The position numbers and the translations under genes are program-made. A stretch of DNA of 64,000 nt from Halocalculus aciditolerans (lineage in GTDB: Archaea; Halobacteriota; Halobacteria; Halobacteriales; Halobacteriaceae): assembly GCF_014647475.1 (NCBI RefSeq), contig NZ_BMPG01000001.1, forward strand, positions 248,001 through 312,000. The letters run 5' to 3'. The notes under the pieces were generated by a model that had not been told where the DNA came from, did no database searches, and worked only from the letters and a program-made list of their open reading frames with translations. This document shows, one piece after another, positions 1-64,000 of this stretch (positions within the stretch are counted from its first letter, which is position 1; every line of letters starts with the position of its first letter).

Positions 1-2150
1 CTGGCCCTGGCCTCGCCGATATCGATCGCAGTACGGGCGTCGAGAGCGTCGCGCTCCAGGACACGGAGAATCCGGAGGCGCTCATCACGTCCGCCGGCCC
101 GATTACGGCCGCGAACGCGAGCGCGTACAACGTCGGTGTCGACGTGGGTGAGCCCGCGACCGTCACCGTCAAACTCTCCGACGGTTCGGACACTGTCGAG
201 GAGCAGGCAGAGATCACTGACAGTGGCACGGTCACGCTCGACGCCAGCGACCTCGCTGAAGGTAGCGTCGACGTCACGGTCACTGTCTCTGACGCGGCAG
301 ACAACCAGAAGGAAGAGACCGATACGGTCACGAAGGATACGAACGGTCCGATGGTGACGAGCGTCACCGGTAACGCTGGATCGTCGTACCTGACTGTCAA
401 GTTCAACGAGACTATCGCGCAGCCGTCCGCCGACGACTTCTCCGTCGTCCACGAAGAGACGGCGCTCGAAGTCTCGGACGTCTACGACTCGTCCGAGAGC
501 GCGACGACCTACACGGTCGAACTCAGCGAACCGCTCCCCGACGCAGCGTTCGACGCCACGCCCGCGAACCTCACCGCGACCGGGGTCACGGACGTGTACG
601 AGAACGATGCGCAGGGAGATAAGGTCGCCATCGAAGACGGTGCTGCCCCGTCGCTCTGGGGCGTTAACGCGATCAACGGCTCGAACACGGTGACGCTCAC
701 GTTCAGCGAGAACGTGACCGCGAACGACGGCGACGCGCCGTCCGCCGCGAACCTCACCTACACGGACGAGAACGACGGTGGCGCGACGGGCATCGAGAGC
801 GTCGCCTACGGTGACTCTCACGACACGCTCGTCGTCACGCTCGACGACACCGTCTCCGCGACCGACCTCGGTAACGACACCATCGGTGTCGGCGCAGACC
901 AGCTCGTCGACGCCGCCGACAAGCCTGTCGCGGAACAGAGCCTGATCGTCGAAGACGGAACGCCGCCGGAAGTCTCCCTCGAGACGTCCGTCGACGACGA
1001 GAGCTCCACGGTGACGGTCAACGTCACCTCTTCAGAGGAACTCTCGACCCTCTCCGTGGACGTCTGGTACGACCACCAGCTCGCCCACGAAGACAGCGTC
1101 GTCTCGAAGACGCTGACGATCGAGAACTTCACTGAAGTCTCCGAGAACAAATACCAGGCGACGTACGACGCGCCTCGCGACGGAGACGTCCACGTGTCCG
1201 TCGACAGCGCGGCCGACGTCGCCGGGAACGACGCGAGCGAGTGGTACGCGCTCCCGTCGACCGCCGTGAGTGTCGACCACAGCGCACCCTCGGTCGTTGA
1301 TTCGGACATCGTGGACGCCGGCGACGGCGACACGGCTGTCCGCGTGCTGTTCGACGAGCCGACCGTGCCCGCTCTGCCTTCGGACGCCACTAAGGACGAA
1401 CGGGTTGCTTTCGCCTCGTCGAGCGTCACTGTCGAAGGTGTCTCTGACGAAGACGTCTCCATCATCCACTGGAGGCCGTCTGGTGTCCTCGTCCACGTGG
1501 ACCAGAACCTCGACACCAGTGACGCGCCGAACGTCACTGTTGACTCGACCGCGTTCGTCGAGATGTACAGTGATGAAGAGCAGAACGGTCTCGAGAACAC
1601 GACGGCCGGTATCAGCACCGCCGAACTCGATCTTCAGGACGGGAAGAACTTCGTGTCCGTTCCCGCGGCCACGGGCTCCCTCAACCTGAGCTCCGTCGAC
1701 ACGTCGAACGTCGACGCGATCTGGACGTACGAGGACGGTGAGTGGCTGACCTACACGCCGGGTAAAGCCGCCGAGCTACAGGGCTTCACGTCGCTCGAAG
1801 GCGGTCAGGGGTACATCTTCGTGATGAACTCCTCCGACACCATCGACGTGAACGTCCACAACACGGTGTCCGACACGCGGATGCCGAACCAGCAGCAGCT
1901 CCACGAGGGCTGGAACCTGGTCGGGTCGTACCAGGAGGGCCCACAGTCCGCCGGTAACGCCTTCGGATCGGCCGAGAGCGTCTACCGCGTACTCGGTCAG
2001 CAGCCCGGTGCGAACGACTACACCTACGTCAACGTCAAGTCTGGCGAGGACGTCGAGCCCGGTCAAGCGTACTGGGTCTTCGTCCAAGACGACGAGGTCT
2101 ACGTCGAGACACCGTGGGGTGGCAGTAGCTACGCCACGTACCCGCGCTAG
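1..2150 (+). CDS. Secreted Ig-like surface protein, 3' part (5' end outside window)
   Basis: The reading frame is already open at base 3 and has no stop until TAG at 2148-2150, so the GTG at 144 is not the true start and the gene enters from the left. The roughly 715 visible residues are acidic and rich in Thr, Ser, Val and Asp, with repeated beta-sandwich-like stretches. Many contain variations on 'TVTLTFSENVT', typical of Ig-like modules in haloarchaeal cell-surface proteins, and N-glycosylation sequons (NVT, NLT, NSS) are scattered through. The C-terminal 170 residues form a distinct part with 'LQDGKNFVSVPAA' and 'LHEGWNLVGSYQEG'. I have no firm name for that part. There is no C-terminal membrane helix or PGF sorting motif, so anchoring is unclear. 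A cell-envelope role is inferred from composition. Confidence 0.8.
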   Translation, partial: GPGLADIDRSTGVESVALQDTENPEALITSAGPITAANASAYNVGVDVGEPATVTVKLSDGSDTVEEQAEITDSGTVTLDASDLAEGSVDVTVTVSDAADNQKEETDTVTKDTNGPMVTSVTGNAGSSYLTVKFNETIAQPSADDFSVVHEETALEVSDVYDSSESATTYTVELSEPLPDAAFDATPANLTATGVTDVYENDAQGDKVAIEDGAAPSLWGVNAINGSNTVTLTFSENVTANDGDAPSAANLTYTDENDGGATGIESVAYGDSHDTLVVTLDDTVSATDLGNDTIGVGADQLVDAADKPVAEQSLIVEDGTPPEVSLETSVDDESSTVTVNVTSSEELSTLSVDVWYDHQLAHEDSVVSKTLTIENFTEVSENKYQATYDAPRDGDVHVSVDSAADVAGNDASEWYALPSTAVSVDHSAPSVVDSDIVDAGDGDTAVRVLFDEPTVPALPSDATKDERVAFASSSVTVEGVSDEDVSIIHWRPSGVLVHVDQNLDTSDAPNVTVDSTAFVEMYSDEEQNGLENTTAGISTAELDLQDGKNFVSVPAATGSLNLSSVDTSNVDAIWTYEDGEWLTYTPGKAAELQGFTSLEGGQGYIFVMNSSDTIDVNVHNTVSDTRMPNQQQLHEGWNLVGSYQEGPQSAGNAFGSAESVYRVLGQQPGANDYTYVNVKSGEDVEPGQAYWVFVQDDEVYVETPWGGSSYATYPR

Positions 2151-2190
2151 ACTCGCACCCACACTCACTATCCATATTTAAGTAAAAAGC

Positions 2191-3345
2191 ATGATTGAGA
2201 AAGCACCGAAGATTTCGACGGCAGCGGTGTTACTTATGGTCCTGTTCGTCGTGGGTGCCCCTGCAGCTGCTGCCGCTGACGGGCCGCCGCAGCCTCCGCT
2301 GGACGTCTACGGCACTGTGACGGACCAGTCTGGTGACGCAGCAGGCGGCGTCACTGTTGAAGCGGTCTACGACGGCAGTGTCGTCGCTTCGACCGTTTCG
2401 AATAGCGACGGCCACTACGACCTGAAGGTCGCTGACCCGTCCGACAGCGCGAACGAGGAGATCTCGATTCGCGTGAACGAGGGAAGCTCCTCGCGGACAG
2501 TCACGTGGTCATCCGGCCAGTCCGAGAACGTCGACCTCACGGCCACTATCCCCGACAACGTCGTCGGTGGCGGTGGCGGAGCGATCGACGACTCCGGGAA
2601 GTCGACCGTTAAGCTTCCCGATGACTCAGACGTATCTGACGTCTCGTTCGACTTCGGCACTGGGTCGTCCGGTTCTGTCGGAGTCCAAGCGCTGCGTTCG
2701 CTTCCGAGCGGCGTGCCGGCCGTGCCGAACTCACAGGACGTCGTCGCGTACCTCGACGTTCAGGTCTCCGACAGCCTGCAGGGGAAGACCGGGACGGTGA
2801 CGTTCACGGTCTCGAAGGCGAAGCTCGACTCGCTCGGGCTGAGCGCCGACTCCGTGCAGGTCGTCCACTACCACGACGGCTCGTGGGAGTGGCTGGAGAC
2901 GACGGTCGAGAGCGAGACGTCGAGTTCGGTGACGCTCTCGGCGTCGTCGACGTTCTCGCCGTTCGCGCTCGCAGTGCAGGACACCGGCGGATCTGACGAC
3001 GGGAACACCGGCGGCGGCAACGACACCACGACGACCACCGACGACGGCAATGCCGGCGGCGGTGGCGGTGGTGGAGGCGGCGGTGGCGGCGGCGCTGGTA
3101 CTGGTGGGAGCGACACCACGAGTACGACGGCGACGCCGACGTCCACGGTGACGACCACGACGTCGACGACGCAGGGAACGACCCAGTCGACGCAGTCGAC
3201 CACTACGACGACGGCCGCGCAGAACCAGGCCGGTGGCGGCGACACGGGCGGTTCGAGCCCTCTGTCCACACCGGTTGTCGTCATCGTCGTGGCCATCGTG
3301 GTCATCATCATCGCCGGGTTGTTCTACAACACCCGCCGCGAGTAA
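2191..3345 (+). CDS. Membrane-anchored surface protein with PGF-pre-PGF domain
   Basis: The product is 384 residues. An N-terminal signal peptide runs from about 1 to 29 (hydrophobic core then AAAAADG). Next come a carboxypeptidase-regulatory-like beta domain at about 36-115 ('LDVYGTVTDQSGDAAGGVTVEAVYDG') and a domain at about 130-265 that resembles the PGF-pre-PGF family ('LQGKTGTVTFTVSK', 'VQVVHYHDGSW', 'STFSPFALAV'). A Gly/Thr low-complexity stalk covers about 270-350, and one membrane helix near 358-378 ends in 'NTRRE'. It is therefore an externally exposed protein anchored at its C terminus. The start is 40 bases after the upstream surface-protein gene, so the two may be co-expressed. 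The ATG at 2191 lies only about 10 bases after an AT-rich box, so the start could be slightly different. Function beyond cell surface is unknown. Confidence 0.8.
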   Translation: MIEKAPKISTAAVLLMVLFVVGAPAAAAADGPPQPPLDVYGTVTDQSGDAAGGVTVEAVYDGSVVASTVSNSDGHYDLKVADPSDSANEEISIRVNEGSSSRTVTWSSGQSENVDLTATIPDNVVGGGGGAIDDSGKSTVKLPDDSDVSDVSFDFGTGSSGSVGVQALRSLPSGVPAVPNSQDVVAYLDVQVSDSLQGKTGTVTFTVSKAKLDSLGLSADSVQVVHYHDGSWEWLETTVESETSSSVTLSASSTFSPFALAVQDTGGSDDGNTGGGNDTTTTTDDGNAGGGGGGGGGGGGGAGTGGSDTTSTTATPTSTVTTTTSTTQGTTQSTQSTTTTTAAQNQAGGGDTGGSSPLSTPVVVIVVAIVVIIIAGLFYNTRRE

Positions 3346-3450
3346 CGGCACCGCCCGCGAACCATCTTTTCTCGTTCTTTCACGACGTCCAGCGGTAGCG
3401 CTCGGCGTCGAGACGACGAGGATTTGGCCGTGCGCGGCGAAGAGGGAGCG

Positions 3451-4182
3451 ATGACTGAGAGTCCGGACCTCGACGTGCCGGCCGTGGCGTCGGCCGAAGA
3501 CGCGGCGGCGCGGCGTGACGAGGTCGTGGCGTGGGTGCGTGAGCACGCGGGGAAGATGGCGTACGAGCTCGCGCGCTTGCAGGGCGGGGATTACGGCCGG
3601 CGGTCGTTCAAGACCGAGGGCGGGGAGTGGACGGTGAAGTACGAGGCGGGCGAGCTCGAGTTCCTGCGCTTCGAGGGCCGCGCCGGGCGGGACGTCTACG
3701 TCGTCTCGACCCAACAACCCCCGGAGCCCGAAGGCGTGGCGGCGGCGATGAAGCACTACCCGGACCTCGTCGCGGCGTTCAACGAACACGTCGCCTCCCT
3801 CGAACACGTCCTCGACGACGTGCCTGATGACGTCCCCGAAATCGCGTCCGCCGAGGCCGTCGTCGCGGAGCGCGACCGCCTGCTCTCGCCCGTCGAGGAA
3901 GCCGCCGACGAGATGGCGGCGCAACTCCACCGCGTCGAGAGCGACGACTACGGGACGTACGCCGCGACCGTCAATGGAACGCGCTGGGAGCTCAAACGCG
4001 ACGTCGACCGCGCCTCCTACGTCCGCGTCGGCGGCGAAGGCGGCGTCTACCTCGTCTCCCAATACGGTCCGCCCTCTGTGAGCGACACCCGCCGCCACGC
4101 CGCCGGCTTCCGCGACTTCGTCGACGCCTTCAACGACGAAATCGCCAGCCTCCACGCCGATCTCGACGACGTCGAACTCTAA
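3451..4182 (+). CDS. Conserved haloarchaeal protein made of two duplicated halves
   Basis: The 243-residue protein consists of two similar segments, about residues 11-120 and 129-238. Each has a helical start ('VASAEDAAARRDEV' / 'IASAEAVVAERDRL'), a central beta part ending in 'VYVVSTQQPP' / 'VYLVSQYGPP', and a helical end ('AAFNEHVASLEHVLDDV' / 'DAFNDEIASLHADLDDV'). This points to an internal tandem duplication of a 110-residue domain. I chose the ATG at 3451; an upstream TTG at 3424 would add nine residues with no visible signal. There is no signal peptide, membrane helix, metal site or known catalytic motif. It is probably cytosolic. I do not recognise the family and give no function. Confidence 0.7.
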   Translation: MTESPDLDVPAVASAEDAAARRDEVVAWVREHAGKMAYELARLQGGDYGRRSFKTEGGEWTVKYEAGELEFLRFEGRAGRDVYVVSTQQPPEPEGVAAAMKHYPDLVAAFNEHVASLEHVLDDVPDDVPEIASAEAVVAERDRLLSPVEEAADEMAAQLHRVESDDYGTYAATVNGTRWELKRDVDRASYVRVGGEGGVYLVSQYGPPSVSDTRRHAAGFRDFVDAFNDEIASLHADLDDVEL

Positions 4183-4524
4183 CGCGGACATCTTGGAAGC
4201 TCGGCCGTAGTCCTCGACGCCGAGTGGTTCGCCTGAAACGTCTTCGTCGAAATCTCCTAGAACGACGACCGGATCCGTCCACGAGCGACTTCGCTCACGC
4301 AGACACCCCGTAGAGCGGCTGCTACGTGTTTAAGCATGCGCGAAAGTCGCCTGAGCGAGGGGACGCATTGCGTCCCGCTTGCCGTCACTCGCGCACGCTC
4401 ACGACGACGGCGCGAATGTGAATCACGGTCGCAGACGAGCCGCTCCCTGATTCAAATCCCCGCGGGCGACTGCCCGCATTCGTGACTCGTCGCCGTCGCT
4501 CCTCGTGTAGGAATGCGGGATAAG
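4183..4524. other. Noncoding gap with hairpins beside tRNA-Pro
   Basis: No convincing coding frame is present in these 342 bases. Two perfect inverted repeats are visible: GGGACGC-ATT-GCGTCCC at 4360-4376 and GCGGGC-GACT-GCCCGC at 4462-4477. Just before the second one is 'GATTCAAATCCC', which looks like a T-arm loop but has no matching stem or remaining tRNA arms. The stretch lies next to a tRNA gene, a common insertion target in archaea, and could be an old integration scar. No integrase or direct repeat supports that. Confidence 0.5.
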
Positions 4525-4597
4525 TGGGCCGGCGCGAATTCGAATCGCGGTTACGGCCACCCGAAGGCCGAAGGATACCAAGCTACCCCACCGGCCC
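4525..4597 (-). tRNA. tRNA-Pro (anticodon CGG)
   Basis: On the minus strand a full cloverleaf can be drawn over 73 bases. It has acceptor stem GGGCCGG/CCGGCCC, a D arm, anticodon stem CGGCC/GGCCG with loop UUCGGGU (anticodon CGG, reading CCG proline codons), a four-base variable loop, T stem CGCGA/UCGCG with loop UUCGAAU, and discriminator A. The CCA end is not encoded, and there is no intron. The gene stands alone between a noncoding gap and the repressor-like gene. Confidence 0.95.
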
Positions 4598-4659
4598 GCA
4601 CGTGGAACAAGGCCGGGTGAACTTTTAACGTTTCCGAATCGGGGGACGCGTGGGTGGTG

Positions 4660-4944
4660 TCAGTCTTCGTCGGATTCGATGAGGGCGTCGAAGTCGACGT
4701 CGTCGTCGTTGTAGGCGTCGCGGTGGCGGAGGGCGCGTTGGCCTTTCTCGGTGATCTGGTAGAGGCCGCTGTTGGGGGCGGGGCCGACGCGTTCGACGAG
4801 TTCGTAGTCGGCGAGGATGGGGAGGCGGGTGTTGATGTAGGAGCGGTTCTTGTCAAGCTCGTGGGCGAGGTTCACGGCGTTGTTTCGCTGGCCGTCAGAG
4901 AGGGCGGAGAGTATTTGGAAGTCTGTCGGCTGCGCCAGCTTCAT
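4660..4944 (-). CDS. Small winged-helix transcriptional regulator (PhiH1 repressor-like)
   Basis: A 94-residue acidic protein. Residues about 5-75 form a winged helix-turn-helix: 'DFQILSALSDGQRNNAVNLAHELDKNRSY' covers helices 1-3, and 'VGPAPNSGLYQITEKGQRAL' covers the wing and last helix. It resembles the small single-domain haloarchaeal repressors related to the phage PhiH1 repressor. It has no ligand domain. The start codon lies inside the inverted repeat ATACCA-N6-TGGTAT at 4943-4960, and an AT-rich TATA-like box lies about 25 bases upstream. It therefore probably represses its own leaderless promoter. The neighbouring gene at 5029-5310 is on the same strand about 80 bases upstream. Other targets cannot be read from the window. 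Confidence 0.8.
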   Translation of the reverse strand: MKLAQPTDFQILSALSDGQRNNAVNLAHELDKNRSYINTRLPILADYELVERVGPAPNSGLYQITEKGQRALRHRDAYNDDDVDFDALIESDED

Positions 4945-4976
4945 ACCACCCCTCTGGTATGCAAGGGCATAAAAAC
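4943..4976 (-). promoter_or_regulatory. TATA box and inverted-repeat operator of the winged-helix gene
   Basis: Reading the minus strand, 'GGTTTTTATGC' near 4966-4976 gives a TATA-like box 22-30 bases before the ATG at 4944. A perfect 6-base inverted repeat, ATACCA and TGGTAT separated by six bases (4943-4960), lies between it and the start codon and overlaps the expected transcription start. A dimeric winged-helix repressor bound there would block its own promoter. Confidence 0.6.
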
Positions 4977-5028
4977 CAAGCTTGTATCAGCGTCCAACAG
5001 TAGATGGGAGTACTACTAGTATATACTG

Positions 5029-5310
5029 CTAGTCGATAGATGGAGCCTGATTGAGGGCGGTTCTGGCGGTTTCGAGGTCTTCGATGATGCGCTCGTGTTC
5101 GGCTATCGTCTCAGAAATCTGTCGTTCGAGCGCGGCGACGTCGGGACCGTTATCGAGGTGGTACTGCTGCAGCAGGTACTGTTCCAGTATCTGATTCGTT
5201 CGGCGGTTCGCGTTCAGCAGCGTGTCCATCGTCACCCACTCGAGGTCGTCGAGCGCTTCGTCCGGAAGTTGCACGTCGGACTGTGACGCCTGTGTGGCTT
5301 GGTCCCCCAT
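5029..5310 (-). CDS. Small acidic coiled-coil protein of unknown function
   Basis: 93 residues from the ATG at 5310 ('MGDQATQASQSDVQLPDEALDDL'). A longer frame to 5361 exists, but the extra 17 residues are basic and unlike the rest. An AT-rich box ('TTAATACG') lies about 25 bases upstream of the ATG at 5310, as expected for a leaderless haloarchaeal message. Residues about 30-85 are predicted helical with heptad-like hydrophobics, so it may dimerise. A palindrome-rich stretch (ACTAG-N9-CTAGT, 5015-5033) at its 3' end could act as a terminator. No family is recognised. Confidence 0.65.
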   Translation of the reverse strand: MGDQATQASQSDVQLPDEALDDLEWVTMDTLLNANRRTNQILEQYLLQQYHLDNGPDVAALERQISETIAEHERIIEDLETARTALNQAPSID

Positions 5311-5418
5311 GGTTCGACAACCGTACCAATAACGTATTAATCCTTTGGACATTGCAACCACCCAAACTGTACGTTTAGGTTATATTTTCGCGAGTGCGGG
5401 TGGGGCCCCGCCGACCGC

Positions 5419-6015
5419 TCAGGCGTCGTACTCGGCGAACCCCTCGGTGTCGAGGTAGTTGTGCGCGACGGTGATGGTGTGGTCGGCGTGGAGGATTTCC
5501 GGGCCGACGCGCACTCGCTCGTCGCTGGCGTCGGCGAGGAGCGCGGCCTCGTCGTCGGTGAAGTCGCGGTGGTCCGAGAGCACGAACACGGGGTTCTCCG
5601 GGGGGTCGACGTCGACGAGCGGGTCGCCGTCCTCGTGCAGTTCAACGACCGTCCCCGAGAGCGCGTCGAGGACGGGTTCGAACCCGCGCTTCGAGACGTG
5701 GACGCCCGGACTCGCCTCCACCTCCATATGCCCGATTGCCTCGTCCTTCTCCGCGAGCGCGCCCTTCACGAGGCCGGCGAGCGTGCGCTCGTCCGGGCTC
5801 GCGTACCGGAGGTCGCGGCTGTCGAAACGCACCGTCACCGCGTCGGCGAGCACGAGGTGGACTTCGACGTCCTCGCGCATGCCGTGACTGAGGAAGAACG
5901 CGGAGCCGAGACACCGGCAGAGCAAGTCGAGGCGGCCCGCGCCGCCCGCGAGGTCGTCGAGCGAGAACTCCGGCGTGGTCGGGGCGTCGTGACCGAGAAC
6001 GACGAACTGGCGCAT
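5419..6015 (-). CDS. trmY: tRNA (pseudouridine(54)-N1)-methyltransferase TrmY
   Basis: The 198-residue protein matches archaeal TrmY, a SPOUT-class enzyme that uses S-adenosylmethionine to methylate pseudouridine 54 to N1-methylpseudouridine in tRNA. Characteristic stretches are '[19 protein letters not shown]' near residues 27-45, '[15 protein letters not shown]' in the middle, and the C-terminal knot '[12 protein letters not shown]' and '[15 protein letters not shown]'. Length is normal for the family. The substrate base is produced by Pus10, whose gene lies 1.2 kb away across one membrane-protein gene. The enzyme is cytosolic. The family assignment is firm; the substrate follows from the family. 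Confidence 0.95.
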
Positions 6016-6054
6016 ACCCGACGAACGAGGAGCGCGGGCTTCAACCCCCCGCTC

Positions 6055-7080
6055 TCACTCTTCGGCCGTCTCCGAACCGCCCGCTTCGCTCGGCTCTTCC
6101 GAATCGCGTGCGGCCGCGCGGCGGTCGGGAATCAGGTCGAGGTCGGCGTCGGTGTCGCCGAGGAGGAAGAGGGCGTAGTAGCGGAGGTAGGACTGGACGG
6201 GGACGTTCACGAGGCCGATGCCGAGGAGGAAGGCGAGGCCGCCGACGAGGAGGCCGATGGCGAGCCACGCCCAGGCGAGCGTGCCGCTCGCGCCCGCGAG
6301 GACGAACGGAAGGCCGAACACGATGCCGATGGGGATGGCGACGACGATGGCGACGAGTATCGCGCCGATGCCGGTGACGATGCCGGCACCGATGGTGAGC
6401 GCGAGGTTCAGGAGGACGAACGCGCCGTACTCCTTGAAGTTCGCGCGGAGGACCCCCCAGAGACGGCTCCACGCGGAGAGGACGTTGCGGTCTTCGCGGA
6501 GCATGATGGGGACGACGAACGCGCGCGTGAACCCGTCGACGACCGCGGCGAGGATGCCGACGACGGCGGCCACCGGGAGGAGGAGGATAACGAAGAGCAC
6601 GCCGAAGACGCCGGCGAGGAGCGGGGCGAGTGCGAGGAGGAACGCGCCGATGACGACGAAGGCGACGGCGAGCGAGAACAAGAAGAGTTGGAAGCCCTTC
6701 CACCAGTGTTCGCGGAGGTTCCGGCGGATGGCGACGCGGCCGGTGGCGAGCGCGTCGACGAACGCGAACTGGAGGATGGAGCCGGCGATCCAGAGGAGGA
6801 GGCCGATGAGAACGGCGAGCGCGAGGAGGGCGACGGCGAACGCGACGAGGTCCGATTGGGCAAAGCCAAACGTGGGGAAGTCGCCGGGCGTGCCGGTCGG
6901 CGAGGAGGGGTTGGTGGGCGTGCCGCCGTTGAACTGGAAGCTACTACTCGGCGCGGAGACGCCGCCGGTGAGGAGGGCGATGACCGCGAGGCGGAACCAC
7001 TGCGGGAGGTCGAGGTCCGTGAGGAAGGCCTTCGTGGCGTGGAAGGCGTCCGTCACGTCTTCGGTCGCGTACAGGGACAT
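6055..7080 (-). CDS. Conserved multi-pass membrane protein
   Basis: 341 residues from the ATG at 7080; the frame is open further upstream, but that part is low-quality sequence overlapping the divergent pus10 promoter. It has a short N-terminal soluble segment, a Gly/Ser/Pro/Thr-rich loop at about 45-70, and then about six hydrophobic helices over 75-305, several unusually rich in Val, Leu and Ile. The tail is acidic ('RDSEEPSEAGGSETAEE'). No transport or catalytic motif is visible. It is divergent from pus10, with an 88-base shared intergenic region, and lies directly upstream of trmY on the same strand (39-base gap), so the two may be co-transcribed. Function unknown. Confidence 0.75.
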   Translation of the reverse strand: MSLYATEDVTDAFHATKAFLTDLDLPQWFRLAVIALLTGGVSAPSSSFQFNGGTPTNPSSPTGTPGDFPTFGFAQSDLVAFAVALLALAVLIGLLLWIAGSILQFAFVDALATGRVAIRRNLREHWWKGFQLFLFSLAVAFVVIGAFLLALAPLLAGVFGVLFVILLLPVAAVVGILAAVVDGFTRAFVVPIMLREDRNVLSAWSRLWGVLRANFKEYGAFVLLNLALTIGAGIVTGIGAILVAIVVAIPIGIVFGLPFVLAGASGTLAWAWLAIGLLVGGLAFLLGIGLVNVPVQSYLRYYALFLLGDTDADLDLIPDRRAAARDSEEPSEAGGSETAEE

Positions 7081-7168
7081 ACGCTCTTGTTCTGGAGCTG
7101 ATGTGATAGGCGTTGTGCCGTCGAATCGGACCGAAGGGTTCCTACTCCTCGCCGCCGAGACGCGAACT

Positions 7169-8455
7169 ATGAGTCTCTTGGAGGACGCGCGCGGCGTGCT
7201 GGCGGAAGCCCCCGTCTGTGACGCCTGCGTCGGGCGGTGTTTCGCGGAGCGGAGTTTCGGGCTCACGAACGCGGCGCGCGGGCGCGCGCTCCGGACGGCG
7301 GTCGCGCTCGACGACGACGAGCCCTACGAGCCAGTGGACGCGAGCGAGTGCTGGGTCTGCGAGGGGTTGAGCGGGCGGTTCGACGCGTGGAGCGAGCGGA
7401 TCGCGGACGCCCTCGTCGACGTCGAGTTCGCCACCTACCAGGTGGGGACGCAGACCCCGCCGCTCGTCGAGGAGAACGAAGTCCTCCTGCGCGAGGCCGC
7501 GGGCCTCGACGAGGACGCCGGCGAGCTGTTCAAATCCGAGTGCAACAGAGAAGTGGGGAAGCGCGTCGGCCGGCTGACGGAGACGGAGGTGGACTTCGGT
7601 CGGCCGGACGTCCTCGTCGTCCTCGACGCCGAAACCGACGATTTAGATGTTCAGATTAATCCGGCGTTCGTCTACGGCCGGTATCGAAAGCTGAGCCGGG
7701 AGATTCCGCAGACGGAGTGGCCGTGCCGGGAGTGTGGGGGTTCCGGGACTCGCGCGGGCGAGCCGTGCATCCACTGCGACGGCTCGGGCTACATGTACCC
7801 CGAGTCGGTCGAGCAGCTCACCACGCCACCCGTCCGGGAGGCGATGCAGGGCGACGAGGCGAAATTCCACGGCGCGGGGCGAGAGGACATCGACGCGCTC
7901 ATGCTGGGGACGGGCCGGCCGTTCGTCATCGAGGTGAAACACCCCCGGAAGCGCTTCCCGGACGTCGAAGCCTTAGAGGGCGAGATAAACGCGTTCGCGG
8001 GCGAGAAAGTCGAAGTCGAAGGCCTCCGCCTGGCGACCTACGACATGGTGGAGCGCGTGAAGGAACTCGACGCGTCGAAGACCTACCGCGCGCGCGTCGA
8101 GTTCGACGAACCCGTGGACGACGCGGCCCTTCAGGAAGCGCTCGACGAACTCCGCGGCGCGACCGTCCACCAGGACACGCCGGAGCGCGTCGACCACCGA
8201 CGCGCCGCGAAGACCCGAACGCGCGAGGTCTACGACATCTCCGGCGAGCTCACCGACGAGACGCACGCCACCATCGAGGTCCACGGCGAGGGCGGCCTCT
8301 ACATCAAGGAGCTCGTCTCCAGCGACAACGGCCGCACTGAGCCGAGCGTCTCCGGGCTCGTCGGCGTCCACGGCTACGTCACCGAACTCGACGTCGTCTC
8401 CGTCGAGGGCGAGGACGAGGCCTTCGAGGACCCCGCGTTCTTCCTCGACGAGTGA
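7169..8455 (+). CDS. pus10: tRNA pseudouridine synthase Pus10
   Basis: 428 residues from the ATG at 7169. Pus10 converts U54 and U55 of archaeal tRNA to pseudouridine. The N-terminal accessory domain carries zinc ligands C17, C20, C24 and C61/C64. A second CxxCGGSG...CIHCDGSG ribbon sits at C176-C193. The catalytic motif 'GREDIDALMLGTGRPFV' starts near residue 227, with the nucleophile one of D230/D232. The C-terminal part keeps the family sequence up to 'VVSVEGEDEAFEDPAF'. The stop overlaps the start of rnhB (TGATG), so the two are translationally coupled. The extra Gly-rich ribbon between the accessory and catalytic domains recalls DnaJ zinc repeats. Confidence 0.95.
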   Translation: MSLLEDARGVLAEAPVCDACVGRCFAERSFGLTNAARGRALRTAVALDDDEPYEPVDASECWVCEGLSGRFDAWSERIADALVDVEFATYQVGTQTPPLVEENEVLLREAAGLDEDAGELFKSECNREVGKRVGRLTETEVDFGRPDVLVVLDAETDDLDVQINPAFVYGRYRKLSREIPQTEWPCRECGGSGTRAGEPCIHCDGSGYMYPESVEQLTTPPVREAMQGDEAKFHGAGREDIDALMLGTGRPFVIEVKHPRKRFPDVEALEGEINAFAGEKVEVEGLRLATYDMVERVKELDASKTYRARVEFDEPVDDAALQEALDELRGATVHQDTPERVDHRRAAKTRTREVYDISGELTDETHATIEVHGEGGLYIKELVSSDNGRTEPSVSGLVGVHGYVTELDVVSVEGEDEAFEDPAFFLDE

Positions 8456-9102
8456 TGCGTTTCGGCGTCGACGAAGCCGGGAAGGGACCCGTCCTGGGGT
8501 CGATGTTCGCCGCGTGCGTCGCCGCCGACCCGGCCGACCTGCCCGACGGCGTCGCGGACTCGAAGACGCTCACGCCCGCCCGCCGCGAGGAACTCGACGC
8601 GCACATCCGGGACGTCGGCCGCGTCGGCGTCGCCGAAATCTCCAGCGAGCGCATCGACGCGCCCGACACCGACATGAACTCGCTCACCGTGGCCGCTCAC
8701 GCGCGAGCCATCGCGGCGGCGTTCGAGGACGCGTCGCTCGACGACCCACCCGCGGGCCTCTGCGACGCCGGCGACGTCGACGAGGACCGCTTCGCTCGAC
8801 GCGTCGCCTCCCGCGTCTCTTTCACTATCACCCTCACTGCGCGCCACCGCGCGGACGAAGACGACGCCCTCGTCGCCGCCGCGAGCGTCGTCGCCAAAGT
8901 CGCCCGCGACGCGCACGTCGACGCCCTCGCCGCCCGCTACGGCGACGTCGGGAGCGGCTACCCCAGCGACCCGACCACCCGCGCGTTCCTCGCCGAGCAC
9001 GTCGAACGCCACGGCGACCTCCCGGACTGCGCGCGGCGCTCCTGGAGCACGTGCGACGACGTGCTCGCCGCCGCCGAACAGTCCAGTCTCGACGCCTTTT
9101 GA
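8455..9102 (+). CDS. rnhB: Ribonuclease HII
   Basis: 215 residues from the ATG at 8455, overlapping the pus10 stop by one base. The GTG one codon earlier is inside the pus10 stop region and less likely. Type 2 RNase H cuts RNA-DNA hybrids and single ribonucleotides in DNA. The active-site start 'FGVDEAGKGPVLG' gives D6 and E7, a third acidic site is in 'CDAGDVDED' (about 102-110), and the typical 'AAASVVAKVARD' helix and the 'GSGYPSD' stretch are present. It is cytosolic. Coupling to a tRNA-modification gene probably reflects expression rather than a shared pathway. Confidence 0.95.
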   Translation: MRFGVDEAGKGPVLGSMFAACVAADPADLPDGVADSKTLTPARREELDAHIRDVGRVGVAEISSERIDAPDTDMNSLTVAAHARAIAAAFEDASLDDPPAGLCDAGDVDEDRFARRVASRVSFTITLTARHRADEDDALVAAASVVAKVARDAHVDALAARYGDVGSGYPSDPTTRAFLAEHVERHGDLPDCARRSWSTCDDVLAAAEQSSLDAF

Positions 9103-9162
9103 GTCGCCGTCAGCGAGTGCGGTTAAGTTCTCTCGGCTCCTGGTACGCGTAGAGCCCTGCCG

Positions 9163-11151
9163 ATGAGCCAGCCACTCGGAGTGTCCGCGGACGCCCTCAC
9201 CGACCTCGTGTTCACCGTCGACGGCGACGGCCGCCTCGTCGACTGGAACGACGCGACAGCCACCGTCACCGGCTACGACGCGGACGCGCTCGCGGCGCGA
9301 CACGCCACCGACCTCGTCGCCGACACCGACGGCGACGTCGCCGCGGCGCTCGACCGACGCCGCGGTGCCGTCGAAACGACGCTCCGGACCGCCGAGGGCG
9401 AACACCTCCCCTACGAGTTCCGAATCGACCCCGCCGGTGACGCCGCGGCCGCGGTCGTCGTCGGCCGCGACGCGAGCGGCCGGCCGAGCCGCGACGTCTT
9501 CGACCGCATGACGGACGCCTTCCTCATCGTCGACCGACACTGGCGGATCACCTACGCGAACGACCTCGCGGCGTCGCTCCTCGACACCGTCGAAGCCGAC
9601 GACACGGACGTCGAGGGGAGCCACCTCTTCGACGACGTCCCGAGCCTCGAAGGCACCGTCTTCGGGCGTCGCTACCGCGAAGCCATGGAGACGCAGGAAC
9701 CCGCCGCCTTCGAGGAGTTCTACGAACCGCTCGACGCCTGGTTCGACGTCCGCGTCTACCCCACCGACTCCGGAATCTCCATCTACGTACGGGACGTCAC
9801 GGACCGCCACGAGCAACGCGACGCCATCGAGAACCGAGAACGCGTCCTCCGCGAGATGTACGAGATAATCTCCTCTCGCGACCGCTCGTTCACCGAACAG
9901 GTCGAAGCCCTGCTGGCGCTCGGCCGCGACGAACTCGACGTCTCCTACGGGACGCTCTCGCGTATCGACGGCGAAGACTACCACTTCGAAGTCGTCGACG
10001 GCGCGGGCGACCTCGTCGAAGCCGGGGACGTCGTTTCGCTCTCCGCGACGAACTGTGAGCGCACCGCGAGCACACAACGCACCCTCGTCATCGGCGACCT
10101 CCCCCGGGACGCTCCCGACCTCGTCGAGCGCGCCGGCTACACGCAGATGAACATCGCGTGCTATCTCGGCGCGCCGATTTTCGTCGGCGACGACGTCTAC
10201 GGGACGTTCTGCTTCTACGACACGCAGCCCCGGACCGAATCGTTCTCCGACTGGGAGGTGACGCTCGTCGACCTGATGAGCCGCTGGGTCAGCTACGGCA
10301 TCGAGCGCGAGCAGACCAGCGAACGCCTGGCGCGCCAGAACGAACGCCTCGACCGGTTCGCGTCCGTCCTCTCACACGACATCCGGAACCCGCTGAACAT
10401 CGCTATCGGGAACGTCGAACTCGCCCGCGAGACCGGTGACGACGACGCGCTCGAGAGCGCGCGGAGCGCCCTCGACCGCATCGAGACGCTCGTCGACGAC
10501 CTCCTCTCGCTCTCCCGCGCCGGCGTCTCCGTCGACGACCTCGAACCCGTCCGACTCGACGCCGCCGCCCGCCGCGCCTGGGAACACGTCGACACGCGAA
10601 ACGCCACGCTCACCGTCGAAACCGACCGCGCCATCGTCGTCGACGAATCCCGGCTCACACAGCTCCTCGAGAACCTCTTCCGGAACTCGGTCGAACACGG
10701 TTCTCCCGGCCCTCCCTCGCAGGCTCGCGGGGACGCCGTGGAGCATGGCTCCACCGGCTCTCGTTCGCGGGCTCACGAGAACTCGGTCGAACACGGCGGC
10801 AGCGACGTCACGGTGACCGTCGGCGACCTCGACGGAGGGCCCGACGACGAACGCGAACACGTGGGTACCTCGCCGTCTGACGATCCGGCTCGTACCGATA
10901 CCTCGTCGTCTGGCGACCCGACTCGTACCGGGTTCTATGTCGCTGACGACGGCCCCGGCATCCCGGAGGGAGAACGCGATCAGGTCTTCGAACGCGGGTT
11001 CACGACGGCGGACGACGGCACGGGGTTCGGTCTCGCCATCGTGGAGGAGGTCGCGGCCGCACACGACTGGACCGTCACCGTCACCGAGAGCGAATCCGGC
11101 GGCGCGCGCTTCGAGTTCGCGAACGTCGAGTGGGCGGCAGCATCCGAGTGA
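9163..11151 (+). CDS. PAS-PAS-GAF sensor histidine kinase
   Basis: 662 residues with no membrane helix, so a soluble sensor. Order: PAS domain (about 5-105), second PAS (about 112-220), GAF domain (about 230-390; 'YLGAPIFVGDDVYGTFCFYD'), a HisKA dimerisation helix with the phospho-acceptor H405 in 'VLSHDIRNPLN', and a HATPase domain (about 490-655) with G boxes 'DDGPGIP' and 'GTGFGLAIV'. The N box near 507-546 is interrupted by an odd low-complexity insertion in which 'VEHG' occurs three times. A second insertion before 'DDGPGIP' repeats a Ser/Asp/Thr/Arg motif. No response regulator is adjacent, so it is an orphan kinase. The stimulus is unknown. Confidence 0.9.
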   Translation: MSQPLGVSADALTDLVFTVDGDGRLVDWNDATATVTGYDADALAARHATDLVADTDGDVAAALDRRRGAVETTLRTAEGEHLPYEFRIDPAGDAAAAVVVGRDASGRPSRDVFDRMTDAFLIVDRHWRITYANDLAASLLDTVEADDTDVEGSHLFDDVPSLEGTVFGRRYREAMETQEPAAFEEFYEPLDAWFDVRVYPTDSGISIYVRDVTDRHEQRDAIENRERVLREMYEIISSRDRSFTEQVEALLALGRDELDVSYGTLSRIDGEDYHFEVVDGAGDLVEAGDVVSLSATNCERTASTQRTLVIGDLPRDAPDLVERAGYTQMNIACYLGAPIFVGDDVYGTFCFYDTQPRTESFSDWEVTLVDLMSRWVSYGIEREQTSERLARQNERLDRFASVLSHDIRNPLNIAIGNVELARETGDDDALESARSALDRIETLVDDLLSLSRAGVSVDDLEPVRLDAAARRAWEHVDTRNATLTVETDRAIVVDESRLTQLLENLFRNSVEHGSPGPPSQARGDAVEHGSTGSRSRAHENSVEHGGSDVTVTVGDLDGGPDDEREHVGTSPSDDPARTDTSSSGDPTRTGFYVADDGPGIPEGERDQVFERGFTTADDGTGFGLAIVEEVAAAHDWTVTVTESESGGARFEFANVEWAAASE

Positions 11152-11206
11152 CCGCGCCCGCCGTGTCCTGCAACGCTTTTGCCGCGCGAGCGCGACTCCC
11201 CGAACG

Positions 11207-11956
11207 ATGGGGAGCGACCGCCTAACCGACCCGGAGCCCGCGGCCGCCGTCGACCTCGTCGGCGACGCCTTCCGGGACAACGCGATGTTCACGATCGAGG
11301 CCGACTGCGAGGTCGAGTACGACGGCCGGACGAGCGGCTACCTCGGCCCCGGCGAACGCCTCCTCGTCGGGAAGGGCGACGGCACCTTCCTCGTCCACCA
11401 GCCCACCGGCCACAAGCCCGTGAACTGGATGCCGGGCGGCGGCACCATCTCCGCCAGCGTCTCCGACGGCGACCTGGTCGTCGTCGCGCGCCGCGTCAAC
11501 CCCCGCGAGCGCGTCGAAGTCCGCGCTACCGACGTCCACGGCATCACGCGCTTCGACGCCCACGACGCCGCCGAATACCGAGAGTCCGGAACTGAGGCCG
11601 AGATGCACCAGTACATCGAAGCCCACCCCGACGAACTCGAAACCGGTCTCCGCATCGTCGAACACGAACGCGAGACGAAGTACGGCTTCATCGACTTCTT
11701 CGCCACCGACGCCGACGGAACGCCCGTCGTCGTCGAAGTGAAACGCGTCCAGGCCACCCTGAACCACTTCGACCAGCTGAAACGCTACGTCTCCCTCTAC
11801 GAGGAGACGAACAGCGAGGTGCGTGGAATGCTCGTCGCGCCCGCCGCGTCCGACCGAGTGAAACGCGCGCTCCGCGACGCCGACCTCGAATTCGTCCGCC
11901 TCGCCGAATTCGAAACCGAAGCCGCCCCCACAAAGGCCACCCTCAGCGACTTCTAA
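11207..11956 (+). CDS. nucS: Endonuclease NucS (EndoMS)
   Basis: 249 residues from the ATG at 11207. NucS/EndoMS cleaves both strands at certain DNA mismatches and interacts with the PCNA clamp. The N-terminal DNA-binding half contains 'VHQPTGHKPVNWMPGG', typical of the family. The C-terminal RecB-like nuclease core 'GFIDFFATD...VVVEVKR' begins near residue 160 and gives the D, E and K metal-site residues. Length matches archaeal homologues. It lies about 55 bases after the kinase gene and converges with the methylguanine methyltransferase gene (7-base gap). RNase HII is nearby, so three DNA-maintenance genes share this stretch. The very C-terminal 'KATLSDF' could be a PIP-like clamp-binding tail. 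Confidence 0.95.
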   Translation: MGSDRLTDPEPAAAVDLVGDAFRDNAMFTIEADCEVEYDGRTSGYLGPGERLLVGKGDGTFLVHQPTGHKPVNWMPGGGTISASVSDGDLVVVARRVNPRERVEVRATDVHGITRFDAHDAAEYRESGTEAEMHQYIEAHPDELETGLRIVEHERETKYGFIDFFATDADGTPVVVEVKRVQATLNHFDQLKRYVSLYEETNSEVRGMLVAPAASDRVKRALRDADLEFVRLAEFETEAAPTKATLSDF

Positions 11957-11963
11957 CTCCCTC

Positions 11964-12371
11964 TCACAGCTTCCGCTGTGGCACTCGGCCCGCGCCCTCT
12001 AACTCCAAGAGGCGGCGTTTCAACTCGACGCCGCCCTCCCCCGAGTACCCACCGAGGCCGTCCGCGGCGACGACGCGGTGGCAGGGCACGACCGGCGGCA
12101 CCGGGTTCTTCCCGCACGCCTGCCCCACCGCGACCGCCGCGCTATCGAGCTCCGCGGCGACCTCGCCGTACGTCATCGTCTCCCCGTACGGAATCGACGT
12201 CATCACCCGCATCACGTCGCCGACGAACCCCTCGGGGTAGTCGACTGTCAGGTCGAATACCTCGCGCTCCCCGTCGAGGTACGCGCGGACTTCGCTTCGC
12301 ACGTCGCGCCCGGACTCTTCGACCCGCGACTCGTCGAGGCTGAGCGGATACCCGAACGCGTCGAACTCCAT
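11964..12371 (-). CDS. Methylated-DNA-[protein]-cysteine S-methyltransferase (MGMT/Ogt-like)
   Basis: 135 residues containing the suicide-acceptor motif 'VVPCHRVVAADG' with C97, preceded by 'SIPYGETMTYGEVAAEL' and 'GQACGKNP', the DNA-binding helix-turn-helix of O6-alkylguanine-DNA alkyltransferases. It directly reverses O6-methylguanine by moving the methyl group to its own cysteine. The protein is short and has a reduced N-terminal domain, so a DNA-binding alkyltransferase-like role is possible, but the Cys is retained and activity is likely. It is transcribed towards nucS. Confidence 0.9.
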   Translation of the reverse strand: MEFDAFGYPLSLDESRVEESGRDVRSEVRAYLDGEREVFDLTVDYPEGFVGDVMRVMTSIPYGETMTYGEVAAELDSAAVAVGQACGKNPVPPVVPCHRVVAADGLGGYSGEGGVELKRRLLELEGAGRVPQRKL

Positions 12372-12451
12372 ACCCGGAGGAGGCGACGCGCGGGCATGAA
12401 GCTAGCCACTCGACGACGAGACCGCGAAAAAGCCGCGTGGTCGGCGTGTCG

Positions 12452-14014
12452 CTACTGCTCCTCGTCCGTGAGGAGGTAGCGGAGGATGTCACCGTAGGCC
12501 GGGCGGGTGAGGAAGACCCCGATGAGGACGCCGACGATGGTGACGATGGCGAACCCGCGGAGGTCGCCGAGCGAGAGCACGGCGAGCGGGCTCATCGCGA
12601 TGATGGTCGTCGCCGCCGCGCCGCCGATGATCCAGAGCGCCTTCCGGAAGCGACTCTGGAAGATGCGGGCGGACGACACCTTCTCCGCCATCACTTCGTC
12701 GGCGATGATGACCAGGTCGTCCACCCCCGTCCCGATGACGGCGATGAACCCGGCGATGTGTGAGAGGTTGAGCGCGAGGCCCGTGCTCGCGGAGAACCCG
12801 AGGAGGATGAAGACCTCGCTCAGCGCCGTCGCGAGCATCGGGAGCGCGATCTCCTTCCGGCCGTACCGGAGGAAGATGACGACGCTCACGGCGAGCGCCG
12901 CGAACAGCCCCGTGACGAGTGAGAGCGGCTTGAAGGAGGACGCCCGGCTCGGCGCGACGTAGAGCACGTCACCCTGGTCGAGGTCGAGCGTCGCGGGGAG
13001 CGCGCCCGCGCGGAGGTTGATCTGGAGCTGGCGCGCCTCGCTCATGTTATTCGCCGTGATGATGAACTCGGGGTTCTTCACGAAGTCGCCGTTCGCGAAG
13101 GACCGCCCGAGGTCCTCGTCCACGCTCGCCGAGTAGACGACGTTCCCGTCGAGGACGGTGAGGAGACAGTAGTCGGTGTCGTTCCCCACGCCGAACGTAC
13201 AGGCCGGGTCGCCCGGGCCCGAAGACGTCCCCTCCTCGGTCGTGAAGCCGTACTGCTTCATGTCGTCGGTGAACCGCTCTGCGGACTGCTCGGTGAGCAC
13301 GACCCGGACGTACGGTCGGCCGTTCTGATTCGTCTGCGGCGTCCCGATGTTCGTGAAGTCACCCTGACTCAGGACGGTCGTGTTCGTCTGACTCCCGTCC
13401 TGCGGGTAGTGTGCGACCATCCGGACGACACCGCGGTTCTCCACGATGCTGCGGACGCGCGTCGTGTTCGCGCCCGGCACTTCGATGACGACGTAGTGGC
13501 GGTCGCCGGACTGGACCTGCGTCACGCTCGTTCCGCCGAACCCGGTCGCGTCGAGCTTCGACTGGATGGTGTTCACGATGGTCTCGCGCGTCGGCGCGGT
13601 CACGCCGGGACGAACCGTCTCCGGCTGGAGGCCCTCGGCTTCGACCGCCTGCCGGAAGGCCGCCTCCGTCACGTTCCCGCTGTGCACCTCGACCGTGCCG
13701 AGAGCGGGGCGCGCCTGCACGTCGACGGTCTCGACGCCGAGGTTCGCCGCGACGCCCTGCTCGATGGCCGTCTGGTCGTCGACGGTGACGTTCACGCCTT
13801 CGGCCGTGAGGCCTTCGACGGGCGCGCGGATGCGCGTCCCGCCGTCGAGCTGGAGGCCGTAGTTGAGGTTCGTCGGCCCCGACGCGGTCGCGTTCCCGGT
13901 CGAATCTCCCGTGCCGCCGCCGATGGGGGCGGCCCCCGGGACGAAGAGCGCGACGCCGCTCAAGACGATGAGGATGCAGAGCGCGACGACCCGCCAGTTC
14001 TGACGGACGTTCAT
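12452..14014 (-). CDS. secD: Preprotein translocase subunit SecD
   Basis: 520 residues. SecD works with SecF beside the SecYE channel to help protein export using the ion gradient. There is one N-terminal membrane helix (about 8-28), then a large external domain (about 50-355; 'YGLQLDGGTRI', 'YVVIEVPGANTTRV'), then five helices (about 360-515) with 'VSVVIFLRYGRKEIALPML', 'IAVIGTGVDDLVIIADE' and 'GDLRGFAIVTIVGVLIGVFLTRPAYG'. The start overlaps the secF stop by four bases (ATGA), so the pair is translationally coupled, with secF first. Confidence 0.95.
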   Translation of the reverse strand: MNVRQNWRVVALCILIVLSGVALFVPGAAPIGGGTGDSTGNATASGPTNLNYGLQLDGGTRIRAPVEGLTAEGVNVTVDDQTAIEQGVAANLGVETVDVQARPALGTVEVHSGNVTEAAFRQAVEAEGLQPETVRPGVTAPTRETIVNTIQSKLDATGFGGTSVTQVQSGDRHYVVIEVPGANTTRVRSIVENRGVVRMVAHYPQDGSQTNTTVLSQGDFTNIGTPQTNQNGRPYVRVVLTEQSAERFTDDMKQYGFTTEEGTSSGPGDPACTFGVGNDTDYCLLTVLDGNVVYSASVDEDLGRSFANGDFVKNPEFIITANNMSEARQLQINLRAGALPATLDLDQGDVLYVAPSRASSFKPLSLVTGLFAALAVSVVIFLRYGRKEIALPMLATALSEVFILLGFSASTGLALNLSHIAGFIAVIGTGVDDLVIIADEVMAEKVSSARIFQSRFRKALWIIGGAAATTIIAMSPLAVLSLGDLRGFAIVTIVGVLIGVFLTRPAYGDILRYLLTDEEQ

Positions 14015-14877
14015 CGCGCCACCCCCTCGTACTTGTACCAGCGAAGGAGGCTGAGGTTGAGCATGTAGGTGTTCACGAGGTCAGTCGCGAGCCCGAAGAC
14101 GAGGATGATCCCGATGGACGCCATCAGGTCGATGCCGAAGAGGTAGGCGACGACGGCCATCACGGCCATCGCACAGAGCGACGTCACCGTCATCGTCACA
14201 CCGGTCTTCATCGCGCGGTCGACGGATTCGTAGAACCCGCCGCTCCGCCTGAGTACGTGGTTCGTCAGGAGGATGTCCGAGTCGACGGAGTAACCGATGA
14301 GCATCAAGAGCGCGGCGACCGTGCCGAGCGAGAGCTTGATGCCGAAGACGTTCATCAGCGCCATCGGCACGAGGATGTCGCCGAGCGCGGAGACGACGAC
14401 CGCGCCGCTCGGCACGAGCGTGCGGAAGAGCGCGAACACGACGATGGCCATCCCGGCGAACGCGACGCCGAGCCCGAACACCGCGGTCTGCTGCGCGCTC
14501 GCCCCGAAGGAGGGCGAGACGGACTGCTTCGAGAGGACGTTCTCAGCGCCGAACGCCGCGTTCGCTGACTGCGTGAGCTGTTCGAGGTTCGTCGACTGGA
14601 ACGTCACGATGTACGTGTCGGCCTGCGAGCGCACCGGCTGGATGCTCGTGATCTCCGCGGAGAACGCCTGCTGAATCGCGGGTTGTCCGCCCGCGGCTTG
14701 CACCGTGATCTCTGTACCTCCGGTGAACTCGAAGCCGGGCGTCACGGGATGGCCGAACACGACGGTCCACGCGACGAGAACCACCAACGCGAGAGCGATG
14801 AGCGCCAACGGGACGCTCGCTAGCTGGCGGTTCGAGTACCGGCTGAAGTCCACCTCCGGTATCTCGAACGAGGGCAT
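14011..14877 (-). CDS. secF: Preprotein translocase subunit SecF
   Basis: 288 residues from the ATG at 14877 ('MPSFEIPEVDFSRYSNRQLA'). The frame extends to 14940, but the extra part is basic and non-typical. There are six membrane helices, one near 22-42 and five over about 140-285, with the external domain between ('GFEFTGGTEITVQ'). Family motifs are 'ALGDILVPMALMNVFGIKLSLG' and 'LMLIGYSVDSDILLTNHVLR'. It is the partner of SecD in protein export and the first gene of the pair. The upstream region has an AT-rich stretch near 14900-14925. Confidence 0.95.
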   Translation of the reverse strand: MPSFEIPEVDFSRYSNRQLASVPLALIALALVVLVAWTVVFGHPVTPGFEFTGGTEITVQAAGGQPAIQQAFSAEITSIQPVRSQADTYIVTFQSTNLEQLTQSANAAFGAENVLSKQSVSPSFGASAQQTAVFGLGVAFAGMAIVVFALFRTLVPSGAVVVSALGDILVPMALMNVFGIKLSLGTVAALLMLIGYSVDSDILLTNHVLRRSGGFYESVDRAMKTGVTMTVTSLCAMAVMAVVAYLFGIDLMASIGIILVFGLATDLVNTYMLNLSLLRWYKYEGVAR

Positions 14878-15081
14878 ATACGCACAACCTCCAACTGCGC
14901 GGCGGATAAGGTTTCTTATCTTCCATCTCGCGGCGCTCACTCCCCGGTTCTCGTCGTCGCCCGCGGGCTCGTCCCCCGCCGTCGTCGACCCGTTTCACGG
15001 CCGTCGTCGGACTGTCTCCGCGCGCGAACGCGGGTTCGTTTGGAAGAGCGCTTTTACGTGCGCAGCGGTTACCAGTGGGTG

Positions 15082-15456
15082 ATGAACGCGAACACGCCGT
15101 ACGCGGGACCGCAGGGGGCGGGAATTACCGGCGACGACCTGTCGGCGGGTCAGCGCCGGTCGCTTCGGACGTCCGTCTCCCGTATCGCGGCACGGACGCG
15201 CGACTTCCTCCCCGACGAGTTCGTCGTCGGCTCGGAGGTCCGGGACGGCCGCGACGGCCTCCAGGTAACCGTCGCCGTCCGCCCGCCCGTCGGCAACCCC
15301 GTCAGCGCCGGCTTCCGCCCGGACTTCGACGCCGACGCCGACGACCTCATCCCCGCCGACGAACGCGACGAAGTCGCCCGCGGCCTCGCCGCCAGCGCCG
15401 CGCTCCAAGTGAAACAGGTCATGACCTCCGATAAGTACACGCCGACCGCCCGCTGA
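15082..15456 (+). CDS. Conserved haloarchaeal protein (DUF5811-like)
   Basis: 124 residues from the ATG at 15082; an earlier in-frame ATG at 15040 adds residues that are not conserved-looking. The protein begins 'MNANTPYAGPQGAGITGDDL' and contains 'RTRDFLPDEFVVGSEV' and 'VAVRPPVGNPVSAGF'. Its C-terminal helix is 'DEVARGLAASAALQVKQVM'. It has no signal peptide or membrane segment. I recognise it as a small haloarchaea-restricted family (probably DUF5811), with no known function. It is divergent from secF. Confidence 0.75.
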   Translation: MNANTPYAGPQGAGITGDDLSAGQRRSLRTSVSRIAARTRDFLPDEFVVGSEVRDGRDGLQVTVAVRPPVGNPVSAGFRPDFDADADDLIPADERDEVARGLAASAALQVKQVMTSDKYTPTAR

Positions 15457-15542
15457 CCCCGGCCTCCCGTTCTCGCGTTTTCCGCGCCTCACGACTGTAG
15501 CGACGGCTTCGTCAGTCGCGCTCCGTCGGCTCGCCGTCAGTG

Positions 15543-15797
15543 TCAGTGTTCCGGCGGCCGAGACCGGCCCGCGCGCGGCGGCCGCGGCGGGTCACCGAAC
15601 AGCGCGTACCCGACAGCGAGCGCGCTCGCCGCCGCCCCCAGCGCCAGCCACGGCCCGCTCCCCAGCGCCGCGCGACACCACGCGCCCACGCCGAGGAACA
15701 CCGGGACGAGCGCCAGCACGATATCGTACCGGCTCGCCCCCACGACTCGCTCGACGGACGATACGGCGTTTCCACTGGTGGACTCGTCCTCGCTCAT
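15543..15797 (-). CDS. Small two-helix membrane protein
   Basis: 84 residues from the ATG at 15797; a GTG one codon upstream is also possible. Helices run at about 26-44 ('IVLALVPVFLGVGAWCRAAL') and 47-65, followed by a Pro/Arg-rich tail. It has no recognisable motif. It is a typical haloarchaeal small membrane protein, convergent with the gene at 15082 (86-base gap). Confidence 0.65.
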   Translation of the reverse strand: MSEDESTSGNAVSSVERVVGASRYDIVLALVPVFLGVGAWCRAALGSGPWLALGAAASALAVGYALFGDPPRPPRAGRSRPPEH

Positions 15798-15897
15798 CAC
15801 CAGCTAATACGGACGCCGAGATTGTAAAACTTATTCTGCGACGGCGAAAGAATCCCTGCGCGCCTCTATGCTCGTCCGAGGGATACGGTCGAACTGT

Positions 15898-17700
15898 CTA
15901 CTTCCCCCAGAAGGGGTCGCGTTTCCGGTGGGTTTCGAGGAACATGTGGAGGGCTTCGCGTTCGTCCATCGGAATCTCCTCTAAGAGTTCTTGTTCGAGG
16001 ACTTTCGCGTGTTTCTCGGGGAGGTCGACCCAGAGTTCGTCGCCTTCGTCGACGTCGCGCCCGATAGTGGGGCCGTCGATGCTGACGGAGACGCGTTCGC
16101 CGGCGCGGACTTCGTCGACGTCCTCGCCCTGGTCCTGAATACCCTTTACCGTTCCAACACGGCGGATGTCGTTCCCTTCGAAGACGCCGACGGGCGTGTT
16201 GCGTTTGAGGGTGCCGGAGAGGACTTCGACGCCGACGACGGCGGGGTCGTTCTGTCGGAAGACGTGGTCTTGGAGGATCTGGAAGCGCGCGGGCCGCATG
16301 ATGTTGTCGAAGACGGCTTCGCGCTGTTCGCGCTCGCGCTCCTCGACGAACGTGTCGTAGTCGTCGACGAGCTGGTAGATGACGTCGTTCGTGAAGAGGT
16401 GGACGCCCTTCTCCTCGGCGCGCTGCTCGGCGTCCGGGTAGACGTCGACGTTGAACCCGAGAATCGCGCGGTGCGACTCGTCGTTCACCGTCGTCGCGAC
16501 CGCGATGTCGCGCGGCGCGATGTCACCGACTTCCGCGCGCATCACGGGAATCTCGGCCGCTTCGAGCGCGTTCGCCATCGCTTCGAGGCTCCCGAGCGTG
16601 TCCGCCTTCACGACCACGCCCTCCTCTTCGGTCTCGACCTGCGCGGACGCGAGTTCGGCTTCGACCTCTTCGATGACGTCGTCGACGTCGCGGTCACCGA
16701 CGACGCGCACGGGCGCGCCGGCCATCGCGTCGTCGAGGTCCGGCGCGGCGATTTTCACGCCGCTCGCCGCGCGGAGCTCGTCTACCTGCTCGAAGCGTTT
16801 CTCCGCGCGCATCTCCGCGAGCGCCTTCGGCTTCAAGAGCGCGCGCACCTCCGTCACGATGGTGTCGTTCCCGCCGCCGACGACGACGGTGTCGCCCGGC
16901 CGAATCGTCCCGTCGTAGAGGATGACGTCGATGGTCGTCCCGTACCCCTGCTCCTCTTTCACTTCGAGGACGGTGCCCGCGCCCGGCCCGGCGAGGTTGA
17001 TCTCCATGTCCTCCTTCATGTAGCGCTGCGCGAGCCCCATCAGGACCGTGAGGAGGTCGGGGACGCCCTCGCCGGTCTTCGCGGAGACGGGGATGACGCC
17101 GATGTTCGCGCGGAAATCCTGCACGCGCCAGTAGAGGTCGGAGGAGAATCCCTCGTCGGAGAGGTTCCCGATGATGCGGTAGAGCTCCTCGTCGAGCGAC
17201 TGCCGGACGCGGTCGGACTGCGCCTCGTAGGTCTGTTGCACCGGCGCGTCCTCCTGCGGATTCCACCCCGGAACGGTGTCGATTTTGTTCGCCGCGACGA
17301 CGAACGGCGTCCCCGTCTCCTTCAGGATGCGGATGGCTTCCTCCGTCTGCGGCTGGAAGCCGTCGTTCACGTCGACGACGAGAATCGCGATGTCCGCGAG
17401 CGCCCCGCCGCGGGCGCGCAGCGTCGTGAACGAGTGGTGGCCCGGCGTGTCGATGAAGAGCAACCCGGGGAGGTCGAACTCCGTCGGGTCGACGAGCCCC
17501 CCCGCGACCTGGGAGACGACGTCCAGGGGGACGGCCGTCGCACCGATGTGCTGTGTGATCGCGCCGGCTTCGCCCTCGATGACCGTCGACCCGCGTATCT
17601 TGTCGAGAAGGCTCGTCTTCCCGTGGTCGACGTGCCCGAGGACGGCGACGATCGGCGTCCTGAGATTCTGGTTCGTGGATGAATTTGCTTGCTCGGACAT
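15898..17700 (-). CDS. infB: Translation initiation factor aIF5B (IF-2 family)
   Basis: 600 residues, the normal size for archaeal aIF5B, which lacks the long eukaryotic N terminus. This GTPase helps initiator tRNA placement and subunit joining. The G domain starts at once: G1 'GHVDHGKTS' at 22-30, G3 'DTPGHHSF', G4 'NKID'. Domain II carries 'GAGTVLEVKEEQGYGTTIDVILYDGTI', followed by domain III and the C-terminal barrel with 'VGVEVLSGTLKRNTPVGVFEG' and 'MDEREALHMFLETHRK'. On the minus strand 'CTTTTACC' near 17750-17757 is a TATA-like box about 50 bases upstream, so a short leader is likely. It lies next to nob1, which acts in the same late 30S pathway. Confidence 0.96.
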   Translation of the reverse strand: MSEQANSSTNQNLRTPIVAVLGHVDHGKTSLLDKIRGSTVIEGEAGAITQHIGATAVPLDVVSQVAGGLVDPTEFDLPGLLFIDTPGHHSFTTLRARGGALADIAILVVDVNDGFQPQTEEAIRILKETGTPFVVAANKIDTVPGWNPQEDAPVQQTYEAQSDRVRQSLDEELYRIIGNLSDEGFSSDLYWRVQDFRANIGVIPVSAKTGEGVPDLLTVLMGLAQRYMKEDMEINLAGPGAGTVLEVKEEQGYGTTIDVILYDGTIRPGDTVVVGGGNDTIVTEVRALLKPKALAEMRAEKRFEQVDELRAASGVKIAAPDLDDAMAGAPVRVVGDRDVDDVIEEVEAELASAQVETEEEGVVVKADTLGSLEAMANALEAAEIPVMRAEVGDIAPRDIAVATTVNDESHRAILGFNVDVYPDAEQRAEEKGVHLFTNDVIYQLVDDYDTFVEEREREQREAVFDNIMRPARFQILQDHVFRQNDPAVVGVEVLSGTLKRNTPVGVFEGNDIRRVGTVKGIQDQGEDVDEVRAGERVSVSIDGPTIGRDVDEGDELWVDLPEKHAKVLEQELLEEIPMDEREALHMFLETHRKRDPFWGK

Positions 17701-17824
17701 GAAGAGACCCCGTAAGAACGGTCGTTATCCGCACTAGAGCGACGCGCGCGGTAAAAGCGCATCGTATCCCCAGCCAGCGCTCTCCGAGAGCTACCCCGGA
17801 ACGACTCATACGACGCCTGATACG

Positions 17825-17873
17825 CCCGGCGAGAACATTTTTACACCTCAAGTGATGGTGAATGTTCGCCGGG
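17825..17873. other. Long bulged inverted repeat overlapping an AT-rich box
   Basis: Left arm CCCGGCGA, ACATT, CACC (from 17825) pairs with GGTG, AATGT, TCGCCGGG (ending 17873), giving 17 pairs with two small bulges on the left side and a nine-base loop. The box 'ATTTTTAC' lies within the left arm. It could be an RNA structure or a protein-binding palindrome. Confidence 0.5.
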
Positions 17874-18280
17874 GCGTTTTGTCCGGGCGACACGCCACCG
17901 ACCGGTCGCGGGGTCGACCGTCGACGCGTGTCAGAACGCGGGTCCCACCGACGCCGTCGACGGGACGCGGCCCTGGCTGGTGTCCGCCTCCTCTCGACGG
18001 CAACGCGTTCACCACTTCTCCACCAACGCAACGAACACGGGTAGTACCACGCTCACCACCCTCCCACGCTCGTCGCTGCCACTGCTCGCCTTCTCGCGGG
18101 TTCTCGCGCGAGCCGCACGTTCGCGCGGAGGAACGTGCTCCGACCGCGCTCGGCCGCCTTCGCATCTGATTGTTCGGTCGCGCCGGCTCGCGTGTCGCTG
18201 TCGCTCCCGCTCGCCGTTTCGCGGTTCTCGGCCGCCTTCGGCGGCCTCCGAACCGCGTTTGCACCGCGTTGGTCGGTCCC

Positions 18281-18287
18281 TTTATGG
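18281..18287 (+). promoter_or_regulatory. TATA box of PRC-barrel/nob1 unit
   Basis: The heptamer TTTATGG lies 24-30 bases before the ATG at 18311 in a GC-rich surrounding, the spacing expected for a leaderless haloarchaeal transcript. Confidence 0.5.
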
Positions 18288-18310
18288 TCGCCCGCCAAGT
18301 TACGTCGGAT

Positions 18311-18553
18311 ATGGCCGATATCCTCGCCGAGAACCTCTCCGGAAAGGCCGTGATGGGGAGCGACGGCACCGAGCTCGGAATCCTCTACAACATCACGATG
18401 GACCTCAAGACCGGGACGCTCCACGACCTCCTCGTCGAGCCGAACGAGGAGGACACGGTGAAGCTCAACTTCCCCCGGGACGACGACGGCCTCTACCACA
18501 TCCCCGTGGGGAACGTGCAGGCGGTGAAAGACTACATCGTCGTCTCCCGGTAG
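18311..18553 (+). CDS. PRC-barrel domain protein
   Basis: 80 residues from the ATG at 18311 ('MADILAENLSGKAVMGSDGTELG'). Residues about 8-78 form a PRC-barrel: 'LGILYNITMDLKTGTLHDLLV' and 'YHIPVGNVQAVKDYIVVS'. In bacteria such barrels occur in the 16S maturation factor RimM. Stand-alone archaeal versions have been linked to RNA metabolism and cell division. It is followed after 8 bases by nob1, so an operon is likely, which favours a ribosome-maturation or RNA-linked role. That role is inference from context. Confidence 0.88.
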   Translation: MADILAENLSGKAVMGSDGTELGILYNITMDLKTGTLHDLLVEPNEEDTVKLNFPRDDDGLYHIPVGNVQAVKDYIVVSR

Positions 18554-18561
18554 GCCGAGCC

Positions 18562-19020
18562 GTGTACGTTCTCGACGCGTCCGCGTTCATCGACGAGTAC
18601 GAGCCCAACGGCCCGACCGCGAGCATTCCCGGCGTCCGCGAGGAGCTCGAATCCGCCGCGCAGTACCGCTTCGACGCCCGCGAGGGCCAGGGGATGCACG
18701 TCGTCGTGCCGGACGCGGACGCCGTCACCGAGGTGGAGCGAGCGGCGCGCGTCACCGGCGACCTCGACGAACTCTCCGACGTCGACGTCCGCGTGCTCGC
18801 CGCCGCCGTCGAACTCGACGCCACGCTCGTCACCGACGACTACGCGATGCAGAACGTCGCCGACGAACTCGGCCTCGCCGTCGACGTCGTCGCGAAATCC
18901 GGCATCAGCGAGCGCCGCGACTGGGTCTTCCAGTGCGCGGGCTGCGGGCGGACCTTCGACGACAAGAAAGACCGCTGTCCGATCTGCGGTTCGAGCCTCT
19001 CCCGGAAGAACCCGAGCTAG
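18562..19020 (+). CDS. nob1: rRNA maturation endonuclease Nob1
   Basis: 152 residues from GTG at 18562. The N-terminal PIN nuclease domain starts 'VYVLDASAFIDEY' (acidic D5) and ends with 'TLVTDDYAMQNVADELGL', giving the metal-binding aspartates. The C-terminal zinc ribbon 'CAGCGRTF...CPICGSSL' begins near residue 125. Nob1 makes the final cut at the 3' end of the small-subunit rRNA. It follows the PRC-barrel gene closely and lies across the gap from aIF5B, whose eukaryotic counterpart stimulates this step. Confidence 0.95.
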   Translation: MYVLDASAFIDEYEPNGPTASIPGVREELESAAQYRFDAREGQGMHVVVPDADAVTEVERAARVTGDLDELSDVDVRVLAAAVELDATLVTDDYAMQNVADELGLAVDVVAKSGISERRDWVFQCAGCGRTFDDKKDRCPICGSSLSRKNPS

Positions 19021-19115
19021 CGGACTCTGCGGAGATGGGGCTCGACGAACTGGCGGCTGACTCTGCGTAGCGGAACGCCGTACTCGCGAGCGAGAGCTTC
19101 TCCTTCGTCCTCCGG

Positions 19116-20243
19116 TTAGCCGGTGAGCGTGTAGTAGGCGTAGAGGAACTGGACGGCGTTGTAGCCGCCGTGGGCGAGCGCGACGACGACGACGTTCTCG
19201 GTGCGTTCGTAGGCGTAGGCGAGGACCAGGGAGATGGCGAGGAGGTTCACGAGGGCGACGGCGACGGCGGCGGGGCCGGCGGTCCAGTAGGAGAAGACGT
19301 GCATGCTCGCGAAGAAGACGGACGCGACGACGATCGCGGCCGGCCGGCTGAACGCCTCGTAGAGGTGTTTCTGGACGACGTTCCGGTTCAGGAGCTCTTC
19401 CCCGGGGCCGATGAAGAGGACGGAGACGGGGACGAGGACGAGGAGGACGGCGGGGTTCCCGCGCGCGAACTCGAGGGTGTCGTGGCTCGCCTGACTGAGG
19501 CCGAGCCAGCCCTCTATCGTGGAGAGCGTGAGGAGGACGGCGACCATGCCGGCGAACGTGCCCGCGGTCCAGAGCCACTCGCGGCGCGTCGGCGCGCGCA
19601 CGTCGAAGTACCGAATGTCCTCGCCGATGACGAGCACTGCGCCGACGGCGACGACGACGAACCCGAGCGGGCTGACGGCGGACGCGACCGCGTACGCCGT
19701 GGCTTCACCTGCCCCGGCGGCGGTAGCGAGCGATCGGGCGACGGCGGCGGCGAGCGACCCGACGAACAGCCCGACGAGCGCGACGCCGAGCATCGCGGAC
19801 GCCAGCCCGCCGCGCCGCAATACACCGGCCTGCGGGACGCCGCGGGCGTCGAGCACTGCGAGGCCGACGCCGGCGAGGCCGACGACGAACCCGACGGGGA
19901 GCGCGGGGCCGACCCACGCCGGCTCCGTCCCCGGCCCGAGCGCCGGCACGAGCACGCCGCCGAGCGCGGACAGCGCGAGCGCCGCCATCCCCGCGCCGCC
20001 GACGACCGAGAGCCGCGTATCGTGGCTCCCGTACCGCCGCCCCGCGAACGCGAGGAGCGCCACGACACTCGCCACGAGCCCCGGCGCGTTCCCGACGTCG
20101 AACGCGCCGAGACCGGGCGTCCACGCCGTCGCCGAGAGCGCGACACCCAGTCCCGCGGCGACGAACGCCGCGGACGCCGCGAACCGGTCACCCGCCGACG
20201 CCTCCTCTCCCGCTGGCTCGCGCGCCGATTCGTCCGCGGTCAT
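19116..20243 (-). CDS. CPBP family intramembrane metalloprotease
   Basis: 375 residues from the ATG at 20243, overlapping the pgi stop (ATGA). Around nine or ten hydrophobic helices are visible. Near the C terminus 'IGPGEELLNRNVVQKHLYEAF' supplies the EExxxR motif, and 'VVASVFFASMHVF' supplies the second conserved His motif of CAAX-processing/Abi-type proteases. A third His lies in 'VVALAHGGYNAVQFLY'. The family cleaves substrates inside the membrane; the substrate here is unknown. Coupling to pgi is probably only transcriptional. Confidence 0.88.
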   Translation of the reverse strand: MTADESAREPAGEEASAGDRFAASAAFVAAGLGVALSATAWTPGLGAFDVGNAPGLVASVVALLAFAGRRYGSHDTRLSVVGGAGMAALALSALGGVLVPALGPGTEPAWVGPALPVGFVVGLAGVGLAVLDARGVPQAGVLRRGGLASAMLGVALVGLFVGSLAAAVARSLATAAGAGEATAYAVASAVSPLGFVVVAVGAVLVIGEDIRYFDVRAPTRREWLWTAGTFAGMVAVLLTLSTIEGWLGLSQASHDTLEFARGNPAVLLVLVPVSVLFIGPGEELLNRNVVQKHLYEAFSRPAAIVVASVFFASMHVFSYWTAGPAAVAVALVNLLAISLVLAYAYERTENVVVVALAHGGYNAVQFLYAYYTLTG

Positions 20244-21523
20244 TCGACTTCGAGCGAGTCGCCTTCGTCGAGCGTGCGGTCGCCGCGCAGCAGCCCGCGC
20301 GCCGCCTCCTTCCCCCACTCGACGGCGGGCTGATCGAACGTCTCCACGCCGTAGAGCTCCCCGGCGAGCACGCACGCCGCCTCCATCGAAAAGAGGAGTT
20401 CACCCACGGATTCGGCGTCGACGGCGTCGAGCTGGACCCTGAGGTTCGGCACGCCCGCCGCCGCGAGACTCGCCTCCGTCGCGTCCAACTCCGCGTCCAG
20501 TAGCCCGCCGAGCGACGCCCCCGAGAGGTAGTCGAGCCCCTCTAAGTCCGCGCTCGGGATGGGAACGTCGGGCCGGTCGTCGACGCCGACGAACGTCACG
20601 AGCTTATCGTGCGGGCCGGCGCGGTAGAGCTGGAGCTGGCTGTGCTGGTCCGTCGCCCCCAGCGCCCGCACCGGCGTCTGCCCCAGGCCGTCCTTCCCCA
20701 GTGACTCCGCCCAGAGCTGCGCGAACCACTCCGCGAACGTCTCCAACCCCTCGGCGTACGGCATCATGACGTCCATCGACGCGCCGCGGACGTCGAGCGC
20801 GTACGCGAGCGCGCCGTACGCGTAGGCGGGCGAGTCGAAGAGCGACGGCCCCAGTTTCTCTCGCGCTGCGCTCGCGCCGGCCAGCAGGCCGTCGGTGTCG
20901 ACGCCGAGCAGCGCCGCCGGGAGGAGCCCCACGGTCGAGAGCACGGAGAACCGGCCGGGGACGCCGTCGGGGACGGACACGGACGGCAGGTCGTGGGCGT
21001 CCGCGAGGTCGCGGAGATTCCCCGCGTCGCCCGTCGTCACGACCGTGCGGTCCGTCCAGTCGACGCCCGCGTCCGCCATCGCGTCGCGGACGACGAGGAA
21101 GTTCGCCAGCGTCTCCGCCGTCGTCCCCGACTGCGAGACGACGTTCACCGCCGCCGACGCGAGGTCGATGCGGTCGAGCGTTCGCTCCACGGCCGCGGGG
21201 TCGACGTTGTCGAGCACGTGCAGCTCGGCGGCGTCCGGCCCGGCGAGCGCGTCCGCGAGCGTCGCCGCCCCCAGCGCGCTCCCCCCGATTCCCACGAGAA
21301 TCACGTGGTCGACGTCGCCGATTCGGTCGGCGGCCGTCTCGACCGCCGCCGTATCCGCCGTCTCGGGCAGGTTCAACGACGCGTACCCGAACTCGCCGTT
21401 CGCGACGCCGCGTTCGATGCGCTCGTGCGCCGCCGCCACGCGGTCGTCTAGTCGCTCCAGCGCGTCCCGCGGCACGCCCGGCTCGGCCACCGCCGCCAGC
21501 GCGTTCCCGACGTCGAGGTCCAT
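20240..21523 (-). CDS. pgi: Glucose-6-phosphate isomerase
   Basis: 427 residues. It interconverts glucose-6-phosphate and fructose-6-phosphate. Family motifs are 'VILVGIGGSALGAATLADAL', the sugar-phosphate-binding 'VVSQSGTTAETLANFLVVRD', 'GRFSVLSTVGLLPAALLG', and 'ALGATDQHSQLQLYRAGP', with the conserved C-terminal Lys in 'AVEWGKEAARGLL'. It is the PGI superfamily form, not the cupin-type found in some other archaea. Haloarchaea use it in sugar and glycan metabolism. It is the first gene of a two-gene unit with the CPBP protease. Confidence 0.95.
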   Translation of the reverse strand: MDLDVGNALAAVAEPGVPRDALERLDDRVAAAHERIERGVANGEFGYASLNLPETADTAAVETAADRIGDVDHVILVGIGGSALGAATLADALAGPDAAELHVLDNVDPAAVERTLDRIDLASAAVNVVSQSGTTAETLANFLVVRDAMADAGVDWTDRTVVTTGDAGNLRDLADAHDLPSVSVPDGVPGRFSVLSTVGLLPAALLGVDTDGLLAGASAAREKLGPSLFDSPAYAYGALAYALDVRGASMDVMMPYAEGLETFAEWFAQLWAESLGKDGLGQTPVRALGATDQHSQLQLYRAGPHDKLVTFVGVDDRPDVPIPSADLEGLDYLSGASLGGLLDAELDATEASLAAAGVPNLRVQLDAVDAESVGELLFSMEAACVLAGELYGVETFDQPAVEWGKEAARGLLRGDRTLDEGDSLEVE

Positions 21524-21636
21524 ACCCGAGCGTCCGTAGAGCAGGACTTTACGCGTGTCGCTCTCTTCGAATCTCCGCGCGGTGTGTTGGCTCGCTCAGC
21601 GAAACCCGGAAAAGGACGAATCAGCAAGTAGTGGGT

Positions 21637-22107
21637 ATGACTGAGTCCGAGAAGTCCGGGACGTTCGTCGTGCGGAACGCCGACGACGCGTCCGCCGTCC
21701 TCGCCGACGTCACCGACGCCCAGGTGCACACGCTCTCCTCGAACCCCGGCGTCGCCGAAGGCGAAATCGTCGAAGCCACCATCAGCCCCGACCCGCCGAT
21801 GAACGTCACCTACAGCGTCGTCGACGTGACGGAGCGAAAGACCATCCCCGTCGAGGAGTCCGAAGAACCGCCGACGACGCAGGAACGCGACCTCGCCGCC
21901 GACCAGCCGGAGGGCGAACTCACCACGCGCGAACGCGCCGGCATCGGCGAAATCCACGTCCTCACCGTCCCCGAAGGCGAAACCGAGAACGCCGTCGCCG
22001 ACGTCCTCGACGACGAGGCGACCGTCGAACGCGCCGCCCGCCTCGACGTGAACCGCGTCGAAATCCGCTCCGAACCCGGCGTCGTCGCCGTCCGCTACCT
22101 CCCCTGA
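21637..22107 (+). CDS. Conserved haloarchaeal protein (DUF5812-like)
   Basis: 156 residues from the ATG at 21637 (a GTG two codons earlier is possible). It begins 'MTESEKSGTFVVRNADDASAVLADVTDAQVHTL', continues with 'VAEGEIVEATISPDPPMNVTYSVVDV', and its C-terminal half has 'GEIHVLTVPEGETENAVADVL' and 'VVAVRYLP'. It is acidic and soluble, with a mixed alpha/beta pattern. I take it to be a haloarchaea-specific family (probably DUF5812) of unknown function. It is divergent from pgi. Confidence 0.75.
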   Translation: MTESEKSGTFVVRNADDASAVLADVTDAQVHTLSSNPGVAEGEIVEATISPDPPMNVTYSVVDVTERKTIPVEESEEPPTTQERDLAADQPEGELTTRERAGIGEIHVLTVPEGETENAVADVLDDEATVERAARLDVNRVEIRSEPGVVAVRYLP

Positions 22108-22156
22108 CTACTCGCCCGATTCCCTCCCGAGCCCGCTCGCGCGCTCGGCTTCCGAC

Positions 22157-22474
22157 TTACGACGTTTCGGGCGCGCCCCGACTCTGGACCTCCCAGCCGC
22201 CCTCGATGTCCTCCGGCTCTCGCTCCACGTACTCGATGTCGGTGTCCGCGGTGAGCTCGTCGCCGTCGCCGTCGACGGCTTCGACGCGGAGCGTGATGTC
22301 GAGTGAGTCCCCGCAGCAGCCGACGTCGAGGAAGACCGGCCACTCGTCGCCCACTGCCGCCGACGCGTGCACGCGCTTGAGGTACGCGCGGAAGTGCCGC
22401 GTCTCTAGCTGGTCTCGCCCCCACTCCGAGAGGTCGCCCGGGAAGGACAACACGAGGCGGTTCGCGGCGCTCAT
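22157..22474 (-). CDS. Conserved haloarchaeal hypothetical protein
   Basis: 105 residues, acidic, with no signal or membrane segment. It contains 'FPGDLSEWGRDQLETRHFRAYLKRVHA' followed by 'VFLDVGCCGDSLDITLRVE' with a Cys-Cys pair. The C-terminal third is strongly acidic. It is convergent with the DUF5812-like gene and divergent from the hydrolase at 22554. I do not recognise a family; the adjacent cysteines could bind metal or be redox-active. Confidence 0.65.
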   Translation of the reverse strand: MSAANRLVLSFPGDLSEWGRDQLETRHFRAYLKRVHASAAVGDEWPVFLDVGCCGDSLDITLRVEAVDGDGDELTADTDIEYVEREPEDIEGGWEVQSRGAPETS

Positions 22475-22553
22475 ACCCGGTACTATCCGCTGTGGCTACT
22501 TCGTCGTTTCCCGCGAAAGGGTTTTATTCTGACCTCGCGTACGCGACAGTATT

Positions 22554-23192
22554 ATGATGGCGACGACGCACGGACTGGTGGGGTTGGCGTTCGCGGCCGG
22601 CGTCGCGGCGACGACCCGCGACCCCGCGCCCGTCGTGCTCTGGACCGGCCTTCTCGGCGGCGTCCTCCCCGACCTCGACCTCTACTGGGGCCACCGGAAG
22701 ACCCTCCACTTCCCCGTCTACTACACCGCCACCGCCGCGCTCGCCGGCGGACTCTGGACCGCCACCGCGGCGACCGGGATAGAGACGCTCTCCGCGAGCA
22801 CCGCGCTCCTCGCGCTCGCCGTCCTCCTCGGCGCGGCCGCCGTTCACTCGGTCATGGACGCGTTCGGCGGCGGCCTCGAACTCCGCCCGTGGGAAGGCAC
22901 GAGCGACCGCGCCGTCTACAGCCACTTCCACGGCCGCTGGCTCCCCCCGAAACGCTGGATTCGCTACGACGGCGCGCCCGAAGACCTCGGCCTCGCCGCC
23001 GTCGCCGCCGCCCCCGCCCTCCTCGCCACCACCGGCGTCGTCCGACACGCCGCGCTCCTCGCGCTCTGCGTCTCCGCCGGCTACGTCCTCGTCAGAAAAC
23101 CGATGGTTCGCGTGACCGAGTGGGTCGTCGCCCGCACGCCCGACCGCGTCCTCGGCTACGTCCCCGAGCGATTCGTCGCCGACCTCCGATAG
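22554..23192 (+). CDS. Membrane-bound metal-dependent hydrolase (YdjM family)
   Basis: 212 residues; two adjacent ATGs at 22554 and 22557. The start 'ATTHGLVGLAFAAGVAATT' with an early His, then 'LLGGVLPDLDLYWGHRKTLHF' with two Asp and two His, is the signature of the YdjM/LexA-binding-type membrane hydrolase family (DUF457). About four membrane helices follow, with a further 'VHSVMDAFGGG' His/Asp motif. The substrate is unknown, though some relatives act in membrane-lipid or DNA-damage contexts. The AT-rich 'GTTTTATTC' lies about 25-30 bases upstream. Confidence 0.88.
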   Translation: MMATTHGLVGLAFAAGVAATTRDPAPVVLWTGLLGGVLPDLDLYWGHRKTLHFPVYYTATAALAGGLWTATAATGIETLSASTALLALAVLLGAAAVHSVMDAFGGGLELRPWEGTSDRAVYSHFHGRWLPPKRWIRYDGAPEDLGLAAVAAAPALLATTGVVRHAALLALCVSAGYVLVRKPMVRVTEWVVARTPDRVLGYVPERFVADLR

Positions 23193-24374
23193 CTACGACA
23201 GCCCGAGGAGTTCGAGCGCGCTGAACGCGCCGTAGCTGACACCGAACGCGAGCGCGAGCGACCCCACCCAGGCGGCGACGGTCTTCACCATCTTCTCCCG
23301 GCTCACGCCCCCGCCGCCCGCGGCGTACCCGCTCCCGATGATCGCGGACACGATGATCTCGTTGAAGGAGACGGGGACGCCGAGGAAGACGGCGGCCTGC
23401 GCGATGGCGAAACTCGGGATGAGCGCCGCAATCGACCGCCGAGGTCCGAGGCTGGAGTAGTCCTGCGCGAGCGCCTTAATCATCCGCGGCGCGCCCGTCC
23501 ACGACCCCACGAGCAGCCCGATGCCGCCGCCGAGCAGGACGTACGTGATGGGGATGGAGTCGCCGACGAGCGGGAGGACGGGGCCGACGGCGAGCCCGAC
23601 CTGACTCCCGCCCGCGGAGAACGCGACGAGGCCGCCGAGCACGAGGAGGAAGTGGCGCTGCCCCGCCGCCTCGTCGCGCGTGACGTCCCACCGGACCGCG
23701 CCCGCCGCGGCGAGGAACGCCGCGGCCGTGACGGCGGCCGTCGCGACCGTCGGCGACAGCCCGGTGTTCACGCCGACCCACGTCGACAGGCTCTCCGAGA
23801 CGTCCGACGGCCCGAGCAGCACGAACTCCACGTTCGCGATGAGCGCGCCGACGAGACCAGCGAGAAACGGGATGGCGACGGCTTCGTCGACGACTTCGCG
23901 GAGGAGGCGCGCCGTCGCGTACGCGATTGCGCCGCCGACGAACGGCACGGCGATCCAGAGGCTCACGATCTGCTGGTACTTCGCCCACGCCGGCCCGCCC
24001 CCCATCGCCAGCCCCGTGCCGACGACCGCGCCCGTCACCGTGAACGCCGTCGCGATCGGGTAGCCCGCGAACACGCCAATCGCCACCAGCCCCGCGGCCG
24101 TGATGAGCGCGACGACGACCGCCAGCGGCGTCAACGTCACCCCGTAGATGAGCTCCGTCCCGACCGCCTCCGAGACGTTCGCGCCCTGGAGAACCGCGCC
24201 CGCGAGGCCGAGCACGCCGACGATGAACCCCGCGCGCATCACGCTGATCGCGTTCGCGCCGACCGCCGGGGCGAACGGCGTCGACCCCGACGACCCCGCG
24301 CCGATAGCCCACGCCATAAACAGACTCGCCACCGCCGCGACGACCAACACCGCGAGACCCCCCAAGGAAACCAT
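23193..24374 (-). CDS. PiT-family inorganic phosphate permease
   Basis: 393 residues, about ten membrane helices. The two inverted PiT repeats show as 'PFAPAVGANAISVMRAGFIVGVLGLAG' near the N terminus and 'AGGSQVGLAVGPVLPLVGD' in the second half. The conserved GANxxN of classic PiT proteins is only partly kept, so ion coupling may differ. It is preceded by an acidic helical protein gene on the same strand (51-base gap), in the position where other organisms often place a PhoU-like regulator. A second PiT-like gene lies at 46312. Confidence 0.85.
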   Translation of the reverse strand: MVSLGGLAVLVVAAVASLFMAWAIGAGSSGSTPFAPAVGANAISVMRAGFIVGVLGLAGAVLQGANVSEAVGTELIYGVTLTPLAVVVALITAAGLVAIGVFAGYPIATAFTVTGAVVGTGLAMGGGPAWAKYQQIVSLWIAVPFVGGAIAYATARLLREVVDEAVAIPFLAGLVGALIANVEFVLLGPSDVSESLSTWVGVNTGLSPTVATAAVTAAAFLAAAGAVRWDVTRDEAAGQRHFLLVLGGLVAFSAGGSQVGLAVGPVLPLVGDSIPITYVLLGGGIGLLVGSWTGAPRMIKALAQDYSSLGPRRSIAALIPSFAIAQAAVFLGVPVSFNEIIVSAIIGSGYAAGGGGVSREKMVKTVAAWVGSLALAFGVSYGAFSALELLGLS

Positions 24375-24425
24375 TCTTCTCTCCTTCTTCTCGCCCGGGA
24401 ACTAATCGCTGTCGGCCTCCGAACG

Positions 24426-25103
24426 CTAGTTCGTCGTCGACTTCGCGTCCGTCCGCGACTCCGGCGGCTCGACGCCCTCTACCGCCTCCGCCGTCTCCGT
24501 CTCCTTCTCGATGTCGACGTGCCAGCGGTTCACCCCCTCCTCGTAGTCGTAGAGGCGCTCGCGCACCGCGTCCTTCAGCTCGTCGTCGTTCACGTTCACC
24601 TCGAACTCGAACTCGCCCTGCGACCGCACGAACTGGAGGTTCGCGGAGACGAGCTCGTTGTCGAAGTAGTACGGCGCGACCTGCGTCATCACGTTCTCGT
24701 AGACGGTGCTCTCCACCTTCCGGAGCGCCTTCCGCCCGAGCGTGTCCGCCGCTCGCGCCACGTAATCGATGGAGTCCTGCCACTTCTTCACCGCCCCGCC
24801 CGTGTCGTCGTCCTCCAGCTTCTCGTAGGACTCAGAGAGGCGCTCGCCCGCCGTCTGGAGGTCGTCCTCGGGCGCTTTCCCTTTCTCCTCGCCCTTCCCT
24901 TCGGCGACGCTCGCCTGCTCCGCCGTCTTCTCCGACACCTCCTCCTCTAAGCGCTCGTGGGCTTTCGGCCGCCACTCGTCGAACGCTTCCAGTGCATCTG
25001 ACTCGACGCCCTCCTCGCGGAGCGCGTAGACGAGGCGCTCACCGAACTCGACGACGTCCGTCCACGTCCCTCGTTCTTTGAACCCGGCGACGCTCTCCTG
25101 CAT
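24426..25103 (-). CDS. Acidic helical protein upstream of phosphate permease (DUF5828-like)
   Basis: 225 residues, mostly helical, highly charged, with no membrane segment. It starts 'MQESVAGFKERGTWTDVVEFGERLVYALREEG' and contains 'KWQDSIDYVARAADTLGRKALRKVESTVYENVM', which is its best-conserved-looking part, then a beta stretch 'GEFEFEVNVNDDELKDAVRERLYDYEEGVN' and a disordered Glu/Thr tail. I think it is a haloarchaeal family (DUF5828), not PhoU by sequence. The gene order suggests, but does not prove, a link to phosphate transport. Confidence 0.7.
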   Translation of the reverse strand: MQESVAGFKERGTWTDVVEFGERLVYALREEGVESDALEAFDEWRPKAHERLEEEVSEKTAEQASVAEGKGEEKGKAPEDDLQTAGERLSESYEKLEDDDTGGAVKKWQDSIDYVARAADTLGRKALRKVESTVYENVMTQVAPYYFDNELVSANLQFVRSQGEFEFEVNVNDDELKDAVRERLYDYEEGVNRWHVDIEKETETAEAVEGVEPPESRTDAKSTTN

Positions 25104-25150
25104 CTACTCACCCCTATACGCCCCGGGAGTAAACGTGTTGTTGCTCGGCA

Positions 25151-25360
25151 CTATCGGCCGTACGTCACGGCCTGCGCCCAGTCGTTCAATCGCTCCTTGA
25201 GCTCGCCGAGCGCGACGACGTGCCGGGAGACCGCGCGGAGCTCCGACTCCTCCACCTCGATGACGTCCTCGCCCTCGAAGGGGTTGCGTTTCTCCGTCAC
25301 GTCGACGACGGTCGACATCGAACACCGCCCGCACGCCTCCGCGGAATCCTTCACACCCAT
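25151..25360 (-). CDS. Small protein with short N-terminal Cys pair
   Basis: 69 residues starting 'MGVKDSAEACGRCSMSTVVDV', with CxxC at about 10-13. This is followed by 'FEGEDVIEVEESELRAVSRHVVAL', which looks like a short beta-strand and helix region. It is similar in style to haloarchaeal micro zinc-finger proteins but has only one Cys pair, so dimeric zinc binding or no metal is possible. It lies directly upstream of the DUF5828-like gene on the same strand and is divergent from the cupin gene. Confidence 0.65.
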   Translation of the reverse strand: MGVKDSAEACGRCSMSTVVDVTEKRNPFEGEDVIEVEESELRAVSRHVVALGELKERLNDWAQAVTYGR

Positions 25361-25474
25361 ACGTGACAGTTAGAGGCACGGCGACTTGGGTTTTTCGCGC
25401 GCCGCGCTCGCCCGGTCCGCGGCGGTCGTCGCGCCGACCGTGGCCTTTTCTCCCCCCGCGTCCAGTGACGAGGT

Positions 25475-25849
25475 ATGGGATACCACACGATCGACCCGGC
25501 CGACCTCGAACCCACTCCCGACCGCCCCTGCGACCAGCGCTCCATCACTGACGCCGCCGGCCTCGAGAACTTCGCGCTCAACGTCTACACCGCCGACCCC
25601 GGCGAGTCCATCCCCCTCGCCTACCACGTCCACGACGAGCAAGAGGAGGCCTTCTACGTCGTCTCCGGCACGCTCACCGTCGAGACACCGGACGGCGAGT
25701 TCGACGTCGACGAAGGCGAAATCTTCGTCGCCGAACCGCAGAGCCCGCACTTCGCGTTCGTCCCCGAAGACGCGCACGGACCCGCGAAAGCCGTCGCCGT
25801 CGGCGCGCCGAACGTCGACGACGTCGCCCCCTACGACCCCGAGGAGTGA
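25475..25849 (+). CDS. Cupin domain protein
   Basis: 124 residues with a single cupin barrel: 'YHVHDEQEEAFYVVSGTLTVET' gives metal ligands H51, H53 and E57, and 'AEPQSPHFAFVPED' gives the second-motif His. Such small cupins bind a metal and serve as enzymes or ligand sensors; the substrate cannot be inferred. The stop overlaps the next start (TGATG at 25847-25851), so it is coupled to the hypothetical protein downstream. Confidence 0.88.
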   Translation: MGYHTIDPADLEPTPDRPCDQRSITDAAGLENFALNVYTADPGESIPLAYHVHDEQEEAFYVVSGTLTVETPDGEFDVDEGEIFVAEPQSPHFAFVPEDAHGPAKAVAVGAPNVDDVAPYDPEE

Positions 25850-26469
25850 TGGCCGAAACGACCCCCGAAGCGGACGCCGACCCCGACTTCGAACCCCGTC
25901 CGGAGTGGGACGACCCCTACTTCGACGAGGTGGCAGAACGCCTCCAGTACCACTACGACCTCGAACGCGACTACGACCTCGCCGACTACGAGACCGCGTG
26001 GCGCGAGTGGGAACTCTACGGGAAACTCGACCTCGAACGCCGGAAATACTTCTTCCACCCGAAGCTCTCCTACGGCCACCACGACACCGACGAACACCTC
26101 TTCGCGCGCCGCGTCGACGCCGTAACCACTGACGACCTCGACGCGCTCGTCGACCTCGGCCACCGCCTCGCCGACGAGTGGATCGTCGCCGACGAACGCC
26201 ACTACAGCACGGAGTTCACGTTCGTCCTCGTCGCCCCCGGCCTCCCCGACGACGTCGCGGCCTACGTCGACGGATTCCGCGACCGCACGCTCCTCAAGTA
26301 CGGCTACTACGGCCACTACGAGGTGAACCTCGCCGTCGTCGCCCCCGACGAAAACGCCTTCGTCGCGAGCGAGCAGGCCGAAGTCGCCGCCGCCTTCCGG
26401 ACGTGGGAGCCGCTCGGCGAGCCCGACCGCGGGCTCTTCGGTCGCATCGCCGACGCCATCTTCGGCTGA
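25849..26469 (+). CDS. Conserved haloarchaeal protein coupled to cupin
   Basis: 206 residues from the ATG at 25849. It is rich in Asp, Tyr, His and Trp: 'WDDPYFDEVAERLQYHYDLERDYDLADYE' then 'YFFHPKLSYGHHDTDEHLFARRVDA'. The second half 'HYSTEFTFVLVAPGLPDDVAAYVDGFRDRTLLKYGYYGHYEVNLAVVAPD' looks like an alpha/beta domain. No known motif is visible. Its start overlaps the cupin stop, which suggests the two products act together. I do not recognise the family. Confidence 0.7.
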   Translation: MAETTPEADADPDFEPRPEWDDPYFDEVAERLQYHYDLERDYDLADYETAWREWELYGKLDLERRKYFFHPKLSYGHHDTDEHLFARRVDAVTTDDLDALVDLGHRLADEWIVADERHYSTEFTFVLVAPGLPDDVAAYVDGFRDRTLLKYGYYGHYEVNLAVVAPDENAFVASEQAEVAAAFRTWEPLGEPDRGLFGRIADAIFG

Positions 26470-26494
26470 AAAAAAGACGAAACCGCGTTCCTCG

Positions 26495-28222
26495 CTACTC
26501 TTCCGTGCCGCCGTCAGCGGCGACGTTCCGTCCGCGACGGGCTTCCTGAATGTTCGCGTACCCCTTCCGGACGAGCGCGAGCGCGAGGATGATGAGCGCC
26601 GTCCCGATGACGATCTGCAGGATGAGCGACCACGCCGCGGTGCTCGACTGCCCCATGATGAGGCCGAGGTAGAGGTTCTGATAGAACTCCAGGTAGATGA
26701 GCGCGCAGATGGTGACGACGGTCATCAACGCCATCGGCACGCCCGTGCTGATGAGCTGTTTGCTCTTGTCCCAGTTCGCGAGCCAGACGGTCGCGGTGAG
26801 GAGCGCGAGCGCGGCGAGGAGCTGGTTCGCGCTGCCGAAGAGCTGCCAGAGCGGCGTCCACGTGCCGGACGCGATGAGGACGTAGGCGATGATGCACTGG
26901 AACGTGCTGTTCGCGTACCGGTTCGCGCCGACCTTCTCCACCTGCGTCTCCGGCGTGCCGATGATCTCCTCGAACATGTAGCGGCCGAGGCGGAGCGCGG
27001 TGTCCGTGGAAGTGAGCAGGAAGCTCACCATCACGAGCGCCATGAAGGGCGCACCGAAGCTCGTCGGGATGCCGAGGCTGCTGAGGAAGATGCCGCCGCC
27101 CTCCGCGAACTTCGGCAGAGCGAGGCCGACGCCGCCCGTCGCGTCACTCGCGGTGACACCGACGACCGCGACGGCGGAGAGCGCGACGACGGCGAGCAGG
27201 CCCTCGCCGAGCATCCCGCCGTAGCCGATGAGACGAGCGTCCGTCTCCTTGTTCAGCTGCTTCGACGTCGTCCCCGAGGAGACGAGCGAGTGGAAGCCGC
27301 TGATGGTCCCGCAGGCGATGGTCACGAAGAGCATCGGGAAGAGCGGGCTCATCGCGCCGAGCTCCGCGTTCCCGCCGAAGGACGTGAACGCCGGCATGTT
27401 CGTGACGAGCGCCTCGCTCGACGTCGACATCACCGTGCCGACGATGATGGCGACGAGCGCGCCGCCGACCCCCGCGTACAGCAGGAACGAGGAGAGGTAG
27501 TCACGCGGCTGGAGGAGCGTCCAGACCGGGAGGACGCTCGCGATGAGCGAGTACAGCAAGACGATGGGAATCCACTGCTGCTGGGTGAGCTGAATCGGGT
27601 ACTCCAACCCGACGAAGACGCTCACGAAGACCAGCGCGACGAAGACGACGGTTCCCGGGATGAACGGGAGGTCGAGCTGGTAGAGGTAGACGCCGAAGAC
27701 GATGGCGAGCGCGATGTAGAGGATGCTCGCGGTCGCGGCGCTCGGATACTGCTGGAAGACGAGCGCGACGACGAACGCGAACACGGCGACGACGAGGATG
27801 ATGGTGAGGAACGCGAACCACAACAGCATGTTCTTCCCGTCGTCGCCGACGTATTCGCCGATGATGTACCCGATGGACTTCCCCTCGTGGCGCAGACTCC
27901 CGCTGAGCGAGAGGAAGTCGTGCGCCGCGCCGAGGAGCGGGTTCCCGATCGCGATCCAGAGAATCGCCGGCAGCCACCCCCAGATGACTGCCGCGGTGAT
28001 GGGACCGACGATGGGTGCGCCGCCCGCGATGCTCGAATAGTGATGCCCTAGGAGCACCGGCTTCTTCGCCGGAACGTACTCCTGACCGTCTTCGTACTTG
28101 TGCGCTGGTGTCTCCGCCGATTCGTCGAGCTCGACGAACTGCGAGAGGTATTTCGAGTACCCCAGGTAGCCCGCGCTGAACACGACGAGCACGGCGAGTA
28201 CCAGCCAGATCACTGCGACCAT
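26495..28222 (-). CDS. cstA: Carbon starvation protein CstA (peptide/pyruvate transporter family)
   Basis: 575 residues from the ATG at 28222 ('MVAVIWLVLAVLVVFSAGYLGY'). A start at 28252 is also open, but the AT-rich box 'TTATTATC' near 28256-28265 is too close to it and fits the later ATG better. About 16-18 membrane helices. Family blocks are 'PVLLGHHYSSIAGGAPIVGPITAAVIWGW', 'GGMLGEGLLAVVALSAVAVVG' and 'SFLLTSTDTALRLGRYM'. Bacterial CstA and relatives import peptides or pyruvate; the substrate in haloarchaea is not established. It lies downstream of the ArsA-type gene across a 154-base gap. Confidence 0.93.
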   Translation of the reverse strand: MVAVIWLVLAVLVVFSAGYLGYSKYLSQFVELDESAETPAHKYEDGQEYVPAKKPVLLGHHYSSIAGGAPIVGPITAAVIWGWLPAILWIAIGNPLLGAAHDFLSLSGSLRHEGKSIGYIIGEYVGDDGKNMLLWFAFLTIILVVAVFAFVVALVFQQYPSAATASILYIALAIVFGVYLYQLDLPFIPGTVVFVALVFVSVFVGLEYPIQLTQQQWIPIVLLYSLIASVLPVWTLLQPRDYLSSFLLYAGVGGALVAIIVGTVMSTSSEALVTNMPAFTSFGGNAELGAMSPLFPMLFVTIACGTISGFHSLVSSGTTSKQLNKETDARLIGYGGMLGEGLLAVVALSAVAVVGVTASDATGGVGLALPKFAEGGGIFLSSLGIPTSFGAPFMALVMVSFLLTSTDTALRLGRYMFEEIIGTPETQVEKVGANRYANSTFQCIIAYVLIASGTWTPLWQLFGSANQLLAALALLTATVWLANWDKSKQLISTGVPMALMTVVTICALIYLEFYQNLYLGLIMGQSSTAAWSLILQIVIGTALIILALALVRKGYANIQEARRGRNVAADGGTEE

Positions 28223-28375
28223 GACATTAAGCCTCGTGGTATGTGGGTACATGATTGATAATAACTGTTTCCCTCCCCGACCACGAGCGAGGCCGACTGG
28301 CGCTGTCGCCGCCGCTCGTCGCGCGAAACCTCACGGCGTCCCGACAGAAGCGGCCCGCCGCGCTCACACAGCGGT

Positions 28376-29353
28376 CTAGTTCGGTGCGGACGCGTCCGCC
28401 GCGACGTCGATACCGAGCTCCGCCGCGACGTCGCGGAGCAGGTCGCCCTTCACCTCGCTCGTCCGCTCCTCGATGCGCGCGACCACCGGCACCGGGAACT
28501 CGTCTTCGACCTCCCGGATGCGCTCGCGCTCGCGCTCACACACCGTCCGCAGGTAACGCGCCCCCTTCCCGTCCTCCTCCGGGTCGGGCTCGGGCGTGAC
28601 CTTGTTCACCACCACGCCCGCGACGTCGAGGTCGAAGCCGCCGAGCTGATCGATGGACCGCCGCGTCTCCGCCACCGAGAGCTCGTCCGGATTCAGGACG
28701 AGGTAGAACGTCGCGTCCTCCCGGAGCACGTCGCCCGCGAACTCGAACGTCTCCTTCCGCTCGTTCAACCGCGCGATGATCGGGTCGTCGTCGACCGTCT
28801 TCCGCGGCTTCATGTCGCCGATAGCCGCCTTCTCGTAGAGGTCGAGGCTCTTCTCGCGCTTCTCGATGAGGCGGTCGATCCACCCGCCCAGGAACTCCGG
28901 CAGCGAGAGCAAGCGCAGCGTCCCGCCCGTCGGCGACGTGTCGAAGACCACGCGGTCGAACGCTTCCGATTCGTCCCGCATCACTTCGATGACGCGGTCG
29001 AACAGCGCCGCCTCGTACGCCCCCGGCGTGTTGTGCGCCATCTCGATCTGCGCGTCGATCTCGTTCACCACCACCTGACTCACCTGCTTCGCCATCTGCC
29101 GGCGGATATCCATCAGGTGTTCTTCTACCGCCTCTTCCGGGTCGATCTCCATCGCCCAGAGATTCTCGTACCCCGCGACCTCGCTCGGGTCGTCGCCGAA
29201 CTGCTGGTCGAAAACGTCCGACGTCGAGTGCGCCGGGTCCGTCGACACGATGAGCGTCTTCCGCCCCGCGTTCGCGCACTTCACGCCGTACGCGCTCGAC
29301 ACCGTCGTCTTCCCTACGCCGCCTTTCCCGCCGAAGAACGTGAACTCGGCCAT
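28376..29353 (-). CDS. ArsA/Get3-type ATPase
   Basis: 325 residues from the ATG at 29353. The start 'MAEFTFFGGKGGVGKTTVSSAYG' contains the deviant Walker A with K10 and K15. Switch stretches are 'IVSTDPAHSTSDVFDQQFG' and 'VVFDTSPTGGTLRLLSLPEFLGGW'. One ATPase domain is present, as in Get3/TRC40 (tail-anchored protein targeting), not the doubled bacterial ArsA. There is no CxxC dimer zinc site that I can see, and no arsenic genes nearby, so a membrane-protein targeting or chaperone role is more likely than arsenite efflux. It starts within the stop of the 97-residue gene (TGATGG). Confidence 0.9.
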   Translation of the reverse strand: MAEFTFFGGKGGVGKTTVSSAYGVKCANAGRKTLIVSTDPAHSTSDVFDQQFGDDPSEVAGYENLWAMEIDPEEAVEEHLMDIRRQMAKQVSQVVVNEIDAQIEMAHNTPGAYEAALFDRVIEVMRDESEAFDRVVFDTSPTGGTLRLLSLPEFLGGWIDRLIEKREKSLDLYEKAAIGDMKPRKTVDDDPIIARLNERKETFEFAGDVLREDATFYLVLNPDELSVAETRRSIDQLGGFDLDVAGVVVNKVTPEPDPEEDGKGARYLRTVCERERERIREVEDEFPVPVVARIEERTSEVKGDLLRDVAAELGIDVAADASAPN

Positions 29354-29646
29354 CAGAAGTGGTAGTGGCCCTTCCAGTCGAGGACGCTCCCGTGGTCCCA
29401 GAGTCGTCGCTCCCACGCCTCGAAGTCCTCCGCCATGTACGGGAGGAGCTCGGCCGTATAGTAGGAGACGGGACTCGGAATGCCGAACGCGTCCGCGAAA
29501 CACGCGAAGAAGAACGCGTCCTCTTGGTCCATCGCCTCGTCTTCGATCTGCTCGAACGCCGGATGCTCGATCATCCCGTGGAAGAGCCCGTGCAACACCT
29601 CCGCCGTCTGTTCGCGAATTTTCGCGAACCGCTCGTGTATCGTCAT
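29353..29646 (-). CDS. Conserved helical protein coupled to ArsA/Get3 ATPase
   Basis: 97 residues, almost wholly helical, rich in aromatic residues: 'IREQTAEVLHGLFHGMIEHPAFEQIEDEAMDQEDAFFFACFADAFGIPSPVSYYTAELLPYMAEDFEAWERRLWDH' is described here by its parts: two amphipathic helices, a Phe-rich middle (residues about 43-55) and a Trp-rich end. The stop overlaps the ATPase start. Overlap and strand suggest it is a partner or adaptor of the ATPase. I do not recognise a named family. Confidence 0.75.
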   Translation of the reverse strand: MTIHERFAKIREQTAEVLHGLFHGMIEHPAFEQIEDEAMDQEDAFFFACFADAFGIPSPVSYYTAELLPYMAEDFEAWERRLWDHGSVLDWKGHYHF

Positions 29647-29712
29647 CGTTCGTAATGGACGACGCGACTACGTAACCGTGTTGCTTGTTCTCACCCACAT
29701 CGCCGAGGGGCG

Positions 29713-30120
29713 TCAGACCGCGTCCGCGAGCGCGTCGAGGAACCGCTCCAGCTCCCCGCGGCGCTTCCACGCCGCGATGCGGTCCGTGACGGCGGCGATC
29801 GGGAGGCCGAGCGACACCGTCGACGTCGCCGTCACCCGCGCGCCCTCGTTCTCCGCTCGCCACGACACCTCGGTCGTCAGCGTCTCGAACGGCCCCGCCC
29901 CGCCCGCCTGCTCCACGCGCCACCCCGCGTCGGTCTCCGTCACGCGAAACGACGCGTCGAGGCCGCGCGCGCTCGCCGCGACCAGCCACTCGCCCTCCCG
30001 CTCCTCCACGTCTCGGACGGAGAACGTCCCCTCGAACGCGACGAGCGACTCGGCCGTGACGGCGTTCCCCACCGCCGCCGGCGGCGCGGCGACGAACCGG
30101 GAGACTTCGACGGTGCGCAC
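29713..30120 (-). CDS. SRPBCC-family lipid/ligand-binding-like protein
   Basis: 135 residues from the GTG at 30120 ('VRTVEVSRFVAAPPAAVGNAV'). The frame continues to 30372, but that part is an Arg/Ser-rich shadow of the neighbouring gene. The strand pattern 'EGTFSVRDVEEREGEWLVAASARG', 'ASFRVTETDAGWRVEQ', 'LTTEVSWRAENEGARVTATSTVSLGLP' and the long C-terminal helix 'DRIAAWKRRGELERFLDALADAV' fit the START/polyketide-cyclase-like helix-grip fold. The ligand is unknown. It follows the small membrane protein gene after 43 bases. Confidence 0.8.
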   Translation of the reverse strand: MRTVEVSRFVAAPPAAVGNAVTAESLVAFEGTFSVRDVEEREGEWLVAASARGLDASFRVTETDAGWRVEQAGGAGPFETLTTEVSWRAENEGARVTATSTVSLGLPIAAVTDRIAAWKRRGELERFLDALADAV

Positions 30121-30163
30121 GCCTCCACTATCCCCGCGGCGCGTGTTAAGCGTTATCGGTCGG

Positions 30164-30499
30164 CTACCGGAGGTAGAGCAGCGCCGTGAGCGCCGCGAGC
30201 ACGACGGCGACGGCGACGCCGCCGATGAGGAAGCGCTCCACCCGCCACTCCGCGGGCACCTCCGCCGTCTCCTCCGGCGGTCGCGCCGTCCACACGCACT
30301 GGTAGTACGCCCAGGCGACGACGCCCCCGAAGACGACCGCCGTCGCGCCCACCGCGGTCGGCATCGACGCACCCCACGCGAGGAAGTACGGCGGCCCGAA
30401 CGGCCACACCACCAGCGCCGCCGTCCCCACCATCACCACGAACGGCGCGGGCTCGACGCGAACCCCATCGCGGTTCCGGAACACGCGGTGCGGTACCAC
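30164..30499 (-). CDS. Small three-helix membrane protein
   Basis: 111 residues from a GTG at 30499. Membrane helices lie near 18-40, 46-68 and 89-110; 'RFLIGGVAVAVVLAALTALLYL' is the last. A short charged loop separates the second and third. No motif is recognised. It is upstream of the SRPBCC gene on the same strand and divergent from upp. Confidence 0.65.
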   Translation of the reverse strand: MVPHRVFRNRDGVRVEPAPFVVMVGTAALVVWPFGPPYFLAWGASMPTAVGATAVVFGGVVAWAYYQCVWTARPPEETAEVPAEWRVERFLIGGVAVAVVLAALTALLYLR

Positions 30500-30569
30500 G
30501 CACTCGCTATTGAAGCCCGCGGCCGAGCATATCGGTAAGTCTTAGCCCCCGGACGCCCGGCATCAAACT

Positions 30570-31247
30570 ATGCCCATCGAGGACCGAGACGACGCGTACG
30601 TCCTCACGCACGCGCTCGCCAAGGACACGCTCTCCCGAATCCGCGATAAGAACACCGAACAGGTCGGCTTCCGCAAAGGCCTCGTCAAACTCGGCCGCAT
30701 CTGCGGCTACGAAATCATCGACGGCGCGATGGAGACCGAATACGTCGCCATCGAAACCCCGCTCGAAGAGACCACCGGCGAGCGCGTCAAAGGCCTCGAC
30801 GACGTCGTCATCATCAACGTCCTGCGCGCCGCCACCCCCTTCGTCGAAGGCCTCCTCAAAGCCTTCCCGCGCGCCAAACAGGGCGTCATCTCCGCCGGTC
30901 GCGACGAAGAAGCCGGCATGAACGACGACGGCGAGTTCCCCATCACCGTCGACTACGTCAAACTCCCCGAAATCACCGAAGACGACACCGTCATCATCGC
31001 CGACCCCATGCTCGCCACCGGCTCCACCATGTGCACCGTCCTCGACCACGTCCTCGACGACCAACCCAGCCCCGAGGACCTCTTCGTCCTCTCCGCCGTC
31101 TCCGCTCCTGCTGGCCTCCTCCGCGTCGCCGACGAATTCCCCCAAGCCGACCTCCTCACCGTCTCCATCGACGACTACCTCAACGACGACGGCTTCATCA
31201 TCCCCGGCCTCGGCGACGCCGGCGACCGCGCCTTCCGCACCCAGTAA
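30570..31247 (+). CDS. upp: Uracil phosphoribosyltransferase
   Basis: 225 residues. It makes UMP from uracil and PRPP in pyrimidine salvage. The PRPP-binding loop '[21 protein letters not shown]' is near residue 135-155, '[21 protein letters not shown]' is the conserved middle part, and the uracil-binding end is '[14 protein letters not shown]'. Length is usual. The box 'GGTAAGTCTTAG' about 25-35 bases upstream may be the promoter. The PRPP supplier gene prs is also in the window at 56274. Confidence 0.96.
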
Positions 31248-31290
31248 CACCTGCACAACACTCCCCGTCCCGCGCCCGAACCCACACCTC

Positions 31291-31695
<405 letters not shown>

Positions 31696-31818
31696 CCCAC
31701 CCACGCACTCCTTCTCCACCCGCTCCACACCCACCGTTCCTCTCCCACCGCCCTCCTTCGCCGGCTTCCACACCGCCCACGCCACCCCTTTAGTACCCCC
31801 ACGGCGTACCACGCCCCA

Positions 31819-32031
31819 ATGACCGACACCGACCCCTGCGACGACTGCGGCGACCCGACGGCCAACGCCCTCGCCCGCACCATCCGCCTCTCCGTCGACG
31901 GCTCCGCCATCGACACCCAACGCCTCTGCCCCGACTGCTTCGCCACCTGGATCCAGGAATACCGAGAGTACATGCAACCCGAACGCCCCGAACCGACGAC
32001 GACCATCGACGACGACATCATCGTCGACTGA
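31819..32031 (+). CDS. Small zinc-finger protein (two CxxC)
   Basis: 70 residues: 'DTDPCDDCGDPTANA' gives C7 and C10, and 'RLCPDCFATWIQEYREYM' gives the second CxxC at about 37-40. The four cysteines likely bind one zinc. The tail is acidic. Such micro-proteins are common in haloarchaea and have been linked to stress and biofilm regulation as a class, but this one is not characterised. 'CTTTAGTA' about 25-30 bases upstream fits a leaderless promoter. A hairpin terminator starts 10 bases after the stop. Confidence 0.8.
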   Translation: MTDTDPCDDCGDPTANALARTIRLSVDGSAIDTQRLCPDCFATWIQEYREYMQPERPEPTTTIDDDIIVD

Positions 32032-32033
32032 AA

Positions 32034-32150
32034 AGCCCTAAACCGGCCGAAGGCCGGTTCACCCCTTTTTATGTCCCACCCCCGCCGTCGGCTCACGCAG
32101 ACGGGCCGCCGAAGGCGGCCCGCGTCATCACGCCTACTGGTCACCGCCCT
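32034..32150 (+). repeat. Two-hairpin dispersed element, copy A
   Basis: It begins 'GCCCTAAACC' and contains hairpin 1 AACCGGCC-GAA-GGCCGGTT (32041-32059), a linker 'CACCCCTTTTT' and 'TCCCACCCCCGCCG', then 'CTCACGCAGACGGGC'. Hairpin 2 GGGCCGCC-GAA-GGCGGCCC (32103-32121) follows, and the element ends 'CGCGTCATCACG' and 'GTCACCGCCC'. Two related copies lie at 44505-44617 and 60461-60635. It sits directly after the zinc-finger gene. Confidence 0.75.
32041..32067 (+). terminator. Hairpin plus T-run after zinc-finger gene
   Basis: A perfect 8-base stem with GAA loop is followed after five bases by TTTTT. Archaeal termination needs mainly the T-run; the hairpin may add stability. This is also hairpin 1 of element copy A. 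Confidence 0.6.
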
Positions 32151-32242
32151 GCTCCGCCTCCGTTCCGTTTTCCGCACCGTGCTTCGCGTCGCTATCCGGT
32201 TCGTCCCGTGCATTTAACACGCTCTGTCGTATCAATTGACGC

Positions 32243-32581
32243 ATGGTTTCGCTGGCTCGGGTCGCGGTCGTCAACGGTCTCGCGCTGCCGGTACTCGTCG
32301 TCGGAGCGGTCGCCGGTCTCGTGTTCGTCGCCGACTTCCCACCGAGCCTCTCCTTCCTCGCGCTCGCGTTCGCCGCCGCCGTCTGTATCGCCACTGCCCT
32401 CTCTGGACTTAACGACCGCTGGGAGAACGCGGAGGCGAACCTCTACGGCGGCGCGTCCACGAACTGGCTCGCCGAGAACGACACCGCCGGCCGCTTCCCG
32501 CCCGTCGTCGCCAAAGCCGTCGTCACCCTCACCGGAACGTTCGTCCTCGCGCTCGCCGCCGCGTTCCTCCCCGCCTGGTAA
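32243..32581 (+). CDS. Small membrane protein
   Basis: 112 residues, three hydrophobic helices at about 8-28, 33-52 and 90-110, with a polar loop 'NDRWENAEANLYGGASTNWLAENDTAGRF' between the second and third. Start ATG at 32243. No motif or family is recognised. It stands alone between element copy A and the convergent S9 peptidase gene. Confidence 0.65.
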   Translation: MVSLARVAVVNGLALPVLVVGAVAGLVFVADFPPSLSFLALAFAAAVCIATALSGLNDRWENAEANLYGGASTNWLAENDTAGRFPPVVAKAVVTLTGTFVLALAAAFLPAW

Positions 32582-32731
32582 TCCACTTTCGCACCCCCGT
32601 TTCGCCTGCCCGAACCCGCCCTCACGAACCCCTTGTCTTCCCCTCGAAACCGCACGACTGCGCGGTGATTTTCTCCCAGCGTTCCGAACGAAACACACCT
32701 CTGAGCGGTATGGAGTGCTATTGTGGGGTTG

Positions 32732-34807
32732 CTACTCGTCGTCCTCGCTCTCGGCGGCGGACGGGAGCCCTTCGTCCGCGCCGCGTTCGAGCGCCGGTGG
32801 GTCGTCCGAGTGGTCGGAGTAGCCGTCGAACCAGCGGACGATGCGCTCGATGCGGTCGACGACGTGGCCGGGTTCGCCGGAGCGCGAGAGCTCGTGGCCC
32901 TCGCGGGGGTAACGGACGAGCCGGGTGTCGACGCCGTTCTTCCGGAGGAAGAGGTAGAACATCTCGCCGTTGTTCACGGGCACGCGGTAGTCGTTGTCGG
33001 CGTGGACGACGAGCGTCGGCGTGTCGACGTCGTCGACGTGCGCGGCCGGGCTCTGCTCCCAGAGGAACTCGGGTTCCTCCCACGGCGTCGTGCCGTAGTC
33101 GCCCTCGACGAGCTTGAACGCGTCCGTCGAGCCGTAGAAGGAGGCGAAGTCGTAGACGCCGCGCTGCGCGACCGCGCCCGCGAAGAAGTCCGTGTGCCCG
33201 ACGATCCACCCGGTCATGAACCCGCCGAAGGACCCCCCAGTGACGAAGGCGTTCGATTCGTCGACGTAGTCGCGGGCGGCGACCTCCTCGACGCCGGCCA
33301 TGACGTCCGTCATCGTGACGTCGCCCCAGTCGCGCTCGATGGCCGTCGCGTGGGCCTCGCCATAGCCCGTCGACCCGCGGGGATTCGACCAGAAGACGAC
33401 GTAGCCGGCGGCGGCGAGCGACTGGAACTCGTGCCACATCGTCCCCGCCGTGCTCCACATCGCGTGCGGGCCGCCGTGAATCTCCACCGCCAGCGGATAC
33501 GTCTCGTCCGGGTCGAAATCCGGCGGCGTGAGCACCCATCCCTGAATATCTCGACCTTCGCCGTTGTCGAACCACACTTCTTCGGGCTCTCTCACCGCGC
33601 GCCCGTCGAGGTAGTCGGCGTTCAGTCGCGTCAGGCGGACTTCCTCCGCGCCGGCGGGCGTCGCGGCGAAGACGTCGCTCGGGTGGTCCCACTCGGACCG
33701 CGTCACGGCGACCGCGTCCCGGCCGACGTCGAACCCGTCGAGGTGCCCGCCAGAAAAAACGGTCTCGACGTCGCCGCCCCGCTCGCGGCTATCACCGCTC
33801 GCCTGTTCGCGGTCCCGGCCGGGACCGCGGTTGCCGACGCGCACGCGGCGGAGGACGACCTCGCCCTCGTCCGGCGTCGCGAAGTAGAGGTAGTTCCCGT
33901 CCGGGTGGAAGGCGAGGCGCATCGGGGAGACCGTCCGGTCGAACTCCTCGGTGAGGAGCCACGTCTCTCCGCTCTCGGTGTCCATGACTTCGATGTCCGC
34001 GGAGCGCATCGAGAACCCGTCTTTCGGCGTGCGCAGGTAGGCGACGTGGCGGTCGGTCGCCGCCAGCGTCGTCCCCCAGCCGGTCGTCGTCGTGACGGTC
34101 TCCGCTTCGCCCGCTTCGACGTCGTACGCGTCCACGTCGACGTCGAGCGTGTCGTCCGCGTCCCGCCCGCGTTTCACGCTGTAGTAGAGCGTCTCGCTGT
34201 CGCCCCACGTCGGCGTCCCGTGGTCCGCCTCGGCGTCCGTCACCCGCTCGACGTCGCCGCCCTCCACGTCGAGGAGGTAGAGCTGACTCCGCGTGCCGTC
34301 GAAGTACCGCGCGCCGGCGCGGTAGACGTGCCGGTCGATGACCCGCGGGTCAGGTGCTTCTCGTTCGTACTCCGCGTCGCCGAGCGCGAGGTCGTAGTCC
34401 GCCTCGCGCTCCTCCGGGCGGACCTCCTGGACGAACGCGATTCGCTCGCCGTCCGGGCTCCACGCGACCTGCGACACGCCGCCGACGACGTCCGTCGCGA
34501 CTTCGGCCTCCCCGCCGCGAGTGGGGAGGAGGTGGAGTTGCGGGCGGTCTGTCTCTTCGCCGCGGTCGGAGACGAACGCCAGCGTCTCGCCGTCCGGGCT
34601 CCACCGCGGCTCGCCGTCGCTCCCCTCGGCGACGGAGAACCGCCGCGGCTCCTCGCCGCCGATGCGCGCCACGTAAATCGTCCGCTCGGAGGACTCCTCG
34701 TCGTCGGGAACCTGCCGGACGAACGCCACGCGCTCTCCGTCTGGGCTCACCCGCGGGTCGCTCGCCTTCGCGATATCGTGGTAGTCGCTCGCACGAACTC
34801 GTTGCAT
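32732..34807 (-). CDS. S9-family serine peptidase (acylaminoacyl-peptidase-like)
   Basis: 691 residues from the ATG at 34807 ('MQRVRASDYHDIAKASDPRVS'); the longer open frame is a shadow of the neighbouring aminotransferase. The N-terminal two-thirds is a beta-propeller with repeated 'WSPDGE' units. The C-terminal alpha/beta-hydrolase carries the nucleophile in 'VTGGSFGGFMTGW', the Asp in 'VVHADNDYRVP' and the His in 'PREGHELSRSG'. There is no signal peptide, so it is cytosolic. It is expected to process short peptides. It lies directly downstream of the aminotransferase gene on the same strand (47-base gap). Confidence 0.93.
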   Translation of the reverse strand: MQRVRASDYHDIAKASDPRVSPDGERVAFVRQVPDDEESSERTIYVARIGGEEPRRFSVAEGSDGEPRWSPDGETLAFVSDRGEETDRPQLHLLPTRGGEAEVATDVVGGVSQVAWSPDGERIAFVQEVRPEEREADYDLALGDAEYEREAPDPRVIDRHVYRAGARYFDGTRSQLYLLDVEGGDVERVTDAEADHGTPTWGDSETLYYSVKRGRDADDTLDVDVDAYDVEAGEAETVTTTTGWGTTLAATDRHVAYLRTPKDGFSMRSADIEVMDTESGETWLLTEEFDRTVSPMRLAFHPDGNYLYFATPDEGEVVLRRVRVGNRGPGRDREQASGDSRERGGDVETVFSGGHLDGFDVGRDAVAVTRSEWDHPSDVFAATPAGAEEVRLTRLNADYLDGRAVREPEEVWFDNGEGRDIQGWVLTPPDFDPDETYPLAVEIHGGPHAMWSTAGTMWHEFQSLAAAGYVVFWSNPRGSTGYGEAHATAIERDWGDVTMTDVMAGVEEVAARDYVDESNAFVTGGSFGGFMTGWIVGHTDFFAGAVAQRGVYDFASFYGSTDAFKLVEGDYGTTPWEEPEFLWEQSPAAHVDDVDTPTLVVHADNDYRVPVNNGEMFYLFLRKNGVDTRLVRYPREGHELSRSGEPGHVVDRIERIVRWFDGYSDHSDDPPALERGADEGLPSAAESEDDE

Positions 34808-34854
34808 GCGGAGTCGGTTGCGAGACGCCCGCAAAGAGATTTCGTTTCGAAACC

Positions 34855-36045
34855 CTACTCGGTCGCCGCGCGCGTCGCCCGCGCCAGCGCCGCCACCCCC
34901 CGCTCGATGTCGTCCGGCGGCGCGTGACTGAACGCGAGCCGCAGGCTCGACGATTCCTCTTTCGCGGGGGAGAAGTGCGCGCCCGGCAGGTACGCCACGC
35001 CCTCGTCGACGGCGTCCGGGAGGAGCGCCGCGCTGTCGAGGTCCTCTGGGAGCGTCACCCAGACGAAGAAGCCGCCGTCCGGCTCGCTCCACGTCGCCTC
35101 CGGCAGGTGTCCGTCGAGCGCGTCCAGCAGCCGGTCGCGCCGCCGCGCGTACGACGCCCGGAGTCCGTCAAGCGCTGCTTCGAACCCGCCGTCGGCGACG
35201 TACCGGCTCACCACCGCCTTCGTGAAGCGGTTCACGCCGCCGGCGTTCAGCCGGTCGACCCGCGCGACGACGGCGTCGTCCGCGACCACCCACCCCGTCC
35301 GCACGCCCGGCGCGATGGTCTTCGAGAACGTGCTCACGCGCACGACCCGCCCCGCCTCGTCGAGCGCCGCGAGCGGCGGCACCCGCTCCCCGTCGTACCG
35401 GAGATCGCCGTACGCGTCGCCCTCCAGCACGACGAAATCGTACTGCGCGGCGAGGTCGAGGAGCCGCCGACGCCGCGCCGCGGGGAGCGTCGTCCCCGTC
35501 GGATTGTGGAACGTCGGAATCGTGTAGAGGAGCTTCGGCAGCGGCTCGCCGCGCGCCTCCCGCGCCGCCAACTCGTCCGCCACCGCCTCGACGTCCAGGC
35601 CGTTCTCGTCCACGGGCAGCCCCGCGACGGCCGCGCCGCGGTCTTCGAACCGGTCGAGGACCGCCATGAACGTCGGCGCTTCCGTGAACACGACGTCGCC
35701 CGGGTCGAGGAACACCCGGCAGACGAGGTCGATGGCGTGCGTCGACCCGCTCGTCACCGCGACGTTCTCCGCCTCACACGCGACTCCGCGCTCGCGCTCT
35801 CGCGCCGCGATAACCCCGTCCAGTCGGTCCGCGTACTCCCCGCCCAGATACTGGAGCGCGACGTCGCCCTCCGCCTCGAACACCGCTTCGGCTGCGGCGA
35901 CCAGCCCCTCGTTCGGCAGCGACTCGGGGAACGGGAACCCGTATCGGAGGTCGATCGCGTCCGCCGCAGAGACGGACGCCCACCCCTCCTCGTCTTCGTC
36001 GTCACTCGCGTCCTCGATTCCGTCCGCGAACAAGTGCGTCACCAT
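34855..36045 (-). CDS. PLP-dependent aminotransferase (class I/II, MocR/2-aminoadipate-like)
   Basis: 396 residues from the ATG at 36045; a GTG one codon earlier is possible. The fold-type I pattern is clear: 'IDLRYGFPFPESLPNEGL' near the N terminus, 'VAVTSGSTHAIDLVCRVFLDPGDVV', 'YTIPTFHNPTGTTLP', the Asp/Tyr segment 'VVLEGDAYGDLRYDG', and the cofactor Lys in 'VSTFSKTIAPGVRTGWVV'. It resembles the 2-aminoadipate/aromatic aminotransferase group. There is no DNA-binding domain. The exact amino acid is not determined. Confidence 0.9.
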   Translation of the reverse strand: MVTHLFADGIEDASDDEDEEGWASVSAADAIDLRYGFPFPESLPNEGLVAAAEAVFEAEGDVALQYLGGEYADRLDGVIAARERERGVACEAENVAVTSGSTHAIDLVCRVFLDPGDVVFTEAPTFMAVLDRFEDRGAAVAGLPVDENGLDVEAVADELAAREARGEPLPKLLYTIPTFHNPTGTTLPAARRRRLLDLAAQYDFVVLEGDAYGDLRYDGERVPPLAALDEAGRVVRVSTFSKTIAPGVRTGWVVADDAVVARVDRLNAGGVNRFTKAVVSRYVADGGFEAALDGLRASYARRRDRLLDALDGHLPEATWSEPDGGFFVWVTLPEDLDSAALLPDAVDEGVAYLPGAHFSPAKEESSSLRLAFSHAPPDDIERGVAALARATRAATE

Positions 36046-36175
36046 CACCGACCACCCGTCGTCGCGGCGCTCGCCCGGACTCGGGGTCGCTCGCGGGCCG
36101 TCGCCGCAGCACTCTCGAACACGTTCAGCTAGCGGCCGCCGACCGGCATAACGCTACGGGCAGCGGAATCCCGAC

Positions 36176-37231
36176 CTACTCGTCGAAGACGACCGCGGCG
36201 TCCGACTGCACGCGGAAGTGTCCGGTCTCGCCCTGCTCGACCGGCGTCTGCCGGCCCTGCATCACGACCGTCAGCTCGCCCAGCCCCTCGCCGGCCGGTT
36301 CGACGACGTACTGCGTCTGGTCGCCCTGGAAGTAGCGGTCCACGACCTCGCCCGCGAAGTCCCAGTCCGTCTCCACCACGTCGATGTCCTCCGGGCGGAT
36401 GGAGACCGTGACGTCGCCGTCCGCGTCCGCGCCGTCGTCTACGGCGAACCCGTCGTCGCCGCCGACGCGCACCGTCCCATCGTTCACGGTCCCGTTCACG
36501 AGGTTCGTGTCGCCGATGAAGTCCGCGACGAACGGGCTCGCCGGCTCCCGGTAGATCTCCTCGGGCGGCCCGACCTGCTCGACGCGCCCCTCGTTCAGGA
36601 CGGCCATCCGGTCGGAGAGCGTCATCGCGACCTCCTGGTCGTGCGTGACGTAGAAGAACGACCCGTCGACCTGCTCGTGAATCTGTCGGAGCTCGACCTG
36701 CATCTGCTTCCTGAGCTTCCGGTCGAGGCTCGACAGCGGCTCGTCGAAGAGGAGGACGTTCGGCTCGTTCACGAGCGCGCGGGCGAGCGCGACGCGCTGT
36801 TGTTGCCCCCCGGAGAGCTCGTTCGGCTTCCGTTCGTAGTAGCCGTCGAGGTCGACGAGCGAGAGGTACTCCTTCGACTTCTCCGTCCGCGCGTCGGCGT
36901 CGACGCCCGACTTCTTCAGGCCGTACTCGACGTTCTCCCCGACGGTCATGTGCGGGAAGAGCGAGAGGTGCTGGAAGACGAGGTTCGTGTCGCGCTCGTT
37001 CGGCGGGACGTCCGCGGCGTCCGCGCCGTTGAGCTGGACCGTGCCGGCCGTCGGGCGCTCGAATCCCGAAATCATTCGGAGCGTCGTCGTCTTCCCACAT
37101 CCCGACGGACCGACGAGCGAGAAGAACTCGCCGCGGCGGATGGTGAAGTCGATACCGTCGACGGCGGTGACGTCGCCGTACTCTTTCCGGACGCCGTCGA
37201 GTTCGACGAGGGCCTCGGCGCTGCCTGACAT
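36176..37231 (-). CDS. ABC transporter ATPase, polyamine (PotA) type
   Basis: 351 residues. Walker A 'GPSGCGKTTT' at 41-50, Q-loop 'FQHLSLFPHMT', signature 'LSGGQQQRVALARAL' and Walker B 'VLLFDEPLSSLD' are all present. A C-terminal TOBE domain (about 270-350; 'VSIRPEDIDVVETDWDFAGEVVDRYFQGDQTQYVVE') is typical of PotA and related importers. It is divergent from the binding-protein and permease genes, sharing the 142-base region between them. Together these should form one importer. The polyamine specificity is by family only. Confidence 0.92.
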   Translation of the reverse strand: MSGSAEALVELDGVRKEYGDVTAVDGIDFTIRRGEFFSLVGPSGCGKTTTLRMISGFERPTAGTVQLNGADAADVPPNERDTNLVFQHLSLFPHMTVGENVEYGLKKSGVDADARTEKSKEYLSLVDLDGYYERKPNELSGGQQQRVALARALVNEPNVLLFDEPLSSLDRKLRKQMQVELRQIHEQVDGSFFYVTHDQEVAMTLSDRMAVLNEGRVEQVGPPEEIYREPASPFVADFIGDTNLVNGTVNDGTVRVGGDDGFAVDDGADADGDVTVSIRPEDIDVVETDWDFAGEVVDRYFQGDQTQYVVEPAGEGLGELTVVMQGRQTPVEQGETGHFRVQSDAAVVFDE

Positions 37232-37373
37232 GGTCTCCCGTATCGCATGGACTGTCTAAATTGTTGGGGAATATCGTGGCTATCTGGTAACACGTCATCC
37301 TGTTGTGTCTCGATGTCGGATATCGTTGCAATTTTCCGGTATTTTTTTGCCGGAGGGTGAGATACTGCGGGCC
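37232..37373. promoter_or_regulatory. Divergent promoter region of the ABC transporter
   Basis: For the plus-strand genes, 'TATTTTTTT' at 37340-37348 lies about 26-34 bases before the ATG at 37374 and is flanked by CCGG on both sides. For the minus-strand ATPase, 'CAATTTAG' near 37256-37263 lies at a similar distance from 37231. The heptamer ATATCGT occurs twice between them (in 'GAATATCGTG' and 'GGATATCGTTG'). Both genes look leaderless and could share a regulator. Confidence 0.55.
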
Positions 37374-38504
37374 ATGGCATCCGATGACAGTGGACTCGCG
37401 AACCGCCGCAGCTTCCTGAAAGCGACTGGCGCGGCCGGCGCGGCCGGCCTCACGGGACTCGCCGGCTGTATCGGTGGCGGCGGCGGCGGCGGTGGCGGGA
37501 ACACCATCAACATCCTGACCTGGGAGGAGTACGCGGGGCTCAAAGACGAGATCGAGTCGAACCTCGACGTCACCGTCGAGTTCACGAAGTCGACGTCGTC
37601 GTCGAAGATGTTCTCCTCGTGGCAGGCGGGGAAGGACTCCCAGTACGACATCGCCGTCCCGAACAACAACTACGTCCCGAAGATGATGGAGGCGGACCTC
37701 GTCGCGCCCGTCCCCGAAGACACCGTCGGGAACTACGACGCGCTCTACGACCAGTTCCACCAGTTCGCCGACCAGCAGTTCACGTCCGGCGGCGACCTCT
37801 ACGGCGTCCCCGTCCGCTTCGGCTGGTACGGCTACTCCTACAACAGCGAGAACGTCCCCGACCACGAGGAGTCCTACGCGGCGCTCTTCGAGCCCGAGTA
37901 CACGGGCACCGACCTCTCCGGTAGCCTCATCATGTACGACAACCACTTCAAGGCGATGAGCGCCGCCGCCCTCTACCTCGGCTACGGCGACGCCTTCTCC
38001 GGGGACAAAGTCACGCTCTCCCAGTCACAGATCGACGACGTGAAACAGACGATGGTCGAGCAGAAGGACATCCTCCAGGGGTACATCGCCGCCGACCCCT
38101 CCTACATCAAGTCCTTCAAGCAGGGGAACTTCGAACTCGGGCAGTCCGGGCGGAACGAGATCGTCGAGATGTGGACGAACGGCACGGACTGGCCGAAGAT
38201 GGCGACGCCGAAAGAGGGGTCGCTCGCGTGGTTCGAGTCCGCCGTCGTCTCCAAGAAGTCCGAGAACAAGGACCTCGCGTGGCAGGTCGTCAACCAGTTC
38301 ATCGCGCCGAAACTCGGCGCGAAACTCGCCCAGGCCGGCTACTCGCCGTCCTGCAACCCGAACACGCAAGAACACCTCACGAGCGAGCAGAACGACATGT
38401 ACGGCGCTATCAAGCCGTCGCGCCTCGAAGACATGATTCCGTTCAAATCCGTCGAGAACGAGGACGCGTGGCTGAGCGCGTGGGAAGAGATCAAGTCCGC
38501 GTAG
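37374..38504 (+). CDS. Tat lipoprotein, polyamine-type substrate-binding protein
   Basis: 376 residues from the ATG at 37374. The N terminus has the twin-arginine motif 'NRRSFLKATG' (R11, R12) and a lipobox 'GLAGC' with C32, followed by a Gly linker. The mature part starts 'NTINILTWEEYAGL' and ends 'MIPFKSVENEDAWLSAWEEIKSA', the two-lobed PotD/PotF type. It is exported folded and tethered outside the membrane, where it hands substrate to the permeases encoded next. First gene of a three-gene operon. Confidence 0.93.
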   Translation: MASDDSGLANRRSFLKATGAAGAAGLTGLAGCIGGGGGGGGGNTINILTWEEYAGLKDEIESNLDVTVEFTKSTSSSKMFSSWQAGKDSQYDIAVPNNNYVPKMMEADLVAPVPEDTVGNYDALYDQFHQFADQQFTSGGDLYGVPVRFGWYGYSYNSENVPDHEESYAALFEPEYTGTDLSGSLIMYDNHFKAMSAAALYLGYGDAFSGDKVTLSQSQIDDVKQTMVEQKDILQGYIAADPSYIKSFKQGNFELGQSGRNEIVEMWTNGTDWPKMATPKEGSLAWFESAVVSKKSENKDLAWQVVNQFIAPKLGAKLAQAGYSPSCNPNTQEHLTSEQNDMYGAIKPSRLEDMIPFKSVENEDAWLSAWEEIKSA

Positions 38505-38511
38505 GCCACAC

Positions 38512-39441
38512 ATGTCTTCTGAAACCTCCTCCCGGTCGCTCCGCCAGCAGCTACTCGGCGCGTTCGAGACGCGGCGCTCCCGCCTCTCCGTGACGCTCGG
38601 GCCGAGCGTCGTCTGGCTCGTCCTCCTGCTGCTCGCCCCCATCATGTTCATGGTGACGGTGAGCTTCCTGCAGGTGAACGACGCCTACCAGATTATCTGG
38701 GGGAGCCCGACGCTCTCGAACTACGGCGCGCTCTTCGCCGGCGACGGGCCGTTCTGGGAGACCGCGTTCTTCCAGTCGCTCATCCTCTCCTACAAGCTCG
38801 CCGCCGTGACGACCGTGCTCTGCCTCGTCGGCGCGTTCCCGCTCGCCTACCTGCTCGCGACGCGCGGCGGCCGCACCTTCAAGGTCGTCATCTTTCTCGT
38901 CCTCCTCCCGTTCTTCACGATGTACCTCGTGCGCGCCTACTCGTGGTACCTCATGTTCGGCCCGCACGGCGTCATCAACAGCACGCTCTTGAAACTCGGC
39001 GTCGTGAGCAGCCCCGTCGCCCTCTTCGGCTACGGCCAGCTCGCCATCGTCGTCGGCCTCGTGCACGCCTACTTCCCCTACATGCTCCTCTCGCTCTACG
39101 CGAGCCTCGACGGCATCGACTTCTCGCTCGTCGAGGCCGCCCGCGACCTCGGCGGCAGCCGCATCGACGCCCTCAAGGACGTCGTCGTCCCGCTCACCCT
39201 CCCCGGAATCATCAGCGGCGGGCTCTTCGTCTTCGTCCCGAGCCTCGGCGCGTTCATCACGCCGAAGTTCCTCGGCCAGGGGAAAGTCCAGATGATCGGA
39301 CAGCTCATCGAACTCCGCATCACCTCACAGTACGCCATCGACTACGGGAGCGCCGCGTCGATGTTCATCGTCATCTCCATCGTCGTCGCGTTCCTCCTCG
39401 CCTTCAGGTACGTGAGCGTCGAAGACCTCGGGGGGATCTGA
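38512..39441 (+). CDS. ABC transporter permease (PotB-like)
   Basis: 309 residues, six membrane helices. The EAA loop 'EAARDLGGSRIDALKDVVVPLTLPGI' (around 205-230) contacts the ATPase. It starts 7 bases after the binding-protein stop, and the next permease follows by 1 base. The N-terminal 30 residues are a charged Ser/Arg-rich extension before the first helix, which fits a PotB-type subunit. Confidence 0.92.
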   Translation: MSSETSSRSLRQQLLGAFETRRSRLSVTLGPSVVWLVLLLLAPIMFMVTVSFLQVNDAYQIIWGSPTLSNYGALFAGDGPFWETAFFQSLILSYKLAAVTTVLCLVGAFPLAYLLATRGGRTFKVVIFLVLLPFFTMYLVRAYSWYLMFGPHGVINSTLLKLGVVSSPVALFGYGQLAIVVGLVHAYFPYMLLSLYASLDGIDFSLVEAARDLGGSRIDALKDVVVPLTLPGIISGGLFVFVPSLGAFITPKFLGQGKVQMIGQLIELRITSQYAIDYGSAASMFIVISIVVAFLLAFRYVSVEDLGGI

Positions 39442-39442
39442 G

Positions 39443-40279
39443 ATGAGCACCGCCGCTCTCTCGCCGTCGACGCGCGAACGCGCGCTGAAGTACGGCCTCT
39501 ACGGGACGGCCGCCCTCACGATGGTGTTCCTCTGGACGCCGCTCCTCGTCATGGGCGTCCTCTCGTTCGCGGAGAACGCGAGCACCATCTTCCCCTTCCA
39601 GGGGTTCACGCTCGCGAACTACACCGCGACGCTCGCCGACGACGGCCTCCTGCGCTCCGTCTCCGTGAGCGTCCAGATCGCGACTATCTCCGCGGTCATC
39701 GCCACCGTCCTCGGCGTGCTCGCCGCGTTCGGCCTCGCGCGCTTCGACTTCCCGTTCAAGGAGGGCTACCGGACGTTCGCCATCCTCCCGATGGTCATCC
39801 CCGGCATCGTCCTCGGTATCGCCCTCCTCATCTTCTTCCGGACGGTCGTCGGCCTCGGCACGAGCTACCTCACGGTCATCCTCACGCACAGCGTCTACGG
39901 CCTCCCGTTCGTCCTCCTCCCGGTTACTGCCCGCCTCTACTCCTTCGACCGGAGCCTCGAAGAGGCCGCGCGCGACCTCGGGAGCGACCGACTGGAGACC
40001 TTCCGTGAGGTCACGCTCCCGATCATCGCGCCGTCGGTGGCCGCGGGCTTCCTCTTCGCGTGGATTCGCTCCTTCGAGGACTTCATCCGCGTCTACTTCG
40101 TCAAGGGGAGCTTCGACGTCCTCACCACCGCGATGTTCAGCATGATCAAGTACGGCTCCGCGCCGAAGATGAACGCCATCTCCACGCTCATCGTCTTCGC
40201 CATCGCCGTCGTCCTCGCCGTCGCGATGAACGCCGGCAACGTCAGCGGCTACGTCGCCGGCAACGAGGACGACGAATAG
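39443..40279 (+). CDS. ABC transporter permease (PotC-like)
   Basis: 278 residues, six membrane helices. The EAA loop is 'EAARDLGSDRLETFREVTLPIIAPSV' near 173-198. It starts one base after the PotB-like gene, so expression is coupled. It completes the importer with the divergently encoded ATPase. The last helix is followed by a short acidic tail. Confidence 0.92.
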   Translation: MSTAALSPSTRERALKYGLYGTAALTMVFLWTPLLVMGVLSFAENASTIFPFQGFTLANYTATLADDGLLRSVSVSVQIATISAVIATVLGVLAAFGLARFDFPFKEGYRTFAILPMVIPGIVLGIALLIFFRTVVGLGTSYLTVILTHSVYGLPFVLLPVTARLYSFDRSLEEAARDLGSDRLETFREVTLPIIAPSVAAGFLFAWIRSFEDFIRVYFVKGSFDVLTTAMFSMIKYGSAPKMNAISTLIVFAIAVVLAVAMNAGNVSGYVAGNEDDE

Positions 40280-40369
40280 CGCTCCTCTCCGCTCCTCCCA
40301 CCGTTCTCACACGCTCTTCTCCGCTCTCCGCCCTTCTCACCTCCCGCTCCCGCCGCCCTTTTCGCCCGA

Positions 40370-41077
40370 TTAGTCCCGCGTCGCCCGCTTCCACGCTCTC
40401 AGGTCGGTCGTCCGTCCGTCGATGGCGTCGGGGTCGGCGTCGGTGGCGGCCCACGCGACCATGTCGGCGGCGTCGGCGGGGTCGCGGCCCGCGCCGTCGG
40501 TGAGGTCAGTGGCGAGCACGCCCGGGCGGAGCACACCGTAGACTTCGGGGCGTTCGGCGGCGTACTGGCGGACGACGGCTTCCGCGGCGGCCTTCGACAC
40601 GGCGTACGCGCCGTAGCCCGGCTGTGCCTCGTCGGCGACGCTCCCGGACGGGACGAGCACGCGCGCGTCCCCGGTGAGGTGCGGGAGGCACTCGCGAATC
40701 GTCGCGTGCACGCCGCGGACGTTCGTCCGGAGCGTGTCGTCGAACGCCGCGTAGGACGACTCGCCGAGCGGCGTGTCGCCGGGCGTGCCGTGCGCGACAC
40801 CGGCGTTCGCGACGACGACGCGAACCGACGCGCTCTCGCCCTCCCGCGCGGCGCGCTCAGCGAACAACTCTACGTCGTACTCGTCGCGGACGTCCGCGCG
40901 CACGGTCGTCGCCGACCCGCCTGCCTCAATGACGTCCGCCGCCACCCAGTCGAGGTCCTCAGCCGACCGCGCGCACATCGCGACGTGCGCGCCGAGCGAC
41001 CCGAACGCCCGCGCGACCGCCGCGCCCAGCCCGCGACTCGCACCCGTCACTACGACCGTCTCGCCGTCGAGTGTCAT
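40370..41077 (-). CDS. Short-chain dehydrogenase/reductase
   Basis: 235 residues, Rossmann fold. The cofactor motif 'VVVTGASRGLGAAVARAFG' is at residues 8-26, 'VVVANAGVAHG' is the NAG motif, and the active site is Ser in 'VLVPSGSVADEAQPGYGAYAVSKAAAEAV' with Tyr and Lys in YAVSK. Classical SDR size. The substrate is unknown. It is convergent with the transporter operon. Confidence 0.92.
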   Translation of the reverse strand: MTLDGETVVVTGASRGLGAAVARAFGSLGAHVAMCARSAEDLDWVAADVIEAGGSATTVRADVRDEYDVELFAERAAREGESASVRVVVANAGVAHGTPGDTPLGESSYAAFDDTLRTNVRGVHATIRECLPHLTGDARVLVPSGSVADEAQPGYGAYAVSKAAAEAVVRQYAAERPEVYGVLRPGVLATDLTDGAGRDPADAADMVAWAATDADPDAIDGRTTDLRAWKRATRD

Positions 41078-41128
41078 ACTCCCCGTTCACCCGGTCGCAC
41101 CAAACGCGTTTCCCCCGACGGCGACGCA

Positions 41129-41752
41129 TCAGCCGCCGAGTTCGACGCGGCCGCTCGTGGCGTTCCGGAGGCGTTCGCGGAGCGCGCTCGCGTCCGCACG
41201 GGGGACGGTGACAGCGAAGGAGACGGTTTCGGCGTAGTCGGCGTCGAACTCGCAGTCGGCGGACTCCAGAATGCCGCGAACGGTCCCGGAGTCGTCGTAT
41301 TCGACGGTCGCCGTGAAGCGCTCTTTCGGGACTTCTTCGACGACGTCGGTGTCGGCGACGGCGTCCTTGACGGCTTTCCCGTAGGCGCGCACGAGGCCGC
41401 CGACGCCGAGGTTCGTACCGCCGTAGTAGCGGGTGACGACCGCGACGACGTTCTCCAGCTCTTGGCCTTGGAGGACGTTCAGCATCGGCTTGCCGGCTGA
41501 CCCCGAGGGTTCGCCGTCGTCGCTCGAATACTCGCGGAGGAGGACGGAGTCGGTGGGGCCGTTGGAGTCGATTCGAACGCGATACGCGGGGACGTTGTGC
41601 GTCGCGTCGACGTGTTCGTCGCAGACGGCGTCGACGAACGCCTCGGCTTCGTCGGTCGTCGCGGCGTGCCGGACGTGCCCGATGAACTCGGAGCCGCGGA
41701 CCTCGAACGACGCGCGGCCGGGGCCGGAGACAGTCAGATACGATTCGGCCAT
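41129..41752 (-). CDS. YigZ/IMPACT family protein (UPF0029)
   Basis: 207 residues from the ATG at 41752, which overlaps the upstream stop. The N-terminal domain carries the family signature 'EFIGHVRHAATTDEAEAFVDAV', 'DATHNVPAYRV', 'DDGEPSGSAGKPMLNVLQG' and 'NVVAVVTRYYGGTNLGVGGLVRAY'; the C-terminal DUF1949-like domain follows. Eukaryotic IMPACT affects translational control, and bacterial YigZ has no settled role. It is coupled to an ACT-domain regulator gene upstream. Confidence 0.92.
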   Translation of the reverse strand: MAESYLTVSGPGRASFEVRGSEFIGHVRHAATTDEAEAFVDAVCDEHVDATHNVPAYRVRIDSNGPTDSVLLREYSSDDGEPSGSAGKPMLNVLQGQELENVVAVVTRYYGGTNLGVGGLVRAYGKAVKDAVADTDVVEEVPKERFTATVEYDDSGTVRGILESADCEFDADYAETVSFAVTVPRADASALRERLRNATSGRVELGG

Positions 41753-42255
41753 CAGGAGAGCTCGACCGAGCGCACGAAGGGAAGCCCCATCAGCTCCGTC
41801 ACGACGTCGCCGGGGAGTTCCTCGTCCGTCACGAGGTAGAGGCGGGGTTCGTCCGTGAACTCCGGGTCCTCGCTGATGGTCTGCCGGATGCTGATGCCGT
41901 GGTCCGCGAGCACGCCCGTGACCTTCGCGACGATGCCGGGGTCGTCGGCGTCGTGGACCGCGATGGTGATGACGTTCAAGTCGAGGACGGGCGCGAGGTC
42001 CATCAGGCTCGGAATCTGACTGATGTTCTGGAAGATGCGCCTGAGCTCCTCGTCCTCCAAGATTGCGTCCGTCGTCGAGTCCACGACGCGGCGGTCGACG
42101 CCGACCTCGCGCGCGACCTGCGTGTCCGGGATCTCGATGCCGCCGGACACCACCCGCCCCTCGTCGCTCACCGAAAAGCCGCGTTCGAGCAGGAGTCGAA
42201 TCACCGCCTGCTGGCCCGGACTCCCCTCGAACTTCCGCATGATGTCCTCGAACAT
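41752..42255 (-). CDS. ACT-domain transcriptional regulator
   Basis: 167 residues from the ATG at 42255. The N-terminal helix-turn-helix (about 10-75) includes 'DTQVAREVGVDRRVVDSTTDAIL'. The C-terminal ACT domain (about 92-165) begins 'LNVITIAVHDADDPGIVAKVTGVLADHGISIRQ', given here as the region of residues 93-125. ACT domains bind amino acids, so it probably regulates amino-acid metabolism. The stop overlaps the YigZ-family start (TGATG). Targets are unknown. Confidence 0.88.
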   Translation of the reverse strand: MFEDIMRKFEGSPGQQAVIRLLLERGFSVSDEGRVVSGGIEIPDTQVAREVGVDRRVVDSTTDAILEDEELRRIFQNISQIPSLMDLAPVLDLNVITIAVHDADDPGIVAKVTGVLADHGISIRQTISEDPEFTDEPRLYLVTDEELPGDVVTELMGLPFVRSVELS

Positions 42256-42304
42256 CTCTCGTCTCTGCTTCGACGCCCACCGTAAAACGCTGTGGGGTTG
42301 CCGC

Positions 42305-43339
42305 CTACTCGCCCGCGACGTCGACGACGATTTTTCCGACGTGCTCGCCCGCCTCCAGACGTCGGTGCGCCTCGGAGATCTCATCGAGGCCGTACGTCTC
42401 GGTGTCGAGGAGCGGGCGGAGGTCGCCGTCGTCGACGAGGCTGGCGGCGCGCCGGAGGATGTCGCGGTGGTAGCGCCGGCCGTCGTGGTCGTCGTGGAGG
42501 AGCGGGATGAGCATGAAGACGACGTCGACGCTCAGCCCCTTCGTGTGGGTCGCGTCGAGGGCGACGTCGCCGCGCGCGACGGTCGTGACGACGTGGCCTT
42601 TCAGGGACGCCGCGTCGAACGACCCTTCGAGCGTGCCCGCGCCCGCGCCGACCGGGTCGAAGACGACGTCGAACCCGCGGCCGTCCGTGTACTCCTCGAC
42701 GTAGTCCGCGACGTCGCGGTGGTAGTCGAAGGCGTACTGCGCGCCGAGGTTCCGCGCGAGGTCGCGCTTCGGCTCGTCGGACGCGGTGGCGTGGACGATG
42801 CCGCCTTCGCGGGCGGCGAGCTGGACGGCGACGTGGCCGACGCCGCCGGACCCCCCGTGGACGAGCACGTCGTCGCCGGGCGCGACGTCCGCGCGCGTGA
42901 CGAGGCCGTCCCACGCGGTGATAGTGACGAGCGGGAGCGCCGCCGCTTCGCGCATCGTGAGCGAGTCGGGTTTGTGCGCGAGGCTGGCGGCGTCCGCGAG
43001 GGCGTACTCGGCGAGCGCGCCGCCCGTGCCCGCGACGCCGCCCGGACAGCCGTAGACCTCGTCGCCGACGGCGAAGTCGTCGACGCCCGCGCCGACCGCG
43101 ACGACCGTCCCCGCGACGTCGCCGTGGAGGACCGCCGGGAGGTCGGGGCCGAGGTCGGCCGCCGCCCCGCTGCGGATTTTCGTGTCCACGGGGTTCACGC
43201 TCGTCGCCGCGACCTCGACGAGCACGTGATTCGGCTCGACGTCGGGGACGTCGAGCTCTGCCGGCTCGAAGGCGTCCGGGCCGCCGTGCTCGCGGATGAC
43301 CTGTGCGTCCATCGTCTCCGGGAGTTCGCGTCCGCTCAT
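42305..43339 (-). CDS. Quinone oxidoreductase-type medium-chain dehydrogenase
   Basis: 344 residues; the start could be at 43339 or at the ATG at 43312 ('MDAQVIREHGGPDAF'). The GroES-like N-terminal part has 'VEVAATSVNPVDTKIRSG' and lacks the catalytic zinc cysteines. The Rossmann part has 'VLVHGGSGGVGHVAVQLA' (around 152-170). It uses NADPH on quinones or enones; the substrate is unspecified. It stands alone. Confidence 0.9.
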   Translation of the reverse strand: MSGRELPETMDAQVIREHGGPDAFEPAELDVPDVEPNHVLVEVAATSVNPVDTKIRSGAAADLGPDLPAVLHGDVAGTVVAVGAGVDDFAVGDEVYGCPGGVAGTGGALAEYALADAASLAHKPDSLTMREAAALPLVTITAWDGLVTRADVAPGDDVLVHGGSGGVGHVAVQLAAREGGIVHATASDEPKRDLARNLGAQYAFDYHRDVADYVEEYTDGRGFDVVFDPVGAGAGTLEGSFDAASLKGHVVTTVARGDVALDATHTKGLSVDVVFMLIPLLHDDHDGRRYHRDILRRAASLVDDGDLRPLLDTETYGLDEISEAHRRLEAGEHVGKIVVDVAGE

Positions 43340-43448
43340 CGCCCGATGCCACGGCCGCCGCGGAGGTAAAAGCCGGCGGGCCGGCGGTCACTGCCGTTTC
43401 TTCGCGTCCGCCCTAGTCGCTAAGTTACTCGCGCTCCAAGCCCGGCCC

Positions 43449-44312
43449 ATGCACCAAGTGCGCTCTTGCGACTTCTGCGGGGCGGACGCCGTCGGCGTGT
43501 TCGAGTCGATGCCGCCGGAACTCGACCCGAGCGAGGACGAACAACGCCGGTACGCGCTCTGCGCGTCCTGCCGCGACGAACTCCGGGGACTCCTCGAACC
43601 GTTCATCGCGCGCCTCCAGGCGGCCGACGCCGACGGCGACCACGACTGGCCGTCCCACGGCACGAGCGACGACTCCGCGGACGACTCCCCGAGCGCATCG
43701 CGGGCGGGCGACTCTCAGTCCGGGGGGTCGCAGTCGGGCGACTCGACAGCGGGCGGTTCGCGGTCCGGGGAGTCCCAGTCGGATGAGCCGCGGTCGGCTA
43801 GTTCGCGGTCTTCGCGCTCCGCGTCGTCCCGGAGCCGCGAGGCCGACCGTTCGGAGCGCCGACGCCGGCAGTCGAAGCGCGAGCCGGCGGCCGAACTGAC
43901 GGAGACCGAGTCGCCGGGCGACGCGAGCGGCGACGACCCCACCGACGCCGTCCGTGACGTCGAAGAACCCGGGAGCGTGCGCGAGTCGGACGTCACGGTC
44001 GCCGAGTACGTCGCGGAGCGGGAAGACCGCGGAGGCGAGAGCGGTGATGGAGGCGACGCGCGACCGGGGGACGCGTCGTCCGGTCGTGCGTCCTCTGGTC
44101 GTTCGTCGTCCTCGTCCGGCGGTCGGACGAAGGGCTACCGGAAGGTCGTGCGCCTCCTCTCGAACCGCGAGGGGACGATGTCCCGCGGCGACCTCCGCGC
44201 GCTCGCGATGAACGCCTACGCCCTCGACAAAGCGGAGTTCGAGAACGCCGTCGACGCCGCGCTGCAGACCGGCGACTTAGAAGAAACGGGCGGCGGCCTG
44301 CGCGCGCCGTAG
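43449..44312 (+). CDS. Zinc-finger plus winged-helix protein with disordered linker
   Basis: 287 residues from the ATG at 43449. The N-terminal zinc module has C7, C10 ('CDFC') and C38, C41 ('CASC'). Residues about 60-215 are disordered, made of Ser, Gly, Gln, Arg, Asp and Glu with repeats such as SQSG/SRSG. The C-terminal part (about 220-285; 'KVVRLLSNREGTMSRGDLRALAMNAYALDKAEFENAVDAAL') resembles a winged helix. A regulator or nucleic-acid-binding role is plausible but not shown. Confidence 0.7.
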   Translation: MHQVRSCDFCGADAVGVFESMPPELDPSEDEQRRYALCASCRDELRGLLEPFIARLQAADADGDHDWPSHGTSDDSADDSPSASRAGDSQSGGSQSGDSTAGGSRSGESQSDEPRSASSRSSRSASSRSREADRSERRRRQSKREPAAELTETESPGDASGDDPTDAVRDVEEPGSVRESDVTVAEYVAEREDRGGESGDGGDARPGDASSGRASSGRSSSSSGGRTKGYRKVVRLLSNREGTMSRGDLRALAMNAYALDKAEFENAVDAALQTGDLEETGGGLRAP

Positions 44313-44617
44313 CCCGCGGGTTCCTCGACCGGCTTCCGCTCTCCGCCGCCGCGACCAACCGCCATCCTCACCGCCTCCGCCGCCTACGCCTACCCCCCGC
44401 CCTCAAAATTGAACGCTACCGCGCGAACTAATTCCTGGTAACCCCGTTCTCCCTTCTCGCAACTCGGAACTCCTCTAGGACGCCCCTCGTGCTGTTCCGC
44501 GGGCCTGAGCTCCGTGATGACGCGGGCGGCCGTCAGGTCGCCCGTCTGCGTCCGCCCGCGGAAACGGGTGGGAATCTGCAAGGGGTAAACCGGCGCTTCG
44601 CGCCGGTTTAGGGCTCG
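44313..44617. other. Noncoding gap downstream of hisB
   Basis: The stretch holds element copy B (44505-44617) next to the hisB stop. The rest (44313-44504) has no convincing gene. It includes an AT-richer patch 'CTCAAAATTGAACGC' at 44402-44416, and 'GGTTACCAGGAATTAG' on the minus strand near 44428-44443. A 63-residue minus frame over the element is judged non-coding. Confidence 0.5.
44505..44617 (-). repeat. Two-hairpin dispersed element, copy B
   Basis: Read on the minus strand from hisB: 'GCCCTAAACC', an 11-base stem TAAACCGGCGC-GAA-GCGCCGGTTTA (44586-44610), then 'CCCCTTGCAGATTCCCACCC', 'CGCAGACGGGC', and a second hairpin (44524-44543) with one G-T wobble, then 'GCCCGCGTCATCACG'. The same blocks are in copies A and C. 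The first stem starts about eight bases after the hisB stop. Confidence 0.75.
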
Positions 44618-45205
44618 CTAGAGTTCGCCTTTCGTGCTCGGCGTGTCGCTGCGGCGGTCGTCGATGCGGGTGGCGTCGTCGAGCGTGCGTGCGACGCCCT
44701 TGAACAGCGCCTCGATTTCGTGGTGGGCGTTCTGTCCGTCGATTTCGCAGTGGAGAGTGACGTCGGCGGCGTGCGCGAAGGAGCGGAAGAAGTGCGCGGC
44801 CATCACGCTCGTGAGCCCGCCGACGGTCTCCTGGCTGAAGTCACCTGAAAACTCGTAGAGCGGCCGACCGGAGACGTCGAGAACGACCGACGCCACGGCT
44901 TCGTCGAGGGGGACGCGGCGGTCGGCGAACCGGACGATGCCGCGTTTGTCGCCGAGCGCCTCCGCGAACGCCTCGCCGACGCAGATTCCCACGTCCTCGA
45001 CCGTGTGGTGGTCGTCGATATCGAGGTCGCCGTCGCAGCGAACGGTGAGGTCGAACAGCCCGTGCTTCGCGAACGCGTCCAGCATGTGGTCGAAGAACCC
45101 GACACCCGTCTCCACGGTCGACTCGCCGTCGCCGTCGAGGTCGAGCGTCACCTGAATCTCCGTCTCCGCCGTCTCCCGCGACACCGCCGCCGTTCTCTCA
45201 GTCAT
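44618..45205 (-). CDS. hisB: Imidazoleglycerol-phosphate dehydratase
   Basis: 195 residues, the monofunctional form. It removes water from imidazoleglycerol phosphate in histidine synthesis. Metal-binding motifs are '[16 protein letters not shown]' (around 35-50), '[18 protein letters not shown]' and '[20 protein letters not shown]', with '[12 protein letters not shown]' near the C terminus. It lies downstream of hisA on the same strand but is separated by a 263-base repeat-bearing spacer. hisI is also in this window. Confidence 0.96.
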
Positions 45206-45468
45206 GCCTTGTGGTGCGGCCGCCAGCCTACTTGGTGATTCGGTTCGCTGGAGTCGTGTTCGATCTATCTGGGCTTCTCGGGACCGCGGCTCTCACCGCT
45301 GTACGTGTTTTCGATGCTACTGAAGCCCCCGCCCCTTCGAGACCCACCCACGGCGGTTGGTCGATGCGCTGTCGCTTGCGGCTGGTCGGCCGGCTGTCGC
45401 TGGCGGTTGGTCGGCTGGCTATCGCTGGCGGGTGGTCGAGTCGGCGGCAAGAATCGGTGGTCGCGCGC
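45206..45468 (-). other. hisA-hisB spacer with 25-base tandem repeats
   Basis: No coding gene is seen. Read on the minus strand, three adjacent 25-base units starting 'CGACCA' and containing 'CAGCGA' or 'AAGCGA' are followed by a fourth partial unit. Then comes 'CCGTGGGTGGG' followed by 'TCTCGAAGGGGCGGG' and a further 150 bases with no clear promoter. I suspect an untranslated RNA or regulatory spacer. Confidence 0.55.
45339..45438 (-). repeat. 25-base tandem repeat, three full units and one partial
   Basis: Units lie at 45414-45438, 45389-45413 and 45364-45388, with a partial fourth at 45339-45363. They share 'CGACCA-CCGCCAGCGA' with a few changes. The 25-base period is not a multiple of three, which argues against coding. 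Confidence 0.8.
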
Positions 45469-46197
45469 TTAGGAGTCGTCGAGGGCGTCCATGGCGCTTC
45501 CGAGGGTGAACGCGCCCTCGTAGAGGGCGGTGCCGACGACGACGGCGGCCGCGCCGGCGTCGCGGAGGTCGATGATGTCGCGGACGGTGGCGACGCCGCC
45601 GGAGGCGACGACGGGGATGTCGACGGCGTCGACGACGCGCTCGACGACGTCGGTGCGCACGCCGTCTTCCGTGCCTTCGACGTCGACGTCGGTGAAGAGG
45701 ATGCCCGCCGCGCCGAGGTCCTGATAGCGTTCGGCGGCCTCGGCGGGGTCGAGGCCCGTGCCTTCCGTCCAGCCGGAGACGACGACTTCGCCGTCCTTCG
45801 CGTCCAGTCCGACGAGCACGCCGTCGGGGTAGTCTTCGCTGATCTCCTCGACGAGCTCGGGGTTTTCGACCGCGGCCGTCCCGAGGATGACGCGGTCCAC
45901 GCCGCGGTCGAGGAGCTCGCGGGCTTCGTCCGCCGTCCGGATGCCGCCGCCGACCTGCACGTCCACGTCCACGGCGTCGACGATGGCGTCGATGGCGTCG
46001 GCGTTCTGCCGCTCGCCCTCGAACGCACCATCGAGATCGACGAGGTGTAGCGTCTCCGCGCCCTCGTCCACCCAGCCCTCGGCGGCGTCCACGGGGTCGC
46101 CGTACCGCGTCTCCGTCCCTCGCTCCCCGCCGACGAGCTGGACGGCCTCCCCGTCCTGTACGTCCACCGCCGGCACGACCTCGAACGAATCGAACAT
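45469..46197 (-). CDS. hisA: Phosphoribosylformimino-AICAR isomerase HisA
   Basis: 242 residues from the ATG at 46197 ('MFDSFEVVPAVDVQDGEAVQL'); a GTG two codons earlier is also possible. It is a TIM barrel with the catalytic Asp in 'VPAVDVQDG' and the second acid in 'ILFTDVDVEGTEDGV'. Phosphate-binding 'QVGGGIRTADEARELL' and 'VVASGGVATVRDI' are present. It performs the fourth histidine-synthesis step. It is first in the strand order hisA-hisB. Confidence 0.96.
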   Translation of the reverse strand: MFDSFEVVPAVDVQDGEAVQLVGGERGTETRYGDPVDAAEGWVDEGAETLHLVDLDGAFEGERQNADAIDAIVDAVDVDVQVGGGIRTADEARELLDRGVDRVILGTAAVENPELVEEISEDYPDGVLVGLDAKDGEVVVSGWTEGTGLDPAEAAERYQDLGAAGILFTDVDVEGTEDGVRTDVVERVVDAVDIPVVASGGVATVRDIIDLRDAGAAAVVVGTALYEGAFTLGSAMDALDDS

Positions 46198-46311
46198 ACT
46201 CACCCATCGGCGGGTCGCGCGCCTAAGACTTCCGCCCGCCGGCGACGAGCCGGCTTCTCCTTCTCGTTGCTTCCCGTCGGGTTCAAACCACGGCGGGCCG
46301 AACCGACGTGT

Positions 46312-47466
46312 ATGGAACTCCTCTTACTCGTCGGTCTCGCCGTCGCCGTCTTCGTCGGCTTCAACATCGGCGGGTCGTCTACCGGCGTCGCCTTCGGCCC
46401 CGCCGTCGGGTCGAAGACGGTGTCGAAGCTCGCCGCCGCCGCTCTCATGACCATCTTCGCCGTGCTCGGCGGCTGGACGGTCGGCCGAAACGTCATCAAG
46501 ACCATGGGCGGCGAAATCGTCCCGCAGACCCAGTTCACGCTCGCCGCCAGCGTCGCCGTCCTCTTCTTCGTCGGCCTCGCCCTCCTCGTCTCCAACGTCT
46601 TCGGCGTCCCCGCCTCCACGTCCATGACCGCCGTCGGCTCCATCGCCGGCCTCGGCGTCGCCACCGGCACGCTCGACTGGGCCGTCATGGGCCGCATCGT
46701 CGTCTGGTGGCTCGTCGCCCCCATCCTCGCGTTCTGGCTCTGCGCGATGATCGGCCGCTACGCCTACCCCTACCTCGACACGTGGTTCCGCCTCGACGCC
46801 GGCGACGGCTTCCCGATCGTTCTCGACGGCCTCCGCCCCCGCATCCGCGACCGCGCCACCCCGCGCGAGGTCCTCGGCGCGATTCTCGTCGTCGTCATCG
46901 GCTGCTACATGGCCTTCTCCGCCGGCGCGTCCAACACCGCGAACGCCATCGCCCCCCTCGTCGGCAGCGGCGAACTCGCCGTCGAACCCGGCATCCTCCT
47001 CGCCGGCGCGGCCATCGGCGTCGGCGCGTTCACCATCGCCCGCCGCACCCTCGACACCGTCGGCAACGACCTCACCGATCTCCCGCTCCTCGCCGCCCTC
47101 ATCGTCGAAGTCGTCTCCGCGAGCCTCATCACCTTCCTCTCCGTCATCGGTATCCCCGCCAGCCTCGCCGTCTCCGCGACCATGTGCATCGTCGGCCTCG
47201 GCTGGGGGCGCGCCACCCGCACCACGACCATCTCCGACGCCGTCAAAGGCGAAGGCGACGTCCAGGTGTCCGCCGCCGCCATCACCGCCGAACGCGAAGA
47301 CCACGTCCCCAAGATGGGCGAGGAATCCCCGGACGAACTCACCGCCGGCGACCTCTTCGACCCCGCCACCACCGGCCGCGTCGTCGTCCTCTGGGTCCTC
47401 ACCCCCTCGCTCGCCGCCGCCGGCGCGTACCTCCTCTTCACGCTCGTCCCGCTCGCCCCGCAGTGA
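46312..47466 (+). CDS. PiT-family transporter (second copy)
   Basis: 384 residues from the ATG at 46312. About ten helices. The two PiT half-repeats are 'FVGFNIGGSSTGVAFGPAVGSK' at about 14-36 and 'YMAFSAGASNTANAIAPLVGSG' at about 201-222; the latter keeps the SNTANAIAP core of phosphate/sodium or proton transporters. A cytosolic loop lies in the middle. It is only distantly like the PiT gene at 23193, so the two may differ in affinity or ion. It is divergent from hisA. Confidence 0.9.
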   Translation: MELLLLVGLAVAVFVGFNIGGSSTGVAFGPAVGSKTVSKLAAAALMTIFAVLGGWTVGRNVIKTMGGEIVPQTQFTLAASVAVLFFVGLALLVSNVFGVPASTSMTAVGSIAGLGVATGTLDWAVMGRIVVWWLVAPILAFWLCAMIGRYAYPYLDTWFRLDAGDGFPIVLDGLRPRIRDRATPREVLGAILVVVIGCYMAFSAGASNTANAIAPLVGSGELAVEPGILLAGAAIGVGAFTIARRTLDTVGNDLTDLPLLAALIVEVVSASLITFLSVIGIPASLAVSATMCIVGLGWGRATRTTTISDAVKGEGDVQVSAAAITAEREDHVPKMGEESPDELTAGDLFDPATTGRVVVLWVLTPSLAAAGAYLLFTLVPLAPQ

Positions 47467-47529
47467 CGCACTAACTCGCTCCGTGGTGAATCAGCAATTA
47501 TTTGCCTCGTGCGGGAGAACCGGCAGGTG

Positions 47530-47919
47530 ATGCCGACCGTAGAATACCTCAACTACGAAGTGCTGGACGACCACGGCTGGGACATCGACGACGACGACCT
47601 CTTCGAGGCGGCCGCCGACGCCGACCTCGACGCCGAAGACTACGGCGAACTCGACGTCCCCGAGGGCGCGTACATCCTCGAAACGGCCGAAGCCCAGGGC
47701 TACGACTGGCCGTTCTCCTGCCGCGCCGGTGCGTGTGCGAACTGCGCGTCCATCCTCAAAGAGGGCGAAATCAACATGGACATGCAGCAGATCCTCTCCG
47801 ACGAGGAGGTCGAAGAGAAGAACGTCCGCCTCACCTGCATCGGCTCCCCGGAGACCGAGGAAGTCAAAATCGTCTACAACGCGAAGCACCTCGACTACCT
47901 CCAGAACCGCGTCATCTAG
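47530..47919 (+). CDS. fer: Halophilic 2Fe-2S ferredoxin
   Basis: 129 residues from the ATG at 47530. The cluster ligands are C64, C69, C72 and C103 in '[15 protein letters not shown]' and 'VRLTCIGSP'. The N-terminal acidic helical insertion (about 13-40) is the halophile-specific addition seen in Halobacterium ferredoxin, and the C terminus '[16 protein letters not shown]' is identical in style. It carries electrons from 2-oxoacid oxidoreductases. Confidence 0.97.
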
Positions 47920-48075
47920 AGGGGCCTTCCGCTCGATTCTCCCCGTTTCTTCGGCGCTCTCCCGGTCGGTAGCCACCGCACCGCCCTTCCGCGTCTGCTG
48001 GCGTCGCCACTTCTACGTTCGCCGTCGTCGCCTCCACGCGTGTCGTCGCCGCGGCGAGTGCGCCGTTCGCCGCGC

Positions 48076-49959
48076 TCAGATCCCCCAGATGGCGGCGATG
48101 CCGATGGTGGTGACGACGGAGAGGAGGAGCTGGAGGGGGCCGCCGACGCGGGCGTAGTCGGAGAATTTGTAGCCACCGGGGCCGTAGACGAAGAGGTTCG
48201 TCTGGTAGCCGACGGGCGTCATGAAGGCGGTGGAGGCGGCGAAGGTGACGGCGAGGACGAACGCGAAGGGGTTGCTGCCGACTTCGTGTGCGGTCTCGAT
48301 GGCGACGGGAATCATGAGGACGACGGAGGCGTTGTTGCTGATGACGTTCGTGACGAGGCCGGTGAAGAGGTAGAACACCCAGAGCACGCCGATGACGGGG
48401 AGGTAGTTGCCGGTGAGTGCGACGAGGCTCCCGAGGAAGGTCGCCGCGCCCGTCTGTTCGAGGGCGATGCCGAGCGGGATGACGCCCGCGAGGAGGAAGA
48501 TGACGCTCCAGTCGACGCCGTCGTAGATTTCGCCGGGTTTGACGACGCCGGTGACGACCATGGCGACGACGCCGGCGAGCGCGGTCTGGACGATGCTGAA
48601 GTCGAGCGCGGCGAGCGCGTCGACGCCGGTGAGGGAGGCGAGCATCGGCCAGGGGAGGCCGACGAAGCCGACGACGCCGAGGATGATGGCGACGGCGTGC
48701 GGGATTTTTCTGGTGCGGTAGTTCGGCGTCTCGGATTCGTGGGCGACGATGAAGTCGGAGTTGACTGAGAGGCGGTCGATGCTGTCCGCGGGCGCTTGGA
48801 CGAGGAGGGTGTCGCCGACGCGGAGTTCGACGTCGTCGAGGCGCTGGCGGACGGTCTCCCCGCGCGAGCGGAACGCGAGGACGCTCGCGTCGTAGCGCTG
48901 CCGGAAGGAGGAGGTGGTGAGGGTTTCGCCGAGGAGGCTGGAGCCGGACTGGATGACGATTTCGACGAGCGTCTGGGCGTCCTCGTCGGCTTCGAGTTCC
49001 GCGTCCGTCGGCGGCGTGCCGACGAGGTCGAGGCCGTCGAGTTCGCGGAGCGCTTCCAGCGTCTCCCGGTCGGTGCGGACGGTGAGGATGTCGCGCGGGC
49101 GGATGCGTTTGCTCGCGATGCCCTCGAAGTACGTCTCGCTGTCGCGGACGAGCTGGATGATGTCGGCGTCGAAGCGGGATTCGTCGACGGCTTCCGCGAC
49201 GGTCTTCCCGGCGATGGCGGCGTCCTCGCGGACGACGACTTCGGTGACGTAGTTCTGGAGCTGGTACTCCTCGATGTAGTCCTCCTTCGCGGGGACGCGT
49301 TCGGGGATGAGGCGGTGGCCGATCGTCATCAAGTAGATGGTGCCGGCGACGAGGACGATGAGGCCGAGGCCGGTGAAGGTGAACATGGAGAACCCGCGGC
49401 CGAGGAGGCGTTCGGCGACGTCGGACGCGAGGAGGTTCGTGGACGTCCCGATGAGCGTGAGCGTGCCGCCGAGCATCGAGGCGTAGGAGAGCGGGAGGAG
49501 GAGTTTCGACGGCGACGTGTTCCCCTTGTGCGCGAGGTCGGAGATGACGGGGACGAGGATGGCGACGACGGGCGTGTTGTTGATGAACCCGGAGACGGGG
49601 CCGGCGACGCCGACGGTCGCGCCGAGCTGTCTCAGTCGGCTGTCGCCGGCGAACGCCGCCATCTTCCGGCCGAGGATCTGAACGACCCCGGTCTGACTGA
49701 TGCCCGTGCTGAGGATGAGCATCGCGAGGACGGCGACCGTCGCCGTGCTCGAGAAGCCCGAAATCCCCTCCTGTACGGACACTTCCGTCCACGGGAGGAC
49801 GGTGAGCAGGACCATGATGAGGATGGCGGTGACGTCGATAGGGAGGAGCTCCGTGACGAAGAGAAAGAGCGCGAGCGCGACGACGCCGAACACGACCAGC
49901 ATCCCGGTCGTGACCGGCGGCACCGCCGCGGCTTGCGCTGGGAGGAACGCGAGAACCAT
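48076..49959 (-). CDS. SLC13-family permease with two RCK_C domains
   Basis: 627 residues. Two sets of membrane helices flank a soluble middle (about 205-400) with two TrkA_C-like domains: 'EVVVREDAAIAGKTVAEAV' and 'EIVIQSGSSLLGETLTTSSF'. The N-terminal half has 'VLFLFVTELLPIDVTAIL' and 'GPVSGFINNTPVVAILVPVI'; the C-terminal half 'LVTNVISNNASVVLMIPVAIETA' is the paired motif of the DASS/SLC13 fold. It likely imports a dicarboxylate or sulfate with sodium. The substrate is not known. Confidence 0.9.
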   Translation of the reverse strand: MVLAFLPAQAAAVPPVTTGMLVVFGVVALALFLFVTELLPIDVTAILIMVLLTVLPWTEVSVQEGISGFSSTATVAVLAMLILSTGISQTGVVQILGRKMAAFAGDSRLRQLGATVGVAGPVSGFINNTPVVAILVPVISDLAHKGNTSPSKLLLPLSYASMLGGTLTLIGTSTNLLASDVAERLLGRGFSMFTFTGLGLIVLVAGTIYLMTIGHRLIPERVPAKEDYIEEYQLQNYVTEVVVREDAAIAGKTVAEAVDESRFDADIIQLVRDSETYFEGIASKRIRPRDILTVRTDRETLEALRELDGLDLVGTPPTDAELEADEDAQTLVEIVIQSGSSLLGETLTTSSFRQRYDASVLAFRSRGETVRQRLDDVELRVGDTLLVQAPADSIDRLSVNSDFIVAHESETPNYRTRKIPHAVAIILGVVGFVGLPWPMLASLTGVDALAALDFSIVQTALAGVVAMVVTGVVKPGEIYDGVDWSVIFLLAGVIPLGIALEQTGAATFLGSLVALTGNYLPVIGVLWVFYLFTGLVTNVISNNASVVLMIPVAIETAHEVGSNPFAFVLAVTFAASTAFMTPVGYQTNLFVYGPGGYKFSDYARVGGPLQLLLSVVTTIGIAAIWGI

Positions 49960-50163
49960 ACGCCACCGGACTCACGCCTCCTACATAATCCTCGTGGGTA
50001 GCCTTCGCGTACGTTACCCCGTGGTTTTCCGAGGCGCGCGCTCGCGCGCAGTCAGTTAGCCGGCGAACGTCACCGAAGCGCGCCGTCCGCGAGCGGCGTT
50101 CTCGGCGGCTGCCACGAGAGAACTGGCCGGGTGCGATAGGACTAAGCCCTCCCGCGCCCCCTC

Positions 50164-51144
50164 GTGAGTGTGGCCGTCGCCACGCTCCCCGACCTCGCGC
50201 GCCTCCTCGTTCTCCCGGTGTTCGCGTGGGCGGCGTACCGCGACGTCCGCACGCGCCGCGTCCGCGACGAACTCTGGTACCCGCTCTACGCGCTCGGCGT
50301 CCTCCTCCTCCTCGTCGATTTCCTTCGGACGCCCGACTACGCGCGCCTCGCCTTCCTCGTCCGCGTCGCCGTCAGCCTCGCGCTCGTCCCGCTCGGCTTC
50401 GCCTTCTGGTACTTCGGGACGTTCGGCGGCGCGGACTTCAAGGCGCTCGCCGCGATGGGCGTTCTCCTCCCGACCTTCCCCTACTACTACCTCGGGGACA
50501 CCGTCCTCCCGCTCGTGACGACGCCGCTCGGCGTCTTCTCGCTCTCCGCGCTCACGAACGCGATGCTCCTCACGCTCGCCTACCCCGGCCTCCTCGCCGT
50601 CGAGAACGCCGCCCGCGGGCGGTTCTCCCGCTGGATGGTCGTCGGCCGCGAAGTCGCCGTCGACCGCCTCCCCCGCCTCCACGGCAGCCTCCTCGAAGAC
50701 GCCGACGGCTTCACGCGCGCCGGCCTCGACATCGACGCTCTCCGCATGTACCTCCGGTGGCGCGGCGTCACCCTCGACGGTCTCCGCGCCGACCCGTCGC
50801 TCCGCGACCCCGCCACGCTCCCCGCCGATCCGAACGACCCGACCGACGGCGCAGTACTGCCCGACGGCGGCGAACCGCTCGACGAGGCGGCCGAGCGCGA
50901 CTCGGGCGCGCCGACCTACGACGACCCGTGGGGGGCGCGCGCCTTCCTCGACGACATCGAGGGCTCCGCGTACGGCACCGACCCGGAGACGCTCCGGCGC
51001 GCCCTCGACCTCCTCGTCGAACGCGACACCGTCTGGGTGACGCCCGGCCTCCCCTTCGTCGTCCCGCTCTTCGTCGGCCTCCTCGCCGCCTTCACCGCCG
51101 GCGACCTCCTCACCCTCCTCCTCAACGCCATCGCCGGGGGCTGA
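50164..51144 (+). CDS. pibD: Archaeal prepilin peptidase (PibD-like)
   Basis: 326 residues from GTG at 50164. The aspartic-protease motifs of A24 peptidases are '[17 protein letters not shown]' (first Asp) and '[14 protein letters not shown]' (GxD-like second Asp). About six helices lie in the N-terminal 150 residues and the end. A soluble insertion (about 165-295), acidic and haloarchaea-like, separates the last helix. It cleaves class III signal peptides of archaeal pilins and archaellins. None are visible nearby. Confidence 0.88.
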
Positions 51145-51211
51145 CTCTCGGCCACCGTCGCCGTCGGCGTCGGCAGTAACGCCTTTGCCCGCCACTCCAC
51201 TCGCTACAGGT

Positions 51212-51586
51212 ATGACCGAGGACGCTCGCGTTGACGTCGACTTCGGCGAGGACGGACTCGTCCCCGTCGTCGCGCAGTCCGCCGCCGACGGCGAGGTGTT
51301 GATGCTCGCGTACGCGAACGAGGAAGCGCTCGACCGCACGCTCGAAACCGGCGAGGGCCACTACTACTCGCGCTCCCGCGACGAACTCTGGCACAAGGGG
51401 GCGTCCAGCGGCCACACCCAGACCGTCGAAGCGGTCCGCGTCGACTGCGACGCCGACGCCCTCCTCTACGTCGTCGAACAGGAAGGGGGCGCGTGCCACA
51501 CCGGCTATCGCTCCTGCTTCCACCGCACCGTCGACGGTGAGACCGTCGGCGAGCGCGTCTTCGACCCGGACGAGGTCTACGACTGA
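51212..51586 (+). CDS. hisI: Phosphoribosyl-AMP cyclohydrolase
   Basis: 124 residues from the ATG at 51212. Third step of histidine synthesis. Signature '[43 protein letters not shown]' spans 28-70, followed by '[26 protein letters not shown]' with metal-binding Asp and Cys. Single-domain form without HisE. The stop overlaps the next gene (TGATGG). Confidence 0.96.
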
Positions 51587-51954
51587 TGGCGTACGAGCAC
51601 GTCTTCTTCCTCACCGCCGCCCTCGGCGTGTTCATGGCGTACTACGGCTACCGCCTCCGCCGCTATACGGAGACCATCGTCGACCGACAGAACGCGAACG
51701 ACGAACGCGGCGACTGGTCGTTCGTCCGCGGCGGCGACGACGCCGGTGACCCGCCGGGCGGCGAACGCAGCACTGCGAGCGATGCCGATGCCGGGAGCGC
51801 CGGCGCGGGTGACGGCGCGGCGTCGGCGGAGCCGTCGCAGCCGCGGCCGCCGCGCGAGGACCGCATCGCCGCGAAGGAACGCCAGGGCTTCTGCTGGGCG
51901 GTGACGGGCGTCACGCTCGTCGTCGTCTCCGCCGCCGGCTACGTCGTGCTCTGA
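51586..51954 (+). CDS. Small two-helix membrane protein
   Basis: 122 residues; start overlaps the hisI stop. Helix one is near 5-20 and helix two at the C terminus ('FCWAVTGVTLVVVSAAGYVVL'). The region between is disordered and acidic with Ala/Ser/Gly/Pro. No motif. It is coupled to hisI by overlap, perhaps for expression only. Confidence 0.65.
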   Translation: MAYEHVFFLTAALGVFMAYYGYRLRRYTETIVDRQNANDERGDWSFVRGGDDAGDPPGGERSTASDADAGSAGAGDGAASAEPSQPRPPREDRIAAKERQGFCWAVTGVTLVVVSAAGYVVL

Positions 51955-52001
51955 GGCGCGTCGGACAAGGCCTATGAGCGCGACGCCGCAAGAGCAGGTA
52001 T

Positions 52002-53150
52002 ATGGCCGCCCGCGACCGGGACGCCGCAGACATCGACGCGGACGCGCTCGTCGCGCGACTGTCGTCGGCCGCGCAGACGCTCGACGACCGCCGTGACGCC
52101 GTCGACGAACACGGCGAGGGGACCCTTCGGAGCCTCCGCGCCGCCCTCCGCGAGGTCGACGCCCTCTTCGAGCGCCACGAAGAGGACGCCACGGGCTACG
52201 GTGAGTTCGAGGCCTACCTCGCCTTCCAAGACGACCTCGTCGACACTGTGGAGGACCTCGACAGCGACCTACCGGAGCGCGACGCCTTCGAATCCCTCCT
52301 CGACCTCTTCAAGAAGCAGACGCTCTCACACGACGACTTCGACGCGGCGCGCGACCGCCTCGCGGACGCCCGCTCGCTCGCGGACACGCTCGACGCGCTC
52401 GACGACGCCCGCGACGCCTACGACGCCGCGCGCCGCGACGTGAAGCGCGCGCACGCCACGCTCACCGAGGAAACTGACAGACTCGAACGCCTCCAGCGCC
52501 TCGGCGACGCCGACCTCGACGCGCCCGTCGACGCCGTCCGCGACCCCCTCGAGACGTACAACGACCGCGTCCGCGACGCCTTCGCGGACTTCCGACGGGA
52601 GGCGTCCGCGCGCGAGGTCGTCGCGCTCGCCGACCGCGCCACCGCCTTCCCGCTCGTCGACCTCCCCGCGCCGCCGAGCGAACTCCGCGACTACCTCGCC
52701 AACCGCGAGGTCGGCGACCGCTCGCTCGCGGAACTCCGAGACTTCGCGGGGTACTCCCGGTCGAAACTCGACCACTACGTCGACGACCCGGCGACGCTGA
52801 AACGCGTCGTCGGCGGGAACACGAGCTTCCTCGACCGGCTCTCCGGGTCGCGGCTCACGCTCGACTGGCCGCCCGCCGAGCGCGGCGTCCTCCGCTATCG
52901 CACCCGCGAACTCATCTCCGTCGTCGACTCGTTCGCCGGCGCGGAGACGCTTACCGCCCTCCGCGACGTCCGGGACGCGACACGCCGCGACGACTACCCA
53001 GCGCTCCGGAACGCCGCCGTGGCGAACGCCGAACTCACCGACGAGGAACGCGAACGCGTCAGAACCGGGAGCGTCGCCGCCGAACTCGACGCCGCGCGCG
53101 ACCGACGGAACCGCCTCGCCCGCGCGCTCGACGACTACCCAGCGCTCTAA
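52002..53150 (+). CDS. Long coiled-coil protein, haloarchaeal family
   Basis: 382 residues, nearly all helical, with Asp/Glu/Arg/Leu heptads over about 5-210 ('RVRDAFADFRREASAREVVALADRATAF' and others), then a more globular part ending 'DRRNRLARALDDYPAL'. The start ATG at 52002 gives 'MAARDRDAADIDADALVARL'. It has no known motif. Possibly structural or SMC-like in style, but it lacks ATPase motifs. Haloarchaeal conserved family of unknown role (perhaps DUF7118). Confidence 0.7.
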   Translation: MAARDRDAADIDADALVARLSSAAQTLDDRRDAVDEHGEGTLRSLRAALREVDALFERHEEDATGYGEFEAYLAFQDDLVDTVEDLDSDLPERDAFESLLDLFKKQTLSHDDFDAARDRLADARSLADTLDALDDARDAYDAARRDVKRAHATLTEETDRLERLQRLGDADLDAPVDAVRDPLETYNDRVRDAFADFRREASAREVVALADRATAFPLVDLPAPPSELRDYLANREVGDRSLAELRDFAGYSRSKLDHYVDDPATLKRVVGGNTSFLDRLSGSRLTLDWPPAERGVLRYRTRELISVVDSFAGAETLTALRDVRDATRRDDYPALRNAAVANAELTDEERERVRTGSVAAELDAARDRRNRLARALDDYPAL

Positions 53151-53164
53151 GTCGCTCCTCACTC

Positions 53165-53268
53165 TCGAAAAACGGCGGCAGCCGGACCTCGGTGGTCCGG
53201 TCGTTGGTGTCCATCCCAACTCCCCTCGCGTGGCCGGATTTCGGACCGCTCCGTGAGCGGGTCGGCCG
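53165..53268 (-). ncRNA. Candidate small RNA downstream of glmM
   Basis: On the minus strand three stems occur in series: CCGCTC-ACG-GAGCGG (53246-53260, extendable with GACC/GGTC and closed by outer GGCCG/CGGCC pairs), GTTGG/CCAAC (53203-53220), and CCGGACC-ACCGA-GGTCCGG (53182-53200). TTTTT follows at 53168-53172. 'GTGTTATC' about 25 bases upstream of the first stem may be its TATA box. No coding frame fits. An alternative is a 3' untranslated region of glmM. Confidence 0.4.
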
Positions 53269-53360
53269 CCGCCTCCAGCCGTAGGCAGCGATAACACGCC
53301 CGGCGACGAGCAAGTGTCTTGTGGCACGGAACGCGCGCCAGTAGGCCGTTTTCAGCCCCG

Positions 53361-54716
53361 TTACTCGGCGTTTCGGACTGCTTCGCCGACGGCGTCGGCG
53401 AGGGTCGTGGCGCGGTCGCGGTCGCGGGCTTCCGCGTAGATGCGGACGACCGGCTCCGTCCCCGACGGCCGGACGAGCACCCACGCGTCCCCGTAGTCGA
53501 GGCGGTAGCCGTCGATGGTCGTCAGCTCCGCGTCCTGCTCGCGGGCGTAGGTCTCCGCGGCGTCCAGCATCGCTTCCCGCTCCGATTCGGCGTCGTACTC
53601 GACGTTCACGCGGACGTTCTCGTAGCCGCCGTAGGGCGCGACCGCCTCGCTCGCCGACTGCTCCACGAGGAGTTCGAGGAACTTCCCGGCGATGTACGCG
53701 CCGTCGCGGTTCAGGCGGTGGCCGGGGAAGATGACCCCGCCGTTCCCCTCGCCCGCCACGGGGACGGCGGCTCCCTCCGCCTGGAGCTCGCGGATGCGCG
53801 TCATGATGCGCGTGCTCCCGATGGGCGTCAGGTCGAGCGTCGCCCCGCGGTCGTCGCAGACGTCGACGAGCCGCTGACTGACGTTCACCGCGGAGACCAC
53901 GACGTCGCCCGCGTCGAGTTCCGCGTCGGCGAGCGCCGCGAGCGTCGCGTCGCCCTCGATGTAGCCGCCCGTTTCGTCGTAGAAGATGGCGCGGTCGGCG
54001 TCGCCGTCGTGCGCGATGCCGACGTCCGCGTCCGCCGCGCGGACGAGCGCGCCGAGGTCCGCGAGGTTCTGCTCGACCGGCTCCGGGTCGCGGCCGGGGA
54101 AGTGGCCGTCCGGCTGGCTGTTCACCGTGACGACGTCGCAGCCGAGCCGCCGGAAGACCTCTGGGCTGGTGAGCGCGCCCGCGCCGTGCCCGGGGTCGAG
54201 CGCCACCGTCAGCCCCGCGCCCGCGATTGCGTCCCGGTCGAGGCGTTCGAGGAGTTCCTCGACGTACGCCTCGCGCACGCCGTCGACGGCGCGGTCGTCG
54301 CCCGTCACGTCCCACTGCACCGTCTCGAACTCGTCCGCTAAGAAGATGTTCTCGATGCGTTCGAGAGCGTCGACGGGGAGTTCGATGCCGTCCGCGCCGA
54401 CGAGTTTCACGCCGTTGTACTCCGGCGGATTGTGCGACGCCGTAATCATCACCGCGGGGATTCCTTCGCGCTCCGCGTAGGACTGCGCCGCGGGCGTGGG
54501 GACGACGCCGAGCCGGTCCACGTCGGACCCGACCGCCGCCAGCCCCGCGGTCGCCGCGTTCGACAGCATCCGCCCCGTCGCCCGCGTGTCCCGCGCGACG
54601 CCGACGCGCTCCGCCCCCCAGAACGTCCCCGCCGCCCGCGCGACGTTCAGCGCGAACGTCGGCGTCAACTCCTCGTTCGCCACGCCGCGCGTCCCGCTCG
54701 ACCCGAATACCTTCAT
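53361..54716 (-). CDS. glmM: Phosphoglucosamine mutase
   Basis: 451 residues. Alpha-D-phosphohexomutase superfamily. Start 'MKVFGSSGTRGVANEELTP', catalytic S94 in 'TASHNPPEYNGVKL', metal loop 'AHDGDADRAIFYD' and C-terminal phosphate site 'VRPSGTEPVVRIYAEA'. Archaeal glmM-type enzymes convert glucosamine-6-phosphate to glucosamine-1-phosphate for surface-glycan precursors; phosphomannomutase activity is possible. It is alone on its strand, followed by a structured noncoding stretch. Confidence 0.93.
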   Translation of the reverse strand: MKVFGSSGTRGVANEELTPTFALNVARAAGTFWGAERVGVARDTRATGRMLSNAATAGLAAVGSDVDRLGVVPTPAAQSYAEREGIPAVMITASHNPPEYNGVKLVGADGIELPVDALERIENIFLADEFETVQWDVTGDDRAVDGVREAYVEELLERLDRDAIAGAGLTVALDPGHGAGALTSPEVFRRLGCDVVTVNSQPDGHFPGRDPEPVEQNLADLGALVRAADADVGIAHDGDADRAIFYDETGGYIEGDATLAALADAELDAGDVVVSAVNVSQRLVDVCDDRGATLDLTPIGSTRIMTRIRELQAEGAAVPVAGEGNGGVIFPGHRLNRDGAYIAGKFLELLVEQSASEAVAPYGGYENVRVNVEYDAESEREAMLDAAETYAREQDAELTTIDGYRLDYGDAWVLVRPSGTEPVVRIYAEARDRDRATTLADAVGEAVRNAE

Positions 54717-54843
54717 ATCCCACTCTCGACTCGCCGCGGCAAAGTGCGTTCCGTAACATCCCGACCGATTCCTTACGAGGCGTCGGGGTTTCGCGGACGC
54801 CGCCGCCCTCGACGGTGACCAGAAGGACCGCCGAATCGCCGTG

Positions 54844-55308
54844 CTACGCGTCGTGCGTGTGCGCCGTCCCGTTCTCGTGCGTGTGGTTCCCCGACGCGTT
54901 CCCGCCGCCGTGGTCGTGGCCCGCGCCGTGCCCGCGGTCGTTCTCGGGGTTCACGTCCGTGAGACTCACGAAGAACGCCTCGCCCTCGTACATGTACACG
55001 CTCCGGAAGCTCTCCCCGCAGTACTCCGCGAGCGCCGCGCCGAGCTCGTTCCCGGCCGACGCGGAGAGGTACGTCGGGTCCGCCCACTCGCCCCGCTGGT
55101 GGTCCGCCGCCCGCGAGAGCACCGTCTCCAGCTTCGGGTAGCCCTCGACGAACGACGATTCGAGCGCGCACCGTCGCTCCGTCGCGTCCGGGTCGGTCCG
55201 CATCGCGCGCAGCCGCCACTCGCCCGACGGCCCGAGCACGCTCGAACAGCCCGCGAGCGCGCCCGCCGCGCTCACCGCGCCCGCCGCGAGGAAGGTTCGT
55301 CGCCGCAT
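54844..55308 (-). CDS. Tat lipoprotein with His-rich tail
   Basis: 154 residues from the ATG at 55308. The N terminus 'MRRRTFLAAGAVSAAGALAGC' has RRR at 2-4 and lipobox Cys C21. The mature domain (about 35-120) has an isolated Cys near 'ERRCALESS' and another in 'LAEYCGESF', which could form a disulfide. The tail ('RGHGAGHDHGGGNASGNHTH...HTHDA') contains at least seven His and can bind metal. Function unknown; extracellular. Confidence 0.8.
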   Translation of the reverse strand: MRRRTFLAAGAVSAAGALAGCSSVLGPSGEWRLRAMRTDPDATERRCALESSFVEGYPKLETVLSRAADHQRGEWADPTYLSASAGNELGAALAEYCGESFRSVYMYEGEAFFVSLTDVNPENDRGHGAGHDHGGGNASGNHTHENGTAHTHDA

Positions 55309-55380
55309 CACTCGACACTCGGGAGTTCGACGGGATAGGGGTTCCGCAACGCTTTCACGCCGCGAGCGCCCTCTACGCCC

Positions 55381-56205
55381 ATGAGCGACCATGACATCAG
55401 CCTGGACGAGAAACGCGTCTACGCGGGTGAATCCGGCGTCGAGACGGTGTTCGTCGCGGCCGACATGGGCGTCGCGTCCGTCTCCGTCTCCGGCCGACAG
55501 ATCGGCCGGTTCGGCCTCGACCTCCAGTGCGAGGCCCGCGACGTCGCCGCCGGGAGCGGGAACGTCGCCGTCGCCGCCGCCGAAGGCGTCTTCGTCGACG
55601 ACGGCCTCGACGCCGGCTTCCAAGACACCGGCTTCGGTCCCGCCACCGCCGTCACCGTCCACGACGGCGACGTCCTCGCCGCCGCCGACAACGGCATCGT
55701 CGCGCGATTCGACGGCGAATGGGCGAACGTCGGCCGCGTCGACGGCACCGTCCACGCTCTCGACGGCGACCTCGCCGCCACCGACGCCGGCGTCGTCCGC
55801 ATCGCCGACGACCTCGAACCCGCCGGCCTCCGCGACGTCGCCGACGTCTCCCACGCCGGCGTCCCGCACGCCGCCGCCGCCGACGCCCTCTACAGACTCG
55901 GCAACGGGTGGCTCGACGTCGAAACTGGCGACTTCCGCCTCGTCGCCGCCGACCCAGACGACGCCGAACCCGGACGCGTCGGCCGCGCGCACGCCGCCAC
56001 CACCGACACCCTCTACGAACACGACGACGGCGACTGGACGCCCCTCGAACTCCCCGTCGACGACACCCCCGCCGCCGTCGCCCACGGCGACTCGACCTAC
56101 GTCGCCACCGGCGACGGCACGCTCTGCCTCCGCACCGACGACGGCGACTGGCGGCACCGAAGCCTCGGCCTCCGCGGCGTCACCGGCCTCGCCGTCCCTC
56201 GGTGA
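55381..56205 (+). CDS. HVO_0234-family beta-propeller protein
   Basis: 274 residues, repeated strand motifs: 'VFVAADMGVASVSV', 'VAVAAAEGVFVDDG', 'VLAAADNGIVARFD', 'DLAATDAGVVRI' and 'TYVATGDGTLCLRT', about 40 residues apart, typical of a propeller. It starts 'MSDHDISLDEKRVYAGESG', the haloarchaeal HVO_0234-type opening. No signal peptide; cytosolic. Role not known. It is divergent from the His-rich lipoprotein and lies upstream of prs. Confidence 0.85.
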   Translation: MSDHDISLDEKRVYAGESGVETVFVAADMGVASVSVSGRQIGRFGLDLQCEARDVAAGSGNVAVAAAEGVFVDDGLDAGFQDTGFGPATAVTVHDGDVLAAADNGIVARFDGEWANVGRVDGTVHALDGDLAATDAGVVRIADDLEPAGLRDVADVSHAGVPHAAAADALYRLGNGWLDVETGDFRLVAADPDDAEPGRVGRAHAATTDTLYEHDDGDWTPLELPVDDTPAAVAHGDSTYVATGDGTLCLRTDDGDWRHRSLGLRGVTGLAVPR

Positions 56206-56273
56206 CCGGCCCCGCCGTCCCCCAGTGACCGCATTGGGAAACGCCTAACCCCGTCCTCACCCACGACTCGCAC

Positions 56274-57119
56274 ATGATACTCAGCGCGTCCACCTCGCAG
56301 ACGCTCGCCGCCGCCCTCGCGAGCGAACTCGACGAGGCCCTCGCCACGGTCGACTACGACCGCTTCCCCGACGGCGAACAACACCTCACGATCCCCACGC
56401 TCGACGGCGACCGCGCCGTCGTCGTCGCCTCGACCACCAGCGACGCCGCGCTCGTCCAACTCCTCCAACTCCAGGACGCCGCCCGCGAGGCCGGCGCGAG
56501 CGAGATTACCACCGTTCTCCCCTACATGGGGTACGCCCGCCAGGACGCCGCCTTCCACCCCGGCGAACCCGTCTCCGCCCGCGCCGTCGCCCGCGCCGTC
56601 TCCACCGGCACCGACCGCGTCGTCACCGTCAACGTCCACGAACCCGACGTCTGCGACTTCTTCACCGTCCCCGCCGAGAACGTCGACGCCGCCCCCCGCC
56701 TCGCCGACCCCCTCCCCTCCCTCCGCGACCCCGTCTTCCTCTCCCCCGACGAAGGTGCGCTCGCGCTCGCCACCGGCGTCCGCGACGCCTACGGCGGCGG
56801 CGAAGTCGACTACTTCCAGAAGACCCGCCACTCCGGCACCGACGTCGACGTCACCCCCAGCGACACCGTCGTCGACGGCCGCGACGTCGTCGTCGTCGAC
56901 GACATCGTCGCCACCGGCAACACCATGAGCGAAGCCATCGGCTGCCTCGACGCCCCGAACCGCGTCTACGTCGCCACCGTCCACCCCCTCCTCGCCGGCA
57001 GCGCCCGCACCAAACTCGCCGCCGCCGGCGTCACCCAAATATACGGAACTGACACCATCGAACGCGCCGTCTCCGACGTTTCTGCTGCTCCTGCCGTCGC
57101 CGACGTCCTTCAGGACTAA
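56274..57119 (+). CDS. prs: Ribose-phosphate diphosphokinase
   Basis: 281 residues. Makes PRPP from ribose-5-phosphate and ATP. Motifs are 'RFPDGEQHLTI' near 24-34, 'VLPYMGYARQDAAFHPGEP', 'VTVNVHEPDVCDFF' and the PRPP loop 'VVVVDDIVATGNTMSEAI' near 205-222. Slightly shorter than bacterial enzymes, as in other archaea. PRPP feeds Upp and the histidine pathway genes in this window. Confidence 0.95.
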   Translation: MILSASTSQTLAAALASELDEALATVDYDRFPDGEQHLTIPTLDGDRAVVVASTTSDAALVQLLQLQDAAREAGASEITTVLPYMGYARQDAAFHPGEPVSARAVARAVSTGTDRVVTVNVHEPDVCDFFTVPAENVDAAPRLADPLPSLRDPVFLSPDEGALALATGVRDAYGGGEVDYFQKTRHSGTDVDVTPSDTVVDGRDVVVVDDIVATGNTMSEAIGCLDAPNRVYVATVHPLLAGSARTKLAAAGVTQIYGTDTIERAVSDVSAAPAVADVLQD

Positions 57120-57249
57120 CGCTCTCCGGTTTTCTCGCTCCCCTTCTCGTCTCCCTCCGTCTACACACCCGATGGCTGCGGCCGACGACTGTTCTGACAC
57201 TCCTAGCGACGTGTCGAAACGAAAACGGCGGAGAACGAGACCGGCCGGC

Positions 57250-60200
57250 TTACAGCTCTTTCACGGTGAGCGCCATGCGGACGCCGTCGACGTCCCACTC
57301 CTCGTGGTAGCCGTCCTCGACTTCGGTGAGGTCGCGGGCGCGGACTTCCTCGGTGATGAGGTCTTCGTACTCCGAGACGAGTTCGGCGACGCGCTCGTCG
57401 AAGATCATCACGTCGAGGTGGATTTCGGCGTCCATGTCGAGGTCGAGGTCCTTCCGCATCTCCTGGACGCGGCGGATGACCTCGCGGGCGTACCCCTCGG
57501 CCTCGACGTCCTCAGTGAGCTCGGTGTCGACGTAGACCGTGCCGCCGTCGAAGTCCGCGCCGTGGAGGTTATCGGGCGTCTCGACGACGAACTCCACCAT
57601 CTCGTCGGTGAGTTCGACCTCCTCGCCGACGGCCTCGGACGCGACGTCTTCGAGCTCGTCGAGGCTCGGGCTGGTGACGTGCGCGTCGTTGAGCGCGTTC
57701 ATCACTCGGCCGGCGTCGCCGCCGAAGGCCGGGCCGAGCACGCTCATGTCGGCGTTCGCCGAGTAGGCGAGCTCGCCGAAGTCCTCGTCGGCGTCGACGA
57801 CCTCGACGCGCCGGGCGTTCAGGCGCTCGGCGACGAGACCGACCTGATCGCGGACGGCGTGCGCCACGTGGTCGTCCTCGGCGTCGACGACGACGCGCGT
57901 GACGGGCCAGCGGAGTTTTCGTCCCGCTTGCTGGCGGGCGTGACTCCCCGCCTCCTCCACCTGCCGAACCACGTCGATAGCGTCCTCCAGACCCGGCTGG
58001 CGGTAGCGCTCGTCGACCTCGGGGTAGTCCGCCATGTGGACCGTCGGGTGGCCCGAGTCGTCCGTGAGATACCCGTAGATTTCCTCGGAGGCGAACGGCG
58101 CGAACGGCGCGAGCAGGCGCACGACCTCCTCGAGGACCGTGTGGAGCGTGGCGTACGCCGCCGTCTTCCCCTCGCTCTCCGCGTCCTCCCAGACGCGGTC
58201 GCGAACGACCTGCACGTAGAACCGGGAGAGGTCGTCGACGACGAAGGAGAGGAGCTCGTCGAGCGCGCGGTGCTGCTCGCGGTCCTCCCACGCCTCCACC
58301 ATCTCCGACTTCACCGCCTGGAGCCGGGAGAGCAGCCACTCGTCCTCGGTGAGCAGATCGAGGTCGTCGACGTCGGTGTTCTCTGGGTCGAACCCGTCCA
58401 TCCGCATGTAGGGAAGCGGGAAGCGGAAGACGTTCCAGAGGATGTTCAGGTCGCGCTGGCGGTTCTCCGTCTCGTCCCAGGAGAACCGCATGTCCTCGCC
58501 CTGCGGGTTCACGCCGAGGAGGAAGAGGCGCATCGGGTCCGCGCCGTACTTCTCGATGACCTCCTGCGGCTCGATGGTGATGCCCTTCGACTTCGACATG
58601 CCGCGGCCGTCCGGCATGTTCGCGTACCCGTGCATGAGGACCTCCTTGTAGGGCACCTCGCCCATCGCGGCCGTCCCCATGCCGAGCTGGCTCCAGAACC
58701 AGCCGCGCGTCTGGTCGTGCGCCTCCATGATGAGGTCCGCCGGCCACAGCTCCTCGAAGTCCTCCTCGTTACTCGGGTAGTCGAGCGTCCCCCAGGAGGC
58801 CACGGAGGAGTCGAGCCAGACGTCGAAGACGTCCGGGACGCGCTCGTACGTCACGCCGTCTTTCGTGATGGTGACGTCGTCCACCGTCGGCTTGTGGAGG
58901 TCGACCTCGTCGGGGTCGAGGTCCTGGTCCGCGAGCTCGGCGAGCTCTTCCCGAGTGCCGACGACGATGCGGTTCTCGGGCTTCTCGCCCTTCGTCCCCT
59001 CGGCCACCCAGATGGGCACGGGAATCCCCCAGTAGCGCTGCCGGCTGACGTTCCAGTCCGGCGCGTTCTCGATGAAGTCGCGGAAGCGGTTGTCCCGCGC
59101 CCACTGCGGGTGCCACTCCGAATCCTCCATGTTCTCGATGAGCTCGTCTTTCACGTCCGTGATGGTGATGAACCACTGGTCCGTCGCCATCTGGAGGATC
59201 GGCGTGTCACACCGCCAGCAGTGGCCGTACGAGTGGTTTACTGTTCCCGACGCGAGCAGCAGGCCCTTCCGCGACAGGTCCTCCGTGATCGCCTCGTCGG
59301 CGTCCTTCACGAACTCGCCCGCGTACTTTCCGGCTTCCTCCGTGTAGACGCCGTCGCCGCCCACCGGACAGAAAATCGGCAGCCCGAGCTCCTCGCCGCG
59401 CTCGAAGTCCACCTCACCGTGCCCGGGCGCGGAGTGCACGAGGCCAGTTTCCTCGGCCTCGACGTAGTCCGCGTGGTAGACGCGGTGGACGTCCCGGCCC
59501 TCGGGGTTCTCCGGGACTTCCTCGCGGAGCGGATGCTCGTACTTCCACCCCAGCATCTCCGCGCCCAAGAAGGAGTCGAGGACCTCGTAATCGTCGTAAT
59601 GCCCCTTCTTCAACACTTCTTCCACGCAGGCCTCCGCGACGACGAGGACCTCCGACTCGTCGCCCTTCTCCGCGCGAACCCGCTGGTACGTCATCTCCTC
59701 GTCGACGGCGACGAACTCGTTCGCCGGAATCGTCCACGGCGTCGTCGTGTAAATGACTACGGAGCCTTCCTCGTCCGCCAGCGGGAACTTGACGTATACC
59801 GTCGGGTCCTCGACGTCGTCGTACTCCACCTCGTTGTTCGCGATCGCCGTCTCACACCGCGGACACTGACTGATCGAGCGCTTCCCTCGGTCGACGAGGT
59901 CGCGCTCTGCCGCCCGCGAGAACGCCCACCACGCCGCCTCCATATACTCCGGCGAAACCGTCCGATAGGGGTTCTCCCAGTCCATCCACACGCCGAAGGA
60001 CTGGAAGTCCGACTGGAGCCCTTCGAGCTGCTCGTCCGCGAACGACTTACACGCCTCGATGAACTCGTCGACGCCGTAGTCGAGGATGTCCTTCTTCGAC
60101 TCGAACCCCAGCTGTTCCTCCACCTTCGTCTCGATGGGGAGGCCGTGCATGTCGTAGCCCGGCCGGTCCGTCACGTCGTACCCCTGCATCCGGTGATACC

Positions 60201-60414
60201 GGAGGTAGGCGTCCTTCAGCGTCTTGTTCCACGTCGTCCCCATGTGCGCCGCCCCCGACGTGTACGGCGGGCCGTCCACGAAGAAGAAGTCCTCACCGTC
60301 CTCCCGGTGCTCTACCGTCTTCTCGTACGCGTCGACGTCGTCCCAGTACGAGAACACCCGGTCCTCCACGCCCTCCGGGTCGTACTGGTCCGGCACATCG
60401 GCGAACCTGCTCAT
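57250..60414 (-). CDS. ileS: Isoleucyl-tRNA synthetase
   Basis: 1054 residues from the ATG at 60414. The class I HIGH-type motif 'VDGPPYTSGAAHMGTTWNKTLKD' is at about 48-70 and the KMSKS-type 'MSKSKGITIEPQ' at about 600-612. A zinc-type pair 'CPRCETAI' and 'HCWRCDTPIL' and the editing domain 'YTTTPWTIPANEFVAV' are present. The C-terminal anticodon-binding domain ends in 'VRMALTVKEL'. It is long enough for the eukaryote-like archaeal form. Element copy C lies upstream on the other strand. Confidence 0.97.
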   Translation of the reverse strand: MSRFADVPDQYDPEGVEDRVFSYWDDVDAYEKTVEHREDGEDFFFVDGPPYTSGAAHMGTTWNKTLKDAYLRYHRMQGYDVTDRPGYDMHGLPIETKVEEQLGFESKKDILDYGVDEFIEACKSFADEQLEGLQSDFQSFGVWMDWENPYRTVSPEYMEAAWWAFSRAAERDLVDRGKRSISQCPRCETAIANNEVEYDDVEDPTVYVKFPLADEEGSVVIYTTTPWTIPANEFVAVDEEMTYQRVRAEKGDESEVLVVAEACVEEVLKKGHYDDYEVLDSFLGAEMLGWKYEHPLREEVPENPEGRDVHRVYHADYVEAEETGLVHSAPGHGEVDFERGEELGLPIFCPVGGDGVYTEEAGKYAGEFVKDADEAITEDLSRKGLLLASGTVNHSYGHCWRCDTPILQMATDQWFITITDVKDELIENMEDSEWHPQWARDNRFRDFIENAPDWNVSRQRYWGIPVPIWVAEGTKGEKPENRIVVGTREELAELADQDLDPDEVDLHKPTVDDVTITKDGVTYERVPDVFDVWLDSSVASWGTLDYPSNEEDFEELWPADLIMEAHDQTRGWFWSQLGMGTAAMGEVPYKEVLMHGYANMPDGRGMSKSKGITIEPQEVIEKYGADPMRLFLLGVNPQGEDMRFSWDETENRQRDLNILWNVFRFPLPYMRMDGFDPENTDVDDLDLLTEDEWLLSRLQAVKSEMVEAWEDREQHRALDELLSFVVDDLSRFYVQVVRDRVWEDAESEGKTAAYATLHTVLEEVVRLLAPFAPFASEEIYGYLTDDSGHPTVHMADYPEVDERYRQPGLEDAIDVVRQVEEAGSHARQQAGRKLRWPVTRVVVDAEDDHVAHAVRDQVGLVAERLNARRVEVVDADEDFGELAYSANADMSVLGPAFGGDAGRVMNALNDAHVTSPSLDELEDVASEAVGEEVELTDEMVEFVVETPDNLHGADFDGGTVYVDTELTEDVEAEGYAREVIRRVQEMRKDLDLDMDAEIHLDVMIFDERVAELVSEYEDLITEEVRARDLTEVEDGYHEEWDVDGVRMALTVKEL

Positions 60415-60460
60415 ACCACCTCCCACTCACTCCCCGATAAAAGGATAACCGATAACACAG

Positions 60461-60635
60461 CAAGCCCTTTTCCGGGGCGCGTTGCGCCCCGGAAAACCCC
60501 TTGCAGATTCCCACCCCCGCCGCGGTCGGAGCGAGCTCCTCCCCGCTCGCGTTCGCTCTCGCTCACGCGAACGTCGGCTCACGCAGACGGGCGGCCTGAC
60601 GGCCGCCCGCGTCATCACGCGGTCCGTCACCGCCC
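60461..60635 (+). repeat. Two-hairpin dispersed element, copy C
   Basis: A 13-base perfect stem TTTTCCGGGGCGC-GTT-GCGCCCCGGAAAA (60468-60496), then 'CCCCTTGCAGATTCCCACCC', an insertion of about 55 bases, 'TCGGCTCACGCAGACGGGC', hairpin 2 GGGCGGCC-TGAC-GGCCGCCC (60589-60608), and 'GCGTCATCACGCGG'. Shares these linkers with copies A and B, but hairpin 1 has different base pairs. Confidence 0.75.
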
Positions 60636-60856
60636 CAGCACCGCTCAGTACCGACCCAGCACCGTTTCCACACCGTCTCTGCACCGCTCCTACACCGCCT
60701 TCGCCCGCTCCCGCACCGCATCCGCACCCGTGCCGCTGCCGCCCCGCCGCCGACGTCGTCGTGTTTCGCGTTCGCGTTTCGGGTTCGTGTAGTCCGGCCA
60801 CATTCCGGGCTGGCGGTCGGTTCAGATCCGCCAGCATTTCTTTTCGGCCAAAGTCA

Positions 60857-60870
60857 CTTTAAGTCTTAAC
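60857..60870 (+). promoter_or_regulatory. TATA-like box of the surface-protein unit
   Basis: 'CTTTAAGTCTTAAC' lies 22-35 bases before the ATG at 60892, so transcription should start at or just before that ATG, leaving the short leader ORF as the first reading frame of a leaderless message. Confidence 0.5.
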
Positions 60871-60891
60871 CGTGTCTCAGGGAGTAGAACT

Positions 60892-60984
60892 ATGTCTGCG
60901 TTCGTCGCGCGCTCATCCGACGGCGCGCCGGCGGCCGGCGCGTCGACGGCCGCCACACAGCTCGCTCGCGAGGTGTCCGTATGA
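60892..60984 (+). CDS. Short leader ORF overlapping the surface glycoprotein start
   Basis: 30 codons ('MSAFVARSSDG...QLAREVSV') ending in TGA at 60982-60984, which overlaps the next ATG (60981). It lies 22-35 bases after a TATA-like box, so it would be the first translated frame. The peptide has no membrane or signal character. Its most likely job is to bring ribosomes to the overlapping start, where 'GAGGTG' (60970-60975) serves as a ribosome-binding site. Whether the peptide itself acts is unknown. Confidence 0.5.
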   Translation: MSAFVARSSDGAPAAGASTAATQLAREVSV

Positions 60985-63900
60985 GTTCGACAGCACGGCT
61001 GAACGCCGTCCTCGTCGCAGCGCTCGTCCTCGTCTCCGTCGTCGCCGGCACCGTCGTCTTCACCGGCGCGGTCGCCGCGGCGAGCGGTGCGAACATCTCC
61101 GTTTCACCGAACGGCTCCGGGCAGGTCGCGAACACCGAAATCCGAGTGAGCCCGGACCAATCGTCCTCCGGGCAGAAAGGGAACTCACTGAGCAAGGTCT
61201 ACGTCGACTACTCGACCGGGTCCAATCCGCCCGCGGACGCCAGTGACGTCGGGCTGTCCGACGTCACCGCCGCGTACGTCGTGAACAAGACGAGCGGCGA
61301 CTACGTCACCGACCTCACGGACGACCTCGACGGCGTCTCGCACGGCCAGCAGGGCCACAAAATCTCCTTCTCGTTCAATAACTCGCGGACACTCGTCGGC
61401 GACGAAGTGTACGTCATCGAGTACGGGGGCGTGACGAACCCCGAAGCCGGCGACCACGCGGTCACCGTCGGCTTCAACTCGAACACGGGCGCGACCGCCT
61501 CGTACACGACCGTCGACGCGACGCCGCCCGCGGTGTCGGTTGACGCGAGCGCGAACGGCGCGGACGGCCAGCGCGTCGACGTGAACGTCACGAGCGACGA
61601 GGCGTTGAGCGCGCTCACCACGGACGTCACCGGGTCCGGCAGCACCGACACGACGCTCTCGCTCGGCGACTTCACGAACACGTCGTCGAACGGCGACTAC
61701 ACGTACAACTACACGGGCGCGGCGTCCGGACTCGACGGGGAGTACACGGCGACGGTGACGGACGCGGCGGACACGGCGGACCCCGCGAACCACATCGACG
61801 ACTCGCCGAGCGACAGCGTGACCGTGAACACGGTTCCGGTCAGCGTCGACGGCGGGGCGACGACGAACGCGAGCGTCTCCGCGGGGGAGACGGTCGTGCA
61901 GTCCGTGACGGTGAACGTCTCGGACTACAGCGCGTACGGCGGTGACGACACGCTCTACGTGGACTTCGCGGACGGCGTCGACGTCTCCGTCCGAGACGTC
62001 TCGGCGGACGTCGGCGTCGCGGACTACGGCGCGAACGGGAACAACGTCTCTCTCCGGGTGGCGACGGGGAGCGGCGGCGGGACGACGGACGTCTCGGCGA
62101 CGGTGAACGTCTCGGCGACGTACGACGCCGCCACGGAGGACAGCCACCGCCCGGTCGCGGCGACCGCCGTCGACTCCGACGGAGGGCGGGACGCCGACGC
62201 GAACGTCACGTTCGCCTCGGTGGCGGACAGCCCGTTCGACGTCACGAACTTCTCCCTCCATCAGGTCGACGGCACGCAGCGCGTGAACGTGACGTTCAAC
62301 GCGACGGAGCCGCTCGACACGAGCCAGCTCTCCCTGCGCGGTGACGCGACGACGACCCTCGACCCGGACTACGAGATGACGGAGCACGGCCCGGACGACT
62401 ACGCCTACACGGGCGAAGTCCACGCGGGCGAGGACGGGCGCTTCACGGCGACGCTCGACAGCGCGACGGACACCGACGGCGACGCCCTCTACGCCGACGG
62501 CGAGTCGACGCACGAGGACGCCGCCACGGTGAACGAGATCGGCATCGACGTGGTGGACGCGTCGGTGACGAACCGAACGGTCAGCGAGGATTCGACGGCG
62601 AACCACGACGTGACGGTGAACGTCGAGGGCGTGAGTCTCGACGGGCAGGCCGACCACGTCGAGGTCACGTTCCCGGACGCGCTCTCCGTCTCGGCGGCGA
62701 GCGCGAGCTCGCCCACGGCGGACGCGAGCGTGTCGGGAACGACGCTGGAAGACGCTGACGGCGACGGGTCGAAGCGCACGGTCGCGTTCGACGTCGCGAC
62801 CGGCGACGGCGGCGGAACGACGAGCGTCTCGGTCACCGTCGACGCGGACCTCGCCTACCCCGACGGTACGGAAGGCGAGCGCTACCCCGTCGACGCGACC
62901 GCCGTTGACTCCGACGGCGACAGCGATTCGGAGACGAACCTCACGTACACGCGCGTCCGCGACACCGTCCCCGAGATCGCGAACTACACCGTCTCCGCGG
63001 ACGGCCAAGACGTCGACGTGTCCTTCGACGCGTCGAAGCAACTCGCGTCCGCGACGGTCGAACTCGGCGGGGACGCCAGCGGAACGCTCTCCATCGGCTC
63101 CGGCCTCACGGAATCCGCGAACCGCGACGGCACCTACCGCTACACCGGAAACGTCTCGGAGGGCCAAGATGGGACGTTCTGGGCGAACCTCACGAGCGCG
63201 GCGGACGACGACGGCGACCAGACTGACACCTACGCGGCGAACGCGTCCGTGAACGCGGTCGCCATCGACGTCGTCGGCGGCAGTGTCTCGAACGCCTCCG
63301 TCCACCCGGCGACGACGGTGAGCGAGACCGTCTCGGTGGACGTGACGGGCGCGAGCCGCGACGGAGAGCGCGAGACGGTGACGCTGACGCTCCCGGACGC
63401 GATGGACGGGAACGTCACGGGCGTTCGCGCGACGACCGACGGCGCGACGGTCACCGGCTGGTCGCCGCAGGACGACTCGGCGGACAGCGCGGCGAGGGCG
63501 ACGGTGGCGACGGGCGACGGCGGCGGGACGGCGGCGTTCTCGCTCGCGGTCGACGTCGAAACCACGTACCCCGAATCGACCGAGGGCGAGACGCTGGCGT
63601 TCACGGCGTCCGGGACGGACTCCGACGGCGACAGCGACACCGGCCAGTCCGTGGCGACCGTGACGGTCGTCGAGGAGACGCCGAAGATTACGAACTTCAC
63701 GCTCGTCGCGGACGGGCAGGACGCCGACCTGGCGGTGAACGCGACGGAACCGCTCTCGACGCTCGACGTTTCCCTCTCCGGGGACGCGACGACGAGTTCG
63801 CTCTCGCGGAGCGACTTCGAGGCGGTGAACGCGTCCTCGCACAGCTACCGCGCGGACGTCTCGACGGGCGCTGACGGGACGTTCGAGGCGTCGCTCGCGG

Positions 63901-64000
63901 CGGAGGACGCCGCCGACGACGAGGGCCAGCACGTCGCGAGCGACCACAGCGACAGCCGACGCGTGAGCACGACGCGCGTCGCCGTGGTGGACGCGGCGGT
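60981..64000 (+). CDS. Giant modular surface glycoprotein, 5' part (3' end outside window)
   Basis: ATG at 60981; I read the frame by eye through to base 64000 with no stop, about 1006 residues. An S-layer-type signal 'LNAVLVAALVLVSVVAG...GAVAAASG' covers about 8-36. After an N-terminal part come modules of 235-240 residues beginning near residues 283, 518 and 758, with a fourth starting at about 998. Each has motifs such as 'ATGDGGGT', 'DSDGDSDS' and 'NATEPL/DASKQL' with an Ig-like strand pattern. N-glycosylation sequons are frequent. This is a secreted cell-envelope protein; the C-terminal anchor is not visible. Confidence 0.85.
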   Translation, partial: MSSTARLNAVLVAALVLVSVVAGTVVFTGAVAAASGANISVSPNGSGQVANTEIRVSPDQSSSGQKGNSLSKVYVDYSTGSNPPADASDVGLSDVTAAYVVNKTSGDYVTDLTDDLDGVSHGQQGHKISFSFNNSRTLVGDEVYVIEYGGVTNPEAGDHAVTVGFNSNTGATASYTTVDATPPAVSVDASANGADGQRVDVNVTSDEALSALTTDVTGSGSTDTTLSLGDFTNTSSNGDYTYNYTGAASGLDGEYTATVTDAADTADPANHIDDSPSDSVTVNTVPVSVDGGATTNASVSAGETVVQSVTVNVSDYSAYGGDDTLYVDFADGVDVSVRDVSADVGVADYGANGNNVSLRVATGSGGGTTDVSATVNVSATYDAATEDSHRPVAATAVDSDGGRDADANVTFASVADSPFDVTNFSLHQVDGTQRVNVTFNATEPLDTSQLSLRGDATTTLDPDYEMTEHGPDDYAYTGEVHAGEDGRFTATLDSATDTDGDALYADGESTHEDAATVNEIGIDVVDASVTNRTVSEDSTANHDVTVNVEGVSLDGQADHVEVTFPDALSVSAASASSPTADASVSGTTLEDADGDGSKRTVAFDVATGDGGGTTSVSVTVDADLAYPDGTEGERYPVDATAVDSDGDSDSETNLTYTRVRDTVPEIANYTVSADGQDVDVSFDASKQLASATVELGGDASGTLSIGSGLTESANRDGTYRYTGNVSEGQDGTFWANLTSAADDDGDQTDTYAANASVNAVAIDVVGGSVSNASVHPATTVSETVSVDVTGASRDGERETVTLTLPDAMDGNVTGVRATTDGATVTGWSPQDDSADSAARATVATGDGGGTAAFSLAVDVETTYPESTEGETLAFTASGTDSDGDSDTGQSVATVTVVEETPKITNFTLVADGQDADLAVNATEPLSTLDVSLSGDATTSSLSRSDFEAVNASSHSYRADVSTGADGTFEASLAAEDAADDEGQHVASDHSDSRRVSTTRVAVVDAA

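Follow-up and report, generated by a model that had tools for sequence, protein, structure and literature searches.

An element abutting hisB in Halocalculus aciditolerans probably belongs to a haloarchaea-wide family of dispersed, covarying palindromes

The element that abuts hisB in Halocalculus aciditolerans (copy B) is not specific to hisB or to its host genus; it belongs to a family found throughout the haloarchaea. Copies of this family are scattered between genes and in some cases form inverted pairs. They share an invariant frame made up of a clamp helix of 5-6 bp (P1), a bubble of CCC facing CCC and a CCCACCC tail; the clamp encloses at least one variable hairpin, and covariation is seen in both P1 and the hairpins. 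Taking the explanation as a whole, we lean slightly towards copy B being a diverged, gene-end-abutting member of a haloarchaea-wide set of dispersed extragenic DNA palindromes.

The window (the whole 64,000-nt stretch of DNA that we analysed) holds three copies, at the positions given by an earlier reading made from the letters alone (the sequence-only reading). Direct reading places A and C on the + strand and B on the - strand. The copies and their parts are as follows.

44618..45205, - strand: hisB (imidazoleglycerol-phosphate dehydratase), upstream of copy B; PF00475 match and gene call
44618-44620, - strand: hisB stop TAG, overlapping the P1 strand of copy B
44513..44621, - strand: the whole of copy B, which runs from the CTAG containing the hisB stop as far as CATCACG; model match (covariance-model match 44513-44616) and sequence
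44614..44618, - strand: copy B, 5' strand of clamp helix P1, GCGAG, overlapping the hisB stop TAG; from P1 pairing in the family
44611..44613, - strand: copy B, CCC tract on the 5' side of stem 1, reading GGG on the + strand
44586..44610, - strand: copy B, stem 1, 11 bp with triloop GAA
44583..44585, - strand: copy B, CCC tract on the 3' side of stem 1, reading GGG on the + strand
44578..44582, - strand: copy B, 3' strand of P1, CTTGC; from the sequence and family P1 pairing
44566..44572, - strand: copy B, CCCACCC tail (GGGTGGG on the + strand)
44551..44562, - strand: copy B, short middle hairpin TCCGCGGGCGGA; from the sequence, helix 2 of the covariation test
44524..44543, - strand: copy B, stem 2, GGGCGACC..GGCCGCCC, with one A-C mismatch
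32030..32132, + strand: copy A, whole element with the type 2 linker, starting at the stop codon of a small gene (TGA, 32029-32031); covariance-model match 32033-32132
32039..32061, + strand: copy A, stem 1, 10 bp with one A-C mismatch
32103..32121, + strand: copy A, stem 2, 8 bp
60460..60619, + strand: the whole of copy C, whose middle hairpin is long; it lies upstream of the divergent ileS rather than after a stop codon; covariance-model match 60462-60619
60468..60496, + strand: copy C, stem 1, 13 bp
60589..60608, + strand: copy C, stem 2, 8 bp

Read in the orientation of A and C, the local layout starts with a stop codon or an intergenic base, followed by AAGCCC, the variable stem 1 hairpin and CCCCTT-N5-TCCCACC; its second part consists of a middle hairpin (short, or long in C), GACGGGC, a second hairpin and GCCCGCGTCATCACG. 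The sequence-only reading had described this as two variable stems between shared linkers. The linker CCCCTTGCAGATTCCCACC is indeed exact in B and C, but copy A carries CCCCTTTTTATGTCCCACC instead, which is a second linker type common to other copies. The stem 1 lengths given for B and C hold, while the 8 bp given for A are only the uninterrupted part of its stem. Stem 2 stays paired in general despite its changes in sequence, although imperfectly in copy B, and stem 1 of B, which had been placed about eight bases past the hisB stop, begins 7 nt past it, with the stop itself overlapping the P1 strand. Two parts of the element had been missed: the short middle hairpin and the outer helix P1, which is formed by both of the "linkers" that flank stem 1.

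These conserved linkers pair with each other as GCAAG/CTTGC, AAAAG/CTTTT, GAAAG/CTTTC, CAAAG/CTTTG or GGAAG/CTTCC. Among the local copies, GCAAG goes with CTTGC (type 1) and AAAAG with CTTTT (type 2); the sucD copy of G001, one of two sister species (G001 and G007), has GCAAC with GTTGC, and P1 of copy B contains one G-T pair. Pair 5 of P1 is paired in 61 of 65 distinct copies, where shuffling would give 33.7, and pair 4 in 60 of 65, where it would give 50.8. When 140 copies were located by their 3' half alone, the 5' partner tracked the 3' strand: CTTTC was matched by GAAAG in 93 of 95 cases and CTTTG by CAAAG in 17 of 18, and among the rarer types CTTCC was matched by GGAAG in 8 of 14, CTTGC by GCAAG in 4 of 8 and CTTTT by AAAAG in 3 of 5. 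Because its linkers pair as P1, the element represents the local form of a class-wide family with the frame GAAAG-CCC-[hairpins]-CCC-CTTTC-agTCCCACCC. The unpaired CCC, CCC and CCCACCC are near-invariant positions of this frame. The last C of CCCACCC, which the search pattern does not require, is present in 58 of 65 copies compared with 29 of 109 other CCCACC sites; in about one-tenth of copies the last tract is CC only. Two copies (L102/L090 and L212) have almost lost the hairpin and retain P1 and the tracts.

We tested covariation on an alignment of 18 copies with 23 pairs, using 500 shuffles and slid-partner controls. The score was 0.619, against 0.145 for shuffled alignments (none of the 500 reached the observed value) and no more than 0.141 when partners were slid. 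Fitting the alignment to the covariance model favours structure, but the slid controls share this bias only in part, and the margin is large. Across the 18 copies, 95% of cells are paired, and two-sided changes occur in 20 of the 23 pairs and in all 12 pairs of stem 1. The earlier claim of conserved linkers combined with covarying stems is thus borne out, and changes in the stems do keep pairing.

The covariance model was built from seven copies (alignment A2, with the middle insert removed from copies F and G). A whole-genome DNA search followed by this model yielded 10 copies in the window's genome, with E-values down to 1e-35. The copies outside the window are listed here.

C1:113171: copy J
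C1:431441-431651: copy H, with extra hairpins inside
C1:859394: copy E
C1:1038139: copy D
C2:428168: copy G
C2:431032: copy F
C2:581452: copy I

The model also matches copies outside its training set, some of them in Halarchaeum acidiphilum and others in two species belonging to another genus, so the search of related genera did turn up further copies. Two named relatives have sites in common with the window's genome (G000) across genera: Halarchaeum rubridurum one at a radical SAM gene, and H. acidiphilum one at gdh. Copy positions are also common to the sister species G001/G007.

Beyond these relatives, the pattern AAGCCC-gap-CCCCTT-short gap-TCCCACC occurs in 36 of 294 haloarchaeal genomes, representing 18 of 78 genera, and its reversed control gives no match. 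The 3' half alone (GCCCCTTYSADTCCCACC) is found in 82 of 146 haloarchaeal genomes and, counted by genus, in 34 of 58, at up to 75 copies per genome, again with zero matches for the reversed control; given this prevalence in the sampled genomes, the element may rank among the commonest dispersed repeats of the class. The window's genome contains no exact copy of this 3' half, and its copies are a diverged local version to which a second hairpin has been added. The local and class-wide versions, whose sequence similarity is confined to the frame, are likely homologous rather than convergent. In other genera, the clamp encloses 12 to >300 nt, tandem copies are present, and inverted pairs are frequent (15, with motif starts 42-48 nt apart); no inverted pair at such spacing was seen in the window's genome. 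Haloarchaeal plasmids carry the element as well, and most matches lie under no annotated feature. On a plasmid of Halorussus salilacus, a loose scan found the full frame in four of the five places read, all between annotated genes. Copy B itself had no plasmid match. The exact 19-mer linker, searched in 84,980 species, was found only in two Halarchaeum species and in an unrelated Chloroflexi contig (a pentapeptide-like repeat). Three versions of the motif had no exact match in viral contigs, and the class motif gave only short partial matches to unrelated phages. Similar strings are common in haloarchaeal contigs, which we treat as a lead only. We found no description of the element in the open literature searched, a coverage that excludes most subscription journals, and a 2025 survey of REPs in archaea mentions no haloarchaeon (PMC12306157).

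The sequence-only reading had proposed selection on RNA or DNA structure. Structure stands, and the substitution pattern narrows the choice by favouring DNA. In stem 1, 72 cells are changed on both sides and none on one side (18 sequences), so G-U intermediates, the usual stepping stones in RNA stem evolution, are missing. Internal stem mismatches in 64 class-wide copies comprise 8 G.T and 12 A.C, which are small counts from GC-rich stems with few chances for wobble; the near equality means that neither strand shows the wobble tolerance expected of RNA. In two of three sister-species copy pairs (L082/L086 and L083/L088), the loop is reverse-complemented while the stem is unchanged (GAA to TTC, GGA to TCC), which is a DNA inversion between the arms. 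There is no match in Rfam 15 above the curated threshold. The best for copy B is CRISPR-DR20 at 22.7 bits against a threshold of 42, and we rejected a CRISPR link on this sub-threshold score. Altogether, the exclusively two-sided changes in stem 1, near-equal mismatches, inverted loops and lack of an Rfam match favour a DNA palindrome over an RNA, which we regard as good but not final evidence in view of the modest counts and GC-rich stems. The element may serve as a warning case, in that strong covariation by itself is no proof of a functional RNA.

A structured RNA read from the C-rich (mRNA) strand, either a 3' UTR element or a small RNA with a role in, for example, mRNA stability or 3'-end formation, would fit the strong covariation, the placement of 16 of 18 Halarchaeum-like copies after a stop codon on the mRNA strand and the TATA-like boxes that precede several copies of genus g11. 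We nevertheless consider it unlikely, since stem 1 lacks wobble intermediates, G.T is not in excess, loops are inverted, Rfam offers no match and there is no fixed gene orientation elsewhere. Far less probable still is that the copies are normal terminator hairpins, rich in GC, with stems that covary through chance or composition. The sites directly after stop codons in the Halarchaeum-like clade and the CCCCTTTTT that follows stem 1 in type 2 copies would suit such hairpins, but they are contradicted by an invariant frame that extends over many genera with zero control matches, and many copies lie upstream of genes. An intrinsic terminator combines a GC hairpin with a U-run; four or five T follow stem 1 in type 2 copies only, most copies lack a T-run, and stem 1 of copy B is followed by CCCCTTGCAG.

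Alternatively, a known transposon family (an IS605-derived PATE, an SMR or a MITE) could have left the element as a remnant or carry it as a passenger, with a transposase moving it in trans. It is dispersed, palindromic and transposase-free and also occurs on plasmids, and PATEs and SMRs, some of them ~50 bp, are known from haloarchaea (PMC3119063). We doubt this origin, because stems are highly divergent among copies within one genome, positions are common to sister species and genera, and the expected enzyme is missing from the window's genome. The Y1 (RAYT-type) transposase, PF01797, matched in 7 of 10 genomes searched but not in G000 (the window's genome), G007 or G210, and the motif is absent within ~1.5 kb of 18 Y1 genes; a link to Y1 transposases is unsupported. 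More generally, the analysis turned up neither an enzyme that would move the element nor a clean insertion. Like the PATEs of Haloquadratum walsbyi, the element is haloarchaeal, palindromic, transposase-free, possibly as short as ~50 bp and without target duplication, but PATE ends match IS605-type transposons, whereas the frame of the element differs and is absent near the 18 Y1 genes (PMC3119063). Haloquadratum SMR-A is likewise similar in its ~110 bp, inverted ends, lack of target duplication and unexplained mode of mobilisation; it is set apart by description, as SMR copies are near-identical and SMR-A targets PATEs, while stems of the element are highly divergent (PMC3119063). The element is not shown to be a PATE or an SMR. 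In behaviour it is REP/BIME-like. As in the RAYT-associated REP/BIME/REPIN elements of bacteria, there are many copies per genome of a short extragenic palindrome with variable stems, often at gene ends, and inverted pairs at near-fixed spacing (the 15 pairs in other genera). Two defining features fail, however: the feet are NNAAG-CCC and CCC-CTTNN rather than a GTAG/CGTC-type tetranucleotide, and the host genome has no Y1 enzyme. The conserved part also differs, being a clamp helix with C/G tracts.

Copy B shares its position at a gene end with most copies of its clade. In Halarchaeum-like genomes, 16 of 18 copies start at a stop codon, always preceded by C, and the C-rich strand is the coding strand of the upstream gene in every post-stop copy; the exceptions are copies C and J, which lie upstream of divergent genes (ileS for C). 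Other genera show no consistent orientation relative to genes, so a terminator-like role cannot be the general role of the family. The element is absent from the hisB stop region of 15 relatives. In two of them (G009 and G004), the hisB TAG overlaps the stop of a convergent gene at CTAG; in the window's genome, 305 nt separate the two stops. The hisB site is, on this comparison, a gain in the window's lineage, but not a clean single insertion, as ~190 nt beyond the element were gained too. CTAG is avoided in the window, with 20 sites against 185 expected from base composition (~9-fold depleted), and TAG stop codons account for 6 of the 20. Its presence at the start of seven copies suggests CTAG as a target for insertion, but type 2 copies lack it, and we set this candidate aside.

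We propose that the palindrome would be kept at the DNA level by single-strand folding or cruciforms and that its arms would remain complementary by copying one from the other (template switching), as arm-to-arm copying can produce two-sided changes and loop inversions in one step. The frame may be kept by selection on a folded clamp-and-tract core, or by the spreading machinery. On the opposite strand, GGG faces GGG between two duplexes and is joined by GGGTGGG, giving four conserved tracts of at least three G in a G strand that reads GGGTGGGAATCTGCAAGGGG-hairpin-GGGCTTGC. These four invariant tracts suggest a candidate G-quadruplex/duplex hybrid, in which the GGG/GGG bubble and GGGTGGG would form a three-layer quadruplex, stacked with P1 on one side and the hairpin on the other; molar intracellular K+ would favour it. 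A quadruplex that has a hairpin in a loop is beyond what common folding programs can model. For Haloferax volcanii, >5800 predicted G4 sequences and G4s seen in cells are reported in the available part of PMC12873603; that part, which concerns archaeal G4 sequences, describes no dispersed covarying element, and the G4 of the element is itself a prediction.

In the Halarchaeum-like clade, post-stop copies all have the G-rich strand as the template of the upstream gene, and folded DNA would then be a barrier marking the end of the transcription unit; the element may have been adopted at gene ends in this clade as such a mark. The full proposal, that the selected core is the predicted G-quadruplex between P1 and the hairpin, acting as a K+-stabilised barrier to RNA polymerase or the replication fork and serving as a stop-codon-fused end mark in the Halarchaeum-like clade, we rate as distinctly improbable. 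With its wobble-free arm-to-arm covariation, inverted loops and four G tracts, the element is a natural test of DNA folding, of palindrome maintenance and of possible G-quadruplex use in cells with molar K+.

Several minor features were seen around the copies. The two divergent glutamate dehydrogenase genes at C2:428168-431185 of the window's genome have copies G and F directly after their stops. Copies of genus g11 (L135, L138-L140, L143-L146, L169, L170) have TTTATAA-like boxes ~35-45 nt upstream, as if each had its own promoter. C-rich, T-poor tails like (CCGCAC)n follow many copies across families (local copies C, E, F and G; L163, L132, L150), and in L133, L147 and L148 simple ORF calling reads the G-rich strand as a spurious coding sequence (GGTERG...). 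The long versions (L208-L211, L230-L244) have a common inner core like CTCGCTGCGC..GTGCTTnCGTCG between the stem arms. Copy H contains a second hairpin module, TCCAGC(G/A)GGACC-TYC-GGTCCCGC (L021:1321-1537), which recurs in two other genomes (L094; L013). Another recurrent module (L089, L103, L244) has two hairpins with CGTCATCACG or CGTGATCACG as the connection between them and TTCGA/TCGAA at its boundaries; the string CGTCATCACG also terminates the element of the window.
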